Shown: positions 1 to 64,000 of the stretch, piece by piece
Position numbering within the stretch: position 1 is the first letter of the stretch
Layout: each line of letters begins with the position of its first letter
Assembly (NCBI GenBank): GCA_000024525.1
Contig: CP001769.1
Location: 1,536,001 to 1,600,000 of the forward strand
Length of the DNA stretch: 64,000 bases
Direction of reading: 5' to 3'
Source of the DNA: Spirosoma linguale DSM 74
GTDB lineage: Bacteria; Bacteroidota; Bacteroidia; Cytophagales; Spirosomataceae
Position numbers and translations under genes: made by a program
The notes under the pieces: model-generated
The model's database searches: none
What the model was told of the DNA's origin: nothing
What the model saw: the letters and a program-made list of their open reading frames with translations, nothing else

Positions 1-819
1 CCGAAAAATCCGCAGTATAAAGAGAGCCTGAACGGTTTGTCGAATCTGGTTACTATACCAGGGAAAGAGACCGATTACCTGAGCGAAAAAAATGTACCTC
101 ATGGGCGGGTCGAGATTGTCTGGTACCCGTCGGCTTCATTGGGTATCACCCGCCGAATGCACGTGTACACCCCACCGGGTTATGAAAAATCCACGGCCAA
201 ACTACCCGTGTTGTACCTACTGCACGGCGGGGGCGATAACGATGCCAGCTGGATGACCGTGGGCCGGGCCAATTTCATTCTGGATAACCTGCTGGCTGAA
301 GGGAAGATGAAACCGATGCTGGTGGTCATGCCTGCGGGCCATACACCCACCCCCGGCATACACATGGGGGCTGGCCCGGAGCAGGACCCGTTTTGCATTG
401 ACTTTTTGGGAAGCGTGATGCCATTCATTGAGAAGCAATACCGCGTATCGACCCGGCGCGAAGACCGGGCTATTGCGGGCCTGTCAATGGGGGGCATTCA
501 GGTATTGAACATTGCCCTCTGGCATCCGGAAAAATTCAATTATGTAATTCCTCTGAGTACCGGCTACTTCCCGCCAGTAATTAAAGAACTGGAAGAGAAG
601 TACCAGGCTGTGTTGAAAAATCAGGAAATCAACCGGATCAACTTACTCTGGATTGCCATGGGCGGCCCAGCCGATATTGCCTATCAGAACAACAAGAACA
701 TGATGGCACTCTTCGATAAGAACCAGATAAAATACCAGTATGTCGAAGTGCCCGGCGGACACTCGTTCCTGGCGTGGCGCAATAACCTGCATACGTTTGC
801 CCCGTTACTGTTTCGCTAA
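1..819 (+). CDS. CE1-like secreted esterase, 5' end cut off
   Basis: The frame is open from base 1, so the gene starts outside the window; 272 codons are visible. It resembles the putative esterase family (feruloyl/acetyl-xylan esterases of CE1, esterase D). Seen: an oxyanion-hole type LLHGGG motif, the nucleophile elbow GLSMGG around base 478, and a GGHSF motif near the C terminus carrying the likely catalytic His. Family members hydrolyse ester decorations on plant polysaccharides, which fits the glycosidase genes that follow on the same strand. The TTG at 37 is an internal codon rather than a start, because upstream codons continue in frame. The exact ester substrate cannot be read from the sequence. 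Confidence 0.85.
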   Translation, partial: PKNPQYKESLNGLSNLVTIPGKETDYLSEKNVPHGRVEIVWYPSASLGITRRMHVYTPPGYEKSTAKLPVLYLLHGGGDNDASWMTVGRANFILDNLLAEGKMKPMLVVMPAGHTPTPGIHMGAGPEQDPFCIDFLGSVMPFIEKQYRVSTRREDRAIAGLSMGGIQVLNIALWHPEKFNYVIPLSTGYFPPVIKELEEKYQAVLKNQEINRINLLWIAMGGPADIAYQNNKNMMALFDKNQIKYQYVEVPGGHSFLAWRNNLHTFAPLLFR

Positions 820-884
820 CTACCTGCGATCAGGGGACTGCTCTTTAAAACCAGCTTTCGTATTTCCCGACTTGTACCCCCTTC

Positions 885-3800
885 ATGAAAAGACGCTCCT
901 TCCTTAAAAATAGCTCCACGGCTGGGTTGATGGCCATTATCACGCCAACCGGCATTCTGGACATTCGTAAAAAACAGCCTGCACAGCCAGCGGCCGTTGC
1001 CGAATCATTTGCCGATGCGTTCCTTAATCCGCCAGCCTCGGCACGGGCGCAGTGCTGGTGGCACTGGATGAACGGCAACGTCACCGCCGACGGGATCACC
1101 CGCGATCTCGAAGCCATGAAGCAGATCGGGCTGGGTGGGTTCCAGAACTTCGACGCCGGCACGGGTATTCCCAAAGGTCCCGTGGTGTATCTGAGTCCCG
1201 AATGGCTGGCGCTGAAAGAGCATACCATTAAGGAAGCGGAACGGCTCGGGCTGGAGTTTACCATGCATAACTGCCCCGGCTGGTCGTCGAGTGGCGGGCC
1301 GTGGATTACGCCCGAACTCGCTATGCAGCAGGTGACCTGGAGCGAAACGGTTATAACGGGTGGACAGGCCGTAAGCATCCCACTGGCTCAACCGCTCACC
1401 AACCTGAATTATTACCGGGATGTGGCGGTCATCGCGTATCCGTCGCTCCCCGGCGAAGTGTCGCTCCCGACCGTTGTTCAGCAGATTAGCGCGAATGGGG
1501 GCGGGGTGGTTTCTGCCGATGAACTGGCTGGAAGCAAAGGTGTGTCGATAGTTGGGGATGCCGACGATAAACCTGTTACACTACTTATTGAATTCAAACA
1601 GCCCTACGAAGCGCATTCCCTTGCGTTTTTGAGCAAACCCCTGGGTAAACCCCGGCCATCGGGTGGTTTTGGGGGCGGTCCGCAACTAACGCTTGAGGTG
1701 TCGGACGATGGACAGCAGTTTCGTAAACTAACGTCGATTGGCACCGGCCGGTCGTCGGAACTGTCGCTGAGTCTGGCGGAGTTCCCGGCTGCGAAAGCAA
1801 AGTTTTTTCGGATCACATCGCCCGGCGCACGTCAGTTTGCCCAGCTTCGGTTTTCGGGAGCCGCGCGGCTGGCCGACTGGCGAAAGAAAGCCAACAGTGC
1901 CTTTGGCGTGATGGGCGTTACGCCCGACCAGGACGGCAGCAGCAAAGCCGCGATCAAGCTGGATTCACTTGTTGACCTGACCCGGTTCGTGAAAGACGGG
2001 ATACTAACCTGGACGGCCCCTGCAGGCAACTGGACGGTACTACGGATGGGTTACACGCCTAACGGCGAGATGAACCGGTCGGCCCCCGATACGGGTGTGG
2101 GGCTGGAATGTGATAAATACAGTGCAGTCGCCATTGATTTCCATTTCAACAAAATGATGGAAAACCTGCTGCCAACGCTCGGCCCAATGGCGAAAAAAGG
2201 CCGCGTCGGGATGCTCATCGACAGTTACGAAGTGGGTATGCAGAACTGGACGGCACAGTTTCCGCAGGCGTTTCAGGCCCGCTCGGGTTATTCGCTCCTC
2301 AACTATCTTCCGGCATTTACCGGGCGCATCGTGGGCGATGTCGACACCACCGAGCGGTTCCTGTGGGATGTACGCCGAACCCAGGCCGACCTCATCGCTG
2401 ATAATTATTATGGCCGATTCCGCGAGTTGTGCCATAAAAATGGCATTACGGCCTATACCGAGCCTTACGACCGGGGGCCAATGGAAGAAATGCAGATCGG
2501 TGCCCGCGTCGACGTGAACATGGGTGAATTTTGGAATGGTCTTTCGGCCATCTTTCAGAACAACCTGACCATGCGCCGGACTACCAAACTGGCGGCTTCC
2601 ATCGCCCATATTAACGGGCATGCCGTTGGGGGAGGCACGCCAGATAATCCGCAAGTGGTGGGAGCGGAAGCCTTCACTGGCGAACCCGAATCGGCGCGCT
2701 GGCAGGAGTATCCTTTTGCCATGAAAGCCCTGGGCGACAAGATGTTTACGCAGGGACTGAACAAGATTATCTTTCACCGGTACGCGCACCAGCCCCACCC
2801 AACCGCCGTGCCGGGCATGACGATGGGGCCGTGGGGCATTCACTTCGACCGGACAACGACCTGGTGGAATCAGGGACGGTCGTGGCTGGATTACATTGCC
2901 CGTTGCCAGAGCCTATTACAGCAGGGGCTGTTCGTGGCCGATCTGGCGTATTTCACCGGCGAAGACGGCAATCAGTACACGAAAGTAGAACCCCACGAGT
3001 TAACCCCAACCCCGCCGGAGGGTTACGATTACGACCTTATCAATGCCGAAACGATCATCAAACGAGCCAGCGTATCCAACGGAAACCTGGCCCTGCCCGA
3101 CGGCATGAGCTACCGGGTGCTGGTGCTTCAGGATCATAAGGCGTTAAGTATTGAGCTGGTTCGGAAACTACGGGAGCTGGTCAATGGCGGACTTATTCTG
3201 GTCGGCTCCAAACCTGCAACGTCGCTGGGGTTACGGGCGAAAACGCAGGGGAATGATGAATTTCAACGACTGGTGGCCGAGATTTGGGGGGCTGATAACG
3301 TTACCGAAAATCGGTTGGGGAAAGGACGCGTTTTTCGGACGCAGCCAATGCAAACGGTGCTGTCGGCTCTCGCCATAAAACCTGATTTCGAGGTTACGTC
3401 CCGCTCCGGCGATGCGCCCGTTACGTACATTCACCGGCGCATCGGCAAGACGCAGGTGTACTTTCTGGCCAATCAGCGACGAACCCCCGAAGAACTGGTT
3501 TGCACCTTCCGCGTCGACGGTATGCAGCCCGAACTCTGGGATGCCGCAACGGGTAAACAGACACCATTGACGCTCTATTCCGCTGCAAATGGGCAAACGC
3601 AGGTGCCCGTTCAGCTCGATCCGGCGGGTTCGGCCTTTATCGTGTTCCGCGCAGCAGCCAAACCAAAACAACTGCAATCGGTCAGCAACGGAAGCGGGGT
3701 TGTTCTGACGAATAAACCCTTTTCAGCCCCCGCCCGAAAATTATACAAAGACGTTTCGAACAACTTTACTATCAGTCTGTGGGCCAAGCCAGAGTTGAAC

Positions 3801-4973
3801 ATTATGCTGTCGACGAGTGGCTTTCTGGACACGGTAAAAAACTCCTGGACAGATTTTTACGCCCTGTATCCGCCCGCCGGAACGGACTTGTACGGGGAAG
3901 GGCACGCAGCCTGCGGATTGGCCATCGGGCGGAATGGCGTGGCTGTCTGGGAGCGTACGACCGGCAACCCTGTCTTTAAACTGGCGGCCCCAACGGAACT
4001 ATCCGGCTGGTCACACATTGCCCTTGTGTATTCTGATGGTATCCCGGCGGTGTATGTCAACGGCAAACTGATTCAGCGGGGAAAAGCCGCCGGAAGCATC
4101 GTTCACCCCGGTCTGGGACAAGCCTATCTGAGCGATGGTGCGTCATTCTACAACGGCGACCTGAGCGAACCGCAGTTGGTAGCAGGGGCCATAACCGAAG
4201 ACCGGATTCGTCAACTGGCCACCGAGCCTCGCCCGAAACCGGTAGATATGCCCGCTGTGCAGCTGGCTACGAATGGTATACCGGGCCTGCGTTTCTGGCA
4301 GAACGGCCGGTATACGCTGCAATACAGCGATGGTCGAAAAATGCCGGTAACGGTTTCCGGTATCGCTCAGCCGATGGAATTAACGGGGCCGTGGCAGGTC
4401 AGCTTCCCCCCCAATCTGGGTGCCCCGGCACAGATTACTCTTCCCAAACTAATGTCGCTCAGCAGCCATGAACAGGACGGGGTGAAGTACTTTTCGGGGA
4501 TAGCCAGTTACAGCAAATCGTTCACAGTAGCGCCCGGTTCGCTCGGAAAAGGCAAAAAACTCATGCTGGATCTGGGTCGAGTGGAAGTGCTGGCGGGTGT
4601 TCGGGTCAACGGCACCGAGCTGGGCGTGTTCTGGAAGCGTCCGTTTTTGGTCGATATTACCGACGCCGTAAAGCCCGGTGTTAATACGTTGGAAATTGCT
4701 GTAACCAACCTCTGGCCCAACCGCCTGATTGGGGACGAGCAATTGCCTGACCCCGATAAATTTACCCCCGGCGGTGGGGCCAATGGCATTGCCAGTCTGA
4801 ACAATGGAGCGATCGTGGAGCTACCCGCCTGGTACAAAGAAGGCAAACCCAAACCCGCCGACGGCCGGGTAACGTTCACCACCTGGAAGCACTACAAAAA
4901 AGATTCACCCCTACTGGATTCGGGCCTCATTGGTCCGGTAATGTTGAAAGTAGCCGAAGATGTAGCGATATAA
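885..4973 (+). CDS. GH106-like alpha-L-rhamnosidase with LamG domain
   Basis: A 1362-residue exported glycoside hydrolase. The N terminus has a twin-arginine type start (KRRSFLK followed by a hydrophobic stretch). The mature part opens with the WWHWMNGNV motif (residues 58-66) and the IGLGGFQNFD motif typical of GH106-like rhamnosidases, enzymes that release L-rhamnose from pectin-type polysaccharides. The central barrel region spans roughly residues 55-850. A concanavalin/LamG-like domain occupies about residues 945-1105, and a galactose-binding-like beta-sandwich about 1165-1355. LamG is an accessory domain that may bind glycan. The next gene follows after 25 bp from its likely ATG, so co-transcription is probable. 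Assignment to GH106 rests on motif recognition; a related unnamed family is possible. Confidence 0.82.
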   Translation: MKRRSFLKNSSTAGLMAIITPTGILDIRKKQPAQPAAVAESFADAFLNPPASARAQCWWHWMNGNVTADGITRDLEAMKQIGLGGFQNFDAGTGIPKGPVVYLSPEWLALKEHTIKEAERLGLEFTMHNCPGWSSSGGPWITPELAMQQVTWSETVITGGQAVSIPLAQPLTNLNYYRDVAVIAYPSLPGEVSLPTVVQQISANGGGVVSADELAGSKGVSIVGDADDKPVTLLIEFKQPYEAHSLAFLSKPLGKPRPSGGFGGGPQLTLEVSDDGQQFRKLTSIGTGRSSELSLSLAEFPAAKAKFFRITSPGARQFAQLRFSGAARLADWRKKANSAFGVMGVTPDQDGSSKAAIKLDSLVDLTRFVKDGILTWTAPAGNWTVLRMGYTPNGEMNRSAPDTGVGLECDKYSAVAIDFHFNKMMENLLPTLGPMAKKGRVGMLIDSYEVGMQNWTAQFPQAFQARSGYSLLNYLPAFTGRIVGDVDTTERFLWDVRRTQADLIADNYYGRFRELCHKNGITAYTEPYDRGPMEEMQIGARVDVNMGEFWNGLSAIFQNNLTMRRTTKLAASIAHINGHAVGGGTPDNPQVVGAEAFTGEPESARWQEYPFAMKALGDKMFTQGLNKIIFHRYAHQPHPTAVPGMTMGPWGIHFDRTTTWWNQGRSWLDYIARCQSLLQQGLFVADLAYFTGEDGNQYTKVEPHELTPTPPEGYDYDLINAETIIKRASVSNGNLALPDGMSYRVLVLQDHKALSIELVRKLRELVNGGLILVGSKPATSLGLRAKTQGNDEFQRLVAEIWGADNVTENRLGKGRVFRTQPMQTVLSALAIKPDFEVTSRSGDAPVTYIHRRIGKTQVYFLANQRRTPEELVCTFRVDGMQPELWDAATGKQTPLTLYSAANGQTQVPVQLDPAGSAFIVFRAAAKPKQLQSVSNGSGVVLTNKPFSAPARKLYKDVSNNFTISLWAKPELNIMLSTSGFLDTVKNSWTDFYALYPPAGTDLYGEGHAACGLAIGRNGVAVWERTTGNPVFKLAAPTELSGWSHIALVYSDGIPAVYVNGKLIQRGKAAGSIVHPGLGQAYLSDGASFYNGDLSEPQLVAGAITEDRIRQLATEPRPKPVDMPAVQLATNGIPGLRFWQNGRYTLQYSDGRKMPVTVSGIAQPMELTGPWQVSFPPNLGAPAQITLPKLMSLSSHEQDGVKYFSGIASYSKSFTVAPGSLGKGKKLMLDLGRVEVLAGVRVNGTELGVFWKRPFLVDITDAVKPGVNTLEIAVTNLWPNRLIGDEQLPDPDKFTPGGGANGIASLNNGAIVELPAWYKEGKPKPADGRVTFTTWKHYKKDSPLLDSGLIGPVMLKVAEDVAI

Positions 4974-4998
4974 ATTGATTAAAGCCAACCAACTAACT

Positions 4999-7338
4999 AT
5001 GAGAAAAAAGAGAATCAGTATCGGTTTACTCAGCCTGCTTACGGCATCCGTCACCTTCGGGCAGAACTGGACAGAGAGCAAGACGGGCAACTGGGTGAAA
5101 GTGACGAATAAGGGTGGTCAAACGCTGGGTTACTCGCTCGCATCGGGTGTGAAGCTGCTATCCGACAAAGGGTTAGCGTTCAAAGATTTAAACAAAAACG
5201 GGAAGCTGGATAAATACGAAGACTGGCGTTTGCCGGTCGAGGTGCGGGCGAAAGATCTGGCTTCCAAACTCAGCGTCGAACAGATTGCCGGGTTGATGCT
5301 CTACAGCAAACACCAGCCGATTCCGGCTGCGGCTGGCGGACCGTTTGCGGGCACGTACAACGGTAAAATCTTCGCGCAGAGCGGAGCCAATGTGTCAGAT
5401 CTGTCGGATCAGCAACGGGAGTTTCTGACGAAAGATAACCTCCGGCACGTTCTCATTACTTCGGTTCAAAGTCCGGAAGCGGCTGCGGCCTGGAACAACA
5501 ATGCCCAGGCATTAGTGGAAGGGCTGGGCGTGGGTATTCCTATAAACAGCAGCTCCGATCCGCGTCACGGTACTCGTGCCGATGCGGAATTCAACGCCGG
5601 AGCGGGCGGGACCATTTCCATGTGGCCCGGCTCGCTGGGTCTGGCCGCTACGTTCAGTCCTGAACTGGTGCAGAAATTTGGTCAGATTGCGGCTACGGAA
5701 TACCGGGCCTTAGGCATTGCCACGGCGCTTTCTCCACAAGTGGACCTCGCCACCGACCCCCGCTGGAACCGGGTGAGCGGCACATTTGGTGAAGACCCGA
5801 ATCTGGCAACGGACATGGCTCGTGCGTACATCGACGGTTTTCAAACCTCGACCGGAGCGAAGGAGATCACCGGCGGCTGGGGCTATGCCAGTGTCAACGC
5901 CATGGTGAAACACTGGCCGGGTGGCGGCTCGGGCGAAGGTGGGCGTGATGCGCACTACGGGTACGGCAAATACGCGGTTTATCCCGGTAACAATTTTCAG
6001 ACCCACTTCATGCCTTTCCTCAATGGCGCCTTCAAACTGAAAGGGAAAACGGGCATGGCGTCGGCCGTGATGCCATATTACACCATCTCGTACAACCAGG
6101 ACAAAAAGTACGGCGAAAACGTGGGCAACAGCTACAATAAATACATCATCAATGACCTGTTGCGGACGAAATACAAGTACGACGGTGTGGTTTGCACCGA
6201 CTGGCTAATCACCGCCAATGAAACCGCTGTCGATGTGTTCCTGACGGGTAAGTCGTGGGGTGTCGAAAAATTGTCTGTTGCCGAGCGGCATTACAAAATT
6301 CTGATGAACGGCGTTGATCAGTTTGGTGGTAACAACGAAGCCAAACCCGTCACGGATGCCTACCAAATGGGCGTTAAAGAGCATGGCGAAGCGTTCATGC
6401 GCGCCCGGTTTGAGCAGTCGGCAGTGCGGTTGCTGAAGAACATTTTCCGCGTTGGGCTCTTCGAAAATCCGTATCTCGACCCGCAGGTGTCGCAGAAAAC
6501 CGTGGGTACACCCGAGTTCATGAAAGCCGGGTATCAGGCACAGCTGGAATCGGTGGTGATGCTCAAGAACAAGGCCAAGACGCTGCCCCTCACCAAAGGC
6601 AAGACGGTTTACATTCCCAAGCGGTTCACGCCAGCGGGCCGTAACTTCCTGGGTATGCAAACGCCCGAAAAACTGGATTATCCGGTCAATCTGGCGGTCA
6701 TCAAAAAATACTTTACCGTGACCGACAACCCCGCCGAAGCCGATTACGCGCTGGTCTTTATCCAAAGCCCCGATTCGGGGGGCGGGTACAGTTCTGAACA
6801 AGCAAAAGCGGGCGGAACGGGCTATGTTCCGGTGAGTTTGCAGTACGGCGACTATACCGCTCAGGGCACCCGCGACCCAAGTATTGCGGGTGGTGACCCG
6901 ATGGAGAAGTTCACGAACCGGACGTACACTGGCAAAACGGCCAAAACCATCAACAGCAGCGACCTGACGATGGTTACCGAAACCTATGCCAAAATGAACG
7001 GCAAGCCGGTAATTGTGGCCCTTCAGGTAGCCAATCCAACAGTGGCAAAAGAGTTCGAAGCGCAATCGAGTGCTATTCTAGCGCATTTTGGTGTGCAGGA
7101 TCAGGCCTTGCTGGAGATCATGACGGGCGCGCATGAGCCATCGGCTCTGTTACCGATGCAGTTCCCCGCCGACATGAAAACGGTGGAAGCGCAGGCCGAA
7201 GACGTTCCCCGCGACATGGCTGCTTACAAAGATTCTGAAGGGAACACCTACGATTTCGGCTTCGGCCTGAACTGGAAAGGCGTCATTCAGGATGCCCGCA
7301 CGGCTAGGTACAAAAAGCCCGTTTTGAGTATGAAATAG
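4999..7338 (+). CDS. GH3 family beta-glycosidase
   Basis: A 779-residue glycoside hydrolase family 3 protein. I chose the ATG at 4999 over a TTG eight codons upstream because it begins a clean signal peptide (basic MRKKR, hydrophobic core, cleavage after TFG-Q). The N-terminal barrel has the GH3 segment SPQVDLATDPRWNR with GTFGEDP; the nucleophile is Asp401 in VCTDW. The alpha/beta sandwich domain begins near residue 525 (SVVMLKNKAKTLPL). GH3 enzymes remove terminal beta-linked glucose, xylose or similar sugars. A periplasmic or surface location with the preceding esterase and rhamnosidase-like enzyme suggests stepwise trimming of one plant polysaccharide. Specificity is not readable. Confidence 0.9.
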   Translation: MRKKRISIGLLSLLTASVTFGQNWTESKTGNWVKVTNKGGQTLGYSLASGVKLLSDKGLAFKDLNKNGKLDKYEDWRLPVEVRAKDLASKLSVEQIAGLMLYSKHQPIPAAAGGPFAGTYNGKIFAQSGANVSDLSDQQREFLTKDNLRHVLITSVQSPEAAAAWNNNAQALVEGLGVGIPINSSSDPRHGTRADAEFNAGAGGTISMWPGSLGLAATFSPELVQKFGQIAATEYRALGIATALSPQVDLATDPRWNRVSGTFGEDPNLATDMARAYIDGFQTSTGAKEITGGWGYASVNAMVKHWPGGGSGEGGRDAHYGYGKYAVYPGNNFQTHFMPFLNGAFKLKGKTGMASAVMPYYTISYNQDKKYGENVGNSYNKYIINDLLRTKYKYDGVVCTDWLITANETAVDVFLTGKSWGVEKLSVAERHYKILMNGVDQFGGNNEAKPVTDAYQMGVKEHGEAFMRARFEQSAVRLLKNIFRVGLFENPYLDPQVSQKTVGTPEFMKAGYQAQLESVVMLKNKAKTLPLTKGKTVYIPKRFTPAGRNFLGMQTPEKLDYPVNLAVIKKYFTVTDNPAEADYALVFIQSPDSGGGYSSEQAKAGGTGYVPVSLQYGDYTAQGTRDPSIAGGDPMEKFTNRTYTGKTAKTINSSDLTMVTETYAKMNGKPVIVALQVANPTVAKEFEAQSSAILAHFGVQDQALLEIMTGAHEPSALLPMQFPADMKTVEAQAEDVPRDMAAYKDSEGNTYDFGFGLNWKGVIQDARTARYKKPVLSMK

Positions 7339-7783
7339 GGTATGCATGTACGGTCAGGTTCTTCAACCTGACCAGCGAGGTTTCTTAAAACCTCGTTAAT
7401 GAGTGATATGAAGTTTTATAAACCAGAAATGGCGGGCTCGAAAGCCCGCCATTCTGGTTTATAAAACTTTGTTTCTTTGAAAGAATACCTTGGGACGCTC
7501 GGCATATTCACAGACTATGCCCAACACCGTGACGTATCCCTGATGATCAAGGTGCTACCTCTGGAAAGATTTCTAGCCTAAGGCGCAACACAGTAACCAG
7601 AGCTGATACTCTACTTTTATGACGGTAATTATTCATGAAGGGGGCTAAACCTTCTAGTATGAGGTTAATATCCCTTACTTATTGGATAATTATTGCTAGT
7701 ATCCTTATTCGTAAATACTTTTCCTTTGTATTGTTCAATACATGAGGTTGGCGTAAAACCGACCTTATTCCCGTACTACCCGT
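7339..7783. other. Intergenic gap with hairpin array
   Basis: This 445-bp gap holds the three-hairpin array at 7352-7469. The remaining 314 bp before the permease gene is AT-rich and contains no convincing open frame. It probably includes the permease promoter, but I could not pick a clear Bacteroidota -33/-7 pair. Confidence 0.6.
7352..7469. repeat. Array of three consecutive hairpins
   Basis: Three inverted repeats follow each other. 7352-7373 is a perfect 9-bp stem with a 4-nt loop. 7376-7395 is a perfect 8-bp stem with a 4-nt loop. 7411-7469 is a 27-bp stem with one bulged A and a 4-nt loop. It lies just downstream of the GH3 stop. The array may act as a terminator or RNA-stabilising element, or be a palindromic repeat; there is no T tract directly after it. 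Confidence 0.8.
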
Positions 7784-9037
7784 ATGTCTGATCGTAAGAC
7801 CCGCCTTGCTATAATCCTGATCACATCCCTGTTTTTTCTATGGGGGTTTGCGCTTAACCTGAACCCGATTCTGATTCCACATTTGAAGAAAGCCTGTCAG
7901 CTAAGCGATCTGCAATCGGCCCTGATCGACTCGGCCTCATACATCGCTTATTTTCTGATGGCGCTGCCTGCGGGCCTTTTCATGAAACGGTACGGCTACA
8001 AATCCGGGATTACGCTCGGTCTGTTGCTTTTTGCTTTTGGCACTTTTCTCTTTTACCCGGCAGCCGAACAACGGATGTTCGGTTTTTTTCTGGTAGCCCT
8101 GTTCATTATTGCCAGTGGACTCACGTTGCTGGAAACGGCCGCTAACCCGTACATTACGGTACTGGGCGATAGCGACACCGCTACCCAACGGCTGAACTTT
8201 GCCCAATCGTTCAACGGACTGGCGGCTTTTCTGGCGCCACTTATGGGCGGCACGTTTATCCTGTCGGGCAAAAACCTGACGGAGCAGGAGCAAACGGCTA
8301 TGACGCCGGGGCAACTCGACGCGTATCTGAGCGAAGAAGCCGCATCGGTCGAAGTGCCTTTCCTGATCATTGGCATTGTGGTGTTAATCGTCGCTATTGT
8401 CCTCTGGCGTACCCCATTGCCGGATATTATCGACGAAGAGGACACGCCGGAGCAGGCAACAGGGTCGATTCTGGGCGAGAAAAATCTCATCCTTGGCGTT
8501 GTCGCGCAGTTTTTTTATGTGGGTGCTCAGGTGTGTATCAGTAGCTTCTTTATCCGGTTCTCCGATAAGGTAGCGGGTGTCGATGAGAAAACGGCGGCCC
8601 TCTATTTGTCCGGGTCATTACTGGCCTTTATGGTGGGTCGTTTCTTTGGCACGTATCTGATGCGCTTCATCGCGCCACCCCGTCTGCTGGCTATTTACAG
8701 CATCATCAATGTAATTCTGCTGGCGTTCGCCATTGTCACGGAGGGCATGGTGCCGATTTATGCACTGGTAGGTGTCGAGTTCTTCATGTCCATCATGTTC
8801 CCCACCATTTTCGCACTGAGTATCCGGGGACTGGGGTCGAAAACGAAAATCGGGTCGTCGCTGGTCATCATGGCTATTGTTGGCGGGGCTGTTTTCCCGG
8901 TTATCATGGGCCGTATTTCGGACCTGACCACCATTCAGATTGCTTATGTCGTACCGGCCCTCTGCTTCCTGGTCGTTTTCTATTTCGCCTTAAAAAATAG
9001 TACGGTAACAAATGTGAAACTGGCCGTATCGCATTGA
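7784..9037 (+). CDS. FucP-like sugar:proton symporter (MFS)
   Basis: A 417-residue inner-membrane permease of the major facilitator superfamily, FucP/glucose-galactose subgroup. Twelve hydrophobic segments are apparent. Family motifs include FFLWGFALNLNPILIPHLK in helix 1 (the FucP-type FLWG...N...L signature) and LLETAANPYITVLG in the fourth helix region. FucP relatives import L-fucose, other hexoses or N-acetylglucosamine with protons. Placed after the rhamnosidase-like and GH3 genes, it probably imports the monosaccharide they release, but rhamnose uptake is only an inference. The long gap before it (445 bp) suggests its own promoter. A 39-bp-arm palindrome follows the stop. Confidence 0.88.
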   Translation: MSDRKTRLAIILITSLFFLWGFALNLNPILIPHLKKACQLSDLQSALIDSASYIAYFLMALPAGLFMKRYGYKSGITLGLLLFAFGTFLFYPAAEQRMFGFFLVALFIIASGLTLLETAANPYITVLGDSDTATQRLNFAQSFNGLAAFLAPLMGGTFILSGKNLTEQEQTAMTPGQLDAYLSEEAASVEVPFLIIGIVVLIVAIVLWRTPLPDIIDEEDTPEQATGSILGEKNLILGVVAQFFYVGAQVCISSFFIRFSDKVAGVDEKTAALYLSGSLLAFMVGRFFGTYLMRFIAPPRLLAIYSIINVILLAFAIVTEGMVPIYALVGVEFFMSIMFPTIFALSIRGLGSKTKIGSSLVIMAIVGGAVFPVIMGRISDLTTIQIAYVVPALCFLVVFYFALKNSTVTNVKLAVSH

Positions 9038-9046
9038 TAAAGAGTG

Positions 9047-9147
9047 AACCACCCCCAACCCCCACCTTGAAAAAAGGTGGGGGCTAAAACAAGGATACCC
9101 CGTTACAAAGCCCCCACCTTTTTTCAAGGTGGGGGTTGGGGGTGGTT
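9047..9147. repeat. Long nested palindrome
   Basis: A perfect 39-bp inverted repeat (9047-9085 and 9109-9147) separated by 23 nt. Each arm is itself palindromic: a C-rich block (cccccacctt) is followed a few bases later by its reverse complement (aaggtggggg). In RNA it could therefore fold as one long hairpin or as two separate ones. It fills the gap between the permease and the dehydrogenase gene and ends 26 bp before the dehydrogenase ATG. It may terminate permease transcription or be a dispersed genomic repeat. Confidence 0.85.
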
Positions 9148-9173
9148 GGTTGTATAAAATAGTTAAACCTGTT

Positions 9174-10193
9174 ATGATGGATTCAGTAGTGTGTGTGACG
9201 CCCCGACAACTGGCGTATCAGCAAGTACAAAAGCCTGTTGTTACACCGGGACATGCCATTCTTAAAATCAGACGGATTGGTATCTGCGGCACCGATTTAC
9301 ACGCCTTCGAGGGCACACAGCCCTATTTTACGTACCCCCGCATTCTGGGCCACGAACTGGCGGCCGATCTGGTCGATGCGGACGATGCCCCTGGCTTTTC
9401 GGTAGGGGAGGCCGTTACGTTTCTGCCGTATTTCAACTGTGGGTATTGCATTGCCTGCCGAACCGGCAAACCAAACTGTTGCGTTCGGCTGCAGACCGTT
9501 GGCGTTCATATCGACGGCGGTATGGTCGAGTATTATTCCGTTCCGGTGCACACGCTGGTGCATGGGCAGGGACTATCGCATGACGAACTGGCGCTGGTAG
9601 AACCCCTGTCGATTGGCGCGCATGGCGTTCGTCGGGCCGACATTCAGCCGGGCGAAAATGTGCTCGTGGTGGGAGCGGGGCCTATTGGGTTAGGAACGAT
9701 GGAGTTTGCCCGGATTGCCGGGGGAACGGTCATTGCGATGGATATTAACGCTGGACGGCTGGATTTCTGCCGGACGCAGCTTGGCGTTCATCATACCATC
9801 AATGCACAATCGGCGGATGTGATGGAGCAACTGGCAGCTATCACCAATGGCGATATGCCTACGGTGGTCATCGACGCCACCGGTAGTTTACGAGCCATAA
9901 ACACCGCCTTTTCGTATCTGGCGCACACGGGTCGGTACGTGCTGGTGGGTTTGCAGAAAGGCGACATCAGCGTAAGCCACCCGGAATTACACAAGCGGGA
10001 AGCTACCCTCATGAGCAGCCGCAACGCAACCCGCGCCGATTTCGACCATGTCATTGCCAGCATGAAAGCTGGTTTGGTAAAACCTACAACCTACATCACC
10101 CACCGCGTTGGTTTCGACCAGATTGTACGTGAGTTCGATAGCTGGCTGGACCCCGCCAATGGCGTCATTAAAGCCATGGTGTCGCTTGGCTAA
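9174..10193 (+). CDS. Zinc-dependent alcohol/polyol dehydrogenase
   Basis: A 339-residue medium-chain dehydrogenase. An upstream GTG at 9129 lies inside the palindrome, so I take the ATG at 9174 (or 9177). Catalytic zinc ligands are visible in GICGTDLHAFEG and GHE; the structural zinc loop is CGYCIACRTGKPNCC with four cysteines. The Rossmann nucleotide-binding motif is VVGAGPIGLG. It resembles the L-galactonate/L-gulonate and sorbitol dehydrogenase-like group (RspB-like), which oxidises sugar acids or polyols with NAD(P). In this cluster it probably acts in intracellular catabolism of the imported sugar, perhaps a fucose- or rhamnose-derived acid. Substrate unproven. Confidence 0.85.
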   Translation: MMDSVVCVTPRQLAYQQVQKPVVTPGHAILKIRRIGICGTDLHAFEGTQPYFTYPRILGHELAADLVDADDAPGFSVGEAVTFLPYFNCGYCIACRTGKPNCCVRLQTVGVHIDGGMVEYYSVPVHTLVHGQGLSHDELALVEPLSIGAHGVRRADIQPGENVLVVGAGPIGLGTMEFARIAGGTVIAMDINAGRLDFCRTQLGVHHTINAQSADVMEQLAAITNGDMPTVVIDATGSLRAINTAFSYLAHTGRYVLVGLQKGDISVSHPELHKREATLMSSRNATRADFDHVIASMKAGLVKPTTYITHRVGFDQIVREFDSWLDPANGVIKAMVSLG

Positions 10194-10276
10194 CACTGCC
10201 TACTAACAGTTAAGTAAATTTTGCGCTGAAATTCCTTAGACTAGAAGCCTGACCTGATACAACCCAACAGCCCCGC

Positions 10277-11179
10277 ATGAAAAATAACCGCCGAGATTTT
10301 CTTCAACACGCTGCCGGACTGCTGGCACTTGGCACCCTGAGTGTCAGTGAAGTCCTCGCCAGTCATTCGGAATCAGCCAACAAACGAGCCGATAAACCGT
10401 ATGTAGTCTTTGTCACCGGCGACCATGAATACAGTGGCGAACTGACGCTGCCGTACATTGCCGAAGAACTGGAAAAGAACTACGGAATGCGGACGAAAGT
10501 CCTGAAAGCCTATCCTGACTACAATGCAGAAAAGGATATTCCGGGTTTAGAGGTTCTGAAAGAGGCCGATCTGGCGGTTTTTTTCCTTCGCTGGCGGCTG
10601 TTGCCTAAGGAGCAACTTCAGTACATCGACGATTACCTGAAGTCGGGGAAGCCGGTCATGGGCTTTCGAACCACGACCCACGCGTTCAACTACCCCGATG
10701 GCGACGACCGTAAAAACTGGAATGCGTTCGGTGAGTTTGCGTTCGGGGCTCCTCCGGGCTGGGGCGGTAAGGCACAGCACACGCACTACGGCCACAAAAG
10801 CACAACCGACGTGACCATTATTCCCGAAGCCGCCAAAAACCCGATTCTAACGGGTGTAGCTCCTTCATTTCATGTGGCCTCCTGGCTGTATCGTGTTTTG
10901 CCCGACTATCCGGCGAAAGGAGCGGTGCCCCTGCTCATGGGTAAATCGGTCAACCCCGATAAAGCCGCTATCGACAACCCCGTTGCCTGGACCTGGAAAA
11001 ACCAGTGGGGCGGTAAAGCCTTCATGACGACCCTGGGCCATCCCGAAGATTTTCAGGTGGAGTCGTTCCAGCGCCTGGTTATCAACGCCATTCACTGGGA
11101 ACTTGGCAAGCCAATTCCCAAAAAGTGGAAAGGTAAATTAGCGATCGACGTTCCTTATGGCCATCCCAGTAAATCCTAA
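10277..11179 (+). CDS. ThuA-like domain protein, Tat-exported
   Basis: A 300-residue protein with a twin-arginine type signal (NRRDFLQHAAGLLALG) and a ThuA/glutamine-amidotransferase-like fold. Seen: the start YVVFVTGDHEYSGELTLP, the strand ADLAVFFLRWR, and the FRTTTHAF segment at the position where class I amidotransferases carry the nucleophile elbow; no cysteine nucleophile is visible there. ThuA-like proteins occur widely with sugar-use genes in Bacteroidota and Planctomycetota, but their reaction is not settled. The next gene begins 5 bp after the stop, so the two are very likely one transcript, and both appear extracytoplasmic. Confidence 0.8.
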   Translation: MKNNRRDFLQHAAGLLALGTLSVSEVLASHSESANKRADKPYVVFVTGDHEYSGELTLPYIAEELEKNYGMRTKVLKAYPDYNAEKDIPGLEVLKEADLAVFFLRWRLLPKEQLQYIDDYLKSGKPVMGFRTTTHAFNYPDGDDRKNWNAFGEFAFGAPPGWGGKAQHTHYGHKSTTDVTIIPEAAKNPILTGVAPSFHVASWLYRVLPDYPAKGAVPLLMGKSVNPDKAAIDNPVAWTWKNQWGGKAFMTTLGHPEDFQVESFQRLVINAIHWELGKPIPKKWKGKLAIDVPYGHPSKS

Positions 11180-11184
11180 CTTCT

Positions 11185-14100
11185 ATGAAAGCCTTTGTTA
11201 GCAGGAAAACTAATGTTTACGCGTTGCTTGCCGTACTGGGCCTGTTAGGGCTGGGCATCAGCGCATTTAAGTTTTATGCGTCGGATTCGCTGAAACTTAA
11301 AAAAGAGGCCCATATCATGCTGATTGGCAACAATCTGGGGTCGAGGATGATGAACTACGACCAGTTTGAAACCGAGATGCAGGTTCGCTATCCGGACAGT
11401 CTGCTGTATATCCGCAACATGTGCGATCCCGGCGATACACCCGGTTTTAGGCCCCGTTCGAGCCGGTTTTCGCCCTGGGCGTTTCCGGGTGCCGAGCGTT
11501 TCCAGACCGAGTACGCTAATCCATCCGATAGCCAGGGTGAGTTTGAATCCCCCGACCAATGGCTAACCCGGCTCAAGACCGATATTATTATTTCCTTCTT
11601 TGGCTATAACGAATCCTTTCAGGGGCCGGCCGGACTGGCTAACTACAAAGCCGAACTTGACGCGTTCATCAAACACACGCTGAGCCAGAAATACAATGGC
11701 AAAACGGCTCCGCAACTGGCCATCGTGTCGCCCATTGCTTTTGAAGATCTATCCGCTACGCTCGATCTGCCCAACGGCAAGAAGGAAAACGCCAATATCC
11801 TGCTCTATACCAAAGCCATGAAGGAAGTGGCCGAGCAAAACAAGGTGCTGTTTGTCGATGCCTTTACCCCATCGCAGCAGTGGTACAATACCACCAAGGA
11901 GCCGCTGACCATCGACGGCTCCCAACTGAACGCAGAAGGGTATAAAAAGCTGGGACTTCTTCTGGCCGATAAGGTGTTTGGTAAGGCGGCTCCCAAAGCG
12001 GAAGCCAACCGGAAGCTGATACACGAGGCCGTAACGGAGAAAAACTGGATGTGGCATAACGACTATAAAATCCCCAACGGCGTTCACGTCTACGGACGTC
12101 GCTACAATCCGTTTGGCCCCGACAACTACCCGGCCGAAATCGAGAAAATCCGGCAGATGACCGCCATTCGGGACACGGCCGTCTGGCTGGCGGCTACGAA
12201 AGGGCAGACCATTGATATTGCCGCTGCCGATGCCCGCACCCGGAAGTTGCCGGAGGTGAAAACCAATTTCAACCCGGAGAAAAACGGGAGCCTGACCTAC
12301 CTCAGCGGAAAGGAAGCGTTGAGTAAGCTGAAAGTGCCGCCGGGCTACAAAATTGAGCTTTTTGCGTCGGAAGAAGAGTTTCCGGATTTGGCGAAACCCA
12401 TGCAGATGTCGTTCGACAACAAAGGACGTCTCTGGGTGGCGGCCATGCCGAGTTACCCGCACTACAAACCCGGCGACCCTAAGCCGAACGACAAAATCCT
12501 GATTCTGGAAGATACTAACAACGACGGTAAAGCCGATAAGCAAACCGTTTTTGCGGATCATCTGCACCTGCCACTTGGTTTCGAAATGGCCAAAGAAGGC
12601 GTTTACATCTCACAGGGACCAAACCTCAAACTCTTCACCGATACGAACGGGGACGACAAAGCCGACAAGAGTGAAATCCTAATGAGCGGCTACGACGACC
12701 ACGACACCCACCACAACAGTCACGCCTTTACCGTCGACCCATCGGGCGCTATTTACTCGGGCGAGGGCGTTTTTCTGCATACCAACGTTGAAACCTCGTA
12801 CGGACCCGTTCGGGCGACAAACGGCGGTTTCTACCGGTATGCGCCCCAACTGCACAAACTGGAACGGACAGCCCAGCTTTCGATCCCAAACCCCTGGGGC
12901 ATTGCCTTCGATGATTGGGGACAGCCCTTTTTCGCCGAAACATCCAGCCCCGACGTTCGGTGGATGATGCCTGGCACGGTGCTGCCCCGCTACGGCGAGG
13001 CCACCCACAAATCGGTGCAGTTAGTTGAAGAAGCGCACCGTGTGCGGCCAACGTCCGGTCTGGAATTCGTTTCCAGCCGCCACTTCCCGGATGAGCTACA
13101 GGGCGATTTCCTGATCAACAACACTATTGGCTTCCTGGGAATGAAAGAACACACCCTTGTTGACGATGGTACGGGCTACAAAAGCAAACACCGGATGGAT
13201 TTGGTCGTGAGCGAAGACCGGAACTTCCGCCCTGTCGATATGGAGTTTGCCCCCGATGGGTCGCTGTACCTGATCGACTGGCACAACATCCTCATCGGGC
13301 ACATGCAGCACAACGCCCGCGACCCCCTGCGCGACCATTCGCGGGGCCGGGTGTACCGGATTACGTACCCTTCGCGCCCGCTCGTGACGCCCGCTAAAAT
13401 TGACGGTGCTTCGGTAGAAACCTTGCTCGATAACCTCAAACTACCCGAATACCGTACCCGTTACCGCACCCGGCGCGAACTCCGGGGCCGAAATGCGACC
13501 GAAGTGCTGGCCAAGCTGAAGACTTGGGTGGCCGGGCTGGACAAGAAAGATCCCCGCTACGAACATCACCTGCTGGAAGGCCTTTGGGTAAGTTGGGGCA
13601 TGGATAAAGTGGACCAAAACCTGCTTCGTCAGCTGTTAAAAGCGAAAGATTACCACGCCCGTGCGGCAGCCGTTCAGGTAGTGCGCTACACCGGCCATCA
13701 GGTACCCGATCAGGCCGATCTGCTGATGCAGGCCGCCCGTGATGAAAACAGCCGAGTGCGACTCGATGCCATCGTGGCCGCTTCCTGGATCGGCAAGGAA
13801 AAAGGATTGCCCATTTTAGCAGAAGCCGCCAAAAAGCCGCTCGACGACTGGATGATTCATGCCCATAAAACGGCGGTGGCTCATTTGAAAGACATGAACG
13901 TACCGAAAGAAAAGGAAGTCCAGGAGATATCGTCGCTGAAAGGGCAGGAACTGGCCATGTTCAATTTGGGCAAGCAGATTTACGCCAAAGAGGGCTACTG
14001 CACCACCTGTCACCAGCCGGATGGAAAAGGCCTGGCCGCTTCCGGATTTCCGCCCCTCAGTGGTACGCCCTGGGTAACGGGCAGCGAAGAGCGGCTGATC

Positions 14101-14391
14101 AAAATTGTGCTGAAAGGGGTGATGGGACCTATTGAAGTAGCGGGTAAAAACTACCCCGGACAGGTACCCATGACGCCCTTCGGCGGGTTGCTGAAAGACA
14201 ACGAAGTAGCTGCTGTGCTGACCTATGTCCGAAACGCATTTGGCAACAAAGCGTCGCCGGTTAGCCCCGCTACGGTGAAGAAAGTCCGTGCCGCTACAGA
14301 GCGGAAAGTGGACTTCTATTCGCCAACGCAACTGCTCAAAGAGCACCCAATGGGCACTGAAGACGGCGTAAAGTCGGCAAGCACGAAGTAG
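11185..14391 (+). CDS. SGNH-propeller-HEAT-cytochrome c multidomain protein
   Basis: A 1068-residue exported or membrane-anchored protein of the PVC-type heme-binding CxxCH group. Order of domains: N-terminal hydrophobic segment (about 12-30); an SGNH/GDSL-hydrolase-like domain (about 40-270, with IMLIGNNL and FFGYNESF motifs); a beta-propeller of the PQQ/NHL dehydrogenase type (about 370-760, starting VPPGYKIELFASEEEFP); HEAT-like helical repeats (about 780-920); and a C-terminal class I cytochrome c with C939-T-T-C-H943 and a downstream methionine (MTPFGG) that could be the axial ligand. Such proteins are thought to oxidise carbohydrates and pass electrons to the respiratory chain. It lies 5 bp after the ThuA-like gene. 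Confidence 0.8.
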   Translation: MKAFVSRKTNVYALLAVLGLLGLGISAFKFYASDSLKLKKEAHIMLIGNNLGSRMMNYDQFETEMQVRYPDSLLYIRNMCDPGDTPGFRPRSSRFSPWAFPGAERFQTEYANPSDSQGEFESPDQWLTRLKTDIIISFFGYNESFQGPAGLANYKAELDAFIKHTLSQKYNGKTAPQLAIVSPIAFEDLSATLDLPNGKKENANILLYTKAMKEVAEQNKVLFVDAFTPSQQWYNTTKEPLTIDGSQLNAEGYKKLGLLLADKVFGKAAPKAEANRKLIHEAVTEKNWMWHNDYKIPNGVHVYGRRYNPFGPDNYPAEIEKIRQMTAIRDTAVWLAATKGQTIDIAAADARTRKLPEVKTNFNPEKNGSLTYLSGKEALSKLKVPPGYKIELFASEEEFPDLAKPMQMSFDNKGRLWVAAMPSYPHYKPGDPKPNDKILILEDTNNDGKADKQTVFADHLHLPLGFEMAKEGVYISQGPNLKLFTDTNGDDKADKSEILMSGYDDHDTHHNSHAFTVDPSGAIYSGEGVFLHTNVETSYGPVRATNGGFYRYAPQLHKLERTAQLSIPNPWGIAFDDWGQPFFAETSSPDVRWMMPGTVLPRYGEATHKSVQLVEEAHRVRPTSGLEFVSSRHFPDELQGDFLINNTIGFLGMKEHTLVDDGTGYKSKHRMDLVVSEDRNFRPVDMEFAPDGSLYLIDWHNILIGHMQHNARDPLRDHSRGRVYRITYPSRPLVTPAKIDGASVETLLDNLKLPEYRTRYRTRRELRGRNATEVLAKLKTWVAGLDKKDPRYEHHLLEGLWVSWGMDKVDQNLLRQLLKAKDYHARAAAVQVVRYTGHQVPDQADLLMQAARDENSRVRLDAIVAASWIGKEKGLPILAEAAKKPLDDWMIHAHKTAVAHLKDMNVPKEKEVQEISSLKGQELAMFNLGKQIYAKEGYCTTCHQPDGKGLAASGFPPLSGTPWVTGSEERLIKIVLKGVMGPIEVAGKNYPGQVPMTPFGGLLKDNEVAAVLTYVRNAFGNKASPVSPATVKKVRAATERKVDFYSPTQLLKEHPMGTEDGVKSASTK

Positions 14392-14477
14392 TAATTTGGT
14401 TGAGTAGTGAAGTAAGGGAAGTCGGTTAAGTCGAACTCTCGCACTAACCTATTACCTACAATTAATAGCTTTATTTT

Positions 14478-15371
14478 ATGTCTTTATCGAATGTATCGGG
14501 TATGCCGGCGGGCCAGTGGGCACCAATTGGCTTCAATTTGTTAGTCTGGACGGCCGCCATATCCGAAGAAATGAACCCCGTTGCTGAACGCCTGAAAACG
14601 ATTGGCTACGACGGCGTTGAATGCTTTATTGACCAGCAGGACGTTCGTGTTTATCAGCAATTCGGCGACCACCTGAAGCAGCTGGGGTTGCAAAGTACCT
14701 GTGTAACCGTGGTCGGGCCAGACGAGAATCCGGCCAGCGAATCGGCCAAAGTGCGCGAACAGGCGGTCGTTCAATTGAAAGGCGTAGTCGACCGGGCGCA
14801 TGCGCTGGGCGCAACGGTCATTTGTGGGCCGTTCCACTCCGCCTTTGCCACTTTCTCCCGACGCGAACCGCAACCTGACGAATACGCTTACAGTGCCGAG
14901 GTGCTGCATACGGTGGGCGAGTATGCCAAACAGGCAAATATCGTCCTGGCCCCCGAAGCCCTCAACCGGTTTGAGTGTTACCTCTGCAACACCATGAGTC
15001 AACTGATCGAACTGGTACGGAAGGCCGATCATTCCAATGTGCGGGCCATGTTCGATACCCACCATGCCAACATGGAGGAAAAACATTTTCCTGACGCTAT
15101 TAGAACCATTGCCCCCGTGCTGGCCCACGTACACATTAGCGAAAACGATCGGGGCACCCCCGGCGATGGACACATTCCCTGGGACGATACTTTCCGGACG
15201 CTTTCCGAACTGAATTATTCCGGCTGGATGACCATCGAAGCGTTTACCCGAAACGACATCAATTTTGCAAATTCAATCAACGTCTGGCGGGAATTCAGCA
15301 AACCGTGGGACATCGCCGAAAACGGTCTTAAATTCATCAAAGCCATGCAGGCTAAATACGCTAACGTATAA
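14478..15371 (+). CDS. Sugar phosphate isomerase/epimerase-like TIM barrel
   Basis: A 297-residue xylose-isomerase-like TIM barrel (AP endonuclease 2 / tagatose-epimerase superfamily). Metal-site signatures are visible: Glu in LAPEALNRFE, Asp-His in MFDTHHANMEE, HVHISENDRG, and the final Glu in MTIEAF. These match the Glu-Asp-His-Glu metal site of D-tagatose/D-psicose 3-epimerases. No signal peptide, so probably cytoplasmic. The next, related barrel gene starts 2 bp after the stop. A role in epimerising an imported ketose or keto-derivative is likely by context; the substrate is unknown. Confidence 0.82.
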   Translation: MSLSNVSGMPAGQWAPIGFNLLVWTAAISEEMNPVAERLKTIGYDGVECFIDQQDVRVYQQFGDHLKQLGLQSTCVTVVGPDENPASESAKVREQAVVQLKGVVDRAHALGATVICGPFHSAFATFSRREPQPDEYAYSAEVLHTVGEYAKQANIVLAPEALNRFECYLCNTMSQLIELVRKADHSNVRAMFDTHHANMEEKHFPDAIRTIAPVLAHVHISENDRGTPGDGHIPWDDTFRTLSELNYSGWMTIEAFTRNDINFANSINVWREFSKPWDIAENGLKFIKAMQAKYANV

Positions 15372-15373
15372 CT

Positions 15374-16198
15374 ATGTCTTCTCCTGTTTCTTTTCGCTTC
15401 GGCGCCGAAGCGTATACCTGGTTCATGAACAACAACGGTCTGACCCACGCCAACCGCCTGGGGCACATGATCGACATTACAGCGCGGGCGGGTTTTGATG
15501 GTATTGAACCCATTTTCAACTGGATGGGCGATTTGCCCGATCCGGAAAGTCTGGGCCAGAAATTAACCGAACAGGGTGTTGAGTTAGCCGCAATAGCGCT
15601 CGCCCTCGACTGGAACGGCACCGAGGAAACCGAACAGGAACGCTACGAAGCCGACCGCGCCATTGCCCTGCTGAAACATTTTCCGGGGGCACTGCTCTGT
15701 ACCGTGCAGAAACCCACTGGGCGGCACGAACTCGAAACCCGCCGGCGGAATCTTGTTAACATTGTCAACCGGGTATCGCGTCGGGCGGTCGATCAGGGCG
15801 TGCCGTGCAGCTTCCACCCCAACTCCCCCCACTCATCCATTACGCGTACCGAAGAAGATTATCGGGTCATCATCGAATCGCTGGATGCTTCGGTAACGGG
15901 CTGGACGCCGGACGTGGGGCATCTTATCAACGGCGGCATGGACCCGCTCACCAAGATGAAAGAGTATGCATCGCTCATCAATCTGGTGCATTACAAAGAC
16001 TGGAACGGTGAACCCGAATTTGCCCTGCTCGGCAAAGGGAAAGTTGACTTCCATAGCATCACAAAATGGTTGATTGAACAGGAATACGATGGCTGGATCA
16101 TCTGCGAAGACGAAGGTCCCGAAGCCATGGACGACCCGGACGGCGTTACCCTGCACGACGGCCGCTGGGTGTATGAAACCCTGCTTCCATCGGTGTAG
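15374..16198 (+). CDS. Second sugar isomerase/epimerase-like TIM barrel
   Basis: A 274-residue protein of the same xylose-isomerase-like superfamily as the gene 2 bp upstream, but with quite different sequence, so not a recent duplicate. Barrel signatures: GFDGIEPIFNWMGD, CSFHPNSPHSSI, TGWTPDVGHLI, VHYKDWNG and ICEDEGPEA near the end, giving plausible metal-binding His, Asp, His and Glu residues. Members include inositol and keto-sugar enzymes such as IolE-like dehydratases and hydroxypyruvate isomerases. Tight coupling to the first barrel suggests consecutive steps of one pathway. A 30-bp-arm hairpin follows the stop. Confidence 0.78.
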   Translation: MSSPVSFRFGAEAYTWFMNNNGLTHANRLGHMIDITARAGFDGIEPIFNWMGDLPDPESLGQKLTEQGVELAAIALALDWNGTEETEQERYEADRAIALLKHFPGALLCTVQKPTGRHELETRRRNLVNIVNRVSRRAVDQGVPCSFHPNSPHSSITRTEEDYRVIIESLDASVTGWTPDVGHLINGGMDPLTKMKEYASLINLVHYKDWNGEPEFALLGKGKVDFHSITKWLIEQEYDGWIICEDEGPEAMDDPDGVTLHDGRWVYETLLPSV

Positions 16199-16203
16199 TA
16201 ACT

Positions 16204-16272
16204 GGTGGAGTAGGTGAAATAGTGGAGTGGTGCCAAGAGTGAGCACCACTCCACTATTTCACCTACTCCACC
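16204..16272. repeat. Perfect 30-bp inverted repeat
   Basis: Arms 16204-16233 and 16243-16272 are perfect reverse complements around a 9-nt loop. It fills most of the 102-bp gap between the second epimerase gene and the alpha/beta hydrolase. The arms are simple in sequence (repeated gtggag and gtgaaat words). There is no T tract after it, so it may be an mRNA-processing or stabilising hairpin rather than an intrinsic terminator. Confidence 0.8.
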
Positions 16273-16300
16273 CACTTCACGATTTCACTACTTATCAACT

Positions 16301-17104
16301 ATGCCTTACGTAGAAACCAACGGCATCAATTTATATTACGAAGAGCGGGGGAGTGGAGAGCCACTGCTGCTGATTATGGGCATCACCGCCCCCGGTTCCG
16401 TTTGGGCCAGACATGCCGATGACTGGCAGAATCACTTTCGCTGTATCCTTAGTGATAACCGGGGCGTAGGTCGGTCCGATAAGCCAGCAGGTCCGTACAC
16501 AACTGCCCAAATGGCCGACGATTATGCCGGGCTTATTGATACCCTCGGGCTGGGAAAAGTACGGGTTGCGGGTGTGTCGATGGGGAGTACCATTGCCCAG
16601 CAATTAGCGTTGCGGCATCCGGATAAAGTGCATTCGCTGGTGCTGCTCTGCCCCTGGGCCCGCTGCGACCGTACCGCCGAAGCGATCTTCCGGCACATGG
16701 CTACCATCAAGGCCCGGCTCCGTCCCGAAGAGTTTGCCAATTATATTCAGTTCCTGATCTATGCCAAGCGTAGCTGGGATGATGATGCCACCTTTGCCGG
16801 CCTTGTGGAGGGACGGCAGCAGGCCGCTATTGATCCAATGCCGCAGCCACTACATGGTTTGGAGGGTCAGGCTGAGGCCTGCATTACTCACAACACCCTG
16901 GCCGATTTACCGTCCATTGACAAGCCCTGTCTGGTCATTGGTGGTCGGAAAGATATTTTTACCCCTGTCTGGATGACCGAAGAAGTGGCGGGAGCCATTC
17001 CGAACAGCGAACTACATCTGTATGAAGACGCTGGTCATGCTTTCCATTGGGAGTGTATCGACGATTTCAACCCACGAGTGCGAGATTGGCTGCTGGCTCA
17101 TTAG
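16301..17104 (+). CDS. Alpha/beta-fold hydrolase
   Basis: A 267-residue cytoplasmic alpha/beta hydrolase. The sequence shows LLLIMGITAPGSVW (oxyanion region), the nucleophile elbow GVSMGS, the acid region near GGRKDIFTP and the catalytic His in DAGHAFHWE. No signal peptide is visible. It resembles the 3-oxoadipate enol-lactonase / haloalkane-dehalogenase-like branch, whose members open lactones or cleave esters. As the last gene of the sugar-use cluster, a lactonase role on a sugar-acid lactone made by the upstream dehydrogenase is possible but unproven. It is followed by a 682-bp gap holding a palindromic element. Confidence 0.8.
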   Translation: MPYVETNGINLYYEERGSGEPLLLIMGITAPGSVWARHADDWQNHFRCILSDNRGVGRSDKPAGPYTTAQMADDYAGLIDTLGLGKVRVAGVSMGSTIAQQLALRHPDKVHSLVLLCPWARCDRTAEAIFRHMATIKARLRPEEFANYIQFLIYAKRSWDDDATFAGLVEGRQQAAIDPMPQPLHGLEGQAEACITHNTLADLPSIDKPCLVIGGRKDIFTPVWMTEEVAGAIPNSELHLYEDAGHAFHWECIDDFNPRVRDWLLAH

Positions 17105-17786
17105 CAACAAAAGCCAACGCTATTCGGGCCATTTTTCCAGCCCGGCGGCTATACGTAACGCCCGCTTTCGTAGCCGGTCGAGATTCGGTCGCAGGTTTCC
17201 AGGAAATCATTTGCTTTCTCAAGCCATAGTAGCTGGAGCGAGGGCTGATTATCTTCGGGAGATTGCTGAGCAGATGGGTTTTCCATGTGGCCAAAGGTAT
17301 TATTTTTACGAATGTCTGCCCAGGGAAATACGTCTTTTCTGTATTAGGAATTTGTCTGTATTAACGTGAATAATGGCCGCGTAGCGGACTAATGTTTGTA
17401 GAAGAGGGTGGTCGTGCAGTCGACTGGCGTGCCGTAGGTACGCAACCCTTACCAATTGTTGCGTACCTACGGCACGCCAGTCGACTGCACGACCACCCTC
17501 TTCTACAAACATTAGTCCGCTACGCGGCACTCAACTTTTCATAACCAGATATATTCGCCCATTATTCACGTTGAATCAACACGCTAACTGACAGTCTGCC
17601 AATGCCCTTCTGGAGACTGCTCGCTGATGCTAAGTAATATAATACAACTATATTATGTTGTCTGACTGTTCGTTTTTGATTAAATGAATGTTTCTATCGC
17701 TATAGGTCTAAGTTTATTTCTAAAAATCATAAACAAATGATGATGTCGTCAGTTATATGATATAGATAAAACATATAGTCAGCGCT
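17105..17786. other. Intergenic gap with palindromic element
   Basis: A 682-bp gap. 17363-17572 holds palindromic element copy 1. 17105-17362 shows short open frames only, with no recognisable protein. The AT-rich stretch 17630-17786 probably contains the promoter for the small gene at 17787. Confidence 0.6.
17363..17572. mobile_element. 210-bp palindromic element, copy 1
   Basis: Outer 14-bp terminal inverted repeats (aacgtgaataatgg at 17363-17376, its complement at 17559-17572) enclose a perfect 71-bp inverted repeat (17376-17446 and 17458-17528) around the 11-nt loop ccttaccaatt. A non-palindromic stretch of 30 bp (17529-17558) lies only on the right side. No protein is encoded. A second copy of identical length is at 32626-32835. 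The structure resembles a MITE or REP-like element moved by a transposase in trans, but no mobility gene is in the window and no clear target duplication flanks this copy. Confidence 0.75.
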
Positions 17787-18149
17787 ATGAAAATTGCAGT
17801 AGAGAAAGGTCAGGACAAGACCTTACTGGAAGATGGTCGCCAGCAGGTTACCATTACGGATATTGAAGAGGGCACCAGTGAATATAAAGGCATTCCCTTC
17901 TTTGCAGTACGTTTTGAAAACGAAGACGGCTATGTATCGCACCGATTCTATCAATCGCAGGTGGGCATGCCAGCCATTATCAGCCTTTTCGACATGGTCG
18001 GAATACCTGCTCAGGAGGGTAAAGAGCTTGACACGAAGCAACTGCTTGGTAAAGAACTGACCATTGAAGTAGGAGAGCGTTCTTACAACGATCCCGAGAA
18101 TCATAACGAACGTGTGCTGAAACAGGCCGTTAATTTCCTGGCTAGTTAA
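17787..18149 (+). CDS. Conserved-looking small protein of unknown function
   Basis: A 120-residue soluble protein I do not recognise with certainty. It is acidic, with beta-strand-rich pattern (QQVTITDIEEGTSEYKGIPFF) followed by an amphipathic segment. The opening, where a strand is followed by SEYKGIPFFAVRFEN, loosely recalls phage-type single-stranded-DNA-binding proteins of the DUF669 kind, but that is a weak resemblance. No signal peptide. The gene stands alone: a 682-bp gap lies upstream and a strong 24-bp hairpin downstream, so it is probably a single-gene transcript. Confidence 0.65.
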   Translation: MKIAVEKGQDKTLLEDGRQQVTITDIEEGTSEYKGIPFFAVRFENEDGYVSHRFYQSQVGMPAIISLFDMVGIPAQEGKELDTKQLLGKELTIEVGERSYNDPENHNERVLKQAVNFLAS

Positions 18150-18208
18150 TCATACCCATTACCGACTATTCCGTCCCTTTTCCCTTTTCAGGTGAGCCAA
18201 CCCTAAAT

Positions 18209-18259
18209 GGCACTAAAAAGCGCTTTATCAACACAGTTGATAAAGCGCTTTTTAGTGCC
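18209..18259. terminator. Perfect 24-bp hairpin between convergent genes
   Basis: Arms 18209-18232 and 18236-18259 are perfect complements with a 3-nt loop. The stem contains A/T runs (ctaaaaagcg and its complement), so transcripts from either side end in U-rich stem sequence. It lies between the convergent genes at 17787 and 18328 and probably terminates both. Confidence 0.75.
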
Positions 18260-18327
18260 GGGTGCTTGATACTAGCTTAGTCGCCTATGTAGTAGGTTCT
18301 TGAGTAGACTGGCCGCAATCGGCTGAT

Positions 18328-18747
18328 CTACAGCAAATTGAGGCTCATCATGCCGGACAAAAACTGTAGGCAACCGTCTTTCACCCGGGTAAATTCGTTA
18401 ATTACCTTCGTAGCGTGTCGTTCAATAGTGGCCGACAGTCCATATCGGGTGTCTTTACAGGACGCATTTTCAGAGTGGTACATGCACTCATTACTTTCGC
18501 AGATAATATTACGGCGAAGCTGATTAATATCACCCTGAAGGTGATTCAGGGCCCGGTAGTAATCGATGGCATCGTAGCGAAGACTACGGCAGTTGTGTTG
18601 TTCCATCACGTCGTGCAGAAGAGAACGAAGCTGCAGAATTTCTTCTTCCTGCTGCCGGATGATCTGTTTCCAGTGCTGATTGTCCTGATGACAGCCAGCG
18701 GTCGTGATGGGTGAACTTGTGGGAATGGGTTGGGCTGTAGGGGTCAT
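18328..18747 (-). CDS. Cysteine-rich coiled-coil protein, unknown function
   Basis: A 139-residue protein with a predicted coiled coil around residues 25-50 (IIRQQEEEILQLRSLL) followed by a helical region holding several cysteines (HNCRS, IICESNEC, ASCKD, DGCLQF). I recognise no family. There is no signal peptide. It starts 2 bp after the stop of the thioredoxin-fold gene and is surely co-transcribed with it. The spaced Cys and His residues could bind a metal or form disulfides, which would make the Cys-free thioredoxin-like partner intriguing. That link is inference. Confidence 0.55.
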   Translation of the reverse strand: MTPTAQPIPTSSPITTAGCHQDNQHWKQIIRQQEEEILQLRSLLHDVMEQHNCRSLRYDAIDYYRALNHLQGDINQLRRNIICESNECMYHSENASCKDTRYGLSATIERHATKVINEFTRVKDGCLQFLSGMMSLNLL

Positions 18748-18749
18748 AC

Positions 18750-19085
18750 TTATGAGCCTTTAGTGGTTTTATGAAGGATGATTTCGACCTGTTGATACAA
18801 TTCGAGAAAAACATCGGGACTATCGATCTGACCTGTGTGCCACCATAGTTCCTGCCCCTGTTGTAGTAAAACAAAAGCCGGTAAGGCACTGAAATTAAAA
18901 CTGCGAACCACCTCCGGATGCGTGGTATCCGTAATTCGCATGATCTGAACTGCTGGATTTAATTCTGTCTGAATCGTTTCCATCACCTGGTCTACTTCGG
19001 CACGTTTTTTCGCTTCCGAAGGTGTCACCACCAGCAGAACAGGCCGTTGAGATGCCGTTGTTGGCAGCGCAGAGTAAGTTACCAT
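18750..19085 (-). CDS. Thioredoxin-fold protein lacking cysteines
   Basis: A 111-residue protein with a thioredoxin-like pattern: strand RPVLLVVTPSE, a helix, a strand VQIMRITDT, then the cis-proline region SALPAFVLLQQGQELWWHTG and a C-terminal helix. The CxxC that should follow the first strand is replaced by a TPSEAKK segment and the protein has no cysteine at all, so it cannot be a dithiol oxidoreductase. It may be a structural or substrate-binding relative. First gene of a two-gene unit with 18328-18747; divergent from the histidine kinase at 19225, sharing a 139-bp intergenic region. Confidence 0.65.
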   Translation of the reverse strand: MVTYSALPTTASQRPVLLVVTPSEAKKRAEVDQVMETIQTELNPAVQIMRITDTTHPEVVRSFNFSALPAFVLLQQGQELWWHTGQIDSPDVFLELYQQVEIILHKTTKGS

Positions 19086-19224
19086 AACAATTTGCCGGTT
19101 GATGACTGTAAAATTGTTTGTTTTTAGAATGAGGGTTGTTGAGAGAGATCAACTGAAAAACTGATTTTACTCAGCTACGCAGCCTGACCAGGTACTTACT
19201 TTGCATTTAGAAATAACAAAACGT

Positions 19225-20442
19225 ATGTCTGGCGACTCATTTGAGGCTGTTTTCTCGCATGCTACCATTGCCATCATTGTTTCTGATGCGCAGGGAAGTA
19301 TCATGTCGGCTAACCAGTATGCCCATAGTCTCTTTGGCTATGAGCAGGATGAAATGAGCGGCCTCAGTATTGATGTGTTAGTGCCGGCGGCCGTTACAGG
19401 TCGCCACAAGCAGTTGCGGGCTTCTTTTATGGCTGATCCGCAAGTTCGAGCAATGGGCCATGGTCGTGATTTATACGCCCGGCGCAAAGACGATACCGTA
19501 TTCCCGGCGGAGATAAGCTTAAGCTATTTCCGGCAAGCCGATACGTTGTGCGTAGTGGCGTATATACTCGATATCACGTTTAAAAAGGATGCCGAGCATG
19601 CCATGCTGGAGCAGAAAAGACGAATTGAGCAGCTTAATGGCGAGCTGGAACAGAAAGTGGTCAACCGAACGCGTGCGCTCATGGCTACCCTCCACCAGCT
19701 CGAACAGTCTAAAGATGAACTGGCAAAAGCATTGGCTACCGAACGTGAACTGGGTGAATTGAAGTCGCGCTTTGTCTCTATGGCTTCGCACGAGTTCAGA
19801 ACGCCCCTGAGCGCCATTCTCACATCGGCATCGCTTGTTGAGAAGTACCCGCGCGTTGAGCAGCAGGAAAAGCGACTTCGACACATCCAGCGAATCAGAA
19901 TGTCCGTAAATCACCTGAATGATATTCTGGAAGAGTTTTTGTCGGTGGGCAGGCTGGAAGAAGGGCGTATCGAGGCCCGGAAATCGTGGGTTGAGTTACC
20001 CCAGATTGTCAATGAGGCCATGGCCGATCTACAGGGTATGCTGAAAAAAGGGCAGCAAATTCGGACGGAGTTCGACTGTCCGCAGCCTGTTTTAACGGAT
20101 AAATCGCTCCTGCGAAAGATAACGGTGAACCTCCTGTCCAATGCCATAAAGTATTCTGGCGAGAATAAGGTGGTTCAACTCAAGGTCCTGGTCCTGGATA
20201 AGTTGATCCAGATTATCGTCAGTGACGAAGGAATCGGCATATCGGAAGATGACCAGAAACGGCTCTTTGAACGTTTTTTTCGCGCTAAAAACGCTACCAA
20301 TTTTGAAGGTACCGGACTCGGCCTTCACATCGTTGCCAAATACATCGAACTGCTCAATGGGTCAATCGAACTGTCAAGCCGGTTAGGTGAAGGCACTACC
20401 GTAACTCTTTTACTACCTTATGAAAAATATTCTGTTAATTGA
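19225..20442 (+). CDS. PAS-domain sensor histidine kinase
   Basis: A 405-residue protein counted from the ATG at 19225; a TTG eight codons upstream is a weaker alternative. No membrane segment is evident, so it is probably cytoplasmic. Order: PAS domain (about 1-120, with ATIAIIVSDAQGSIMSAN), a coiled-coil linker (about 125-180), HisKA with His189 in MASHEFRTPL, and HATPase with N box NLLSNAIKYSG, G1 DEGIGIS and G2 GTGLGLHIV. It phosphorylates a partner receiver. Its 3' end overlaps the next gene by 23 bp, which strongly implies that the receiver-CRP protein is its partner. Confidence 0.92.
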   Translation: MSGDSFEAVFSHATIAIIVSDAQGSIMSANQYAHSLFGYEQDEMSGLSIDVLVPAAVTGRHKQLRASFMADPQVRAMGHGRDLYARRKDDTVFPAEISLSYFRQADTLCVVAYILDITFKKDAEHAMLEQKRRIEQLNGELEQKVVNRTRALMATLHQLEQSKDELAKALATERELGELKSRFVSMASHEFRTPLSAILTSASLVEKYPRVEQQEKRLRHIQRIRMSVNHLNDILEEFLSVGRLEEGRIEARKSWVELPQIVNEAMADLQGMLKKGQQIRTEFDCPQPVLTDKSLLRKITVNLLSNAIKYSGENKVVQLKVLVLDKLIQIIVSDEGIGISEDDQKRLFERFFRAKNATNFEGTGLGLHIVAKYIELLNGSIELSSRLGEGTTVTLLLPYEKYSVN

Positions 20443-21472
20443 AGATAATGATATTATCCGGGAAAATACAGCAGAAATTCTGGAACTGTCCGGTTACCGG
20501 GTCACGACGGCCAACAATGGCAAAGCCGGAATAGAACTCGCACTGGTCGACCGGCCTGACCTCATTATCTGCGATATTATGATGCCGGTGCTGGATGGAT
20601 ATGGCGTCCTGCATATCGTTAATAAAAACCCCGCCCTTACCGGAATTCCCTTTATTTTTCTGACCGCAAAATCGGAACGGGACGATTTCCGGCGGGGTAT
20701 GGAGCTGGGAGCCGACGATTACCTGACCAAACCTTTTAGCGAAAGTGAACTCCTGAGTGCAATTGAAAGTCGACTAAACCGATTTACAACCCTGCTTTCT
20801 GACAACAGCACGGGGGAGGAAGGGCTGTCTCATTCGTTTGTGGATACGCAGTCGTCGGGCTGGTTTCAGTCGCTGGTTGCTGATCGTAAGCTGCACCGTG
20901 TACCCAAAAAACAATTCGTCTATAGCGATGGTGATGAGCCGACGCGGCTTTATTTTCTGAAAAACGGACGGGTAAAAATTGTGAGGACCAGCCATGATGG
21001 TAAAGAACTGGTGACCGATCTTTTTGGCCCGAACAGTTTCATTGGTTATCGGGCATTGCTGGAAAATACAAATTATACGGATTCGGCGGTTACGCTCGAT
21101 GACTCGGAACTGATCTATATCCCCAAAAACGAATTTCTGCACATATTGGGTACGCAGCCCGAAGCCGGTCGCCAGTTCGTTCATTTATTAGCGGGCCACG
21201 TCAATGGCAAAGAAGAGCAGCTACTGAGTATGGCCTACAGTTCCCTGCGCCGTCGGGTGGCCGATACACTCCTCCGGTTAGGTACTTCGCCGGACGGTGA
21301 GCCGGTGCCACCGATCCAACTGTCACGCGATGATCTGGCGGCCGTTATTGGTACGGCGACGGAATCGTTGATCCGAATTCTGACCGAATTTAAACACGAT
21401 GGATTGATTGAAATGAGCAGCGCGGGTATCCGGATTGTAGAACCGGATAAACTACGACGAGCTAACTGGTAG
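20420..21472 (+). CDS. Receiver-CRP/FNR fusion transcription regulator
   Basis: A 350-residue fusion. Residues 1-125 form a receiver with the phosphoacceptor Asp52 (IICDIMMP), acidic pair ED at 8-9 and Lys in LTKPF. Residues about 145-265 form a cyclic-nucleotide-binding-like barrel (KKQFVYSDGDEPTRLYFLKNGRVKI), and about 275-345 a CRP-type winged helix (LSRDDLAAVIGTATESLIRIL). It probably binds DNA in a phosphorylation-dependent manner. Its translation start overlaps the upstream histidine kinase by 23 bp, suggesting coupled translation. Whether the barrel binds a nucleotide is unclear; I see no clear cAMP-binding Arg-Ser pair. Confidence 0.9.
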   Translation: MKNILLIEDNDIIRENTAEILELSGYRVTTANNGKAGIELALVDRPDLIICDIMMPVLDGYGVLHIVNKNPALTGIPFIFLTAKSERDDFRRGMELGADDYLTKPFSESELLSAIESRLNRFTTLLSDNSTGEEGLSHSFVDTQSSGWFQSLVADRKLHRVPKKQFVYSDGDEPTRLYFLKNGRVKIVRTSHDGKELVTDLFGPNSFIGYRALLENTNYTDSAVTLDDSELIYIPKNEFLHILGTQPEAGRQFVHLLAGHVNGKEEQLLSMAYSSLRRRVADTLLRLGTSPDGEPVPPIQLSRDDLAAVIGTATESLIRILTEFKHDGLIEMSSAGIRIVEPDKLRRANW

Positions 21473-21605
21473 TTGAATGGTCAGGTTTCCAGGCGGTTCG
21501 GGAGAATTCCTGAATGGGTATGAGTTTAAATTCTATCGTTCGGATAGGCAGTACCTGATTCAACGGGCTACGGTTGTAAATTAGCGTTCTTTAGGGAGCG
21601 GAATT

Positions 21606-22685
21606 GTGAAGCAGCCAGAGAACAGAAAAATTATTCACATCGACATGGATGCTTTTTATGCATCTGTTGAACAGCGGGATAATCCTGAATTACGAAATAA
21701 ACCCCTGGCCGTTGGGGGTTCCCGGCAACGGGGCGTGGTAGCTGCGGCCAGCTATGAAGCCCGCCAGTATGGCGTCCGGTCGGCTATGGCTTCGTCTATC
21801 GCCCTTCGAAAATGCCCAGATTTACTGTTTGTTAAACCTCGCTTTGACGTTTACAAAGCCGTTTCCAGCCAAATTCGGGCTATCTTCGCCCGTTACACCG
21901 ATCTGATCGAACCGCTTTCGCTGGACGAAGCTTACCTGGATGTTACGGATACACTACCAGTTAATTCATCGGCTACCCAGATTGCTCAGCTCATAAAAGA
22001 GCAAATCAAAGAAGAGACCCTTCTTACGGCATCGGCGGGTGTTTCATACAACAAATTTCTGGCAAAACTAGCGTCTGATTATCGAAAGCCGGATGGGCTG
22101 TATGTCATTAAGCCGCATCAGGGGCCTGGTTTCGTGGAGGGCTTAAAGGTTGGTCAGTTTCATGGCATCGGCCGTGTAACAGCCGGGAAGATGAACCAGC
22201 TTGGTATCTATACCGGTTTGGATTTGCGGGAGCAGACAGAAGCCTTTCTTACGCGGCACTTTGGAAAAGTGGGCTTCCATTATTACTCCATCGCACGGGC
22301 TATCGACCATCGACCCGTGACGCCCAATCGAATTCGTAAATCGGTTGGGTCCGAAAATACTTTCGCCGATGATTTAATGGACCAGGCCCAACTGATTGAT
22401 CAGTTATTACCGTTGGTCGATAGTGTCTGGAGTTACTGCGAACGAACCTCTGTGCGGGGCAGAACCCTTACGCTGAAAGTGAAATATGCCGATTTTGAAC
22501 AGATTACCCGCAGTCGCACAGCGCTAAATCTGCTTTCGAGTAAAACCACCCTAATGCAGATTGCCGCTGATTTGTTGGAGACGCTTTTTCCGCTCCCGAA
22601 AGGTATCCGATTGCTGGGCGTGTCGTTATCGAATCTTCATCCGGGCGAGCGGCCGGAAAATGGGCAGCTCACACTCGACTTATAA
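21606..22685 (+). CDS. dinB: DNA polymerase IV (Y family)
   Basis: A 359-residue translesion polymerase. Seen: the metal-binding start IHIDMDAFYASVEQRDNPEL, SLDEAYLDVT with the catalytic Asp-Glu pair, the helix-hairpin-helix thumb region (FHGIGRVTAGKMNQLGI) and a little-finger domain ending in a short tail. It lacks an obvious C-terminal clamp-binding QLxLF but ends in NGQLTLDL, which is close to a clamp motif. The start is GTG at 21606. It stands alone after the two-component pair, 133 bp downstream. The usual role is error-prone bypass of DNA damage in the cytoplasm. Confidence 0.95.
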   Translation: MKQPENRKIIHIDMDAFYASVEQRDNPELRNKPLAVGGSRQRGVVAAASYEARQYGVRSAMASSIALRKCPDLLFVKPRFDVYKAVSSQIRAIFARYTDLIEPLSLDEAYLDVTDTLPVNSSATQIAQLIKEQIKEETLLTASAGVSYNKFLAKLASDYRKPDGLYVIKPHQGPGFVEGLKVGQFHGIGRVTAGKMNQLGIYTGLDLREQTEAFLTRHFGKVGFHYYSIARAIDHRPVTPNRIRKSVGSENTFADDLMDQAQLIDQLLPLVDSVWSYCERTSVRGRTLTLKVKYADFEQITRSRTALNLLSSKTTLMQIAADLLETLFPLPKGIRLLGVSLSNLHPGERPENGQLTLDL

Positions 22686-22759
22686 GCTTGTTGTCTCGTT
22701 TTTACGCATCTTTTGCCATCAATGGGCTTACCGCAACGCCAGTAGAAAGTAGAATGTAT

Positions 22760-22921
22760 TTATAAATTGGAGTAGGAGTCTGAACCTATAAGGGTAGGCG
22801 TTATAGCCATTTCCCAAACTTTTCTTCTATAACGAGCAAGTAATTGCTCAAATGCCAGGATTGTCAATTGCTGATTCCGATCAGAACAGACTTTATTGAT
22901 TTTATACTTTCGCTTGCTCAT
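22760..22921 (-). CDS. Candidate small basic protein
   Basis: A 53-residue open frame starting ATG. The N-terminal half is Lys/Arg-rich (MSKRKYKINK) and is followed by a helix-forming stretch (QQLTILAFEQLLARYRRKVW) and a polar tail. I recognise no family. It lies convergent to dinB with a 74-bp gap. Composition looks protein-like rather than random, but a chance open frame cannot be excluded. Confidence 0.3.
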   Translation of the reverse strand: MSKRKYKINKVCSDRNQQLTILAFEQLLARYRRKVWEMAITPTLIGSDSYSNL

Positions 22922-23248
22922 CAGTCTATAAATGAAGCATATTATATTTGTTCAAATATATGGGGTAGTAGATACTAATTGTGCTATATACTATTAAAAC
23001 TGATTGTGTGGTAGATTTTACTCTATATAGTCTGTAGAAATATAAAAATATTTCAATTAATCGAGTGAGCTACGGCGGCAGGTATCTGCTTTGGCCTCAC
23101 TAGTATTAAGAGGCTCACTAAAGGAGTTGTAACGGATGGATTGTGTAGTTGAGGGGCGTATATATGGACAAGGATTGCCGTCTATACAAAAAAAGAAGAG
23201 TGGTCAAGCCTTTTGATTTACCTTTAACTACGGCCTAAAACTTCCTCT

Positions 23249-23410
23249 ATGGTATTTATCATGCCTAAATCTTTGTCGATTACATTGCTCGTGGCTGGGA
23301 TATTGATGCCATTTAGTATACTTGGATATATAGATTTATTTTATTTGTATCCTATATGTCTACTTATCCTGCTGTATTTAATGATTAGGAGGGCGCGCAA
23401 CCGTAAGTAA
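23249..23410 (+). CDS. Candidate small two-helix membrane protein
   Basis: A 53-residue open frame starting ATG at 23249 (alternative ATG at 23261). It has two hydrophobic segments, about residues 8-25 (LSITLLVAGILMPFSIL) and 28-46 (DLFYLYPICLLILLYLMI), followed by a basic tail RRARNRK that fits the positive-inside rule. No family recognised. Small membrane proteins of this form are often missed in annotation; whether this is expressed is unknown. Confidence 0.4.
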   Translation: MVFIMPKSLSITLLVAGILMPFSILGYIDLFYLYPICLLILLYLMIRRARNRK

Positions 23411-23548
23411 AGTCGAACCTAGGTTGACTGCTGATTGTAGTGTGACTAATCGGAAAATACGCCCATTAGAAATTCCACTAAGTCACTTACTGAAACATTT
23501 ATATCGGCATTGAAGTAGTTTTTGTAAACCTTGCTAACACTAATTTAC

Positions 23549-23920
23549 ATGGACGCAGTCTACGAGTGGCTACTTCACAGTACGGGTAACGAAGGCAATT
23601 TTTACACTATTTTGAATTCCCATCGGGCGGGTGGACAGGGAAGTGAAAAGGTGATAACCGTTATGGCCAGACAACCCGATTTCAAGGTGGTAAACTTGTT
23701 GATTACTCCAAAGCAGGGCAATGGTGCCGACGCTTTCCTGACAGAGTGGTCAAAGGCGCATACCCAGCAACAGCAATTATCGTTTGCTGGTCCAGTGGAG
23801 GTTATCGACTATCTGGCAACGAGTAAAGTGTCCGGCTCCGGGCTTGCTGATGGAAGCATACAGGTACTGGTAGGAACGCCTTCGGGTGAAGCCGGTGCAA
23901 TCACATTTGACCGAAACTAA
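23549..23920 (+). CDS. Small unknown protein
   Basis: A 123-residue protein taken from the ATG at 23549; a TTG six codons upstream is possible. No signal peptide or membrane segment. The N terminus (MDAVYEWLLHSTGNEGNF) is helical; the middle has beta pattern (KVITVMARQPDFKVVNLLITPKQG), and the end (GSIQVLVGTPSGEAGAITF) suggests a small alpha/beta domain. I do not recognise it. A hairpin with T tail follows, so it is probably a single-gene unit. Confidence 0.55.
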   Translation: MDAVYEWLLHSTGNEGNFYTILNSHRAGGQGSEKVITVMARQPDFKVVNLLITPKQGNGADAFLTEWSKAHTQQQQLSFAGPVEVIDYLATSKVSGSGLADGSIQVLVGTPSGEAGAITFDRN

Positions 23921-24256
23921 CCGACGTCTGTTAAGTCATGTTTTGACAGGTATCACTCAGGTAATCAGGAACGAGCCCGGGTTGATACCTTTTTAATTTG
24001 TTGCCTGGTAAACGGTCAGATAATGCATCTGCGTGTTATCAACAGGCATCACCGACTAGTTAAAGAAGTATTTGGATGGAACTTATTTATTAAAAAATAT
24101 AATAAAATAGATAAGCTATATTTTAAGTAGAAAATGGTCTGTATATAGGCGAGTTATAGATATTATTGTATGCTGCTGCTGTCCCGGATGGTTTAACCAA
24201 CATCCTCTCGGTTTACCAAATCAGGCTGTTTGCAGGCTATATTAAACTAACTCGCT
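23921..24256. other. Gap upstream of SusC gene
   Basis: A 336-bp gap. It begins with a terminator-like hairpin (23948-23990). The rest is AT-rich up to the SusC start, contains no open frame of note and probably carries the susC promoter. I saw no anti-sigma or ECF sigma gene here. Confidence 0.55.
23948..23994 (+). terminator. Probable intrinsic terminator
   Basis: An 8-bp stem (aggtatca at 23948-23955, tgatacct at 23983-23990) with a long internal loop, directly followed by a T run. It sits just after the stop of the gene at 23549-23920. Confidence 0.5.
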
Positions 24257-27200
24257 ATGATGAATTCATTACTTGATTATGCCCGAAACAGACGCTGGAA
24301 ATGGCTGCTTGTCCCTCTCTTCGGCTTCATTGTCCAGTTTAGTTATGCACAGTCGATCATTACGGGAACCGTAACCGATGCTGCCACCGGCGAAGGTCTG
24401 GCCGGCACAACGATCCAAGTTAAAGGAACGAACGTTGGGGCGACGAGCGACGCCAGTGGGAAATACCAGATTTCGCTGCCAGCAACGGGTAGAGTGCTGA
24501 TCTTCTCGTTTATTGGTTATCAACCCCTTGAAATCACCGTTGGAAACCGCAGCGTGGTCGATGCAAAACTGAGCAGTTCGGATAATGCCCTTAGCGAAGT
24601 GATTGTGGTAGGATACGGTGTGCAGAACCGACGCGACGTAACAACGGCCATTGGCTCCGTCAAAGCAAAAGATTTAGCCAATCAGCCGGTGGCCAGTTTC
24701 GATCAGGCGCTGGCGGCAAAAATCGCCGGGGTGACTGTAACGCAAACATCGGGTGCGCCGGGTGCGGCTCTCTCCGTTCGGGTCCGGGGCACAGGCTCCA
24801 TCAGCGCCGGTAACGATCCGCTCTATGTCGTAGACGGGATTCCGCTCTCGCGCGATACCAAGTTTGCAACGGGCGGTACCAACACGCAGTTTCCCGACAA
24901 TCCGATCAATGTGCTCAGCACGCTCAATACAGATGACATTGAGAGTATTGAAGTGCTTAAGGATGCCTCGGCAGCGGCTATTTATGGCTCCCGTGGTTCC
25001 AATGGCGTTGTGCTGCTGACCACCAAGCGGGGTAAGGAAGGGAAAACGGTGGTGAGCTACGACTCCTATCTGGGCGTTCAGCAGGTATCTAAAAAGATCG
25101 ACATGCTCAATGCCTACGAATATGCGCAGCTGAGTTACGAAGCTAAAAATAACGCTTACATCGACCGGAATCCAACCGGCAAACCAACGGATGCTAATGA
25201 TGTTCGCAGTAAAGGAGTGGGAGCACCCAGTACGCTTATCCAACCCGAAATTGTGCCTTATCTCTCCGGGCAGCCGGGCCTGACAAACACCGACTGGCAG
25301 GACGCTATTTTCCGGTCAGCACCGATTCAGAACCATACCATTTCCATTTCGGGCGGAAAGGAAAACGTGAAGTTCTACGTATCGGGCAACTACCTCGACC
25401 AGCGGGGGGTGGTCATTAATTCGGGCTTTAAACGGTACAGTGCCCGGGCCAATGTCGATGTGAAAAGTGGTCGGCTTACCGTTGGTGCCAACCTGAATCC
25501 AACCTATTCGTACCACGACCTGATTAAGGCCGAAGGCCCCTACCTGGGCGAAGGTGTAGTGGGTCTGGCCCTGCAAATGGCACCCATCTTTCCGGTCTAC
25601 AATGCCGATGGTTCGTACAATTTTGGTAATAACGGCTGGGGATACGGCGCTACGTCGATTCTGAACCCGGTAGCTATTGCCAACCAGGTAAGCGATAAAC
25701 TGAGTCAGCTGCGGGTGCTGGGCAATACCTACGCGCAGTATGACATCCTGAAGGGCCTCTCGTACCGGCTGAGCCTGGGGGCCGACATCAACAGTTTTCA
25801 GCGCGATTATTACCGGCCGTCGACCCTCGAAATCCGGGACCGGAAAGGAGCCTCTGTCCCGACGGGCTTCTCCAGAGCCCAGAACTTTGTCAACTGGCTG
25901 GTCGAGAATACGCTCAACTACAACCGGTCGTTCGGGGTGCACAACGTTTCGGCGCTGGCGGGTTTCTCGTCGCAGAAGGACCGGCGGGTAGCCAATGAAT
26001 TGACGGCGACCAATTTCCCCAATGACCTGGTTCAAACGCTCAACGCCGGTCAGGTTTCGTCCGGTAGTTCGGATATTCAGGAGTGGTCACTGCTCTCCTA
26101 CATAGGTCGGGTTCAGTACGATTATAATGGTAAGTATCTGCTATCGGCTGCTATTCGGGCCGATGGTTCATCGCGCTTCGGGCGGTCTAACCGCTGGGGT
26201 TATTTCCCGTCGGTCTCGGCGGGCTGGAATGTCTCGCAGGAAACGTTTCTGAAATCAGCTACCTGGCTGAGCGATTTGAAACTGCGGGCTAGTTACGGCC
26301 TGACGGGTAATTTCCAGATTCCAAACTACGGTTCTGTTAGTTTGCTCGGCTACCAAAACTACATTCTCGGTCCCGAAACCATTGTGAGCGGGTTGGCACC
26401 CACCAATTCGGCAAATGACAAGCTGAAGTGGGAGAAAACGGCCATGTTCGATATAGGCTTCGACGTAAGTTTCCTGCGCAACCGCCTGAACCTGACCTTC
26501 GATTATTACCACGCCAACACCTCCGATCTGCTGTTGAACGTTCCCGTTCCCCGCGCATCGGGCTTTAGTACGGAGTTGCAAAACATTGGTAAAGTTAACA
26601 ACCAGGGCATTGAACTCACACTAGGAACGCGTCAGACGTTCGGACGTTTCCGCTGGGAGGCCAGTGCCAACATAGCCGCCAACCGTAACAAGGTAATCGC
26701 GCTCGGGCCTTCCGGCGATCCGATCATTGTGGCCGGTGGCGTAGCCGGTGCGCAGTTCATCACTCAGATTGGCCACCCCATTGGCGAATACTATACGATG
26801 ATCAACGACGGTGTGTTTAAAAATCAGGCTGAAATAGACGCCTATCCGCACACCACGACCACCCGCCCCGGCGATTTTAAGTTCAGGGACAATAACGGCG
26901 ACGGTAAGATAGACTTCAGCAGCGACCGGGCCGTTACGGGCAGCTACTTCCCGAAATACACTTTCGGCTTTACCAACAACTTCGCCTACCGGGGCTTCGA
27001 TCTGGGCGTTGCCATTCAGGGCGTTCAGGGACACAAAATTCTGAACCTTATTCGGCGTTACATCTATAATATGGAGGGGAACGGCAACTTGTTCCGGGGG
27101 GCTTTGGATCGCTGGCAGTCGCCCGACAATCCGGGAAATGGGCTGGTTAACCGCGCTAACCGCCTGGCATCCGGCTCCAACGGCGAAATCTCAACCTGGC

Positions 27201-27457
27201 ATATTGAAAGCGGCTCGTATGTGCGTATCCGGACCATTACGCTCGGGTATACGCTACCAACGGCACTGCTTCAGAAAATTCGCCTGAGCCGCGCCCGCCT
27301 GTATGTGACTACCCAGAACCCGTTCACCTTTACCAAATACCTCGGCTACAATCCAGAGGTAAACAGCCGCCCTGATAGCGCCCTGTCGTCGGGTGAGGAC
27401 TATGGCACGTATCCATTACCCCGCACAACCTCGGTCGGCATCAACCTATCCTTCTAG
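24257..27457 (+). CDS. SusC/RagA-type TonB-dependent outer-membrane transporter
   Basis: A 1066-residue SusC-family protein. Signal peptide at the N terminus ending FSYAQ-S; carboxypeptidase-regulatory-like domain (about 36-110, ITGTVTDAATGEGLAGTTIQVKG); the TonB-box region SEVIVVGYG (about 117-125); a plug domain (about 130-245, containing NDPLYVVDGIPL and IYGSRGSNGVVLLTTK, both typical of SusC); then a 22-strand barrel ending in the aromatic C terminus NLSF. It imports oligosaccharides or other ligands across the outer membrane together with the SusD lipoprotein encoded 8 bp downstream. No glycosidase is adjacent, so the ligand is unknown; the glycosidases at 1-7 kb may or may not work with it. 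Confidence 0.95.
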   Translation: MMNSLLDYARNRRWKWLLVPLFGFIVQFSYAQSIITGTVTDAATGEGLAGTTIQVKGTNVGATSDASGKYQISLPATGRVLIFSFIGYQPLEITVGNRSVVDAKLSSSDNALSEVIVVGYGVQNRRDVTTAIGSVKAKDLANQPVASFDQALAAKIAGVTVTQTSGAPGAALSVRVRGTGSISAGNDPLYVVDGIPLSRDTKFATGGTNTQFPDNPINVLSTLNTDDIESIEVLKDASAAAIYGSRGSNGVVLLTTKRGKEGKTVVSYDSYLGVQQVSKKIDMLNAYEYAQLSYEAKNNAYIDRNPTGKPTDANDVRSKGVGAPSTLIQPEIVPYLSGQPGLTNTDWQDAIFRSAPIQNHTISISGGKENVKFYVSGNYLDQRGVVINSGFKRYSARANVDVKSGRLTVGANLNPTYSYHDLIKAEGPYLGEGVVGLALQMAPIFPVYNADGSYNFGNNGWGYGATSILNPVAIANQVSDKLSQLRVLGNTYAQYDILKGLSYRLSLGADINSFQRDYYRPSTLEIRDRKGASVPTGFSRAQNFVNWLVENTLNYNRSFGVHNVSALAGFSSQKDRRVANELTATNFPNDLVQTLNAGQVSSGSSDIQEWSLLSYIGRVQYDYNGKYLLSAAIRADGSSRFGRSNRWGYFPSVSAGWNVSQETFLKSATWLSDLKLRASYGLTGNFQIPNYGSVSLLGYQNYILGPETIVSGLAPTNSANDKLKWEKTAMFDIGFDVSFLRNRLNLTFDYYHANTSDLLLNVPVPRASGFSTELQNIGKVNNQGIELTLGTRQTFGRFRWEASANIAANRNKVIALGPSGDPIIVAGGVAGAQFITQIGHPIGEYYTMINDGVFKNQAEIDAYPHTTTTRPGDFKFRDNNGDGKIDFSSDRAVTGSYFPKYTFGFTNNFAYRGFDLGVAIQGVQGHKILNLIRRYIYNMEGNGNLFRGALDRWQSPDNPGNGLVNRANRLASGSNGEISTWHIESGSYVRIRTITLGYTLPTALLQKIRLSRARLYVTTQNPFTFTKYLGYNPEVNSRPDSALSSGEDYGTYPLPRTTSVGINLSF

Positions 27458-27465
27458 CCCTAGTT

Positions 27466-28848
27466 ATGAAAAAGATAACCGTTTTACTAGCCTTTGTTAT
27501 TGGGCTTTCGGCCTGCCGGAAAGATTTTCTGGACTTAAAGCCGCTGTCGCAGCCCAACGCCGATAATTTTTACAAAACTGCCAACGACTTCGGCAACGCG
27601 GTCAATGGTGCCTACGATGCGCTCCAGAGTCCGAGCCAGTACGGGGGCGATTACAACACAATCGTGGAGGCCAGAAGTGATAATGTTCTGGATAACGACC
27701 CCTCATCGAGTGCCGGACTGCGCTACAACATCGACCGGTTCATTGAACCAACCACCAACTCGGTCCTGCGGGATACCTGGGGAAGTCTGTACACTGGTAT
27801 CAACCGTTGCAACCTGATACTGGACAAGATTGATGCCGTGTCGATGGATGCGACGCTGAAAGCCCGTTACAAAGGGGAGGCCCAGTTTATCCGGGCGTTG
27901 TCATATTTCAACCTTGTTCGGTTGTGGGGGAAAGTGCCGCTTGTATTGAAAGCCGGTTCTACCACCGAGGCCCGGTCGTATGTGCGCAACGAGGTAACCG
28001 ACATTTATGCCGCTATTGAAAAAGACCTCACCGATGCAGCTGCCGGTTTACCCGCCACGTATACAGGGGTGGACGTTGGCCGGGCTACGTCGGGTGCCGC
28101 CAAAGGCTTGCTGGGTAAGGTGTATGTGACGGAGAAAAAATACGACCTGGCCGTGGCGACGCTAAAAGATGTGGTGAACGGAACTACCTATCGGCTGCTG
28201 CCCAATGTAGCCGATGTCTTTCTGGTCAGCAACAAGAACAATGCGGAAATACTGTTCGCGGTGAAGTTCAAAAAAGGCGGTTTGCAGGGCGAAGGGCACG
28301 GTTCCTGGTACGGTACCAGCATTGGCGATAACATTGAACCCTCTCTGCGGGCGGCCTATCTGCCGACTGATAAGCGGCTTCCGCTGACGGTTCAGGTGCC
28401 GGTACCAACCAGTATCAACGCCGTGCCCCGGAAGTTCTACGATGAACTGTCGGGGACGAACGACGTGGGCAATGACTTCCCGGTGTTGCGCTTTGCCGAT
28501 GTACTGCTGTTGTATGCCGAAGCACTGAACGAAGTGGGGTATCAGGCCGATGGAGAGGCATTTCGGACGCTGAATCTGGTGCGTACGCGGGCGGGTGTTT
28601 CTAACTATACCAGTGCGGAACTAGCTACCAAAGAGGCTTTCCGCACGGCGGTCATCAACGAACGTCGGCTGGAGCTGGCGCTCGAAAATGACCGCTGGTT
28701 TGACCTGATTCGCACCGGAACGGCTGTTGAGGCTATCAAAGTAACGGGTATCACCATGCCTGCTTACCGGACGCTGTACCCGATTCCGCAGTCAGAAATC
28801 GACACGTATAACAACAAAACAACCTTCCCGCAAAATCAGGGTTATTAG
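27466..28848 (+). CDS. SusD/RagB-family surface lipoprotein
   Basis: A 460-residue nutrient-binding lipoprotein. The signal ends in a lipobox with the acylated Cys in GLSACRKDF. Family features are the start DFLDLKPLSQPNADNFYKT, TPR-like helices, and the C-terminal SusD signature RFADVLLLYAEALNEVG with INERRLELALENDRWFDLIRTG. It forms a lid on the SusC barrel (8 bp upstream) at the cell surface and captures ligand. An inverted repeat at 28881-28928 follows the stop. No substrate can be deduced. Confidence 0.95.
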   Translation: MKKITVLLAFVIGLSACRKDFLDLKPLSQPNADNFYKTANDFGNAVNGAYDALQSPSQYGGDYNTIVEARSDNVLDNDPSSSAGLRYNIDRFIEPTTNSVLRDTWGSLYTGINRCNLILDKIDAVSMDATLKARYKGEAQFIRALSYFNLVRLWGKVPLVLKAGSTTEARSYVRNEVTDIYAAIEKDLTDAAAGLPATYTGVDVGRATSGAAKGLLGKVYVTEKKYDLAVATLKDVVNGTTYRLLPNVADVFLVSNKNNAEILFAVKFKKGGLQGEGHGSWYGTSIGDNIEPSLRAAYLPTDKRLPLTVQVPVPTSINAVPRKFYDELSGTNDVGNDFPVLRFADVLLLYAEALNEVGYQADGEAFRTLNLVRTRAGVSNYTSAELATKEAFRTAVINERRLELALENDRWFDLIRTGTAVEAIKVTGITMPAYRTLYPIPQSEIDTYNNKTTFPQNQGY

Positions 28849-28880
28849 ATTAACGCGGACCAGTATCTTTTCCGGCCTGT

Positions 28881-28928
28881 TATCGGTCGAATGTTTATTG
28901 CCAATTGGCGACGTACATTCGACCGATA
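28881..28928. repeat. 14-bp inverted repeat after susD
   Basis: Arms 28881-28894 (tatcggtcgaatgt) and 28915-28928 are perfect complements with a 20-nt loop. Lies between the susD stop and the ABM gene. It could attenuate or stabilise the susCD transcript; no T tract follows directly. Confidence 0.6.
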
Positions 28929-28969
28929 CCCGGCCGTTATTCATTTAGAACTATTTAAAAGCAACTGAC

Positions 28970-29416
28970 ATGACACAAAAACGCAGTTTATTTAATGTTG
29001 AAAGAGTGCATGATATTGTTCGCTTCTACGGTTCGCGGCTGTGTCGTTTACTAGTGATCAATCTGCTGATGTTGCTGTCGGCTGGGCAGACCTTTAGTCA
29101 ACCCAAAGCCCAGATGGTACGGATGGCTAAGATTGTTGTTGATCCTACTCAACTAGAGGCCTATAAAACATTTCTTAAAGAGGAGATCGAAGCATCTGTG
29201 CGCCTTGAGCCCGGCGTCCTGACGTTGTATGCCATGTTCGAAAAAGACAACCCTGCGCACATTACGATTCTGGAAATTTACGCCAGTACCAATGCCTACA
29301 AGGGCCATATCCAGACGCCACACTTTCAGAAATACAAGACGGGTACCCAAGACATGGTGAAGTCACTGGAACTGATAGAGACGGTGCCGCTCATTCCCGA
29401 TATGAAGATCAAGTAG
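28970..29416 (+). CDS. Secreted ABM-fold (quinol monooxygenase-like) protein
   Basis: A 148-residue protein. The first 43 residues look like a long signal peptide (basic start, hydrophobic LVINLLMLLSAGQTFS). The rest is an antibiotic-biosynthesis-monooxygenase dimeric alpha/beta-barrel domain: MAKIVVDPTQLEAYKTFLKEE, EPGVLTLYAMFEKDNP, ILEIYASTNAYKGHIQTPHFQKYK. Intracellular members such as YgiN oxidise quinols without cofactors; an exported one is less usual and its substrate is unknown. It follows susD by 121 bp and may share its transcript. Confidence 0.82.
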   Translation: MTQKRSLFNVERVHDIVRFYGSRLCRLLVINLLMLLSAGQTFSQPKAQMVRMAKIVVDPTQLEAYKTFLKEEIEASVRLEPGVLTLYAMFEKDNPAHITILEIYASTNAYKGHIQTPHFQKYKTGTQDMVKSLELIETVPLIPDMKIK

Positions 29417-29559
29417 CGGTTCGTAAACACGATGTTCATCGCCCAATGACTACCGTCAAGCTGCCGATGCGGAGCCGAATGGATGAATGGGTCGGTCAGA
29501 ATCCGCCCCGTGCCTAAATTGACTATCTTTAGGCTGTATATATTGACCATCACCTATAC

Positions 29560-31602
29560 ATGACAAACTATAAAAACCTCGTTTACGTCTCTCTAACAGT
29601 GTTGCTGGCAGGAGCCTGTCAGCGGGCAGCTACGCCAACGACAACTATTCCAACAACAAAACGCGTTGTCATAACGGGCATTGACGCATCTAAAAAACCC
29701 GGCGATGACTTCTTTAAATACGCTAACGGCATCTGGAACGATACTGCCCGGATACCGGAAAGTCAGGCCGGTGTGGGGGCATACTCCTTCATGAATTACC
29801 CACAACGCATACGCCTGCAAGGCATTTTGGACAGCGTGTCGGCAGGGAAGTTTCCGGCGGGGAGTCTTGAACAAAAGGTGGGCGATTTTTACGCGTCCGG
29901 CATGGACGTAGCCGCCATTGATAAACGGGGGTATGAACCTATAAAGCCCCTGCTTGCCCGCATCGACGCCCTGACCGATGTTCCTGCTTTATTGAAGCTG
30001 GTGGCCGAAGAGCAGAAAGTTGGCGACCGGTCCATCATCGGTTTTTACGTAGGCCCCGACAATAAACGCAGTTCGATCAACATTGCCCAGTTTAGCCAAA
30101 CCGGAATCGGATTGCCCGAACGGGATTATTATTTTAAGACCGATTCATCGACTGGCTCGGTTCAGAGAGCGTATCGGGACTATCTCACCCGCCTGTTCGA
30201 ATTGACCGGGACTGACGCAGCAACGGCCCGTAAAAACGCTGCCCTTGCCTACGACATTGAAAAACAACTGGCCACCGCCCACCGAACAAACATTGAACGT
30301 CGGGATGTAAAGGCAAATTACAACAAACTGGCGATTGCTGATCTTGCCCAAAAACACGCTGTCCTGAACTGGCCGACGTTATTAGCTAACCTGGGCGTAC
30401 AGGCCGATTCGGTTAACGTGGCGCAGCCAGGATACTACGATAAGCTGAACACGCTGTTGACATCCGTTCCCCTTGATGATTGGAAAGTTTATTTAAAAGC
30501 CCATGCGCTGACCAACCATGCCAATTACTTAAGCCAACCCTTTGTGGATGCGTCGTTTGCTTATTCGAAAATCCTGACCGGGCAGGCGGTCAAGAAAACC
30601 CGGGCCGAAGAAATGACGCAGGCGGTTGATGGATCACTGGGCGAGGCTCTGGCGCAGTTGTACGTGAAAAAATACTTTCCGGAAGAGGCCAAGAAACGAA
30701 TGGCTGTTCTGGTCAACAACCTCAAAAAAGCCTTTGAAGCCCGTATCAATAAACTGGACTGGATGAGTGATTCGACCAAGAGCAGGGCGAAGGAAAAACT
30801 ATACGCGTTCACCGAAAAAATCGGCTATCCTGACAAATGGCGAGATTATTCGAAGGTAGATGTAAAACGAGATGCTTATTTTGAGAACCGCCTGTCTGCC
30901 AATAAAAATGATTATTTTCAGAGCCTTGCTAAAGTGGGAAAGCCGGTAGACCGAACGGAATGGCATACGACTCCGCCAACGGTAACGGCCTACAACAATC
31001 CTCCGCTCAATGAAATCGTTTTCCCGGCGGGTATCCTGCAACCCCCTTATTTCGACGTGAATGCCGATGATGCACTGAACTACGGCGGCATCGGTATGGT
31101 CATCGGTCACGAAATCACCCACTCGTTCGACGATCAGGGCGCGCAATTCGATAAAGTCGGTAACGTAACGAACTGGTGGACCAAAGACGATTACGCCAAA
31201 TTCAAAGCGAGAACAAATCAGGTAATTGATCAATACAACAAATTTACCGTGCTGGACTCGGTACACGTAAAAGGGGCATTAACCGTGGGCGAAAACACCG
31301 CCGACATAGCGGGGGTGGCCATTGCCTACGATGCCTTCAAGCTTACTGAGCAGGGAAAGAGCACAGCGAAACTCGATGGCTTCACGCCCGACCAACGGTT
31401 CTTTATCTCGATCGCCCGAATTTGGCGCGTAAAAACCAGAGACGCCTACATGGGCATGTACGTCAATACGAACCCGCACTCACCCGCCAAGTGGCGCGTA
31501 AACGGCCCGCTGATGAACTTCACGCCGTTTTACAACGCGTTTAACGTGCAACCAGGCGATAAAATGTACAAACCGGAAAAGGACCGGATAGTGGTTTGGT
31601 AA
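29560..31602 (+). CDS. M13 family zinc metallopeptidase (neprilysin-like), lipoprotein
   Basis: A 680-residue M13 (PepO/neprilysin) endopeptidase. The N terminus has a lipobox-type LLAGAC-Q, so it is probably anchored in a membrane facing the periplasm or outside. The N-terminal M13 domain begins PGDDFFKYANGIW. The catalytic domain contains the zinc motif VIGHEITHSFDDQGAQFD (HExxH) and the second zinc Glu in GENTADIAG; the end has the family motif FTPFYNAFNVQPGDKMY. It degrades peptides. It has its own 143-bp upstream gap and is followed by an intrinsic terminator. Confidence 0.95.
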   Translation: MTNYKNLVYVSLTVLLAGACQRAATPTTTIPTTKRVVITGIDASKKPGDDFFKYANGIWNDTARIPESQAGVGAYSFMNYPQRIRLQGILDSVSAGKFPAGSLEQKVGDFYASGMDVAAIDKRGYEPIKPLLARIDALTDVPALLKLVAEEQKVGDRSIIGFYVGPDNKRSSINIAQFSQTGIGLPERDYYFKTDSSTGSVQRAYRDYLTRLFELTGTDAATARKNAALAYDIEKQLATAHRTNIERRDVKANYNKLAIADLAQKHAVLNWPTLLANLGVQADSVNVAQPGYYDKLNTLLTSVPLDDWKVYLKAHALTNHANYLSQPFVDASFAYSKILTGQAVKKTRAEEMTQAVDGSLGEALAQLYVKKYFPEEAKKRMAVLVNNLKKAFEARINKLDWMSDSTKSRAKEKLYAFTEKIGYPDKWRDYSKVDVKRDAYFENRLSANKNDYFQSLAKVGKPVDRTEWHTTPPTVTAYNNPPLNEIVFPAGILQPPYFDVNADDALNYGGIGMVIGHEITHSFDDQGAQFDKVGNVTNWWTKDDYAKFKARTNQVIDQYNKFTVLDSVHVKGALTVGENTADIAGVAIAYDAFKLTEQGKSTAKLDGFTPDQRFFISIARIWRVKTRDAYMGMYVNTNPHSPAKWRVNGPLMNFTPFYNAFNVQPGDKMYKPEKDRIVVW

Positions 31603-31622
31603 GAGCTGTTACAAGCAGATTT

Positions 31623-31657
31623 AAGGGGCTGGCTACAAAAAAGCCAACCCCTTTTTT
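31623..31657 (+). terminator. Intrinsic terminator of the M13 peptidase gene
   Basis: A 12-bp stem with one mismatch (31623-31634 with 31642-31653) and a 7-nt loop, followed by a T6 run. It lies between convergent genes; the A-rich loop and left flank are less suited to the opposite strand. Confidence 0.75.
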
Positions 31658-31680
31658 ATGTATAGATACAGTTAGTTACC

Positions 31681-32559
31681 TCAAATAACCTCAAACAGAA
31701 TAAGTACTTCGCCCCCCAGTTCAATCTGATCGCCGTGTTGCAGCGGGTAACCCATGCCGGGAATGTCGGCGCGGTCCATGGTGCCGTCCGGATGGAAAAT
31801 CTTGGTTTTGTTGCCGCTGGCGGGAAGTCCACCGGGGTCCGCCAGTAGCGAATATTGCCGCCGGGCTGCGTCATACCGGATGGTGGCGTGTGCCCGGCTG
31901 ACGGCTCCATTGCCCGCTCCCCGTTCGGCATTAAAACCGGGGTCGTCGTCGTTCAACAGGACAATATCATTCGTTCGGACCCGTCCCGATGCCGTTTGGG
32001 TCGAATGCCCACGCCCAATGCAATAGCTGGTCTTTTGAGCCGGATCGAGTGAATAAGCATCCTGCTCCAGCTGTCCTTTCACCGTAACAAGACGAGCCAG
32101 CAGGGGCGAAGTATCCGGTCTGGTCCTATCGGGAATTAGCAGGCCCAGATTGCCGTCGCGGTAGGTGCAATCCGGTAGCGCATCCGAATAAAATGTATAG
32201 GCAAACCGCCAGTTGGCAGGCAACTGAATGTAGTTATCAGCCAGTTGCCGCACGAGTTCGCTCCGGAATTTGCCCGGCTGACTGTCCCATAAGGCAACTT
32301 TATATACATCTTCTTCTTCGTTCGTTACGCAACAGATACACAGGTTAAGGGCCGTGGGAGCGGTTTCGGGCTCGTTCTGGTACGGTCTTAACTTATCGAT
32401 GACGAACCGAAGCAAGCGGTCGCGCTGCTGCCCGGCGGGAGGTAGTCCTTTCGAAACGGGCTTCGATGTTTCTGTAGTCTGTTCCAGTGCGGGTTCCGCT
32501 TTAACGGGTTGAGCGGGTGTAAACCCGAATAAGTTTTTGACGTTATCCAGAAGGCTCAT
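31681..32559 (-). CDS. FHA-domain protein, downstream of the SEDS-PBP gene
   Basis: A 292-residue cytoplasmic protein. The N-terminal third is low-complexity linker, followed by an alpha/beta domain of unknown type (about 50-165). A forkhead-associated domain occupies about 170-292, with the phosphothreonine-binding features YCIGRG, VSRAHA and the SGNKTKI strand. FHA domains bind phosphothreonine and would dock on kinases or substrates of the kinase cluster. It is separated from the fusion gene upstream by 325 bp containing palindromic element copy 2, so it may have its own promoter or have been split from the operon. Functional analogy to actinobacterial FhaB is inference. Confidence 0.82.
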   Translation of the reverse strand: MSLLDNVKNLFGFTPAQPVKAEPALEQTTETSKPVSKGLPPAGQQRDRLLRFVIDKLRPYQNEPETAPTALNLCICCVTNEEEDVYKVALWDSQPGKFRSELVRQLADNYIQLPANWRFAYTFYSDALPDCTYRDGNLGLLIPDRTRPDTSPLLARLVTVKGQLEQDAYSLDPAQKTSYCIGRGHSTQTASGRVRTNDIVLLNDDDPGFNAERGAGNGAVSRAHATIRYDAARRQYSLLADPGGLPASGNKTKIFHPDGTMDRADIPGMGYPLQHGDQIELGGEVLILFEVI

Positions 32560-32884
32560 AATCGGTTCAGTGTATTGGCGTATCGTCCGTATCCTTTCGA
32601 GAGAAACCGCAATAAGCCGTTAAGTAACGTGAATAATGGTTAAATATCTCTGGCAATCAAGAGGGTTAAGGGCCGTAGGCACGGGATGTTTGTAGAACAG
32701 GGTGGTTGTGCACTCGACTGGCGTGCCGTAGGTACGCAACCCTTACCAATTGTTGCGTACCTACGGCACGCCAGTCGAGTGCACAACCACCCTGTTCTAC
32801 AAAGATTAGTCCGCTAAGCGGCCATTATTTACGTTAAGTACTGATTATTGGTTATTAAGTATCAACTGACCAATAACCAATAAC
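32560..32884. other. Gap within cell-wall kinase locus holding element copy 2
   Basis: This 325-bp gap separates the downstream FHA gene from the SEDS-PBP gene. It is mostly filled by the 210-bp palindromic element. The remaining 66 bp upstream of the FHA start could hold a promoter. Confidence 0.6.
32626..32835. mobile_element. 210-bp palindromic element, copy 2
   Basis: Ends: aacgtgaataatgg (32626-32639) and its near complement (32822-32835, one mismatch). Inside is a perfect 52-bp inverted repeat (32689-32740 and 32752-32803) around the same 11-nt loop as copy 1. The long non-palindromic part lies on the left here and on the right in copy 1. AAGT directly repeats on both sides (32622-32625 and 32836-32839), a possible 4-bp target duplication. 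No coding capacity. It sits between two genes of an otherwise tight cluster, so it probably inserted or expanded there. Confidence 0.75.
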
Positions 32885-35800
32885 CTAAAAACTTCCCAAA
32901 TATCCCTGCTGTTTCAGGATTGGGGCCACAATGCTGTTGGCAAGTTGAACGGCTTCTGCCGACGATTCGCCTAGTTCAATCCGAACGCTAACGACGGTAT
33001 TCGACCGGCCATCGGGCGTTGGGGCAAAAAAGACGTACCAGCCATCATTCCGCCGAACGCCCTGTACGATGCGCTCCGGCGTTCCGGTTTTACCCGCCAC
33101 CCGCGCCACGCTGATTTTAGACCGGCCTTCCGATGGGTTTGACTGGTCGATCATAAATGATTCCAGTTGTTTCGCGTAGTTAGCCTGTTTGGCTATGGGC
33201 TGCCCGGCTGGTATGGGTTGGGGCTTCCCGGCTAAATCCAGCAGGTAGCGGGAAGGCTGGAGTATTCCCTGATTGGCAATGGCCCCTGCCATACGCGCCA
33301 GTGCCGCCGGTGTGGATGTTAACTGGCCCTGCCCCCAGGCTAAGCCCGAAAATTCGCTGCGGTACCGCCGGGGGTATTGGGTGCTGTTGTACAAATTCCG
33401 GCGAATCACGAACGACGAATCGCGCCAGTGTTCGCGTATGGCGCTGCGTTCGGCGTCGGTACGGGTGTCGGAGAAGGAGTAGCCTCCCACAAAGTCTATG
33501 TTCATGCCCGTAGTCAGATACAGATCGGCCAGCTCGTTATCCAGTTTGTGGTCGTTGGCGGTACGGATGAAATACACGTTACTCGACCGGACAATGGCCT
33601 TCCGCATATCTACCGTTTCGTTGCAAGGCTCGGATTCCCGCGTGCCCCGTCGAATAATTTCTTCGCATGAAATACGGTAACTAACGTCCGAAGCCGATGA
33701 ACCAAGCTTATTGAAGGCCGCCATCGCCGTCAATATTTTGGCCGTTGAACCGGGAGCCGTGGGGTAGGTCATACCTAGGTCCCGCTCGGTTACGAGGTAC
33801 GGTAATTTCTGCCGGTCCCTGTCCGACAGTAGCATGGCATCGGGGGTTTGTAGATTAGGTAGCGGATGTACGGCCGAGGTGAGCACATCGCCCGAAGCGG
33901 CATCCAGCACGACCACCGAGATGCGCTTGTTCCGAAAACTGGATTTGGCCAGCGCATCCTGAATGGCCACCTGTAACTCGGCATTCACGCTGAGGTGGAT
34001 GTCGCGGTTTTTGGCTTTCCGTTCGGCCACTTCGCGGCTGTCGAGTCCGGCGCGTAAGGCCGGGGCCAGTTCGCTGTAATCATAGACCGACAACGTTCGT
34101 GTTTGCTGTACCGACGGGCTGAATCGGTCGGCCCGGAAATCGGTAGTGACCAGATCTGTTTTACGGGGGCGGCTGTTGAAGCCCCGTAACTCACTCAAGT
34201 GCGTGGCTTCGGCATAATACCCGTTGCTTTGCCCCCAGAAAAGTTGCGTGTTCAGATCGCCTACCCAGAAGAATAGCTGGTTGCCAAACGGGTAATACCG
34301 CTGAAGTCGTTTTTTCGTCAGGCTTTCAACGGCATCTTCTTTCAGGCCGCTCTCCTGTAGCTTTTCGAGTTGCTGCCTAACGACTTCCGGTGAACTTGCC
34401 GCCAAAACAAGCCCGTTTCGGTCGTAGATGGTACCGGCGGCTATGGCCCGCGTGAGTCGTTCGATGCGGGGGTTGTAACTGTACACCGGGTCGCCATTGC
34501 GGGTAATAACCCGGGCGGGCCGCACGATGTACTCACGACCCCGCCAACTGATGATGGGCAGTAAATGACCGATCAGCACCACAACGCCCGCCAGAAATCC
34601 GACGATACCGGCCATCAGCACGATGTCGTAATGTTTTTCGAGGTATTCGCGCTGTTCGGCCTGCCCCGGTCGGTGGGCCACGCTGAACACGGCACCCATT
34701 GCCGTGAGGTTGATGATGAGTGAAATTTTGCCGTAGCTCAGAAACGGCACGCTGATACCCGTGAGCGGTAATAAGCCAATAGAACCGCCAGCGATGATTA
34801 AAAACTGCGTTCCGGTAGCGATGGCGATACCGGCAACCAGGAAAAAACTAAACGGTTGTCCCGCCCGGCGTGCGTGCAGGAACATCCGGTGAAGCAACAC
34901 ACCAAACAGCAGAAACACACATACGACGCCTAAACCACCCAACTCTTCGCCGAGACTCGGTAGAATCATGTCGGTATGAGCGGCTGGAATAGAATTGGCA
35001 AACGCCTTGCCGAGGCCCTGCCCCGACCAGCCTCCCGATGCCAGCGCCCAGTAGCCATGTGCCAGATGGTCGCCCCCGTACACATCGTTGTTCCAGGGAT
35101 TAAGCCACATGGATTTTCGATCGGCAAGGCGGTCGCCAACGGACGGTAACTTGTCGCCAAAGGCAAACATAGCCATCACCAGCAGCAGAAGGACAGGGGC
35201 TTCGGCCAGGAGAGCCGCCCAGCCCAGCCCGGTTTTTGAACGGGCATCGCCCTTCACGAATAAATACGCAATTACCGCTCCGAGACTGAGGACGGTAGCG
35301 AGCCAGCCCGGCAGGAGCCACAACGCTACCCCATAGCCCAGGCCCGTTGCCAGCGTTAGCGGGAGATTTCCACGGGCAATGCTGTAGAAGAGCAGGAAGG
35401 TAAAGCAGACGACCAGCGCCGGGCCCATATCGCCCAGCAACAGGTACAGCAGCATGAGCAGTCCGGCACCGGCCAATGCGCCAAAGCTCACGGCAAACCG
35501 CCACCGCAAATCAGGTAATTGCCGGAGTTGCTGCTCGTTGGCAGCAAAGAAACCCGCAAAAAAGAGCAGGAGCAGGTATTTGGTTATTTCGCTGGGCTGG
35601 AAGGTAAGGCCCAGAAAAGATAGATTGACGCGTACGCCACTGCCTTCCGGTCCTGAACCCAGCAGCAGGGTAAACGCGGCCAGCCCAGCGGCTAGTACCA
35701 GCCACGTCCAGCCCGACAGCCTCACGGCGTTATGATTTCGGTACGAAAAAAGCCAGTCGTACTGCCAGGTAGCGTAGAAACGGCCAATGTTGAGTTGGGA

Positions 35801-36856
35801 TAAAACGGTCATCCCCAACAGTCCGAGTGCAATGCCCTGTACCGTTTGCCCTGCGTAAAGCATGTCCTGCAAGGGGTCCTGAATGGCGAGTAGTGTCAGG
35901 ACCGATAAGCCGGTCAGCAACATCAGAATGGGTAGGAGCAGCGGGTCGGGGCGGAAACGGCGGATTGACCAGAACAGCTGTACGGCCCAGAAAGCCAGCA
36001 GAAACCCGCCTACAATGATCCAGAACTGCCGGATAAAGGTATCCGGGTTACGAACGGTAAGGGCATGATCGGTTTTTAACTGGCTGTATACGGTCGACCC
36101 AATCAGCCGGAGCTGATGCGGACGCGCGGTAAAGCGTACATCCTGATTGCCGCTGAGGTTCGATGTGCCTTTGCGGCTACCGAACTCAAATCCGGGCTTT
36201 AACGGAACGACACTATAGCCTGACCCTGCCTTCAAGCCGGTAAAGGTGAATTTTCCGTCGGCATCGGTACGGGCATAAATGTATCGGTCGGCCAGGGTAT
36301 CCGGCTGGGCGGTGGCGGGGTGGCGTTTCAGCTGAACCAGCACGCCCGACATCGGTTCGTCGTCATGGGTGACCTCCCCGCTGAAAGCTGCCGAGCCGCT
36401 GCCGGTGTTTACGCTGGATGGGTAGGTTTTGGGGTTCGTTAGCTCCCGGTTATACAATACCGAGTCGAAGCCCATTTGCTGTCGGGATAGCCGAAGACGG
36501 CTCTGAAAGTCGGCCCCGCCAATGCGGCTGCGCCATTTTACCGGGGCTACTATCGAAAACTGACGCTTGTTTATAGCCCCCAGATTATCGAGTGTCTGGT
36601 TCTGAAGTAGTTTGGCAGGGAGCGAGTCGGCAACGAGGGTAACGTCTTTCGGGTCTGCGTAATAATTACCGGTGGTCAGGAGTCGTTCAATAGCGGCCGA
36701 TTTCAGGTCTGTTGTCAGGTTGAGTGCCTGCCCGCTGGCATACGCTTGTTTTGCCTGATCAAGGGCTGGTCGGAAGTTGGTGTACAGCCGATAAAACAGT
36801 AGCAACAGCATGACCGATGCGATAGGCAAATACAAGCGTTCGGTGAGTGATTTCAT
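32885..36856 (-). CDS. SEDS glycosyltransferase-PBP transpeptidase fusion
   Basis: A 1323-residue inner-membrane protein joining two normally separate cell-wall enzymes. Order: N-terminal helix (about 8-26); a periplasmic region with a carboxypeptidase-regulatory-like beta domain (about 150-245); a RodA/FtsW-type multi-helix domain (about 275-735) with catalytic Asp629 in HTDMILPSLGEELG; another helix (about 757-783); then a class B penicillin-binding protein: dimerisation region (about 785-1000) and transpeptidase with Ser1037-T-A-K1040, S1091-S-N1093 and K1256-T-G. RodA/FtsW polymerise lipid II and the PBP crosslinks it. It starts 32 bp after a Ser/Thr kinase gene. A sequencing fusion is unlikely because the linker contains a clean helix and long in-frame sequence. 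Confidence 0.9.
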   Translation of the reverse strand: MKSLTERLYLPIASVMLLLLFYRLYTNFRPALDQAKQAYASGQALNLTTDLKSAAIERLLTTGNYYADPKDVTLVADSLPAKLLQNQTLDNLGAINKRQFSIVAPVKWRSRIGGADFQSRLRLSRQQMGFDSVLYNRELTNPKTYPSSVNTGSGSAAFSGEVTHDDEPMSGVLVQLKRHPATAQPDTLADRYIYARTDADGKFTFTGLKAGSGYSVVPLKPGFEFGSRKGTSNLSGNQDVRFTARPHQLRLIGSTVYSQLKTDHALTVRNPDTFIRQFWIIVGGFLLAFWAVQLFWSIRRFRPDPLLLPILMLLTGLSVLTLLAIQDPLQDMLYAGQTVQGIALGLLGMTVLSQLNIGRFYATWQYDWLFSYRNHNAVRLSGWTWLVLAAGLAAFTLLLGSGPEGSGVRVNLSFLGLTFQPSEITKYLLLLFFAGFFAANEQQLRQLPDLRWRFAVSFGALAGAGLLMLLYLLLGDMGPALVVCFTFLLFYSIARGNLPLTLATGLGYGVALWLLPGWLATVLSLGAVIAYLFVKGDARSKTGLGWAALLAEAPVLLLLVMAMFAFGDKLPSVGDRLADRKSMWLNPWNNDVYGGDHLAHGYWALASGGWSGQGLGKAFANSIPAAHTDMILPSLGEELGGLGVVCVFLLFGVLLHRMFLHARRAGQPFSFFLVAGIAIATGTQFLIIAGGSIGLLPLTGISVPFLSYGKISLIINLTAMGAVFSVAHRPGQAEQREYLEKHYDIVLMAGIVGFLAGVVVLIGHLLPIISWRGREYIVRPARVITRNGDPVYSYNPRIERLTRAIAAGTIYDRNGLVLAASSPEVVRQQLEKLQESGLKEDAVESLTKKRLQRYYPFGNQLFFWVGDLNTQLFWGQSNGYYAEATHLSELRGFNSRPRKTDLVTTDFRADRFSPSVQQTRTLSVYDYSELAPALRAGLDSREVAERKAKNRDIHLSVNAELQVAIQDALAKSSFRNKRISVVVLDAASGDVLTSAVHPLPNLQTPDAMLLSDRDRQKLPYLVTERDLGMTYPTAPGSTAKILTAMAAFNKLGSSASDVSYRISCEEIIRRGTRESEPCNETVDMRKAIVRSSNVYFIRTANDHKLDNELADLYLTTGMNIDFVGGYSFSDTRTDAERSAIREHWRDSSFVIRRNLYNSTQYPRRYRSEFSGLAWGQGQLTSTPAALARMAGAIANQGILQPSRYLLDLAGKPQPIPAGQPIAKQANYAKQLESFMIDQSNPSEGRSKISVARVAGKTGTPERIVQGVRRNDGWYVFFAPTPDGRSNTVVSVRIELGESSAEAVQLANSIVAPILKQQGYLGSF

Positions 36857-36888
36857 GCAGTAATGGTTAGTAGACAGGAGGGGGGTAC

Positions 36889-38178
36889 CTACCGTATTGA
36901 ATCCTGAACGGCCGTTGAATCGGGCGTAGCCGTTGAGCCGCTATTGGGTGTTGCTGCCGGTGGTACTGGCGTGATTTCTACCGAATCTGTCGTTGTTTCC
37001 TCTTCTGATTCCGGTTCTGCTGTGGTTGCCGAGTCTCTACGAGGTACAAAATCTTCAGTCTTCAGCGAATCCCGGTCAAGGGCGGTCGAATCAACCAATG
37101 TTGAGGCTGGTGTCTCTTTATCGCGTTCTTTATAGTAAATGGCAAAGCCGATAATTAACCCGGCAACAACCACGGCCAGTGCAATCAGCCAGGTGTTTGA
37201 CTGGGCAGCAGGCTCATAGTCGGGAGTGGATTCGTAGGTTTCAGTTGGCTGCGCTACAGGTAAGGGTGCGGCCATCGTCTGCGACCGGGGTGTGGGTACG
37301 GGTGCCTGCCGAATACCAGATCGGTTAGCCTGTAAAAGCTCAACATTTGCCTGGCCGAGTAGCAACGCCAGCTCGGTAATGTCGCTCAGCCGTTGGGCCG
37401 GGTCTTTTACGAGTGTCCAGTCAATGAGGGTTGTCAGGCTTGGCGGCAGGTATTGGCCCGATGGCAATACCAGAGCCGGTGGTTCTGTTCGCAGTACCTG
37501 CCCCATGAAGGTGGCAATACCGGCGCTGTCGGCCATTGAGAACGGCACTTTACCCATCAGGCATTCGTAAAAAACGACGCCCAGCGAGTAGTAATCTGTA
37601 GCTACGTCTACCCCTCTGGGGTTGTCGAATTGCTCGGGCGAGGCATATTCATAGGTCATCAGCGACTGCCCTGTCATGGTCTGCGTTTGCTCCCGTAGTC
37701 GGGCTACGCCAAAATCGGTTAGTAAAAAATGCAGTTCGCCACTGGGCAGAGGGCGGTACAGGATATTCTCGGGTTTTATGTCGCGGTGGATAATCCCCTG
37801 CGGGTGAATGGCGTGGAATGCTTCGGACATCTGTAAACCTAACCGAATGGTGGTAGCAACCGGCAATTGCCCCTGTTCCTGAATGAGTGTCCGCAGGTTG
37901 CCGCCTTCTACCCACTCCATCACAATGAACGGGAGGGGCATATCCAGTTGAACTTCCCGTACCCGCACAACATTTGGGTGACGGATACTGGTCATAATTT
38001 CGGATTCGACCCGAAACCGGCGAAGGGTTTCCGGGTCGGTATTTAGGGTAAAATGCTTGATGGCTACTAAATCGCCCGAAGCCAGATGCCGCGCTTTCAA
38101 TACGCGGGCATTGGATCGACCGAGTTCGCCTATGATCTCATAACCCGGGAAATGGGTGTTGACGCTTACAGTTGGCAT
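36889..38178 (-). CDS. Transmembrane Ser/Thr protein kinase 2
   Basis: A 429-residue Hanks-type kinase. Kinase domain about 10-275: VAIKHF (ATP-anchoring Lys), HRDIKPEN with catalytic Asp133, DFGVARL, and SPEQ in place of APE. The glycine loop is degenerate (LGRSNARVLKA instead of GxGxxG). A linker is followed by one membrane helix (about 327-348) and a short, acidic Ser/Thr/Pro-rich extracytoplasmic tail (about 349-429) with no PASTA repeats. It is a close paralogue of the kinase encoded 10 bp upstream. Position between that kinase and the SEDS-PBP fusion suggests it phosphorylates cell-wall machinery or FHA partners, as PknA/PknB do in Actinobacteria; this is inference. Confidence 0.92.
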   Translation of the reverse strand: MPTVSVNTHFPGYEIIGELGRSNARVLKARHLASGDLVAIKHFTLNTDPETLRRFRVESEIMTSIRHPNVVRVREVQLDMPLPFIVMEWVEGGNLRTLIQEQGQLPVATTIRLGLQMSEAFHAIHPQGIIHRDIKPENILYRPLPSGELHFLLTDFGVARLREQTQTMTGQSLMTYEYASPEQFDNPRGVDVATDYYSLGVVFYECLMGKVPFSMADSAGIATFMGQVLRTEPPALVLPSGQYLPPSLTTLIDWTLVKDPAQRLSDITELALLLGQANVELLQANRSGIRQAPVPTPRSQTMAAPLPVAQPTETYESTPDYEPAAQSNTWLIALAVVVAGLIIGFAIYYKERDKETPASTLVDSTALDRDSLKTEDFVPRRDSATTAEPESEEETTTDSVEITPVPPAATPNSGSTATPDSTAVQDSIR

Positions 38179-38188
38179 TGGTAGTTTA

Positions 38189-39742
38189 TTAAAACGACTC
38201 AGATTGGGATGAAGTCAGGGAATCGGTAGTCGGTGGAATATCCGGCGACTCGTAACTCGTTACTTTACAGGTTACGCGCGTTCCTCGGTCACTGTCCGGA
38301 GCCGACTTGGATGGTGATGAATTTGGCTCCACCAGATTGAAATACACTTTTTCGCTTTTATACAGACCACCGTTCTCCTTGTAATAGTTCACCTGAACTA
38401 CTACGTAAGTAAACGACAATCGGGTTGGATTAGTCAATTGAATCTGCAAATGTTTGATGCCGCCAAATAAGCCGACCTTGAAATCAGTTGCTTTTGCCCG
38501 AACGCTTCTCACCGCCCTAAGCGCTTCCTTACGAAGTTGCTCTTGCCGACGAGCTTCCTCTTCCTGCTGTCTGATTCGGGCGGCAGCGGTGTCTAAAGTG
38601 GTTGTTGCGGCAGGATTTTGGGCGGTAGCTGGTTCGGCCTGAAAGGAGTTGCTTTCCGGCTTCGGGTCGGGCTTCGCCGTAATGTAATACACTCCCGCCA
38701 GAATCAGGACCACAAAGGCCGCGAAGGCCAGAATCCGGCTGGTACCAACTCCTTTTGATGGGCCAGGCTCCGGTCGGGGAGAAACATGGGCTGTTTGTAG
38801 GGAGGGTGCTGACATGCCGGGTTTATTCAGCACGTCCGGTTTCGAGGCCGCTACAACTGGGGTCGCTGCGGCAGACCGGTTCGACCGGCCGGCTTCCAGA
38901 TAAGCCAGTTCGGCCTGTTTGAGTAGCCAGGTCAACTCATCCGGGTCGTTCAGCCGCTCGGCGGGGTTCTTCCTGAGCAGACTTTCCAGCACGGGCGTAA
39001 ACAGGCCCAGCGACTGGCCATTCGCCGAGACGGTCAACGGGGGCGGGGCATCGGTGAGTACCTTGTTCATAAAAGTAACGATACCCGAATGATCGCTCAT
39101 GGCAAACGGGACTTTACCCGTCAGGCATTCGTACAGTACAACGCCCAGCGAATAGTAATCCGTAGCAGTGTTGACGCCTTTGGGGTTGTTAAACTGTTCG
39201 GGAGAAGCATACTCGTAGGTCATCAGCGACTGCCCCGTGAGCGTATTTGACTGTTCGTGCAAACGAGCCACGCCAAAATCAGTCAGCAGAAAGTGCAGTT
39301 CACCGCTGGGTAGGGGCCGGTAAAGAATGTTATCCGGTTTTATATCGCGGTGGATAATCCCCTGCGGATGAATGGCCCTGAACGCGCTGGCCATTTGCAG
39401 CCCGAGCCGAATGGTGGTTGGAATGTCGAGGTGCCCCTGTGCTTTGAGAAGGTCGCAGACGCTCCCGCCTTCGATCAGCTCCATAACAATAAAGGGCAGC
39501 TCAGCCTCCAGCTGCACCTCCCGGACTTTCACAATATTGGGGTGGGCAATGCTGGTCATGATGGCCGATTCCCGCTGAAATCGACGGAGGGTTTCGGCAT
39601 CGGTATTCAGTGCGAAGTGTTTGATTGCGACCAACTCGCCCGTATCCAGGTGACGTGCCTTGAGAATTCGGGCATTGCTGCGGCCCAGCTCACTCAAAAT
39701 TTCGTAGCCTGGAAACTGGGTGTTAAAGCGCACGGTAGTCAT
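38189..39742 (-). CDS. Transmembrane Ser/Thr protein kinase 1
   Basis: A 517-residue Hanks-type kinase. Kinase domain about 10-275 with VAIKHF, HRDIKPDN (catalytic Asp133), DFGVARL and SPEQ; the glycine loop is LGRSNARILKA, degenerate like that of its tandem paralogue. One membrane helix lies about 334-354. The extracytoplasmic part (about 355-517) has a short Gln/Arg-rich helix and then a beta-rich domain (DFKVGLFGGIKHLQIQLTN ... SFTYVVVQVNYY) unlike PASTA, which could sense a ligand or protein. The start codon overlaps the phosphatase stop by 1 bp (ATGA-type), so the two are translationally coupled. Confidence 0.92.
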   Translation of the reverse strand: MTTVRFNTQFPGYEILSELGRSNARILKARHLDTGELVAIKHFALNTDAETLRRFQRESAIMTSIAHPNIVKVREVQLEAELPFIVMELIEGGSVCDLLKAQGHLDIPTTIRLGLQMASAFRAIHPQGIIHRDIKPDNILYRPLPSGELHFLLTDFGVARLHEQSNTLTGQSLMTYEYASPEQFNNPKGVNTATDYYSLGVVLYECLTGKVPFAMSDHSGIVTFMNKVLTDAPPPLTVSANGQSLGLFTPVLESLLRKNPAERLNDPDELTWLLKQAELAYLEAGRSNRSAAATPVVAASKPDVLNKPGMSAPSLQTAHVSPRPEPGPSKGVGTSRILAFAAFVVLILAGVYYITAKPDPKPESNSFQAEPATAQNPAATTTLDTAAARIRQQEEEARRQEQLRKEALRAVRSVRAKATDFKVGLFGGIKHLQIQLTNPTRLSFTYVVVQVNYYKENGGLYKSEKVYFNLVEPNSSPSKSAPDSDRGTRVTCKVTSYESPDIPPTTDSLTSSQSESF

Positions 39743-41190
39743 CAGGGACGCAGGGGTTTAGTCGGAGCCGGAACGGGAGCCGATTGCTTCTGTACAGAAA
39801 CTGTAACGGTGGTGTTCAGGCAGGTGTCCTGCCTGATAGCCGCCCGAACGGGAATACCGACTTGCTTGAAATATACGTTTTTTAGTTGAAGGATCGCGTT
39901 GCCATCGGTTTCAATTCCCGTATCGAAACCGCTGATAACCAGATTGCCCAGGTCGACGGCACCGTGCCGGTTCACGCGCATGGCTACCCTGGCGTTGGCC
40001 GTATCGGCAGGCATGAGAACGGTCAGCCGGTTGCTTCCCAACACAGCCAGCAACGAATCGGTGAGCAGGAGCGGCTGGTTGATGCGAAGGGTATCATCGG
40101 TCAGTACCAGCCGATGGTCGGTGCTTCGATAGGCCGCCTGCACCAGGGAGTCGATTTTAGGGGTGGCTGGTACGGTCAAGTCAACCGTATCGGCCGTTGA
40201 TTCGGCTGTGTTCAGGCTATCGGAGGGGATGAAGGTGGTTTTCGATGGCCAGGATTGATACCAGTAAATACCACCCGCCAAACACAGAAGGACAATGATC
40301 ATAGCAAGCCACCGACCTGTCGACGACTGCTTAACCGGCTCTGGCTTTACGGGTTCCGCAACCGGAGATACCGTCGGTTTATGGGCTCTGGCCGGGGGAA
40401 TGGCAGCACTCGCTTCGGTAACGGCAGGTTCGTTCGCTGCTGTGTTGTTGCGGGCCAGTACAACGGTAATGTTATCGTTGCCGCCCTGCTGATTGGCCAC
40501 CCGGATTAGTTCGGATAGTTGCTTGTCTAACGAAACGTTTTGATTCAGGATCGCTTTTATCTGAGCCTGCGTAATCATATCCGTCAGGCCGTCGCTGCAC
40601 AATAGCAGTTGATCGCCCGGCAGAAACGTTGTCTCCCCCGATTCCAGAAAATCAGGATCATCGACCCGGTGCGTAGCCATACCCACTTCGCGCAGAATTT
40701 CGTTACGGCGGGGGTGAGCCATCGCTTCGGCTTCGGTCAATTCATTGGCGTCTTCCCGAACACCTACCAGGGAGTGGTCATGCGTGAGTTTGGTCAGCTC
40801 ACCCCGCCGGTAGCGATACAGCCGCGTATCGCCCACGTGAGCGTAGTACAGCTTATTGGTACTGATATCGGCCAGAGCGGCTGTTAATACGCAGCACATC
40901 TGTCCCAGCTTAAGGTCTTGCTGGCGTTGTTCGTTGATTTGGTTATTAGCAAATACAACCGCTTCGCGCAGCATAGACAAGGGGTCGCCATTGGGTGTTG
41001 CCATGTAGCGTTCAATGGCTTCCCGGGCAATAGCGGCAGCCCGGTCGCCCCCGGCATAACCGCCCACACCATCAATTACTGCCAGTAGTGCGTTCGACTC
41101 CGACCAGAGTGGTGTGCAGATAAAGGTGTCTTGATTGTCCTTTCTGCGTTGGCCAACATCCGTTAAGCCGGCGATTAGTAAGTCATTCAT
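39742..41190 (-). CDS. Transmembrane PP2C-type Ser/Thr phosphatase
   Basis: A 482-residue PPM-family phosphatase. Catalytic domain about 1-245 with metal-binding motifs RRKDNQD, VIDGVGG, HVGDTRLYRY, CSDGLTDM and GGNDNITVVLA. A Pro-rich linker is followed by a membrane helix (about 292-313), and an extracytoplasmic domain (about 335-470) with repeating beta-strand turns (LTVLMPADTANARVAM ... VDLGNLVISGFDTGIETDG) suggestive of a small beta-helix. It would dephosphorylate the two kinases and their substrates, like PstP. It overlaps the kinase 1 start by 1 bp and lies 71 bp after the microprotein gene. Confidence 0.92.
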   Translation of the reverse strand: MNDLLIAGLTDVGQRRKDNQDTFICTPLWSESNALLAVIDGVGGYAGGDRAAAIAREAIERYMATPNGDPLSMLREAVVFANNQINEQRQQDLKLGQMCCVLTAALADISTNKLYYAHVGDTRLYRYRRGELTKLTHDHSLVGVREDANELTEAEAMAHPRRNEILREVGMATHRVDDPDFLESGETTFLPGDQLLLCSDGLTDMITQAQIKAILNQNVSLDKQLSELIRVANQQGGNDNITVVLARNNTAANEPAVTEASAAIPPARAHKPTVSPVAEPVKPEPVKQSSTGRWLAMIIVLLCLAGGIYWYQSWPSKTTFIPSDSLNTAESTADTVDLTVPATPKIDSLVQAAYRSTDHRLVLTDDTLRINQPLLLTDSLLAVLGSNRLTVLMPADTANARVAMRVNRHGAVDLGNLVISGFDTGIETDGNAILQLKNVYFKQVGIPVRAAIRQDTCLNTTVTVSVQKQSAPVPAPTKPLRP

Positions 41191-41261
41191 TCGAAACGAA
41201 AAAAGGGTCAGATATGTGGTTCAGTGCTACTACAACTCTCCCAATACCGGTTAGTTTGGTT

Positions 41262-41345
41262 TTAACGGGGCAAGTCCTGAAAATGCCTGAACACCAGATA
41301 GAGGACAAATACAAACAGGAGTAGAACAAGGAGAAAATCGATCAT
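41262..41345 (-). CDS. 27-residue membrane microprotein in kinase operon
   Basis: A complete ATG-to-TAA frame of 27 codons. Residues 2-19 form one very hydrophobic helix (IDFLLVLLLFVFVLYLVF), followed by a short polar tail RHFQDLPR. It begins 4 bp after the stop of the first FHA gene and ends 71 bp before the phosphatase ATG, all on the same strand, so it fits translational coupling. Single-helix microproteins often regulate membrane enzymes; here possible partners are the kinases, phosphatase or SEDS-PBP fusion. No family known to me. Confidence 0.6.
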   Translation of the reverse strand: MIDFLLVLLLFVFVLYLVFRHFQDLPR

Positions 41346-41349
41346 GGCG

Positions 41350-42363
41350 TCAGAAGTTGCGCTGGAAATGAAGAGTTACCATGCTGTTGAGCAGGATCTG
41401 GGCTTTATCGGGTAAGTCAAGCCATTGAGGATTAGCTGGTTCGCTTCGGGCTATGAGGTGCTCGTTGACCCGGGTTTCGTTGCGGCTGAAAGAGGCAATC
41501 TGAAACGAGTGCGTCGAGTCATTATACCGAATCCGGGCATGTGGGTTGGACACGTAGGCCGATTCGAGCAGCAGGTAGTTCGGGAAGTGTTGATTGTCGG
41601 GTTCTTTACGGGCAACCACAATTTCCCGGTCACGCATTAGATAAGTGTCTTCCTTATTCAGCTCGGCAATGTAAAAGCTGATCTGCGCCAATCCCGCATC
41701 GATACTACGGGGCAGAGGAGCGGCTGCGGGGGCCACTCGCAATGGTACGCTGACCGGTGCCTGCCCAGCAGTAGTTACCGGGCTGTCGAAATTGAACTTC
41801 ACCACAAAGGCGCCGGGCTCACGGAAATCAATATGCTGAAAAGCATGAACATCGACGTCAACTTTTTCGTACAGGTTCGTTTGTTTTACCCGGCGGGTTA
41901 CATTTACTTTTTCGGCAGCGACACCGGCGGGGCCATTACCGGGTAGAATACCCGTTAATGCGCCGATAACTTTTAACTCGGTAGGACCGACCGGCTCACC
42001 GTTGAATTCCTGACCGGCTCCAAACTTGAAAAACCAACTCGACGCCACCGGCGATACCCGGCCATATTGACTCTTGTGCGAATCAATAATGGCTTTAAAG
42101 GCCTCAACCGCTTCGTTGACCACGACAGGAAAGGCGTTTTGCCGCTCTTCGTAAGTGTCGGGGTGCATAATGATCAGGAAGTGAGCATTGAACAGTAAAC
42201 TTGTTCCGAAAGACTCCCGGTGCAATGAGTCTTCAAAGCTGGCGATCAGTTCGTCCAGAATGCGTTTGTTGGTAACGGTAGATGTGGGACGGGTATCGGT
42301 TTGGCTGGGTGGTATTATCAGGCTACTTAATTTACCGAGCCAACCACCGGGCTTATTTGCCAT
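41350..42363 (-). CDS. FHA-like protein at head of kinase operon
   Basis: A 337-residue cytoplasmic protein. The N-terminal domain (about 30-150, IASFEDSLHRESFGTSLLFNAHF..IIMHPDTYEERQ) is of a type I do not recognise but in architecture recalls the N-terminal domain of actinobacterial FhaA. The middle is a linker. The C-terminal third (about 225-335) is a divergent FHA domain: REIVVARK, SNPHARIRY (the SxxH core) and ETRVNEHLI in place of the usual NG turn. It would bind phosphothreonine peptides. First gene of the probable operon reading down to 32885; upstream are two palindromes. Confidence 0.68.
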   Translation of the reverse strand: MANKPGGWLGKLSSLIIPPSQTDTRPTSTVTNKRILDELIASFEDSLHRESFGTSLLFNAHFLIIMHPDTYEERQNAFPVVVNEAVEAFKAIIDSHKSQYGRVSPVASSWFFKFGAGQEFNGEPVGPTELKVIGALTGILPGNGPAGVAAEKVNVTRRVKQTNLYEKVDVDVHAFQHIDFREPGAFVVKFNFDSPVTTAGQAPVSVPLRVAPAAAPLPRSIDAGLAQISFYIAELNKEDTYLMRDREIVVARKEPDNQHFPNYLLLESAYVSNPHARIRYNDSTHSFQIASFSRNETRVNEHLIARSEPANPQWLDLPDKAQILLNSMVTLHFQRNF

Positions 42364-42526
42364 GTGCAGACTGTTTTGGGAGGGATTGTCCTTCTATAAA
42401 CGTCAACTATGATGGCTTTCTTTAGTTTGGTGGTCGGAAAATTTATTACTGATACGCTTGCCGGGGTATTCCCTCCTAATTCTGAGCTTTCCGACTGGAG
42501 ATACCTGCTGTGTTTTTGAAACATAG

Positions 42527-42599
42527 GACTTTCGTTTAGACCCGTGCCACGATTCCTATAACTCACGAGGGAACCGTGGCACGGGTCTAAACGAAAGTC
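42527..42599. repeat. 25-bp inverted repeat
   Basis: Perfect arms 42527-42551 and 42575-42599 around a 23-nt loop. The arms read gactttcgtttagacccg then tgccacg. It is immediately upstream of the mini element and unrelated to it in sequence. Possible terminator of the GH20 transcript or an independent repeat. Confidence 0.75.
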
Positions 42600-42614
42600 A
42601 TAAAACTACAAGAA

Positions 42615-42664
42615 AACGTGGATAATGGCTGTAATCTCGACCGATTCAAGCCATTATCCACGTT
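42615..42664. repeat. 50-bp mini relative of the 210-bp element
   Basis: Perfect 16-bp arms (42615-42630, 42649-42664) with an 18-nt loop. The outer 14 bases (aacgtggataatgg) match the terminal repeat of the two 210-bp elements at 13 of 14 positions, and the mismatch is matched by the complementary change in the other arm. It looks like a deletion derivative that kept only the ends. Confidence 0.65.
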
Positions 42665-42695
42665 ACTAAACGATTGAGCGTCGTTTTTGAGATAG

Positions 42696-45254
42696 TTACT
42701 TAGTTATTGTCACCGTTTGCCCAGCGCGGCCAGCGGCTGTGAAGGCTTTAAATTTAACGGTGCCGGTTTGGGCAACGGGTTCCCTGTAAACCGCACTTTT
42801 GGCGGTAGGCTCCGTTCCATCGGTAGTATAGCGAATAATCAGCCCCGGAAACTGGACGTTAGCGGCTACTTTTCCATTACTGACTTTAGCGCCCACGGCA
42901 GGAATCCGGTATTGATACCCACCGGCAAAAACGTCCAGGCGCGGAAACTCCCGTTTCCCGACAACATGTACGAATTCAGACCAGGCCTGGTTGTAGAGCT
43001 GATCGCTTTTGGCATCGTCTTTTTCACGTGCCCAGGCAGGATCTTTGGCCCAGGCCCGTTCGGCAACGGCGAGCAATTTTGGCAGAAGTTTGTATTCGAA
43101 TTGCTGGGGCGTTCGGTTTGTTTCTGACCAGAGGGGAGCCTCAATACCGACCAGATTTGCCTTCCCGGCTTCGGTGATAGCTTCCCTGCTTTTGATTAGA
43201 GATGGAGCAATCCGTTTCCGGGTGAAATCATCTTTGAGATTTCTCAGGTAATTGTATGGAATAAAAGAAAAGGGCTTGTCTATATCGACATATCCGCCCC
43301 AGTACTGGCCTGGCTCTTCGGATGAAGGGTTGTAGGCAAGGTCCAGATACATGTGGGTCACGCCGGTCAGAATGACTTTATAACCGGCGTTGGCCATTCG
43401 ATAGGCAAGGTCTTCCGCCCCGGAACCCGGACTGTTTTTCCAGACATTGACCCGGAAGTTTTCAGAGGAAAACGCTTTGTTCGGAACCCAGGTGACTTTG
43501 CCATTTTGAGTAACCTTTTTCAAACCAATTTCTTCCCAGCCCGACAAAAACAGACCACGGCTTTTTACTATCTGGTTGATTTTTCCGAAATAGTAATACC
43601 ATAAATCGTCGGTCGTTTTTACGGCCGAATTGCCCGCCATTAGCTTCTGTACAGCAGGCGATTTCTGCCAGACGCCTTCCGGAACTTCATCGCCACCAAA
43701 ATGGATGGTTTTCAATGGAGCATCTGCTTCTTTATACATAGCCCGCAAATCGTCGACTACCCGTTCCATAAACGTATACGTTGACGGTAACGAAACATTG
43801 ATAACGTTGTCATTCCAGCCCTGTACCGACCGATAGACCGATTTATCGGCCACATCTCGCAATAAGTAACGCTCGGCTTCGGCCTTGTTTCCTGCTTTCA
43901 GTAGTTTTTCATAGCGGGCATCCATCGCTTTTATGGCAGCTCGTGCGTGTCCCGGCGATTCTATTTCCGGAATCACGTCAATATGCCGGTCACGGGCGTA
44001 TTTCAGAATTTCTACGAAGTCGGCTTTACTATAGAAACCGGTTCCTGATGTGTTGCTGGTCGACGGGCCGGAGCCATAGGAGGGGATCAGGTTCTTCCGC
44101 TCGTCGGTTGTGTGCGCCCGTTTGGCCCCAACCTCGGTCAGTTCGGGCAGAGAAGGCATTTCAACCCGCCAACCTTCGTCTTCACTGAAGTGGAAATGAA
44201 AGGTGTTCAGTTTGTACAGAGCCATGACGTCCAGTACTTTAAGAATCTCGGCTTTAGGCTGGAAATTTCGGGCTATGTCTACCATCAAAGCTCGGTAGGC
44301 AAAGCGGGGTGCATCGGCTACTACAACCCCCGGAATGGTAACAGGCCCTGTTTTGCCGCTGAGAGCGGGCGCTGGTATCAGCGTTTGTAGTGACTGAATG
44401 CCGTAAAACATACCTGCCCGCGTAGTTGCTGCCAGACGAATGCCGTCCTGATTAACCGTTAATTCATACGCTTCGGCACCGAGCCCGGCTTTCTGCTGAA
44501 GGAAGATGGCTTTTCCGGAACCCTGCTCCTGAAGAACTAGCTTAGTGCCTAAAATCGGCGTTAAAGCAGTTGCCAGAAACTCGGCTTCGGGTTTGAATTC
44601 TTTTTCGGCGGCAATGACCACCTGATCGGTCAGAACAAAAGGTGTTCCCTGCTTCTGATACGAAACGGGCGTTGGAAACACAGTTGGTAACTGATCCTCT
44701 GGAATGGCCTGTATTTTCTGGTTTTCTGTGAATAGCGTCTCGGCCAGGCTACGATCCGATTTCTCGAAGATTTTACCGGAATTGATGGCTACTTCGACCG
44801 GAAAGGCCTGCTCCGGGTCTTTGTCCAGAACGAGGTAGAACCCACCCGGGAAGTCAGTCTTGTTACGAATCTTTCCTGCTAAAACCTCCAGTCTGGTTGA
44901 TTGTCCGGGAGGGAGTGCTTTGAAAGTAGGGCCGGGGCTTATGTAATGTAAATCGCCATTGAACAGGGTTACATTCGCCACCGCAGAATCGAAAGGGGCG
45001 GGCGTTCCCCCATTAAAAAACAACTTCCAGCCGGTAGCCGGGAGGTCTTCATCACCCGTGTTTGTAAGAGTCAGTACTGATCGTGAACGAGCCTGGTTTT
45101 GGTAATTATTATCAACAAGCTCCAGCGAAACTTTCAACCGTTTGGGTGCTTCATCAGCAATCGCCGACTCCGATTTATCTGCATCAGGAGACTTCGAGCA
45201 ACTGAAAAGCAGGGATACACATAAAATCAGGAGAGAGAGGGAACGCGTTCTCAT
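42696..45254 (-). CDS. GH20 beta-N-acetylhexosaminidase, lipoprotein
   Basis: An 852-residue exo-hexosaminidase counted from the ATG at 45254, which begins a lipoprotein signal (MRTRSLSLLILCVSLLFSC-S); upstream in-frame codons would bury it. Order: N-terminal CHB_HEX-like beta domain (about 35-165), GH20b domain (about 185-310), GH20 catalytic barrel (about 320-690) with HFGGDE, catalytic Asp522-Glu523, and a C-terminal beta domain that resembles chitobiase C-terminal modules. It removes terminal N-acetylglucosamine or N-acetylgalactosamine from chitin, glycoprotein or cell-wall fragments. It lies upstream of the kinase operon on the same strand, but two palindromes separate them. Confidence 0.93.
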   Translation of the reverse strand: MRTRSLSLLILCVSLLFSCSKSPDADKSESAIADEAPKRLKVSLELVDNNYQNQARSRSVLTLTNTGDEDLPATGWKLFFNGGTPAPFDSAVANVTLFNGDLHYISPGPTFKALPPGQSTRLEVLAGKIRNKTDFPGGFYLVLDKDPEQAFPVEVAINSGKIFEKSDRSLAETLFTENQKIQAIPEDQLPTVFPTPVSYQKQGTPFVLTDQVVIAAEKEFKPEAEFLATALTPILGTKLVLQEQGSGKAIFLQQKAGLGAEAYELTVNQDGIRLAATTRAGMFYGIQSLQTLIPAPALSGKTGPVTIPGVVVADAPRFAYRALMVDIARNFQPKAEILKVLDVMALYKLNTFHFHFSEDEGWRVEMPSLPELTEVGAKRAHTTDERKNLIPSYGSGPSTSNTSGTGFYSKADFVEILKYARDRHIDVIPEIESPGHARAAIKAMDARYEKLLKAGNKAEAERYLLRDVADKSVYRSVQGWNDNVINVSLPSTYTFMERVVDDLRAMYKEADAPLKTIHFGGDEVPEGVWQKSPAVQKLMAGNSAVKTTDDLWYYYFGKINQIVKSRGLFLSGWEEIGLKKVTQNGKVTWVPNKAFSSENFRVNVWKNSPGSGAEDLAYRMANAGYKVILTGVTHMYLDLAYNPSSEEPGQYWGGYVDIDKPFSFIPYNYLRNLKDDFTRKRIAPSLIKSREAITEAGKANLVGIEAPLWSETNRTPQQFEYKLLPKLLAVAERAWAKDPAWAREKDDAKSDQLYNQAWSEFVHVVGKREFPRLDVFAGGYQYRIPAVGAKVSNGKVAANVQFPGLIIRYTTDGTEPTAKSAVYREPVAQTGTVKFKAFTAAGRAGQTVTITK

Positions 45255-45463
45255 AAGGTCAGGGTAGGGTGCAACATAACAGATACAAATGCGGGTAGAG
45301 CTATGTACCAGTGATCTTGCACCATACATGACTCTACCCGTGGAAAGGCAAACTAACAAAAAAATTAACGTACTTTCTTTATTTCCTATACACGAGGCAA
45401 CCGGTGCCCGAACTTTAGCAACGGATTTGATCCTCTTGCAATTCGTAGCGGTGTAACGGAAGG

Positions 45464-45913
45464 TTATTCGGCTGCGTCTTCTTTGTAGTGCCGTATGTCT
45501 AACAGGGTTACTGTTTCGTACCAGTAGGTTCTTAAGTTACTGAGGTACATTTTCCAGTCTGCGTAGCTGAACGGCTTTATCGTAAATGAAGAAGCGCCAA
45601 AGGAGTAAGCACGCTCTACCAGCGTGGGCGTTTTGTTTGCCGAAAGCATTACTACCGGTAGTACTCTTCCTTTTGGGTGGGCACGTAGTAATGCCAAAAA
45701 ATCTAATCCATCGACTTTATCCTGAAGGTCGATATCGAGCAATACTATTTTGGGCCCTTTACCCTGTAGTCCTTCAATATACGTTTTCGCTTCCTCAAAA
45801 CTGCTGACATGTATAAAGGTTGCTTCTGGAAAGTTACTTAGTGAAGCTCGCTGGAGTACATCGGCAATTAAGGGATCATCGTCTACTAAAAGGATCGGAA
45901 ATGGATGAGACAT
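45464..45913 (-). CDS. Single-domain response regulator
   Basis: A 149-residue receiver-only protein. The start PILLVDDDPLIADVLQRA gives the acidic pocket, VLLDIDLQDKVDGLDFL holds the phosphoacceptor Asp, and the Lys is in TIKPFSYADW. No output domain, so it may relay phosphate or act by protein contact. No kinase gene is adjacent. The product has a 25-residue tail beyond the receiver. Confidence 0.9.
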   Translation of the reverse strand: MSHPFPILLVDDDPLIADVLQRASLSNFPEATFIHVSSFEEAKTYIEGLQGKGPKIVLLDIDLQDKVDGLDFLALLRAHPKGRVLPVVMLSANKTPTLVERAYSFGASSFTIKPFSYADWKMYLSNLRTYWYETVTLLDIRHYKEDAAE

Positions 45914-46480
45914 GTTTTTTTAGGCAGTTCTAAAGCTTAACGTGATGAATGTGAACGGAGTAAGGTGCTTGCTGATCCAGACACCTTCATACTACATTGT
46001 CTCAGAAAAATAAATGACCTATTTAGCTGAGTCGTTTGAAATTGGGTATACAGGTAAGTTAATTTTTAACCGTTGTAACAGCACACCCTGGCTAGCTTCG
46101 ACGTTTGTTCCGAGCTGATCTTGTCAGAACAGATGAGTCTGCTGTTTATAGGCAAGACTGGCCTTATACCCGGGGAAGGATAGACAAGCTTATTTTTACA
46201 GTCTAAAAATAGCTTTAGTTCCTGAAGTGGCCTAATTATCGGTCTAAATTAGTTGTGAGTAGTCATATATACTTATTAGTATACAGGTAAGTTCAGGAAT
46301 AATGTAAACTTTGGATGCTATTAATCAGGCAAATATGTATATAAAAGTTTAATAGAATTAAGCTATTAAAATAAATTAATATATGTACGCATTTAGTTAG
46401 TAGCCATCGCCAATTAAAAGAAGAGTCAATCTGGGGAAAGCTGCTGTGTAAGAGCTGCTGACTGACAGATAACTACTGAT
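45914..46480. other. AT-rich gap between two response regulator genes
   Basis: A 567-bp gap with no convincing open frame. It contains a 15-bp direct repeat (gtatacaggtaagtt) at 46046-46060 and 46279-46293. The part next to 45913 is the likely promoter region of the single-domain regulator. Confidence 0.55.
46046..46293. repeat. Pair of 15-bp direct repeats
   Basis: The word gtatacaggtaagtt occurs at 46046-46060 and again at 46279-46293, 233 bp apart in the same orientation. It lies upstream of one response regulator gene and downstream of a LytTR regulator gene. It may be a paired operator; chance is unlikely but not excluded. Confidence 0.4.
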
Positions 46481-47209
46481 TTAGGTAGATTTCTCTTCCC
46501 GATTAGGCGTCAATAAGGGTACTAGGTTCTTACGATAAGCTCTTCCTAGTGGTATAATATCTTTATCGATCAATACGGTATTGGTTGAGATAGCTTTAAG
46601 GAAATCTGTATTTACGATATAGCTGTTGTGAATTCTTAGAAATCGTTTGTCTAAGTCTTCCTGCATTTTACTCAGCGAGCGTTTGATGGTGAAACGCCCC
46701 TGAACGGTTTTGATGAAAGTGTAATTTCGCTCGGAGTAGAGGAACAAAATTTCGCTTAAATCAACCCGTATCTGTTTATTCTGAGCACCGCGGATAAATA
46801 AGTGCGAACTGGGCTGGAGAGAAGCTTGGGAGGGTATAGGGCTGAGAATATTATCTACTACAGAACGGAGCGTAAGCGGGTGAAATGGCTTAATCAGGTG
46901 TCCTCCTACGCCAAGTGCCCGTGTTTGTTCATACAGCTTATTTTCATAGGAATTTGTTGTCACTATGAATTGCTTACTTAATGTTGAGAATTGATTAAGC
47001 AAGGTTAATCCATCCGGCCTACCATCAAAAAAAAGATCACAAATCATTATCTGTGGACGTTGATCTCTAATTACACTCGCTGCGGAATCTATATTGTGCG
47101 TCAAATAAGGTGACGTAAAGCCCATGTTCACCAGCACTTGGTTCAACCAGGACGCATCAATTAAATTGTCTTCAACAACAAGAATAGAGGGAGTTCTATA
47201 GCTATCCAT
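46481..47209 (-). CDS. LytTR-family response regulator
   Basis: A 242-residue DNA-binding regulator. Receiver about 8-125: ILVVEDNLIDASWL acidic pocket, IMICDLFFDGRPDG phosphoacceptor Asp, LIKPFHPLTL Lys. LytTR domain about 135-235: FIRGAQNKQIRVDLSEILFLYSERNYTFI, then RFLRIHNSYIVN, the usual motif contacting DNA. The cognate LytS-type kinase is not adjacent. It is flanked by long AT-rich gaps on both sides. Confidence 0.93.
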   Translation of the reverse strand: MDSYRTPSILVVEDNLIDASWLNQVLVNMGFTSPYLTHNIDSAASVIRDQRPQIMICDLFFDGRPDGLTLLNQFSTLSKQFIVTTNSYENKLYEQTRALGVGGHLIKPFHPLTLRSVVDNILSPIPSQASLQPSSHLFIRGAQNKQIRVDLSEILFLYSERNYTFIKTVQGRFTIKRSLSKMQEDLDKRFLRIHNSYIVNTDFLKAISTNTVLIDKDIIPLGRAYRKNLVPLLTPNREEKST

Positions 47210-48104
47210 ATAATTCTAAAGAGGTCAACTGTTACGTGAAGTGTATGGCTTTGAAAGTGAATTGAGGTGTTTACATACACTGTAAACCGACAGTTTTAGG
47301 AGTACTGTTCTTATATACAAGTCATCAACCAGCGCAAGTATTTAGTTAATACGAGATAGCAGCCGAAAAGTCACACCTGTTAATATACAATTTTTCGGCA
47401 GCAGATACTTGGCGAAGCTGTGTGTATTAGATACTTATAAATATTATAATTTATTCATATATAGTCTACTCTAAGCAAGGTTAAACTATGAGTTACTGTA
47501 TCGTATATAGGGTATATTTTTAGTGTTGAGTCAAGCGTTCCAGAGGATGAAAAAATTTGGGTATTTAAACGCTTTAATTGTCCAGCCGAATAAGCTATCG
47601 AAATACACAGTTCATTTTTTACTTTATAAAATGACGAATAAATATGAGTAAGTAAGAATCTACGAATGCCTATGCATTAGGCTTATTGTTTAGTAAAAAT
47701 TAATGCTGAATGTTTACCAATATTGGTTGATTATCCTCAGAGTCCTTCTCTTTCAAGACGTTATTCCTATGATTGAAAATAACTTGTTTATATTTCACTA
47801 CCGAATGCCAGTTTAGCTGAACGTAAGCTAGTTGTTTGTGTACAATCAAGTTGTAAAATAGCAGCTGAATAAAATTATACACAACTAATTACTTGACAGA
47901 TATAGATTATTTTGACAGTCAAAATATATGATTTAATCTAGCGCCTTACTATGTTCCAACAGTATAGTGTATTTGCTACTGAACAAACGTCAAGTAAACT
48001 ACTTTTTTTTATGGATCAAGCTTAAGCGTGGCACGCAGAGGATTTTAGTAACTTAAGAGTCCACTATTTATTACCCATCCGTACTTACCAACTTAACCAA
48101 GCAT
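47210..48104. other. Long AT-rich gap with a palindromic site
   Basis: An 895-bp gap between divergent LytTR and ECF sigma genes. It is strongly AT-rich. A 60-codon frame on - at 47700-47882 is present but unconvincing. A 9-bp palindrome (47908-47926) is the clearest site. The promoters of both flanking genes must lie here. Confidence 0.55.
47908..47926. promoter_or_regulatory. Palindromic candidate operator upstream of ECF sigma gene
   Basis: tattttgac and its complement separated by one base: an 18-bp dyad about 180 bp before the sigma-factor ATG, with TTGACA at 47893. Looks like a dimeric regulator site; the binding protein is unknown. Confidence 0.35.
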
Positions 48105-48656
48105 ATGAATACGACTTTATCTGACGAAGACATGATTCGTCACTATCTGCCCCATGAGCCAAATAGTTGTTTCGAAGTATTGTACAAGCGTTACGAGGCC
48201 AAAGTATATCGACATTGTTTGTCAATGATAAAAGATGCCGATCAGGCTCAGGACTTTACGCACGACATATTTTTGAAAGTTTTTGTTAAACTCAATGCTT
48301 TTCAGGAACGCTCTAGTTTTTCAACCTGGTTATATACAATTGTAAGTAATCATTGCCTGGATCAGATTAGAATAGCCAAACGTTTAAGCTTAAGCTCAAT
48401 TGATGATGATTCGCAGCTAAGTGTACCCGACTCAAATTTGGCGCATATTCAGGAAGATAAACTTCAGCTTTTAAGGGTGGCTATGAATTCACTAGCTGTT
48501 AAAGAACAAACATTACTTCGATTAAAATACGAACAGGGGCTAAGTATTGATGATATTGCCAAATTGTACGCTATCACATCAAGCGCCGTTAAAATGCGTC
48601 TTAAACGTAGCCGGGAAAAAGTACAGTTGATGTATGCTAAACAAAATAAACTTTAA
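48105..48656 (+). CDS. ECF RNA polymerase sigma factor
   Basis: A 183-residue sigma-70 family factor of the extracytoplasmic-function type. Region 2 about 20-90 (FEVLYKRYEAKVYRHCLSM, AQDFTHDIFLKVF, STWLYTIVSNHCLDQIR) and region 4 about 115-175 (LAVKEQTLLRLKYEQGLSIDDIAKLYAITSSAVKMRLKRSREKV, helix-turn-helix). No anti-sigma gene is adjacent, and the neighbours are unrelated, so its signal is unknown. The 895-bp upstream gap is unusually long and may carry its control sites. Confidence 0.93.
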   Translation: MNTTLSDEDMIRHYLPHEPNSCFEVLYKRYEAKVYRHCLSMIKDADQAQDFTHDIFLKVFVKLNAFQERSSFSTWLYTIVSNHCLDQIRIAKRLSLSSIDDDSQLSVPDSNLAHIQEDKLQLLRVAMNSLAVKEQTLLRLKYEQGLSIDDIAKLYAITSSAVKMRLKRSREKVQLMYAKQNKL

Positions 48657-48895
48657 CTGTATGAAGATAAGTTTAATTAAAGTACTTGGCTTTTTTTGTC
48701 CGTCGTAACTAGATGTTTTCGATATACTGAAGTTCCGTTATTTATCAACTAAATTAGGCTCCGGTATGGTTTTTTATGTTAACTTTAAGGCAAAATATTC
48801 CTAAGGAATATGCTTTTTTTGCAGCAAATAACTTGAAACAAATAAGTAAAGTTTTAAGGGGCTTCAATATAAATTTGAAATTTACAGGGCATGCC

Positions 48896-49843
48896 TTACG
48901 TAGTATAGTGAGTATGTAATTCATCTACTAGTGTTCGAATCATAACTTTCAGCGAGTTGGGTTGTTCAACCTTGGCTTGATTGCCATACATGATTAGCCA
49001 GCGGGCCAATCCTTCAGGATAGGGTGTTTGAAAGTGTATACGGACAAGGTCTCCAAGATCTTCTTCGTGCTGAAAACCATAGGCATACTTTTGCTCGTGC
49101 ATAAACCGGGTAGCCAGTTTCTTAAAAACAATCGTAGCTTCCATGATGGGCAAATCTTGCTTGCCAACACGGTCGAGGTATTCCTGCAACGATAGATGCT
49201 CCCGTCGCGAAAAACGTTCGGCTGTATCGGTAAGTTGGCGAATGCGATCCACGCGAAAGTCCCGGTAATCCTGCCGAATTTGACAAAATGCAATCAAGTG
49301 CCAGTTCATGCGGTAATGATACAGCCCCACGGGCTCAACCCGGCGCTGGGTTTCGGCGTTGTTATAATTCGAATGGTATTGAAGGTCCAGCACATGCTGC
49401 TGCGCAATAGCATGCTGAATCTTATTGAGTGAGCCTTCACCTTCGGTTGTCGGGTATAAAGGCTTCGCAACGTTGATATGGGCCTCCAGACTATCAAGAT
49501 GTTCCTGATCTGGGCGTTTTAAAACGGATTTGATCTTATATAACGCCGATTCGAACTCTGTCCTAACGGATTGATCCGTCCATTTTTCAATTAGTTTGCC
49601 TCCTAAAAGTAGTGCACTCGCTTCGGCATTTGTAAACATGACCGGAGGCAGGTTGTAATCGGTAAGAAAATAACCAACGCCTGCTTCAGCCCCTATGGGA
49701 ACGCCCGCTTCTTCCAGTGACCGGACATCGCGGTAAACCGTACGAAGGCTGATACCAAACCGGTCGGCCAATTCCTGGGCGCGAATAACTCGCTTGGTTT
49801 GCAGATGAATCAGGATAGCCGTTAAGCGGTCGAGACGGTTCAT
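48896..49843 (-). CDS. HTH-WYL transcriptional regulator (YafY-like)
   Basis: A 315-residue regulator. N-terminal winged helix (about 1-60: RLDRLTAILIHLQTKRVIRAQELADRFGISLRTVYRDV), then the WYL domain (about 140-225) with the ligand-binding stretch LDLQYHSN...RVEPVGLYHYRMNWHLIAFCQIRQDYRDFRVDRI, and a WCX-like C-terminal region. WYL proteins often bind nucleic acid or nucleotide ligands and control DNA damage or defence genes. It is divergent from the acetyltransferase gene at 49917. Confidence 0.92.
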   Translation of the reverse strand: MNRLDRLTAILIHLQTKRVIRAQELADRFGISLRTVYRDVRSLEEAGVPIGAEAGVGYFLTDYNLPPVMFTNAEASALLLGGKLIEKWTDQSVRTEFESALYKIKSVLKRPDQEHLDSLEAHINVAKPLYPTTEGEGSLNKIQHAIAQQHVLDLQYHSNYNNAETQRRVEPVGLYHYRMNWHLIAFCQIRQDYRDFRVDRIRQLTDTAERFSRREHLSLQEYLDRVGKQDLPIMEATIVFKKLATRFMHEQKYAYGFQHEEDLGDLVRIHFQTPYPEGLARWLIMYGNQAKVEQPNSLKVMIRTLVDELHTHYTT

Positions 49844-49916
49844 AGCGACGAAAAGAGTGATCTCGCTCGCAAATTACAATCCTTCGTTTGAACAAGTCGG
49901 CCTTTTTTTGTGTAGA

Positions 49917-50246
49917 ATGGCAGATAAACGTATGAATAATATGAAGGATCTCCGTATCAAGAATAACACGCACCGTCATCAGTTTGAACTGGAAACAGAT
50001 GGTAAACTGTCTATCGTTGCGTATCAGCAGGTAGACGACGAAACAATGGCATTAACACACACGGAGGTCGATCCTGCTTTAGAAGGGCATGGCGTTGGCT
50101 CCCAACTGGTTGATGAAGTGTTGCAGTATATCGAAGAGAATAAGCTTAAAATCGTACCGCTCTGTCCGTTTGTTGATGTGTATATAAAACGTCATCCCGC
50201 GTGGAGCCGGGTTGTTTCGACTGCTTATAACACCAGCGATTTCTGA
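49917..50246 (+). CDS. GNAT-like N-acetyltransferase (YjdJ type)
   Basis: A short 109-residue GNAT-fold protein counted from the ATG at 49917; the earlier ATG at 49857 would extend it into the divergent promoter region, and ATGs at 49932 and 49941 are further options. Seen: HQFELETDGKLSIVAYQQ, the acetyl-CoA-binding loop VDPALEGHGVGSQLVDEVLQYI and LKIVPLCPFVDVYIKRHPAW, a set typical of the small YjdJ/GTA-1 family (PF14542). Substrate unknown. A hairpin overlaps the stop codon. Confidence 0.85.
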   Translation: MADKRMNNMKDLRIKNNTHRHQFELETDGKLSIVAYQQVDDETMALTHTEVDPALEGHGVGSQLVDEVLQYIEENKLKIVPLCPFVDVYIKRHPAWSRVVSTAYNTSDF

Positions 50247-50254
50247 ATCGCTGG
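50233..50254 (+). terminator. Hairpin overlapping stop codon
   Basis: A perfect 9-bp stem (ccagcgatt and complement) with a 4-nt loop that contains part of the acetyltransferase stop codon. No T tract follows, so termination is uncertain. Confidence 0.4.
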
Positions 50255-50340
50255 ATAACTGGCTTTACTGATAGTGATCTGGTCATTGAAGTACTCTGGA
50301 TTAACGCTTTCATAAAGCGGGCATACTTCAGGTTTTGATC

Positions 50341-51051
50341 TTATTTTTTGTCGGTGGGCCGGGCTTTGGGTGGGTGTAGAGGAGAAATACGGTCTCCTTT
50401 TCTCACCCATCGCCAGATATCCAAAGGCAGAGCCGGATAAATGGAAATGCCAATGCTGTAATAACTTCCGTTGAAATTCTGGTCAATATCGGTCTGGAAA
50501 ACTGAAACCCGGTACCCAATCTGAGCAGTAAGGCCAACCCAGCGTGTGGCCTTCCACTGTGCATAGGCACCCGCCTGGAGCGGCACAAAAAAACTTCGGC
50601 GCGAGCGGTCGATGGGGTTGTCTTTTGTCAGATTTAACGGAATTGCATAGGCTACGCCACCCCCAAGTTCGACCGGAAAACTCACCATCCATCGCTTATT
50701 GTTGATCAGGTTCCACCAATATTGCGTACTAAGGAACCATAAATCGGTGCGGGTGTAATAGTTAAGGTTAATTCGTTGGGCTGCGTCGCGTCGCCAGTCG
50801 ATCAGTCGTAGATACGTTGCATAATTGATCCAGTAATACCCGATGGTTAACTGATGCCGCTTGGGACCAAACTCAATACCGGCGTTGATACCCCATACGT
50901 TAACGTGTTGCTTCTCAAGAAATGAATCGCGAAAGTCGAGGTTAAATGCGGGTTTGATTCGAAAATGAAGTGGACGAGTAGTATCGGTCGGCACAATCGT
51001 ATCTGACTGGGCGGTGAGTAACGAAAGAGTAAGTAAATAAGCCGCCACCAT
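50341..51051 (-). CDS. Putative outer-membrane beta-barrel protein
   Basis: A 236-residue protein with a signal peptide (MVAAYLLTLSLLTAQ-S) and alternating hydrophobic/polar strands rich in Tyr, Trp and Phe (INAGIEFGPKRHQLTIGYYWINYATYLRL; SYYSIGISIYPAL), the pattern of a small outer-membrane barrel. No family recognised. It lies 98 bp after the OmpR-type regulator on the same strand and may be under its control. Confidence 0.65.
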   Translation of the reverse strand: MVAAYLLTLSLLTAQSDTIVPTDTTRPLHFRIKPAFNLDFRDSFLEKQHVNVWGINAGIEFGPKRHQLTIGYYWINYATYLRLIDWRRDAAQRINLNYYTRTDLWFLSTQYWWNLINNKRWMVSFPVELGGGVAYAIPLNLTKDNPIDRSRRSFFVPLQAGAYAQWKATRWVGLTAQIGYRVSVFQTDIDQNFNGSYYSIGISIYPALPLDIWRWVRKGDRISPLHPPKARPTDKK

Positions 51052-51149
51052 GTTGACTTCCTGGCCAAAAATCGTCCCGAAGGGTAGATAAGTTGTATGA
51101 TCGATTAAAGAACGCGAAGAAACGGATCATACAGCCAATATCATACCGG

Positions 51150-51830
51150 TTAAGATCCTGAGCGGAGTAAGTAGCCAACGCCCATAGCCGTGTGAATCAA
51201 TTTATGATCGAAGTCGCGGTCAATTTTCTTGCGCAGAAAATTGATGTATACTTCTACTTTATTGGTACTGCTAACGGTTGGGTTATCCCACACTTTTTCG
51301 AGTATCTGCGCTTTGGTAACAACGCGCCCCGCATTTTTGATTAGAAATTCGAGTAACTGAAACTCCCGGGCCGTCAACCGAATGCGCTGATTGGCCCGAT
51401 AGGCAACTTTTTCCGCTATGTTAAGCTCAAGGTTATCGACGGTAAGTATAGAAGGTGCGTTGAAGCCCCCCGTTCGTCGGCGATGCAGGGCATAAATGCG
51501 GGCCAGTAATTCGTCGGAGTCGCATGGCCGGACAAGGTAATCGTCGGCACCCGCATAAAGGCCTCTGGCTTTATCGGCAGACTCTCCGAAACGAGACAAT
51601 AATAAAACTGGGGTTGAATCATTTTCCTGCCTAAGCCTCCTGATCACATCAAGACCATTCATTCGGGGCAGGTGCGTATCGAGCACAATCATGTCAAAAC
51701 GGGCGTGCAGCCCCATTGCCAGGCCACTGTATCCATCGCTTGCCAGTTCGAGGGTATACTGTCGTTCGGATAGTGTTCGGTGGAGGACATCGAGGTAATC
51801 TGCATCACTTTGAATAAGAAGAATTTTCAT
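51150..51830 (-). CDS. OmpR-family response regulator
   Basis: A 226-residue regulator. Receiver about 1-118: ILLIQSDADYLDVL (acidic pocket with one Ser in place), MIVLDTHLPRMNG with the phosphoacceptor Asp, DDYLVRPCDSDEL with an Arg where the conserved Lys is expected, an oddity that may affect phosphorylation. Winged-helix C domain about 130-225: RLTAREFQLLEFLIKNAGRVVTKAQILEKVW and VYINFLRKKID. CusR/CopR-like. No histidine kinase lies nearby. Divergent from the TolC-type gene, with phased repeats in the shared gap. Confidence 0.92.
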   Translation of the reverse strand: MKILLIQSDADYLDVLHRTLSERQYTLELASDGYSGLAMGLHARFDMIVLDTHLPRMNGLDVIRRLRQENDSTPVLLLSRFGESADKARGLYAGADDYLVRPCDSDELLARIYALHRRRTGGFNAPSILTVDNLELNIAEKVAYRANQRIRLTAREFQLLEFLIKNAGRVVTKAQILEKVWDNPTVSSTNKVEVYINFLRKKIDRDFDHKLIHTAMGVGYLLRSGS

Positions 51831-51879
51831 GCGCCCGTTGAAGTTAATTGGAATTTAACAGCAAAAGTGAGTACTCGAC

Positions 51880-51919
51880 TTTAAAGCTGGTTTAAAGTTT
51901 AATTAAAACTTCTTTAAAA
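51880..51919. promoter_or_regulatory. Four TTTAAA-type repeats at 11-bp spacing
   Basis: TTTAAAG at 51880 and 51891, ATTAAAA at 51902 and TTTAAAA at 51913: four repeats exactly one helical turn apart, in the gap between the OmpR-type regulator gene (start 51830, -) and the TolC-type gene (start 52065, +). OmpR-family proteins bind direct repeats spaced 10-11 bp, so this is a good candidate operator for the divergent pair. Confidence 0.55.
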
Positions 51920-52064
51920 TTTAACTCAACCAAATCAGAATAGTCCTGACAAGGGCCATATGTTTTTTAAGGCCTTATTAATTAGACTTTAACAACACCT
52001 TAACAACCGCGTTGCTACTTGCCACCGAAATCAGCCGGACATGTTTTCCGGCATGCATTGTTCT

Positions 52065-53393
52065 ATGAATCGGTTACGCTTAACTACATGTTCCGCTTTT
52101 GCACTCATCGCCTTTTGGCTGTGCACATTGTCTCCTTTGCTGGCGCAAACACCGGTAGCCAGTACTTTGCCGGATACCATTCGGCAAAGTCTCCCTCAAC
52201 TCGAGCAGCAGTTTCTGGAGCGAAATTTCCAGCTTATTGCCCAGCGTTATCAAATTGATATTGCCGTTGCCGCCATTACACAGGCAGGGTTGCGGCCTAA
52301 TCCAAATTTATGGTTTCAGGGTAATCTCTTTAACCCGAACACGGGGAAGGTGTTACCGTATGGGCCGCCAAGCCAGGCCGATAAAAATGCCGGCATCTAT
52401 AATAGCGGCTATTATGCCGTTCAGATACAGCAGGTTATCTTGCTGGCGGGTAAGCGCAGTAAGCTGGTTGCCCTGGCTGAAAGTAACAAGTCTTTGTCCC
52501 GGCTGGCATTTCAGGATGTCATGCGGACACTCCACTACCAGCTATACACCACGTACGCCAACTTATATTATGACTTGCAGGTTCTGCGTCTGTTTGACGA
52601 TGAACTGGCTCGTCAGCAGCGGCTACTTGAATCATATCGGATTGTTCTTCGAACCGGAGGTGTGCCAGCGTATGAAGTGACCCGACTGGAAGTGGCTATC
52701 CGTGACTTGCAGGCCAACAGTGCTAATTACCGCACACAAATTGCTGATGAGCAGGCTACGCTGCGGGTTTTGTTGCGTCAGCCTGCCGGTACGTTCATTC
52801 TGCCAACCGAACTGCCTCCCTTAAAGACCACGCTCCCTGCTCTGGCAACGGCGCTCGACTCTGCTCTGACGAATCGACCCGACATTGGCCTGTCGCAGGA
52901 GCAGATCAATAATGCCGAGCGAAGCCTTGCGCTCGAAAAAGCCCGCCGTACGCCAGACCTGACGACTGGACTGTTATTTGAAAAGTATGGGAATGCCTAT
53001 AATAACTTTACCGGCTTCCAGCTAGCTATGGATTTGCCGGTTCGTAACCGCAATCAGGGGGCTATCCGATCGGCGGAGACGACCCTGAAAAGCGTGACGG
53101 GTGGATTGGAAAATCAGCAAACGATTGTTCAAAGCGATGTGCTGAATGCCTATGATAAGCTGAAAACCTATTATGAGCAACTCAATACCCAGCCTGAAGG
53201 GTATCTGGACCGAATCCGAAATATTTCGGTAGAAGCTACGAAAGCCTACAATGCACGAACCATTGGTTTGCTGGATTATCTGGACAAAATCAGGACGTAT
53301 CAGCAGGCGCAATTGAACAATATTAACCTTCTTAATAACTTGTACAATACCCAGCAGTTGGTTAATTACACCACCAGTACGCGCTTCTTTTAG
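52065..53393 (+). CDS. TolC/CusC-family outer-membrane efflux protein
   Basis: A 442-residue protein from the ATG at 52065, which starts a good signal peptide (ending SPLLAQ-T); an ATG at 52041 would add eight residues. It shows the heterodimeric repeat and long coiled helices of TolC-family channels (RLAFQDVMRTLHYQLYTTYANLYYDLQVL; LPVRNRNQGAIRSAETTLKSV). CzcC/CusC-like relatives export metals or toxic compounds with an RND pump and adaptor, neither of which is present here. Divergent from the OmpR-type regulator, likely its target. Confidence 0.9.
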   Translation: MNRLRLTTCSAFALIAFWLCTLSPLLAQTPVASTLPDTIRQSLPQLEQQFLERNFQLIAQRYQIDIAVAAITQAGLRPNPNLWFQGNLFNPNTGKVLPYGPPSQADKNAGIYNSGYYAVQIQQVILLAGKRSKLVALAESNKSLSRLAFQDVMRTLHYQLYTTYANLYYDLQVLRLFDDELARQQRLLESYRIVLRTGGVPAYEVTRLEVAIRDLQANSANYRTQIADEQATLRVLLRQPAGTFILPTELPPLKTTLPALATALDSALTNRPDIGLSQEQINNAERSLALEKARRTPDLTTGLLFEKYGNAYNNFTGFQLAMDLPVRNRNQGAIRSAETTLKSVTGGLENQQTIVQSDVLNAYDKLKTYYEQLNTQPEGYLDRIRNISVEATKAYNARTIGLLDYLDKIRTYQQAQLNNINLLNNLYNTQQLVNYTTSTRFF

Positions 53394-53456
53394 CGTAGAA
53401 AGATCTTTATTGATTAATCAAGCTTTGCCTGTTACCGCATAAGATAACGGAAAATG

Positions 53457-54353
53457 CTATAGTGAAGGGGCTCTCTCATGTGCTTGGAGAGATACGGGTT
53501 TCTGCCTGAGTTGCTTGGTCGTTCTTCGGGAGCCATCATGACTCCAGCCCGGCGGGCCGAAGAGATACCGCAACGCAGCTCGTGCCGACGGTGCACGTCG
53601 CAGGTCCTGACCGATGGATACCCATTCGTGAAAGGCAATTCGGACGGGGTTGTATGAATGGATATTGGTGGTTAGTCCATAGGTTGGACGGTTTTGCTCC
53701 GGGGCAAAGGTATCGAAGATGCGGTCCCAGATGATGAGGACACCCGCGTGGTTTTTATCCAGGTAATCGAGGTCCGATCCGTGGTGTACCCGATGATGTG
53801 AGGGCGTATTGAAAATAAATTCAATGGGGGCTGGCAACTTGTTAATATGCTCTGTATGAATCCAGAATTGATACAGCAGACTTATGGATTGCATGGTCAT
53901 AACCGCCACTGGCGAAAAGCCGACGAGGGGCAGCCATAACCAGAACACGAAGGTACCTGTTATGTTACCCGTCCAGGTTTGGCGGAGTGCCGTACCCAGG
54001 TTATACTTCATTGAGGAGTGATGCACTACGTGCGATGCCCAGAAATACCGGCTGCTGTGGCTGATCCGGTGAAACCAGTAGTAGCTGAAATCATCCGCAA
54101 AAAACAGGATTAACCAGGCCCACCATAGGGTCATATCGATTGTAAACAGCCGAAACTGATAGACCAGCGAAAGGGCGCTAAATACAATAGCCTTGCCGAC
54201 AAACCCGATAATGACATTACCTATCCCCATGCTCAGGCTACTGAACGTGTCCTTACGGTCGTAGTAATCCTTATGCTGAATTGCAGTCAGAATAACTTCG
54301 GTAACAAGCAGAATTATGAATCCGGGAATGGCGTACTGGATTAGATCACGCAT
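53457..54353 (-). CDS. Sterol desaturase / fatty-acid hydroxylase family protein
   Basis: A 298-residue integral membrane di-iron enzyme. The three histidine boxes are visible: FHRISHSSRYFW, SHVVHHSSMKY and PSHHRVHHGSD, plus membrane helices at the N terminus (IPGFIILLVTEVILT). Family members hydroxylate or desaturate lipids such as sterols, carotenoids or ether lipids. The bacterial target is unknown. It is convergent with the TolC-type gene and stands 137 bp downstream of rho on the same strand. Confidence 0.9.
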   Translation of the reverse strand: MRDLIQYAIPGFIILLVTEVILTAIQHKDYYDRKDTFSSLSMGIGNVIIGFVGKAIVFSALSLVYQFRLFTIDMTLWWAWLILFFADDFSYYWFHRISHSSRYFWASHVVHHSSMKYNLGTALRQTWTGNITGTFVFWLWLPLVGFSPVAVMTMQSISLLYQFWIHTEHINKLPAPIEFIFNTPSHHRVHHGSDLDYLDKNHAGVLIIWDRIFDTFAPEQNRPTYGLTTNIHSYNPVRIAFHEWVSIGQDLRRAPSARAALRYLFGPPGWSHDGSRRTTKQLRQKPVSLQAHERAPSL

Positions 54354-54426
54354 AAAATACCTGTATATAATGCAATTTAAGGATTAATCATCGTTTCTGC
54401 ATTTATTTTTTTGTGAGCGGTAATGA

Positions 54427-54472
54427 AAAGGCCCGGCAAACAGAAGTCTTACACTCTGTTTGCCGGGCCTTT
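54427..54472 (-). terminator. Terminator of rho gene
   Basis: A perfect 18-bp GC-rich stem (54427-54444, 54455-54472) with a 10-nt loop, ending in a short U run on the - strand (gggccttttc). Located just after the rho stop. Confidence 0.82.
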
Positions 54473-54489
54473 AATCCTGACTGAAAGCG

Positions 54490-56742
54490 CTATCGGTTCA
54501 TTGAGATTAAAAACTCTTCATTGCTCCGAGTACCTTTCATATGGCCTAGCAGAAAATCCATGCTTTCCATAGGATTCATGTCTGCCATATGCTTACGAAG
54601 AATCCAGACACGCTGCAACGTCTCTTTATCCAGTAACAGGTCTTCACGGCGCGTACCCGATGCCATAACATCGATAGCCGGATAAACGCGTTTGTTAGCC
54701 AGTTTGCGGTCGAGCTGAAGTTCCATGTTGCCGGTACCTTTGAACTCCTCAAAGATAACCTCGTCCATTTTAGAACCCGTATCAATCAACGCCGTAGCGA
54801 TAATGGTAAGCGAACCGCCATTCTCAACATTTCGGGCCGCACCAAAGAAACGCTTGGGCCGATGCAGCGCATTCGCGTCGACACCACCTGACAGAATCTT
54901 GCCCGACGATGGAACGACAGTGTTATAAGCCCGCGCCAGACGTGTAATCGAATCCAATAAGATAACTACATCATGACCGCACTCAACCATCCGTTTCGCT
55001 TTTTCAAGCACCATGCTCGATACCTTCACGTGCCGGTCGGCCTGTTCGTCGAAGGTGGATGAAATTACTTCGGCGTTTACACTGCGCGCCATGTCGGTTA
55101 CTTCCTCGGGACGTTCGTCAATCAGCAGAACGATGAGGTAAACCTCCGGGTGATTTTTCGTAATGGCGTTGGCAATTTCTTTAAGAAGAACTGTTTTACC
55201 AGTTTTGGGCTGAGCAACAATCATACCGCGCTGGCCTTTACCAATAGGAGCAAACAAGTCCAACACACGTGAGGAGTAGTTCTCCGGGCGGTTGCTCAAA
55301 TGTAGTTGTTCTTCGGGGAAAAGTGGGGTTAGGTACTCAAACGGAATCCGATCCCGGATTTCCTCCGTCGTTTTGCCGTTAACCGTCGATACACGAAGCA
55401 GCGCAAAATACTTTTCGCCTTCTTTGGGCGGACGAATGGCACCCCGTACGGTATCACCGGTTTTCAGACCAAAGAGCTTGATCTGCGAAGGAGATACATA
55501 AATATCATCGGGGCTGGCTAAGTAGTTGTAGTCGGCAGAGCGCAGAAAGCCGTAGCCGCCATCCTGCATGATTTCCAGCACACCTTCGTTGTCGATGATA
55601 CCATCGAATTCGCGAATATGCTGGTTATACTGCCTTCTTATCCGATTCTGGTATTCCTGAGCTTCCCGCAAAGGTTGCGAAAGCTGAGGTTGAGCAGGCT
55701 GATCGCTCTGACCGGATTCCGACTGAGGCTGTCCTTCCTGTGATTCGGCCGGTGCCCCTGCCGGCTCGACGACGGCGGTTGTTTCTGCGGCAACTGACTG
55801 GCCTGCTGTCTGCATGTTTGCCGCGTTGTCTTCCGTAACAACCGTTGGTGTCATGAATTCCTCATCTGCCTGACCACCATAGTTCAGGCCCGACTCATCG
55901 GTTACGATACGCTGGGTGCGGGGCCGTTGGTCCCGGCGTTGAGAATTGTCGCGTGGGCTATCGCTACCATTTCGGTCGCGGTTCGCATCAAAACGAGGGC
56001 GGGCATCTCGTGGGCCTTGCGATGAGCCATCCGGCCGAGGGTTGCGCTGCTGGTTTAAGTCCGGTCGGCCGTTCCCATTGCGGTCATTACGGGGTGGGGG
56101 TGTCCGGAAATTACGGTCAGATGGTGAGCCTTCGCCTTCATTACGATTGCGAACGGGCTGGTTAAACGAATTAGGCCGTTGCCCCGGATTTACAATACGT
56201 TCCCGATTTTCACGGGGTTGACGTACTGGCTGGGGATTTTCAGGCGCTGTTTCAGCGGTTATGTTTTCACTGGATGAAGCTGGAGCCGCAGCCGGGGCAG
56301 ATGCTGTCTGCTCTGTAGCGGGCGAAGCCGTTATGGCGTTCACGTCTACAGGCTTCTCTTCTGCCACTGGGGGCTCGGAGACTGTCACCGTTTCCGCTGC
56401 ATCGCGCTCACGTCGACCCCGCTGACGAGGTTTAGCAAGCTCGGGAGAGGGTGTTTCTGCGGCAGGAATCGCCGTTGTTTTTTCTACAGCTGTATTTTCG
56501 ACAGGAAGGTTAACCGGGGCTGCATCAGCTAATGTAACAGCTTTTGTACGCCGTCCGCGACGTGGAGCCTCTTCTACAGAAGGCGTTTCCTCAACAGCTA
56601 CCGGGCTTTCAGACTGTTGCTTTATGATTTCGTAAACGAGTTTTTCTTTTGTGAATTTGCTGATATTACGAATGCCAAATTGCTCGGCAATGGGGTGAAG
56701 CTCCGAGAGAAGCTTCATGTCTAATTCTTCTTTCTTAAACAT
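54490..56742 (-). CDS. rho: Transcription termination factor Rho
   Basis: A 750-residue Rho from the ATG at 56742 ([12 protein letters not shown]); an upstream ATG would add a non-homologous hydrophobic stretch. N-terminal Rho domain (about 5-40), a long disordered insert rich in Ala, Pro, Arg, Asn and Gly (about 45-330), the RNA-binding cold-shock-like domain (about 375-445, [22 protein letters not shown]), and the hexameric ATPase with the P-loop [37 protein letters not shown] and [10 protein letters not shown]. It terminates unlinked transcripts. Long inserts of this kind are known in Bacteroidota Rho. Confidence 0.97.
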
Positions 56743-56921
56743 AGAGGTCAGGTTAGCAATAAACCTTAATAGGACCGCCAAAGCGGCAAGAATGAACGTA
56801 TGGGATTTGTTGAATGAATTGGCCGTTTCAACAGGCAAGTTGGCAGACGATTACTAGTCTAAAAGTGGGGTCACTGACTTATCAAACCAAATTAACCTAA
56901 ACAGGTTCAAGCAATTACGTG

Positions 56922-57140
56922 ATGAAAATAACTCTAAACTATAAATTGGGGTGGTTTGTCTATTCCAAACACAACCGCCTGGTGGGGCCAGACGCGGAGG
57001 TTGTCAAAACGTTTGGAAAACGGAGGTCCGCCGTAGCTATGAGCGCTGCTTTGGTAGAAGCACTACTTGCTGACCAGATTGATGGTAGCAAAGATAGTAT
57101 TTTGTTCCGATTTTATCATCATAACGTTATTCTGATGTAA
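56922..57140 (+). CDS. Small unknown protein divergent from rho
   Basis: A 72-residue protein (ATG at 56922; a GTG lies one codon upstream). The first half (ITLNYKLGWFVYSKHNRLVGPDAE) is beta-like, the middle has basic residues (FGKRRSAVAMSAAL) and the end is helical then polar. No family or signal peptide recognised. Divergent from rho with a 179-bp shared gap, so it may be a real short gene, but support is limited. Confidence 0.45.
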   Translation: MKITLNYKLGWFVYSKHNRLVGPDAEVVKTFGKRRSAVAMSAALVEALLADQIDGSKDSILFRFYHHNVILM

Positions 57141-57301
57141 ATGTTTCCCGGGCAGTTTTTTTTATTCAATTAGTCCGAAAACTTTTATGCAGTTAAAAAT
57201 CCTTAAATCAACAGGGAATGACAAATTTTGTTCACGATAAAACGTTGCTCTAGCAGACAGAAATGGAAACCAGGCATCTTTACGACTCGTCGGTGGTCGA
57301 C

Positions 57302-58069
57302 ATGCATCTTGTCGTTGATTGGGGAAATTCACGACTGAAGACAGGCTGGTTTGCTGGCCAGGACTTAATAGAGGTTAGATTATATGAGTCAGTAGAAGCT
57401 TTGCTGGACGACTTCATCAAGCGTCCTGTAAAACAAGTGCTGGTCTCCTCAACTAGTCGGCCTGCTGAAGAAATAAGGAGCGGGTTTACGGGACTGGATA
57501 CGAACGTTCAGATACTGGACAGCCAAACGCCGGTACCCATACGCAAAGCCTATGATACCCCCGCTACACTGGGGGCCGATCGTGTGGCGGCTGCGGTTGG
57601 TGCTGTGACCTTGTTTCCGGGTCAGGATTGTCTTACTCTCGATCTGGGTACTTGTCTGACGGCAGATGTTGTCGACCGCGAATCGGTGTTTCAGGGAGGA
57701 CTGATTTCGCCTGGAATACATATGCGCTTTCGGGCTATGCATGAGCAAACCGCCCGGTTGCCCCTGGTTGATGTTCCGATTGATTTGGCGGAGGCCTGGC
57801 CTGTATTAACGGCTAGGAATACCCGGCAAGCCATGCAGAGTGGCGTATTGAATGGCCTGGCTATGGAAATGAACGGCCTGATTGAAAATCACCGTCGGGA
57901 AAGACCGGGTATTGTCGTTCTGTTGTGCGGGGGGGACGCATCTTCCTTTGAAAGTCGTCTTAAACCCCCGATATTTGTGGTGCCTGAATTGGTGCTGATT
58001 GGATTGAATCGAATTTTACGCTATAATGTTGAGAATTTACAAGCGAATACGCCAGACGTTAACGCATAG
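57302..58069 (+). CDS. coaX: Type III pantothenate kinase
   Basis: A 255-residue CoaX from the ATG at 57302 (MHLVVDWGNSRLK); the ATG at 57263 would add 13 residues that do not look conserved. Seen: phosphate-binding DWGNSRLK, ADRVAAAVGA, the second phosphate motif LDLGTCLTADVV, GGLISPGIHMR. It phosphorylates pantothenate, first step of coenzyme A synthesis; type III enzymes need a monovalent cation and do not respond to CoA feedback. The next gene overlaps its 3' end by 44 bp. Confidence 0.95.
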   Translation: MHLVVDWGNSRLKTGWFAGQDLIEVRLYESVEALLDDFIKRPVKQVLVSSTSRPAEEIRSGFTGLDTNVQILDSQTPVPIRKAYDTPATLGADRVAAAVGAVTLFPGQDCLTLDLGTCLTADVVDRESVFQGGLISPGIHMRFRAMHEQTARLPLVDVPIDLAEAWPVLTARNTRQAMQSGVLNGLAMEMNGLIENHRRERPGIVVLLCGGDASSFESRLKPPIFVVPELVLIGLNRILRYNVENLQANTPDVNA

Positions 58070-59330
58070 TTTGCTGGCTGTTGCCGCGACATCGCCCATG
58101 GTATTGGCACAGGGATTAGGGAATTCCCCTTATTCAGCCCTGGGTATTGGAGAACTGTACAGCCCCGGCAATGTTACCAATATGGGCATGGGCGATGTGG
58201 GCATTAGTAATGCCAACGCTTTCTATCTGAATCTGCAAAATCCGGCCCTGTTAGCCCGTAGAGGCCGCTTCACCATATTTGAAGTAGGTTTGATGGGGCA
58301 ATCCAAATCAATTAGCCAAACGATCAGCAACAGCCTCAAGAGCCAGAGTAATTTTGGTGCCAACTTAGGGTATCTGGCCTTGTCATTTCCGGCTAACTCG
58401 CGATGGAACATTTCGCTTAGCCTGAAACCCTATACGTATGTAAACTATAACATCCGTAAAGTGGAGGCCGTTGCCGGAACCCCTTACACGGCTGAGTATA
58501 ACTACACCGGTAAAGGCGGGTTGAATAAAGTTACGTTCGCCAATGGATTCAGGGTTACTAAAAATATTTATGCGGGCTTAGAGGGCGCATTTATGTTCGG
58601 TAATATTACCAACTCGTCAGATGCGAGAGCCGTTGTTAGCGGAAGTTCAGATATACGGGTTACGCACTTGAACAGAGCGAACTACAGCGATATTGTCTGG
58701 AAGCTTGGTGCCGCCTGGCGACCTAAGTTAAACAATACGTGGACACTCAATCTGGGTGCTACGTACGATCCGCAAATGCGGGTTAAGGCAACACAAACGG
58801 ATATCTACCAGCAGACAACCTTAACCGGTCAGGCTATTTCGCTTCCTGACACCCTGCGCCTTAACTCAAATGCACAGGCTACCCTGCCTCAGCAAATGCA
58901 TTTTGGCGTAAGCATCGAGAAAGGGAATACACTTCTTGTTGGTGTTGATGTTGGTTTTCAAAAGTGGAGCCAATACCGGACTGCAGAAAACAAACAAGGT
59001 AACCTGGCCGATGGAACGAATGTTGCCGCTGGACTTGAGTATACTCCTAAGCCGACATCTAACCGGTACCGCGATCTGATTACCTACCGGGCAGGGTTTC
59101 AATATAACAAATTGCCTTATCTGGCTGGAGGTACGCAACTTACGGATGTTAATGGTAGTCTGGGCATCTCCTTACCACTTGGCGCTTATTATGTAAACCA
59201 CCTAACGATTTCCTTGGTGGGTGGGCAGCGAGGAGTGTTATCCGGTACGCAAATCAAAGAACAATATGTACGTATCGGGCTCGGTTTCTCCCTGAATGAC
59301 GTATGGTTCCGGAAGCAGGTTGTTGATTAA
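58026..59330 (+). CDS. Outer-membrane transport-type beta-barrel protein
   Basis: A 434-residue protein with a signal peptide (ending MVLAQ-G) and an opening (GLGNSPYSALGIGELYSPGNVTNMGMGDVGISNANAFYLNLQNPALLA) seen in Bacteroidota outer-membrane proteins of the FadL/PorV-like barrel kind. The rest is strand-rich with aromatic residues and ends SLNDVWFRKQVVD. Its ligand is unknown. It overlaps coaX by 44 bp and is followed by lptC-like gene, a grouping that recurs in Cytophagales, perhaps linking outer-membrane assembly and CoA supply only by shared transcription. Confidence 0.8.
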   Translation: MLRIYKRIRQTLTHSLLAVAATSPMVLAQGLGNSPYSALGIGELYSPGNVTNMGMGDVGISNANAFYLNLQNPALLARRGRFTIFEVGLMGQSKSISQTISNSLKSQSNFGANLGYLALSFPANSRWNISLSLKPYTYVNYNIRKVEAVAGTPYTAEYNYTGKGGLNKVTFANGFRVTKNIYAGLEGAFMFGNITNSSDARAVVSGSSDIRVTHLNRANYSDIVWKLGAAWRPKLNNTWTLNLGATYDPQMRVKATQTDIYQQTTLTGQAISLPDTLRLNSNAQATLPQQMHFGVSIEKGNTLLVGVDVGFQKWSQYRTAENKQGNLADGTNVAAGLEYTPKPTSNRYRDLITYRAGFQYNKLPYLAGGTQLTDVNGSLGISLPLGAYYVNHLTISLVGGQRGVLSGTQIKEQYVRIGLGFSLNDVWFRKQVVD

Positions 59331-59390
59331 CCAGATAGACCTGTTGCGGGTCAATTTAATGGCCGCAGTCGCTGGATTCATAATGATAGA

Positions 59391-59432
59391 AGCAGATAGG
59401 CACAGATCTTTTTCTGTGACTATCTGCTTTTT
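59391..59432 (+). terminator. Intrinsic terminator after barrel gene
   Basis: A 15-bp stem with one mismatch (59391-59405, 59414-59428) and 8-nt loop, followed by a T run. It lies between the barrel gene and lptC, so lptC probably has its own promoter or reads through. Confidence 0.75.
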
Positions 59433-59469
59433 AACTGTATACTGAACCGCTAACTCAAGCCGCTTCTAA

Positions 59470-60063
59470 ATGAGTGACGTAATCTCTAATACATGTAATA
59501 AAATGGTATTCCGGTTCGAAAACAGACTGTTTATACCAGGCATTATCCTTTGTTTGTCTTGTATGCTATTCGCTTGTGAAGAAGCCAAAAAAACGAAAAA
59601 AGTCAATCCGTATTCAGGGCCGATTGAGGAAATAAATGATGTAAGGCTGCTTTACAGTGAGGCCGCCAAGTTAAAAGTCAAGCTAACAACGGCCAAACAG
59701 TTTCGGTACAGTAACGATGATCGACGCTACCCCAAACCCGTAAATATTGTATTTTATAACCCTACGGGTGAAGAAGTGACGACAATTCGCTCCGACTCCG
59801 GTCGCTACGATAAAGCCAAAGATGTGTATGTGGTAATGGGTAACGTGGTGGTCGTTAACAAGCAGAAACAGGAAAAACTGCTAACGCCTGAACTGAATTG
59901 GAAACCCCAAACGAAGAAGGTATATACTGAAAAGCGCGTCACCATTCTGAGTCAGCTGACCGGTGAGAAACTCTATGGGATTGGTCTGGACGCGAACCAG
60001 GATTTCAGTCAATACGCGATTCGGAAGCCAACTGGCGTATTTAACGTTGAAGGGGGGATTTAA
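59470..60063 (+). CDS. lptC: LPS export periplasmic protein LptC
   Basis: A 197-residue protein (ATG at 59470; ATG at 59503 is an equally good start). The N terminus has a lipobox-type LSCMLFAC-E, and the rest forms a LptC/OstA-like beta-jellyroll (EINDVRLLYSEAAKLKVKLTTA, SGRYDKAKDVYVVMGNVVVVN, LLTPELNW, KVYTEKRVTI). LptC bridges the inner-membrane transporter and LptA in LPS export. The stop codon is part of a symmetric hairpin shared with the convergent cytochrome c gene. Confidence 0.88.
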   Translation: MSDVISNTCNKMVFRFENRLFIPGIILCLSCMLFACEEAKKTKKVNPYSGPIEEINDVRLLYSEAAKLKVKLTTAKQFRYSNDDRRYPKPVNIVFYNPTGEEVTTIRSDSGRYDKAKDVYVVMGNVVVVNKQKQEKLLTPELNWKPQTKKVYTEKRVTILSQLTGEKLYGIGLDANQDFSQYAIRKPTGVFNVEGGI

Positions 60064-60105
60064 GAATACTTGTTCGACGATTGAGCCGTCGAACAAGTAT
60101 TCTTA
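60061..60105. terminator. Symmetric bidirectional terminator containing both stop codons
   Basis: A perfect 19-bp stem (60061-60079, 60087-60105) with a 7-nt loop. The outermost TAA on one arm is the lptC stop and that on the other is the stop of the convergent cytochrome gene. Confidence 0.75.
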
Positions 60106-60522
60106 CTGTTTACACTGTTCGAGAATTGGTGTTACGGCTTTAACGTCGGTTATCTTCGTTTCGCCAGCCCATTCTTTATAAATATATGTGACAATTTCGG
60201 CTATTTCGAGATCACTCAGCTGTGGTTGGGCAGGCATTGGGCGATTGTACGGTTTCCCGTTAACCACAATAGGGCCCTTTTGGCCGTACCGAATCAAACA
60301 AATGACACGTTTCTTGTCTTTCAGATAATCTGATCCCGCAATGGGCGGGTAAAGAGCGGCCAAACCTTCTCCCTTATTCTGGTGGCAGTTGGCACAGTTG
60401 TTTTTATAGAGAAAAATGCCTTCGGTAATGTACCGTTGCCGTTTAATTTCTTCGTCGCTCTGGCAGGAAAGCAAGTTGATAAGAAAAAGCCCTGCTACTA
60501 AAAATCCGATCAGTCGAATCAT
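60103..60522 (-). CDS. Lipoprotein cytochrome c
   Basis: A 139-residue class I cytochrome c. Signal with lipobox (FLINLLSC-Q), heme motif CANCH (NNCANCHQNKGEG) and axial Met in NRPMPAQPQLSD. It would be membrane-anchored in the periplasm and carry electrons. The gene starts 4 bp inside the SCO coding region (overlap at 60519-60522) on the same strand, implying co-transcription and a joint role in copper/oxidase biology. Confidence 0.92.
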   Translation of the reverse strand: MIRLIGFLVAGLFLINLLSCQSDEEIKRQRYITEGIFLYKNNCANCHQNKGEGLAALYPPIAGSDYLKDKKRVICLIRYGQKGPIVVNGKPYNRPMPAQPQLSDLEIAEIVTYIYKEWAGETKITDVKAVTPILEQCKQ

Positions 60523-61217
60523 TTTTTATACTCGGCCAATAACCGATTCATGTCATTCATTAATTTATCGACACCGTCTTCGGTAGTGCCGTCGTAGATA
60601 CCACGGATGTGTTTGGCTTTGTCGACCAGAATGAACGCTCCGCTATGCACAACGCCACCGGGTGCAGTAGAGTCGGACTGGGCCGTAACCATGTAGCTAT
60701 TCTGACCGATGTCGTAAATCTTCTCCCGGTCGCCCGTTACAAAAAGCCATTGGCGGCCTGTAACTCCCAGATTTTGCGCAAATTCTTTCAGAACAGCCAC
60801 CGAATCGTGAGCCGGGTCAATGGTGTGCGACAGGAGCATAACATCCGGATTACCCTTGAACTTTTCATATACCCGTTTTAATTGAACCTTCATTTTGGGG
60901 CATATAGTCGGGCAGCTGGTGAAGAAAAAATCAGCTACGTAGATCTTGTTATCAAGGGTTTTGGCCGTAACCGTATCGCCAAACTGACTCACAAAGCTGA
61001 AGTCTGGAATCGACTGGTAAACAGAATCGGTTACGGATTTACCATTTACCACTTTAGTTACGGCCTCCCGCTGGCCTAAAATAGGAAGGCTGTCTCCGGA
61101 CGATCCGGTGCAGGCCTCAAGCAGGCTACTGATACAGAGCAGGGTAAACCAAATACTATTTTTTACCCAAAAACTGGCGGGCCTGTTCAATGCTGGTATT
61201 AACTTTTGTTTTGACAT
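60519..61217 (-). CDS. SCO1/SenC copper chaperone
   Basis: A 232-residue SCO-family protein (ATG at 61217). It overlaps the upstream gene by 62 bp; no later in-frame start exists before the lipobox-like LLEAC-T, so a long signal segment is likely. Thioredoxin-like domain with the copper-binding motif TSCPTICPK (CxxxC) and the distal His in GVVHSGAFILVD. SCO proteins deliver copper to cytochrome oxidase. Co-encoded with cytochrome c downstream. Confidence 0.9.
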   Translation of the reverse strand: MSKQKLIPALNRPASFWVKNSIWFTLLCISSLLEACTGSSGDSLPILGQREAVTKVVNGKSVTDSVYQSIPDFSFVSQFGDTVTAKTLDNKIYVADFFFTSCPTICPKMKVQLKRVYEKFKGNPDVMLLSHTIDPAHDSVAVLKEFAQNLGVTGRQWLFVTGDREKIYDIGQNSYMVTAQSDSTAPGGVVHSGAFILVDKAKHIRGIYDGTTEDGVDKLMNDMNRLLAEYKK

Positions 61218-61611
61218 CGGTGATTTGTTCTTTTTGCCCGTTAAGGTAACGAAGGGCGTCGTCAGAGGATAATTTGGTAAGAGTATCGCCATTGTACCGC
61301 CCCATCCAATCCATCATAAGGCTATCCGCAATCGTTAAGTTCGTTCGTATGCGGTAGGCCTGTTCCCGCTCTTCGTCGGTGCGGAGCGTAGCCGATGCTG
61401 AGCCGTTATCTTTCAGACTATCGAGTGATGTAATGTGCTGGTTTAGTTGTTTGCGCAGTTTCATGATGTCATCAATTTTAGGCATGATCTGATCATGAAT
61501 GGCAAAAACTTCATTTTCCGCTTCTTTGACGGTGTCTTCCGCCGATTTACATGCGTAAAACTGTCCGGATGCTATAAGTAGCCCGGCAAAGGCAAGGAAA
61601 CGCTGGTTCAT
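61156..61611 (-). CDS. Coiled-coil lipoprotein, 'viral A-type inclusion' type
   Basis: A 151-residue protein with a lipoprotein-type signal (ASGQFYAC-K) and helical, Glu/Lys-rich body (EAENEVFAIHDQIMPKIDDIMKLRKQLNQHITSL). Bacteroidota genomes often carry this next to SCO and label it viral A-type inclusion protein, a name without functional meaning. It overlaps the SCO gene start by 62 bp, and the frames are clearly different, so translation may be coupled. Confidence 0.75.
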   Translation of the reverse strand: MNQRFLAFAGLLIASGQFYACKSAEDTVKEAENEVFAIHDQIMPKIDDIMKLRKQLNQHITSLDSLKDNGSASATLRTDEEREQAYRIRTNLTIADSLMMDWMGRYNGDTLTKLSSDDALRYLNGQKEQITDVKTKVNTSIEQARQFLGKK

Positions 61612-61650
61612 TGTGTAGCAATGTTAAGGGTAGTTAGATTAGGTAGTAAA

Positions 61651-61681
61651 GCCCTACGTCATTTGACCGTTGACGTAGGGC
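61651..61681. terminator. Hairpin at recN end
   Basis: An 11-bp perfect stem (gccctacgtca, complement at 61671-61681) with a 9-nt loop. It overlaps the recN stop codon and lies before the next gene on the - strand. Confidence 0.6.
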
Positions 61682-63332
61682 GCTGTTTTAAAATTTCACG
61701 GGCATTCTTGAGAGCACTGGCCGATGGGTTTTTGCCGCCAATCATCTGGGCGATTTCATTGACGCGCTCATCCAGGGACAATCTCTTGATTCGGCTAACT
61801 GTTTTTGCGGCCGAATGGTCTTTGTAAACAAAGTAATGTGCGGTACCCTGACCCGCTATCTGATGGAGATGGGTAATGGCAATAATCTGGTGGCTGTGGG
61901 CCATGTCACGCATCATATTCCCCATCTTGATGGCAATTTCACCGGATACGCCCGCGTCAATTTCGTCAAAAACGATGGTTGGCAGGGAGCGTTTGCTGGC
62001 CAGGATGTACTTGATCGCCATCATCAGCCGCGAAAACTCGCCACCAGACGCTACGTTTTTCAACTGTTGCGGTTTAACGCCTTTATTGGCACTGAACAAA
62101 AACGAAATCGTGTCAATCCCTGTTAAGCTGGGCTTACTGGTTTCGGCCTGTATCTTCAACGATGCATTCGGCATCCCCAGGTCGTTGAGCAATTTACCAA
62201 TCTCGCCTTCTATGGCTTGCAGAACGGCCTTCCGGGAGGAGGATAAGGCATCGGCGCTTATTTGCAATTGGGCACGGGCGGCTTCGGACTGTGCTTTGGC
62301 TTCGGCAAGGGCGTCGTCCAGATTCAGGACTTTGCTTACCTTTTGGCCAAGGTCATTTCGCAACGCGATCAACCCCGCCACGTCTTTTACCTGGTGCTTG
62401 GTCTGAAGCTGATACATCAGGTTCAGCCGTTCCCGGATGGTGTCGGCACGGGTATCGTCTATTTCAACCCGGTCCTGTTCAACGCTTATTTCGTCCGCCA
62501 GGTCGCGCAACTCAATAAGGCTGCTTTGCGCCCGTTGCAGCAGTTGTTCGTATTGGTTGGACAGCTTACTGATATAAGTCAAATTGCTGACCGTGCCCTT
62601 CAGGAAGTCGATAACTGACTGCTCTGTATTGTCCAGGTATTCATACGCTACCTGTAGCCGCTCCTTAATATCTTCAGCGTTTTCCAGAATTGTCAACTCC
62701 TGCTCAAGTGTTTCCTGCTCATCGGGCTGTAGCTGGGCTTTTAGCAGTTCTTCGTACAAAAAATTGTTGTAATCAAACTCCTTGCGCATAGCCGATGCCT
62801 CAGACTGAAGCTGGTCATAATGCGTTCTTTTGGTCCGGTAAATCTGATAGTCGGATCGATAGGTGCGTAGCTGCGCTTCATTCTGGGCGTAGGTATCCAC
62901 TATCTCCAACTGGTATTCGTTAGATCCCAGCAGTACAGAATCATGTTGTGAGTGAATATCCATCATCTCACTCGTAATCCGTCGGAGCGTATCGAGGTTG
63001 ACGGGCGTATCGTTAACAAAGGCCCGTGATTTACCACTCACACTAATTTCCCGACGAACGATGCATGTATCTAAGTAATCGAGTTCTTCGTCGTCGAAGA
63101 TCTGCTCGATCCGATAGCCGGATACCCCAAATGTCCCCTCAATAATACATTTCTGTTCGGGGTTGTACAAGACGCGCGTATCGGCCCGGTTGCCAAGCAG
63201 CAACCCAATGGCACCGAGAATAATTGACTTCCCTGCGCCTGTTTCGCCCGTTACGATGTTTAGTTCACGGTCGGGCGAGAGCTCCAGTTCGTCAATCAGC
63301 GCGTAATTCTTTATGAATAGATGCGAAAGCAA
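61659..63332 (-). CDS. recN: DNA repair protein RecN
   Basis: A 557-residue SMC-like ATPase. N-terminal P-loop GETGAGKSI, Q-loop region, coiled coils about 150-360, and the C-terminal ABC signature and Walker B (SGGEFSRLMMAIKYI, TIVFDEIDAGVSG). RecN gathers DNA ends during double-strand break repair. The adjacent upstream gene is the DUF4835 protein, an arrangement familiar in Bacteroidota. Confidence 0.96.
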   Translation of the reverse strand: MLSHLFIKNYALIDELELSPDRELNIVTGETGAGKSIILGAIGLLLGNRADTRVLYNPEQKCIIEGTFGVSGYRIEQIFDDEELDYLDTCIVRREISVSGKSRAFVNDTPVNLDTLRRITSEMMDIHSQHDSVLLGSNEYQLEIVDTYAQNEAQLRTYRSDYQIYRTKRTHYDQLQSEASAMRKEFDYNNFLYEELLKAQLQPDEQETLEQELTILENAEDIKERLQVAYEYLDNTEQSVIDFLKGTVSNLTYISKLSNQYEQLLQRAQSSLIELRDLADEISVEQDRVEIDDTRADTIRERLNLMYQLQTKHQVKDVAGLIALRNDLGQKVSKVLNLDDALAEAKAQSEAARAQLQISADALSSSRKAVLQAIEGEIGKLLNDLGMPNASLKIQAETSKPSLTGIDTISFLFSANKGVKPQQLKNVASGGEFSRLMMAIKYILASKRSLPTIVFDEIDAGVSGEIAIKMGNMMRDMAHSHQIIAITHLHQIAGQGTAHYFVYKDHSAAKTVSRIKRLSLDERVNEIAQMIGGKNPSASALKNAREILKQRPTSTVK

Positions 63333-63399
63333 AATCAGCGAATAGTTAGCAGTGGGTAGGTGACGGCAAATAAAGCTAAAGTTATATACCGTCAGTAAC

Positions 63400-64000
63400 T
63401 CACTGGATTAATTTTCGGTAGTTTTCTGTTTTAGCCGGATCGAGGAATGACAATAAATCGAATGCCTGTTTTCGCTCGGCTGGGGTTCCTTCATAGAGGA
63501 TATTGAACAACTCCTGCGACTTGGCATCAAAAAACGAATTGATCAGAACAGAATTCGGTAGTTGCAGGCCAATGGTGCGTATGGTATTCAATAAGGCAAT
63601 GGTTTGTTTGCGAACCTGCACAGGGTTGGCCGCAAAGATGTCAAGACCCTGGCGATGGTAGGAGTAGAGACCATCCCGAAATGGTAGCAGTTGCTGATTC
63701 TGAAGGTTCTCAACAAGCCAGTACCGGTTTCGACGGTCGCCCCCCGTTTGCCATGAACCATTGGGTGAGCCCTGCTGGGCCAAATTGGTAATGGCATAAG
63801 CGCGTTGAATGAACTGATTCCCTCCCTGCTTACTGAACGTATCATAGTCGACAGCCAGAATAACGTTGGCATAAAATGCCAGCAAGGAGGTAAGGTCGTC
63901 CGAAAATTGGTTTTCCCGATAATAAACAGGCGTCGTGGGTAGGTAAACAAAGTTAAACGCCCGGTCGACATAGCTGAACGTAGTCGTTTCGTAGGTTGTG
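63400..64000 (-). CDS. DUF4835 family protein, 5' end outside window
   Basis: The frame stays open to the window edge at 64000, so the start lies beyond it; about 200 residues are visible. Sequence such as VDRAFNFVYLPTTPVYYRE and QNQQLLPFRDGLYSYHRQGLD matches the DUF4835 family found beside recN in Bacteroidota. Function unknown; family members usually carry a signal peptide. Confidence 0.85.
   Translation of the reverse strand, partial: TTYETTTFSYVDRAFNFVYLPTTPVYYRENQFSDDLTSLLAFYANVILAVDYDTFSKQGGNQFIQRAYAITNLAQQGSPNGSWQTGGDRRNRYWLVENLQNQQLLPFRDGLYSYHRQGLDIFAANPVQVRKQTIALLNTIRTIGLQLPNSVLINSFFDAKSQELFNILYEGTPAERKQAFDLLSFLDPAKTENYRKLIQ

Follow-up and report, generated by a model that had tools for sequence, protein, structure and literature searches.

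A kinase-phosphatase-FHA locus with a fused SEDS-PBP synthase in Spirosoma linguale and its probable kinship with the actinobacterial fhaA-pknB operon

The window analysed here, a 64,000-nucleotide stretch of the Spirosoma linguale DSM 74 genome, carries on its minus strand a set of genes that open reading frames and Pfam matches identify as an FHA protein (FHA1), a 27-codon membrane gene, a PP2C phosphatase, two transmembrane kinases (K1 and K2), a fusion of SEDS and PBP domains and a second FHA protein (FHA2). This gene content had been put forward in the original prediction and was borne out. FHA1 (41350..42363), an FhaA-like protein of 337 residues recognized from its open frame and FHA fold, consists of an N-terminal alpha/beta domain (about residues 30-135) and a C-terminal FHA domain (about 223-337). 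Four nucleotides behind it lies the gene for a single-helix membrane protein of 27 residues (41262..41345), identified by its position and a dN/dS of 0.15. The PP2C Ser/Thr phosphatase (39742..41190, 482 residues; Pfam PP2C_2, 2.5e-14) is built of the PP2C domain, one transmembrane helix predicted from hydropathy (290-313) and a C-terminal part. Motifs and Pfam Pkinase matches mark both K1 (38189..39742, 517 residues; 3.3e-43) and K2 (36889..38178, 429 residues; 1e-45) as Ser/Thr kinases. Each has K41, HRDIKP and DFG, with a transmembrane helix predicted from hydropathy at 330-358 in K1 and 324-351 in K2. The SEDS-PBP fusion (32885..36856, 1323 residues) was assigned from Pfam and conserved motifs. 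Its N-terminal part gives a weak carboxypeptidase-regulatory-like match (159-231) and is followed by the SEDS part (about 300-740, with D629) and a class B transpeptidase (980-1314, with S1037/K1040, SxN and KTG). FHA2 (31681..32559, 292 residues) again combines an N-terminal alpha/beta domain (about 42-141) with an FHA domain (150-292), in which GR, SRxH and N are intact. All of these genes read from the minus strand.

In a scan of contigs, one genome per species, the fusion had 212 relatives; a pattern-based fetch kept the best 80 of them, and judged by the genus names in their record titles all 80 loci are from Bacteroidota. The fusion is a single chain in the window and in these loci, except for two (L025 and L032) in which it is split into two frames. 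FHA2 accompanies the fusion in 80 of 80 loci, PP2C in 76 and FHA1 in 75; in 73 of them the fetched stretch includes a kinase. The original prediction had hinged on kinases and SEDS-PBP being neighbours in relatives, and this last count upholds it. Several absences of module genes fall at contig ends. FHA1, PP2C and kinases are all missing from two loci (L005 and L021) whose upstream coverage extends to about 9.9 kb; the fusion and FHA2 stand alone in 3 of the 80, one of which (L023) begins at a contig end. FHA2 is downstream of the fusion in every stretch, at a distance of 7.6 kb in L021. The commonest order, FHA1-PP2C-K-SEDSPBP-FHA2, was seen in 24 of the 80 loci, followed by K-FHA1-PP2C-SEDSPBP-FHA2-K (19), FHA1-PP2C-SEDSPBP-FHA2-K (14) and K-FHA1-PP2C-SEDSPBP-FHA2 (14). 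From these counts we read FHA1-PP2C-SEDSPBP-FHA2 as a fixed core around which the kinases are mobile; in Spirosomataceae they lie between PP2C and the fusion. The original prediction had suggested a survey of gene order, and here the core order proved conserved, with the presence counts given above. Phylum-wide searches also found fusions outside the window's class (surroundings fetched as L135-L140), and among the best 120 of 2659 matches the homologous clusters include SEDS-PBP fusions from Acidobacteriota; the other two protein searches were likewise read from the best 120 matches, of 1401 and 3426. A LysM-transglycosylase gene lies directly upstream of FHA1 in L136 and L140.

The catalytic residues examined in the fusion are conserved: D629, S1037, K1040, S1091 and N1093 are kept in 81 of 81 fusions, and the lysine and last glycine of KTG in all 80 with letters at these positions, the middle residue being T in 74 and S in 6. 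One study (PMC10920833) gives the SEDS loop aspartate as essential. The fusion has the residues of a SEDS-class B PBP synthase, from which polymerase and transpeptidase activity is predicted. The PP2C of the window scores 197 bits against the NCBIfam Stp1 model (cut-off 230); PP2C motifs are kept in 75-77 of 77 sequences, and 74 of 77, that of the window included, have a predicted transmembrane helix after residue 230. In one relative (L140) PP2C, SEDS and PBP form a single chain of 1,384 residues, and the same domain set occurs in 5 of the best 120 homologous clusters (of 2659 matches). Two PP2C-SEDS-PBP groups stand apart in the enlarged SEDS tree described below. We did not adopt the reading that PP2C was fused twice, since an old fusion with subsequent losses is an alternative to it.

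No PASTA domain was detected by Pfam in K1 or K2, and the NCBIfam PASTA-kinase model gave 196 and 187 bits against a cut-off of 450. Among 125 kinases, the catalytic loop reads HRD in 47 and HGD in 77, and a transmembrane helix is predicted in 123. The idea that the kinases outside Spirosomataceae are pseudokinases was rejected, as their motifs speak against it (VxK-type in 120 of 125, H[RG]DxK..N in 124 and DFG in 125); the column of the catalytic lysine holds another residue in 79 of 125, apparently through an alignment shift. One kinase of L141 carries an FHA domain of its own. The two FHA families were each aligned with 34 of the available sequences. In FHA2 the phosphothreonine-pocket residues GR, SRxH and N are present in 34 of 34. 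In the Bacteroidia alignment of FHA1 the pocket arginine is lost in 28 of 34 and the serine in 23 of 34; the FHA1 of the window still has the arginine, serine, histidine and asparagine.

The small membrane gene is a regular member of the locus. Both FHA1 and PP2C are present in 75 loci, and in 70 of these a small hydrophobic frame, 27-36 codons long, begins right where FHA1 ends or immediately after it. It lies slightly farther away in L052, L067 and L079, extends upstream in L025, and was not found at this site in L027, L028, L043, L047 and L065. In 6 of 6 further loci (L138, with no detected FHA1, was left out) the same site is taken by a hydrophobic frame of 22-31 codons, and the microprotein is present in L022, L145, L199 and L200 as well. 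In Spirosomataceae the hydrophobic helix is followed by HFx[DN]LP; in the other families of the 80-locus set it is mostly followed by HFxDIK or near variants. Across 20 Spirosomataceae loci and the window, the median dN/dS was 0.15 and the codon-position differences were 0.29, 0.11 and 0.49. In two annotated actinobacterial operons the corresponding site is occupied by fhaB, whose product there begins with a single helix and continues with basic residues and an FHA domain. We hypothesize that the microprotein is a reduced FhaB, left as a bare membrane anchor. Whatever its origin, it is a conserved microprotein that carries no name in the databases searched here.

The original prediction had left it undecided whether the locus shares ancestry with the actinobacterial fhaA-fhaB-pstP-rodA-pbpA-pknA-pknB operon or was assembled independently. 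For the SEDS tree, 39 references were set beside the window, 15 of the 80 loci and 6 additional loci; 6 of the references were from the operon branch and 33 were others (Bacteroidota RodA and FtsW, E. coli, Firmicutes, Chlamydiota, Deinococcus and others). The operon-branch references, a small set, came from four verified operons, Embleya (L188) and a clostridial FHA-SEDS-PBP cluster; the Embleya SEDS stands outside such an operon, next to a kinase only, which leaves the grouping unaffected. All 22 fusions and the 6 operon-branch SEDS fell on one side of a branch, with support of 100/96 under LG+C20 and 100 under LG+F+R4. An enlarged tree, from which 7 rows were dropped and to which 16 proteins were added, gave 100/95 for a set of 34 fusions including those of Acidobacteriota. 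Trees constrained to place the fusions with Bacteroidota RodA (p-AU 3.7e-41), Bacteroidota FtsW (p-AU 2.05e-6) or all canonical RodA (p-AU 0.004) were rejected. Assignment to canonical RodA or canonical FtsW was discarded on these tests and on NCBIfam scores of 120.8 bits for rodA_shape (cut-off 336.7) and 147.5 bits for ftsW (cut-off 337.5). The fused SEDS is a branch apart from both. Because the fusion and operon groups both have long stems, a shared long-branch pull may contribute to some degree. The PBP tree, in which two class A PBPs and two fusions were dropped and 12 proteins added, joined fusion and operon at 80/51, and neither alternative placement was rejected (p-AU 0.21 and 0.31).

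For FHA1, the link to the operon was sought in the FhaA_N domain (PF12401). A single-sequence Pfam scan found no match in the FHA1 of the window, and FhaA_N was not among the families that Pfam scans listed for 34 Bacteroidia FHA1 members or for the genome itself. FHA1 is better preserved in the distant loci: the domain scores above the Pfam cut-off of 25 in two of them (27.4 bits in L135 and 26.5 in L137) and below it in two more (19.9 in L136 and 18.4 in L140), and it is not listed for L141, which belongs to the window's class. When the FHA1 family profile included the distant loci, comparison with the actinobacterial FhaA_N gave a prob of 89.5 and a score of 40; 100 column shuffles reached 18.7 at most, and reversing the alignment gave 20.1. 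With the distant loci removed the prob was 36.6, no better than the 37.2 of a PBP slice, one of 9 unrelated controls, so that the link between FHA1 and FhaA_N rests on intermediates. The N-terminal domain of FHA2 was also tried as FhaA_N and not supported (prob 0.2). When predicted structures of whole FHA proteins were compared by Foldseek and VIA-align, the matches listed were taken up by FHA domains and none named the FhaA N-domain, which counts neither for nor against the link.

The SEDS tree and the presence of FhaA_N in L135 and L137 point to an origin of SEDS and FHA1 shared with the actinobacterial operon. For the question left undecided, these sequence comparisons lean clearly towards common origin of the SEDS domain with the operon SEDS and of FHA1 with FhaA; the PBP tree is compatible with common origin and with the two alternatives alike. 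The kinases need not share this origin, since they lack PASTA domains and their type differs between families. An independent assembly, in which Bacteroidota copies of RodA/PBP2 or FtsW/FtsI gathered kinases, a phosphatase and FHA proteins and came to resemble the operon by convergence, would account for these kinase differences and for the missing FhaB, and the PBP tree is compatible with canonical PBP2 or FtsI relatives. We nevertheless judge it very unlikely: the topology tests largely refute it for SEDS, and it is opposed by FhaA_N in the relatives of FHA1 and by a gene order that matches the actinobacterial one.

The distribution of the module bears on its age. Fusion matches were found in 15 of 395 evenly drawn Bacteroidota genomes at E 1e-40, and the FHA1 profile matched 12 of the 395, with E values of at most 7e-34 in 10 cases. 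At E 1e-80, 37 of 150 genomes of the family and 16 of 18 of the genus match the fusion, 2 of the 18 giving no match. One copy is plasmid-borne, in Spirosoma oryzicola, and two genomes have second, divergent copies. Such patchiness, together with the plasmid and the second copies, might suggest a late transfer from Actinobacteria of an accessory trait with no fixed role. We think this highly improbable, because the fusion clade, whose members include Acidobacteriota, branches on a long stem outside the actinobacterial SEDS, so that the split between the two looks old; transfer inside the phylum is a more likely course than recent acquisition.

The original prediction had gone on to suggest a cell-wall elongation module, and this part is not supported as worded. 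SEDS and PBP trees assign to the same genome a RodA with an adjoining class B PBP at 3.88 Mb, an FtsW at 5.78 Mb and another class B PBP at 5.77 Mb. The fusion would thus be an additional synthase, and the two genus genomes with no match at E 1e-80 agree better with an accessory or conditional synthase than with elongation. That the fusion should be the principal elongation synthase of these cells seems unlikely to us: its catalytic residues are intact, and PMC8262863 assigns polar elongation to the actinobacterial counterpart, but the RodA-PBP pair is present and the fusion is confined to the fractions of phylum, family and genus given above. We conclude that the module is probably an accessory, phosphorylation-controlled peptidoglycan synthase and not the main elongation machine. 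A further alternative accepts the peptidoglycan enzyme and has the adjoining kinase, phosphatase and FHA genes regulate something else. The varying type and position of the kinases and the three loci with fusion and FHA2 only would suit it; we give it very little credence, in view of the invariable place of FHA2 behind the fusion and of the PP2C-SEDS-PBP chains of L140 and at least five clusters. The existence of these triple fusions suggests that the partner under regulation is the synthase itself.

PknB-type phosphorylation control of wall synthesis has been studied as a matter of Actinobacteria and Firmicutes. Our literature searches covered titles and abstract openings and few subscription journals; among the matches listed, no entry mentioned an equivalent of the operon in Bacteroidota, nor a SEDS-PBP or PP2C-SEDS-PBP chain occurring in nature. 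The main text of a survey of PP2C domains (PMC12088040) contains none of the terms FtsW, SEDS, RodA or transpeptidase. For S. linguale, PMC8225782 lists eight PBPs, among them, with no role given, an 'FtsW/RodA/SpoVE family protein', Slin_1280, which is presumably the fusion of the window; the same paper reports that gene editing in this species did not succeed.

As a whole, the locus is probably best explained as an old module shared with the actinobacterial operon, in which a phosphorylation circuit is coupled to an extra, fused synthase. On the Bacteroidota branch, the SEDS glycan polymerase and the class B PBP cross-linker would have become one chain. K1 and K2, with their C-terminal parts as putative sensors of the periplasm, may phosphorylate threonines of their own, of partner proteins or of the fusion. 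FHA2, with its pocket intact, would read the phosphothreonine and recruit or gate the fusion, and PP2C, in some relatives a covalent part of the synthase, would reset the mark. FHA1, its pocket decayed in most of the Bacteroidia sequences aligned, and the one-helix protein could together form a membrane-tethered scaffold in the place of FhaA and FhaB. The predicted output is polymerisation and cross-linking of lipid II beside the cell's RodA and FtsW with their PBPs. More tentatively, one may envisage an ancient kinase-gated module spanning Gram-positive Actinobacteria and Gram-negative Bacteroidota, and Acidobacteriota for the fused synthase, with the synthase as direct target of the phosphatase, whence the PP2C-SEDS-PBP fusions. 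FhaB would here have shrunk to an anchor of about 27-36 residues tethering an FhaA-like scaffold that mostly no longer reads phosphate, and the reading would have passed to FHA2. A polymerase and transpeptidase in one chain offers a simpler 1:1 synthase for asking how phosphorylation gates a SEDS-PBP pair, and places a related circuit in Gram-negative, mostly environmental bacteria.

Three known systems come closest to the locus. Like RodA-PBP2 (MrdB-MrdA of E. coli; C1:3877364 and 3878959 in the same genome), the fusion pairs SEDS with a class B PBP, and the catalytic motifs of the two systems agree; it differs in its SEDS branch (as the test against Bacteroidota RodA shows), in being one chain and in the phosphorylation genes attached to it. 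The Monoglobus cluster (Clostridia, L186) similarly has SEDS and PBP genes immediately preceded by a short FHA gene, and its SEDS groups with the operon branch, but it is unfused and has no phosphatase or kinase annotated within its 19-kb stretch. The actinobacterial operon was read in Tsukamurella (L142), Actinomyces oris (L187), Nocardia (L148) and Nonomuraea (L185), and all four records have the order FhaA-FhaB-PP2C-SEDS-PBP-kinase-kinase. The locus shares with it a related SEDS branch, a first protein with an FHA domain, preceded in distant relatives by FhaA_N, and next a PP2C with one predicted transmembrane helix, as in PstP; in Sphingobacteriales and Chitinophagaceae loci the succession of FHA, phosphatase, SEDS, PBP and then kinase is the same. 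The comparison drawn in the original prediction was apt in its main point. Unlike the operon, the locus has SEDS and PBP in one chain in place of separate rodA and pbpA, a one-helix protein at the site of the transmembrane-anchored FhaB, an additional FHA2 behind the PBP, and kinases that lack PASTA domains and in Spirosomataceae lie between PP2C and the fusion; its host is Gram-negative and has RodA and FtsW as separate genes. The fused synthase and the lack of FhaB and of a PASTA kinase set the locus apart from plain members of the actinobacterial operon family. It is a variant, new relative to the known operon, that reaches Bacteroidota and, for the fusion itself, Acidobacteriota.

Two inverted repeats flank genes of the module in the window. 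The first, a near-perfect repeat with 55-nt arms, occupies positions 32686-32806, between the gene for the SEDS-PBP fusion and that for the second FHA protein, FHA2. Relatives of this sequence were found at approximately 22 places in the genome (41 matches, with both strands counted), and the repeat therefore looks like a dispersed palindromic element. Upstream of the first FHA gene, FHA1, lies an inverted repeat with 33-nt arms (42524-42602), which is present at approximately 12 genome places (24 matches, both strands counted) and constitutes a second palindrome family, besides that at 32686-32806.

Elsewhere in the S. linguale genome, outside the window, there is another kinase-PP2C-FHA locus, with two FHA matches (contig C1, 3585999-3590863). 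In Spirosoma oryzicola, the entire cluster, including the one-helix microprotein, is contained in a 137-kb sequence entered in the database as a plasmid (locus L145, 725-11281), in whose annotation the microprotein has no listed gene. Two genomes of the genus (loci L199 and L200) encode a second fusion of approximately 45% identity, each accompanied by its own FHA1, microprotein and PP2C phosphatase; at L200, FHA2 and two kinases are carried on the opposite strand.

Within the N-terminal part of the fusion, codons 159-231 (window 36164-36382) gave a weak match to a carboxypeptidase-regulatory-like domain, which scored 24.4 bits against a cut-off of 32.3. Among the matches listed, none to this domain was found for the eight named acidobacterial rows, and no match was listed for the fusion of the distant locus L140. 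SEDS-PBP fusions of approximately 1,100 aa occur in Acidobacteriota, in Bryobacteraceae and Thermoanaerobaculia (proteins P0292, P0302, P0349 and others).

At L140 and a further distant locus, L136, FHA2 carries an N-terminal Swt1-like HEPN domain (L136 12435-13805, 90 bits; L140 11979-13253, 78 bits). The module is adjoined at both loci by a LysM-SLT lytic transglycosylase and by a kinase whose tail, when the translations were inspected by eye, resembles WD40 repeats, and at L140 also by a sigma-54-type AAA+ protein.
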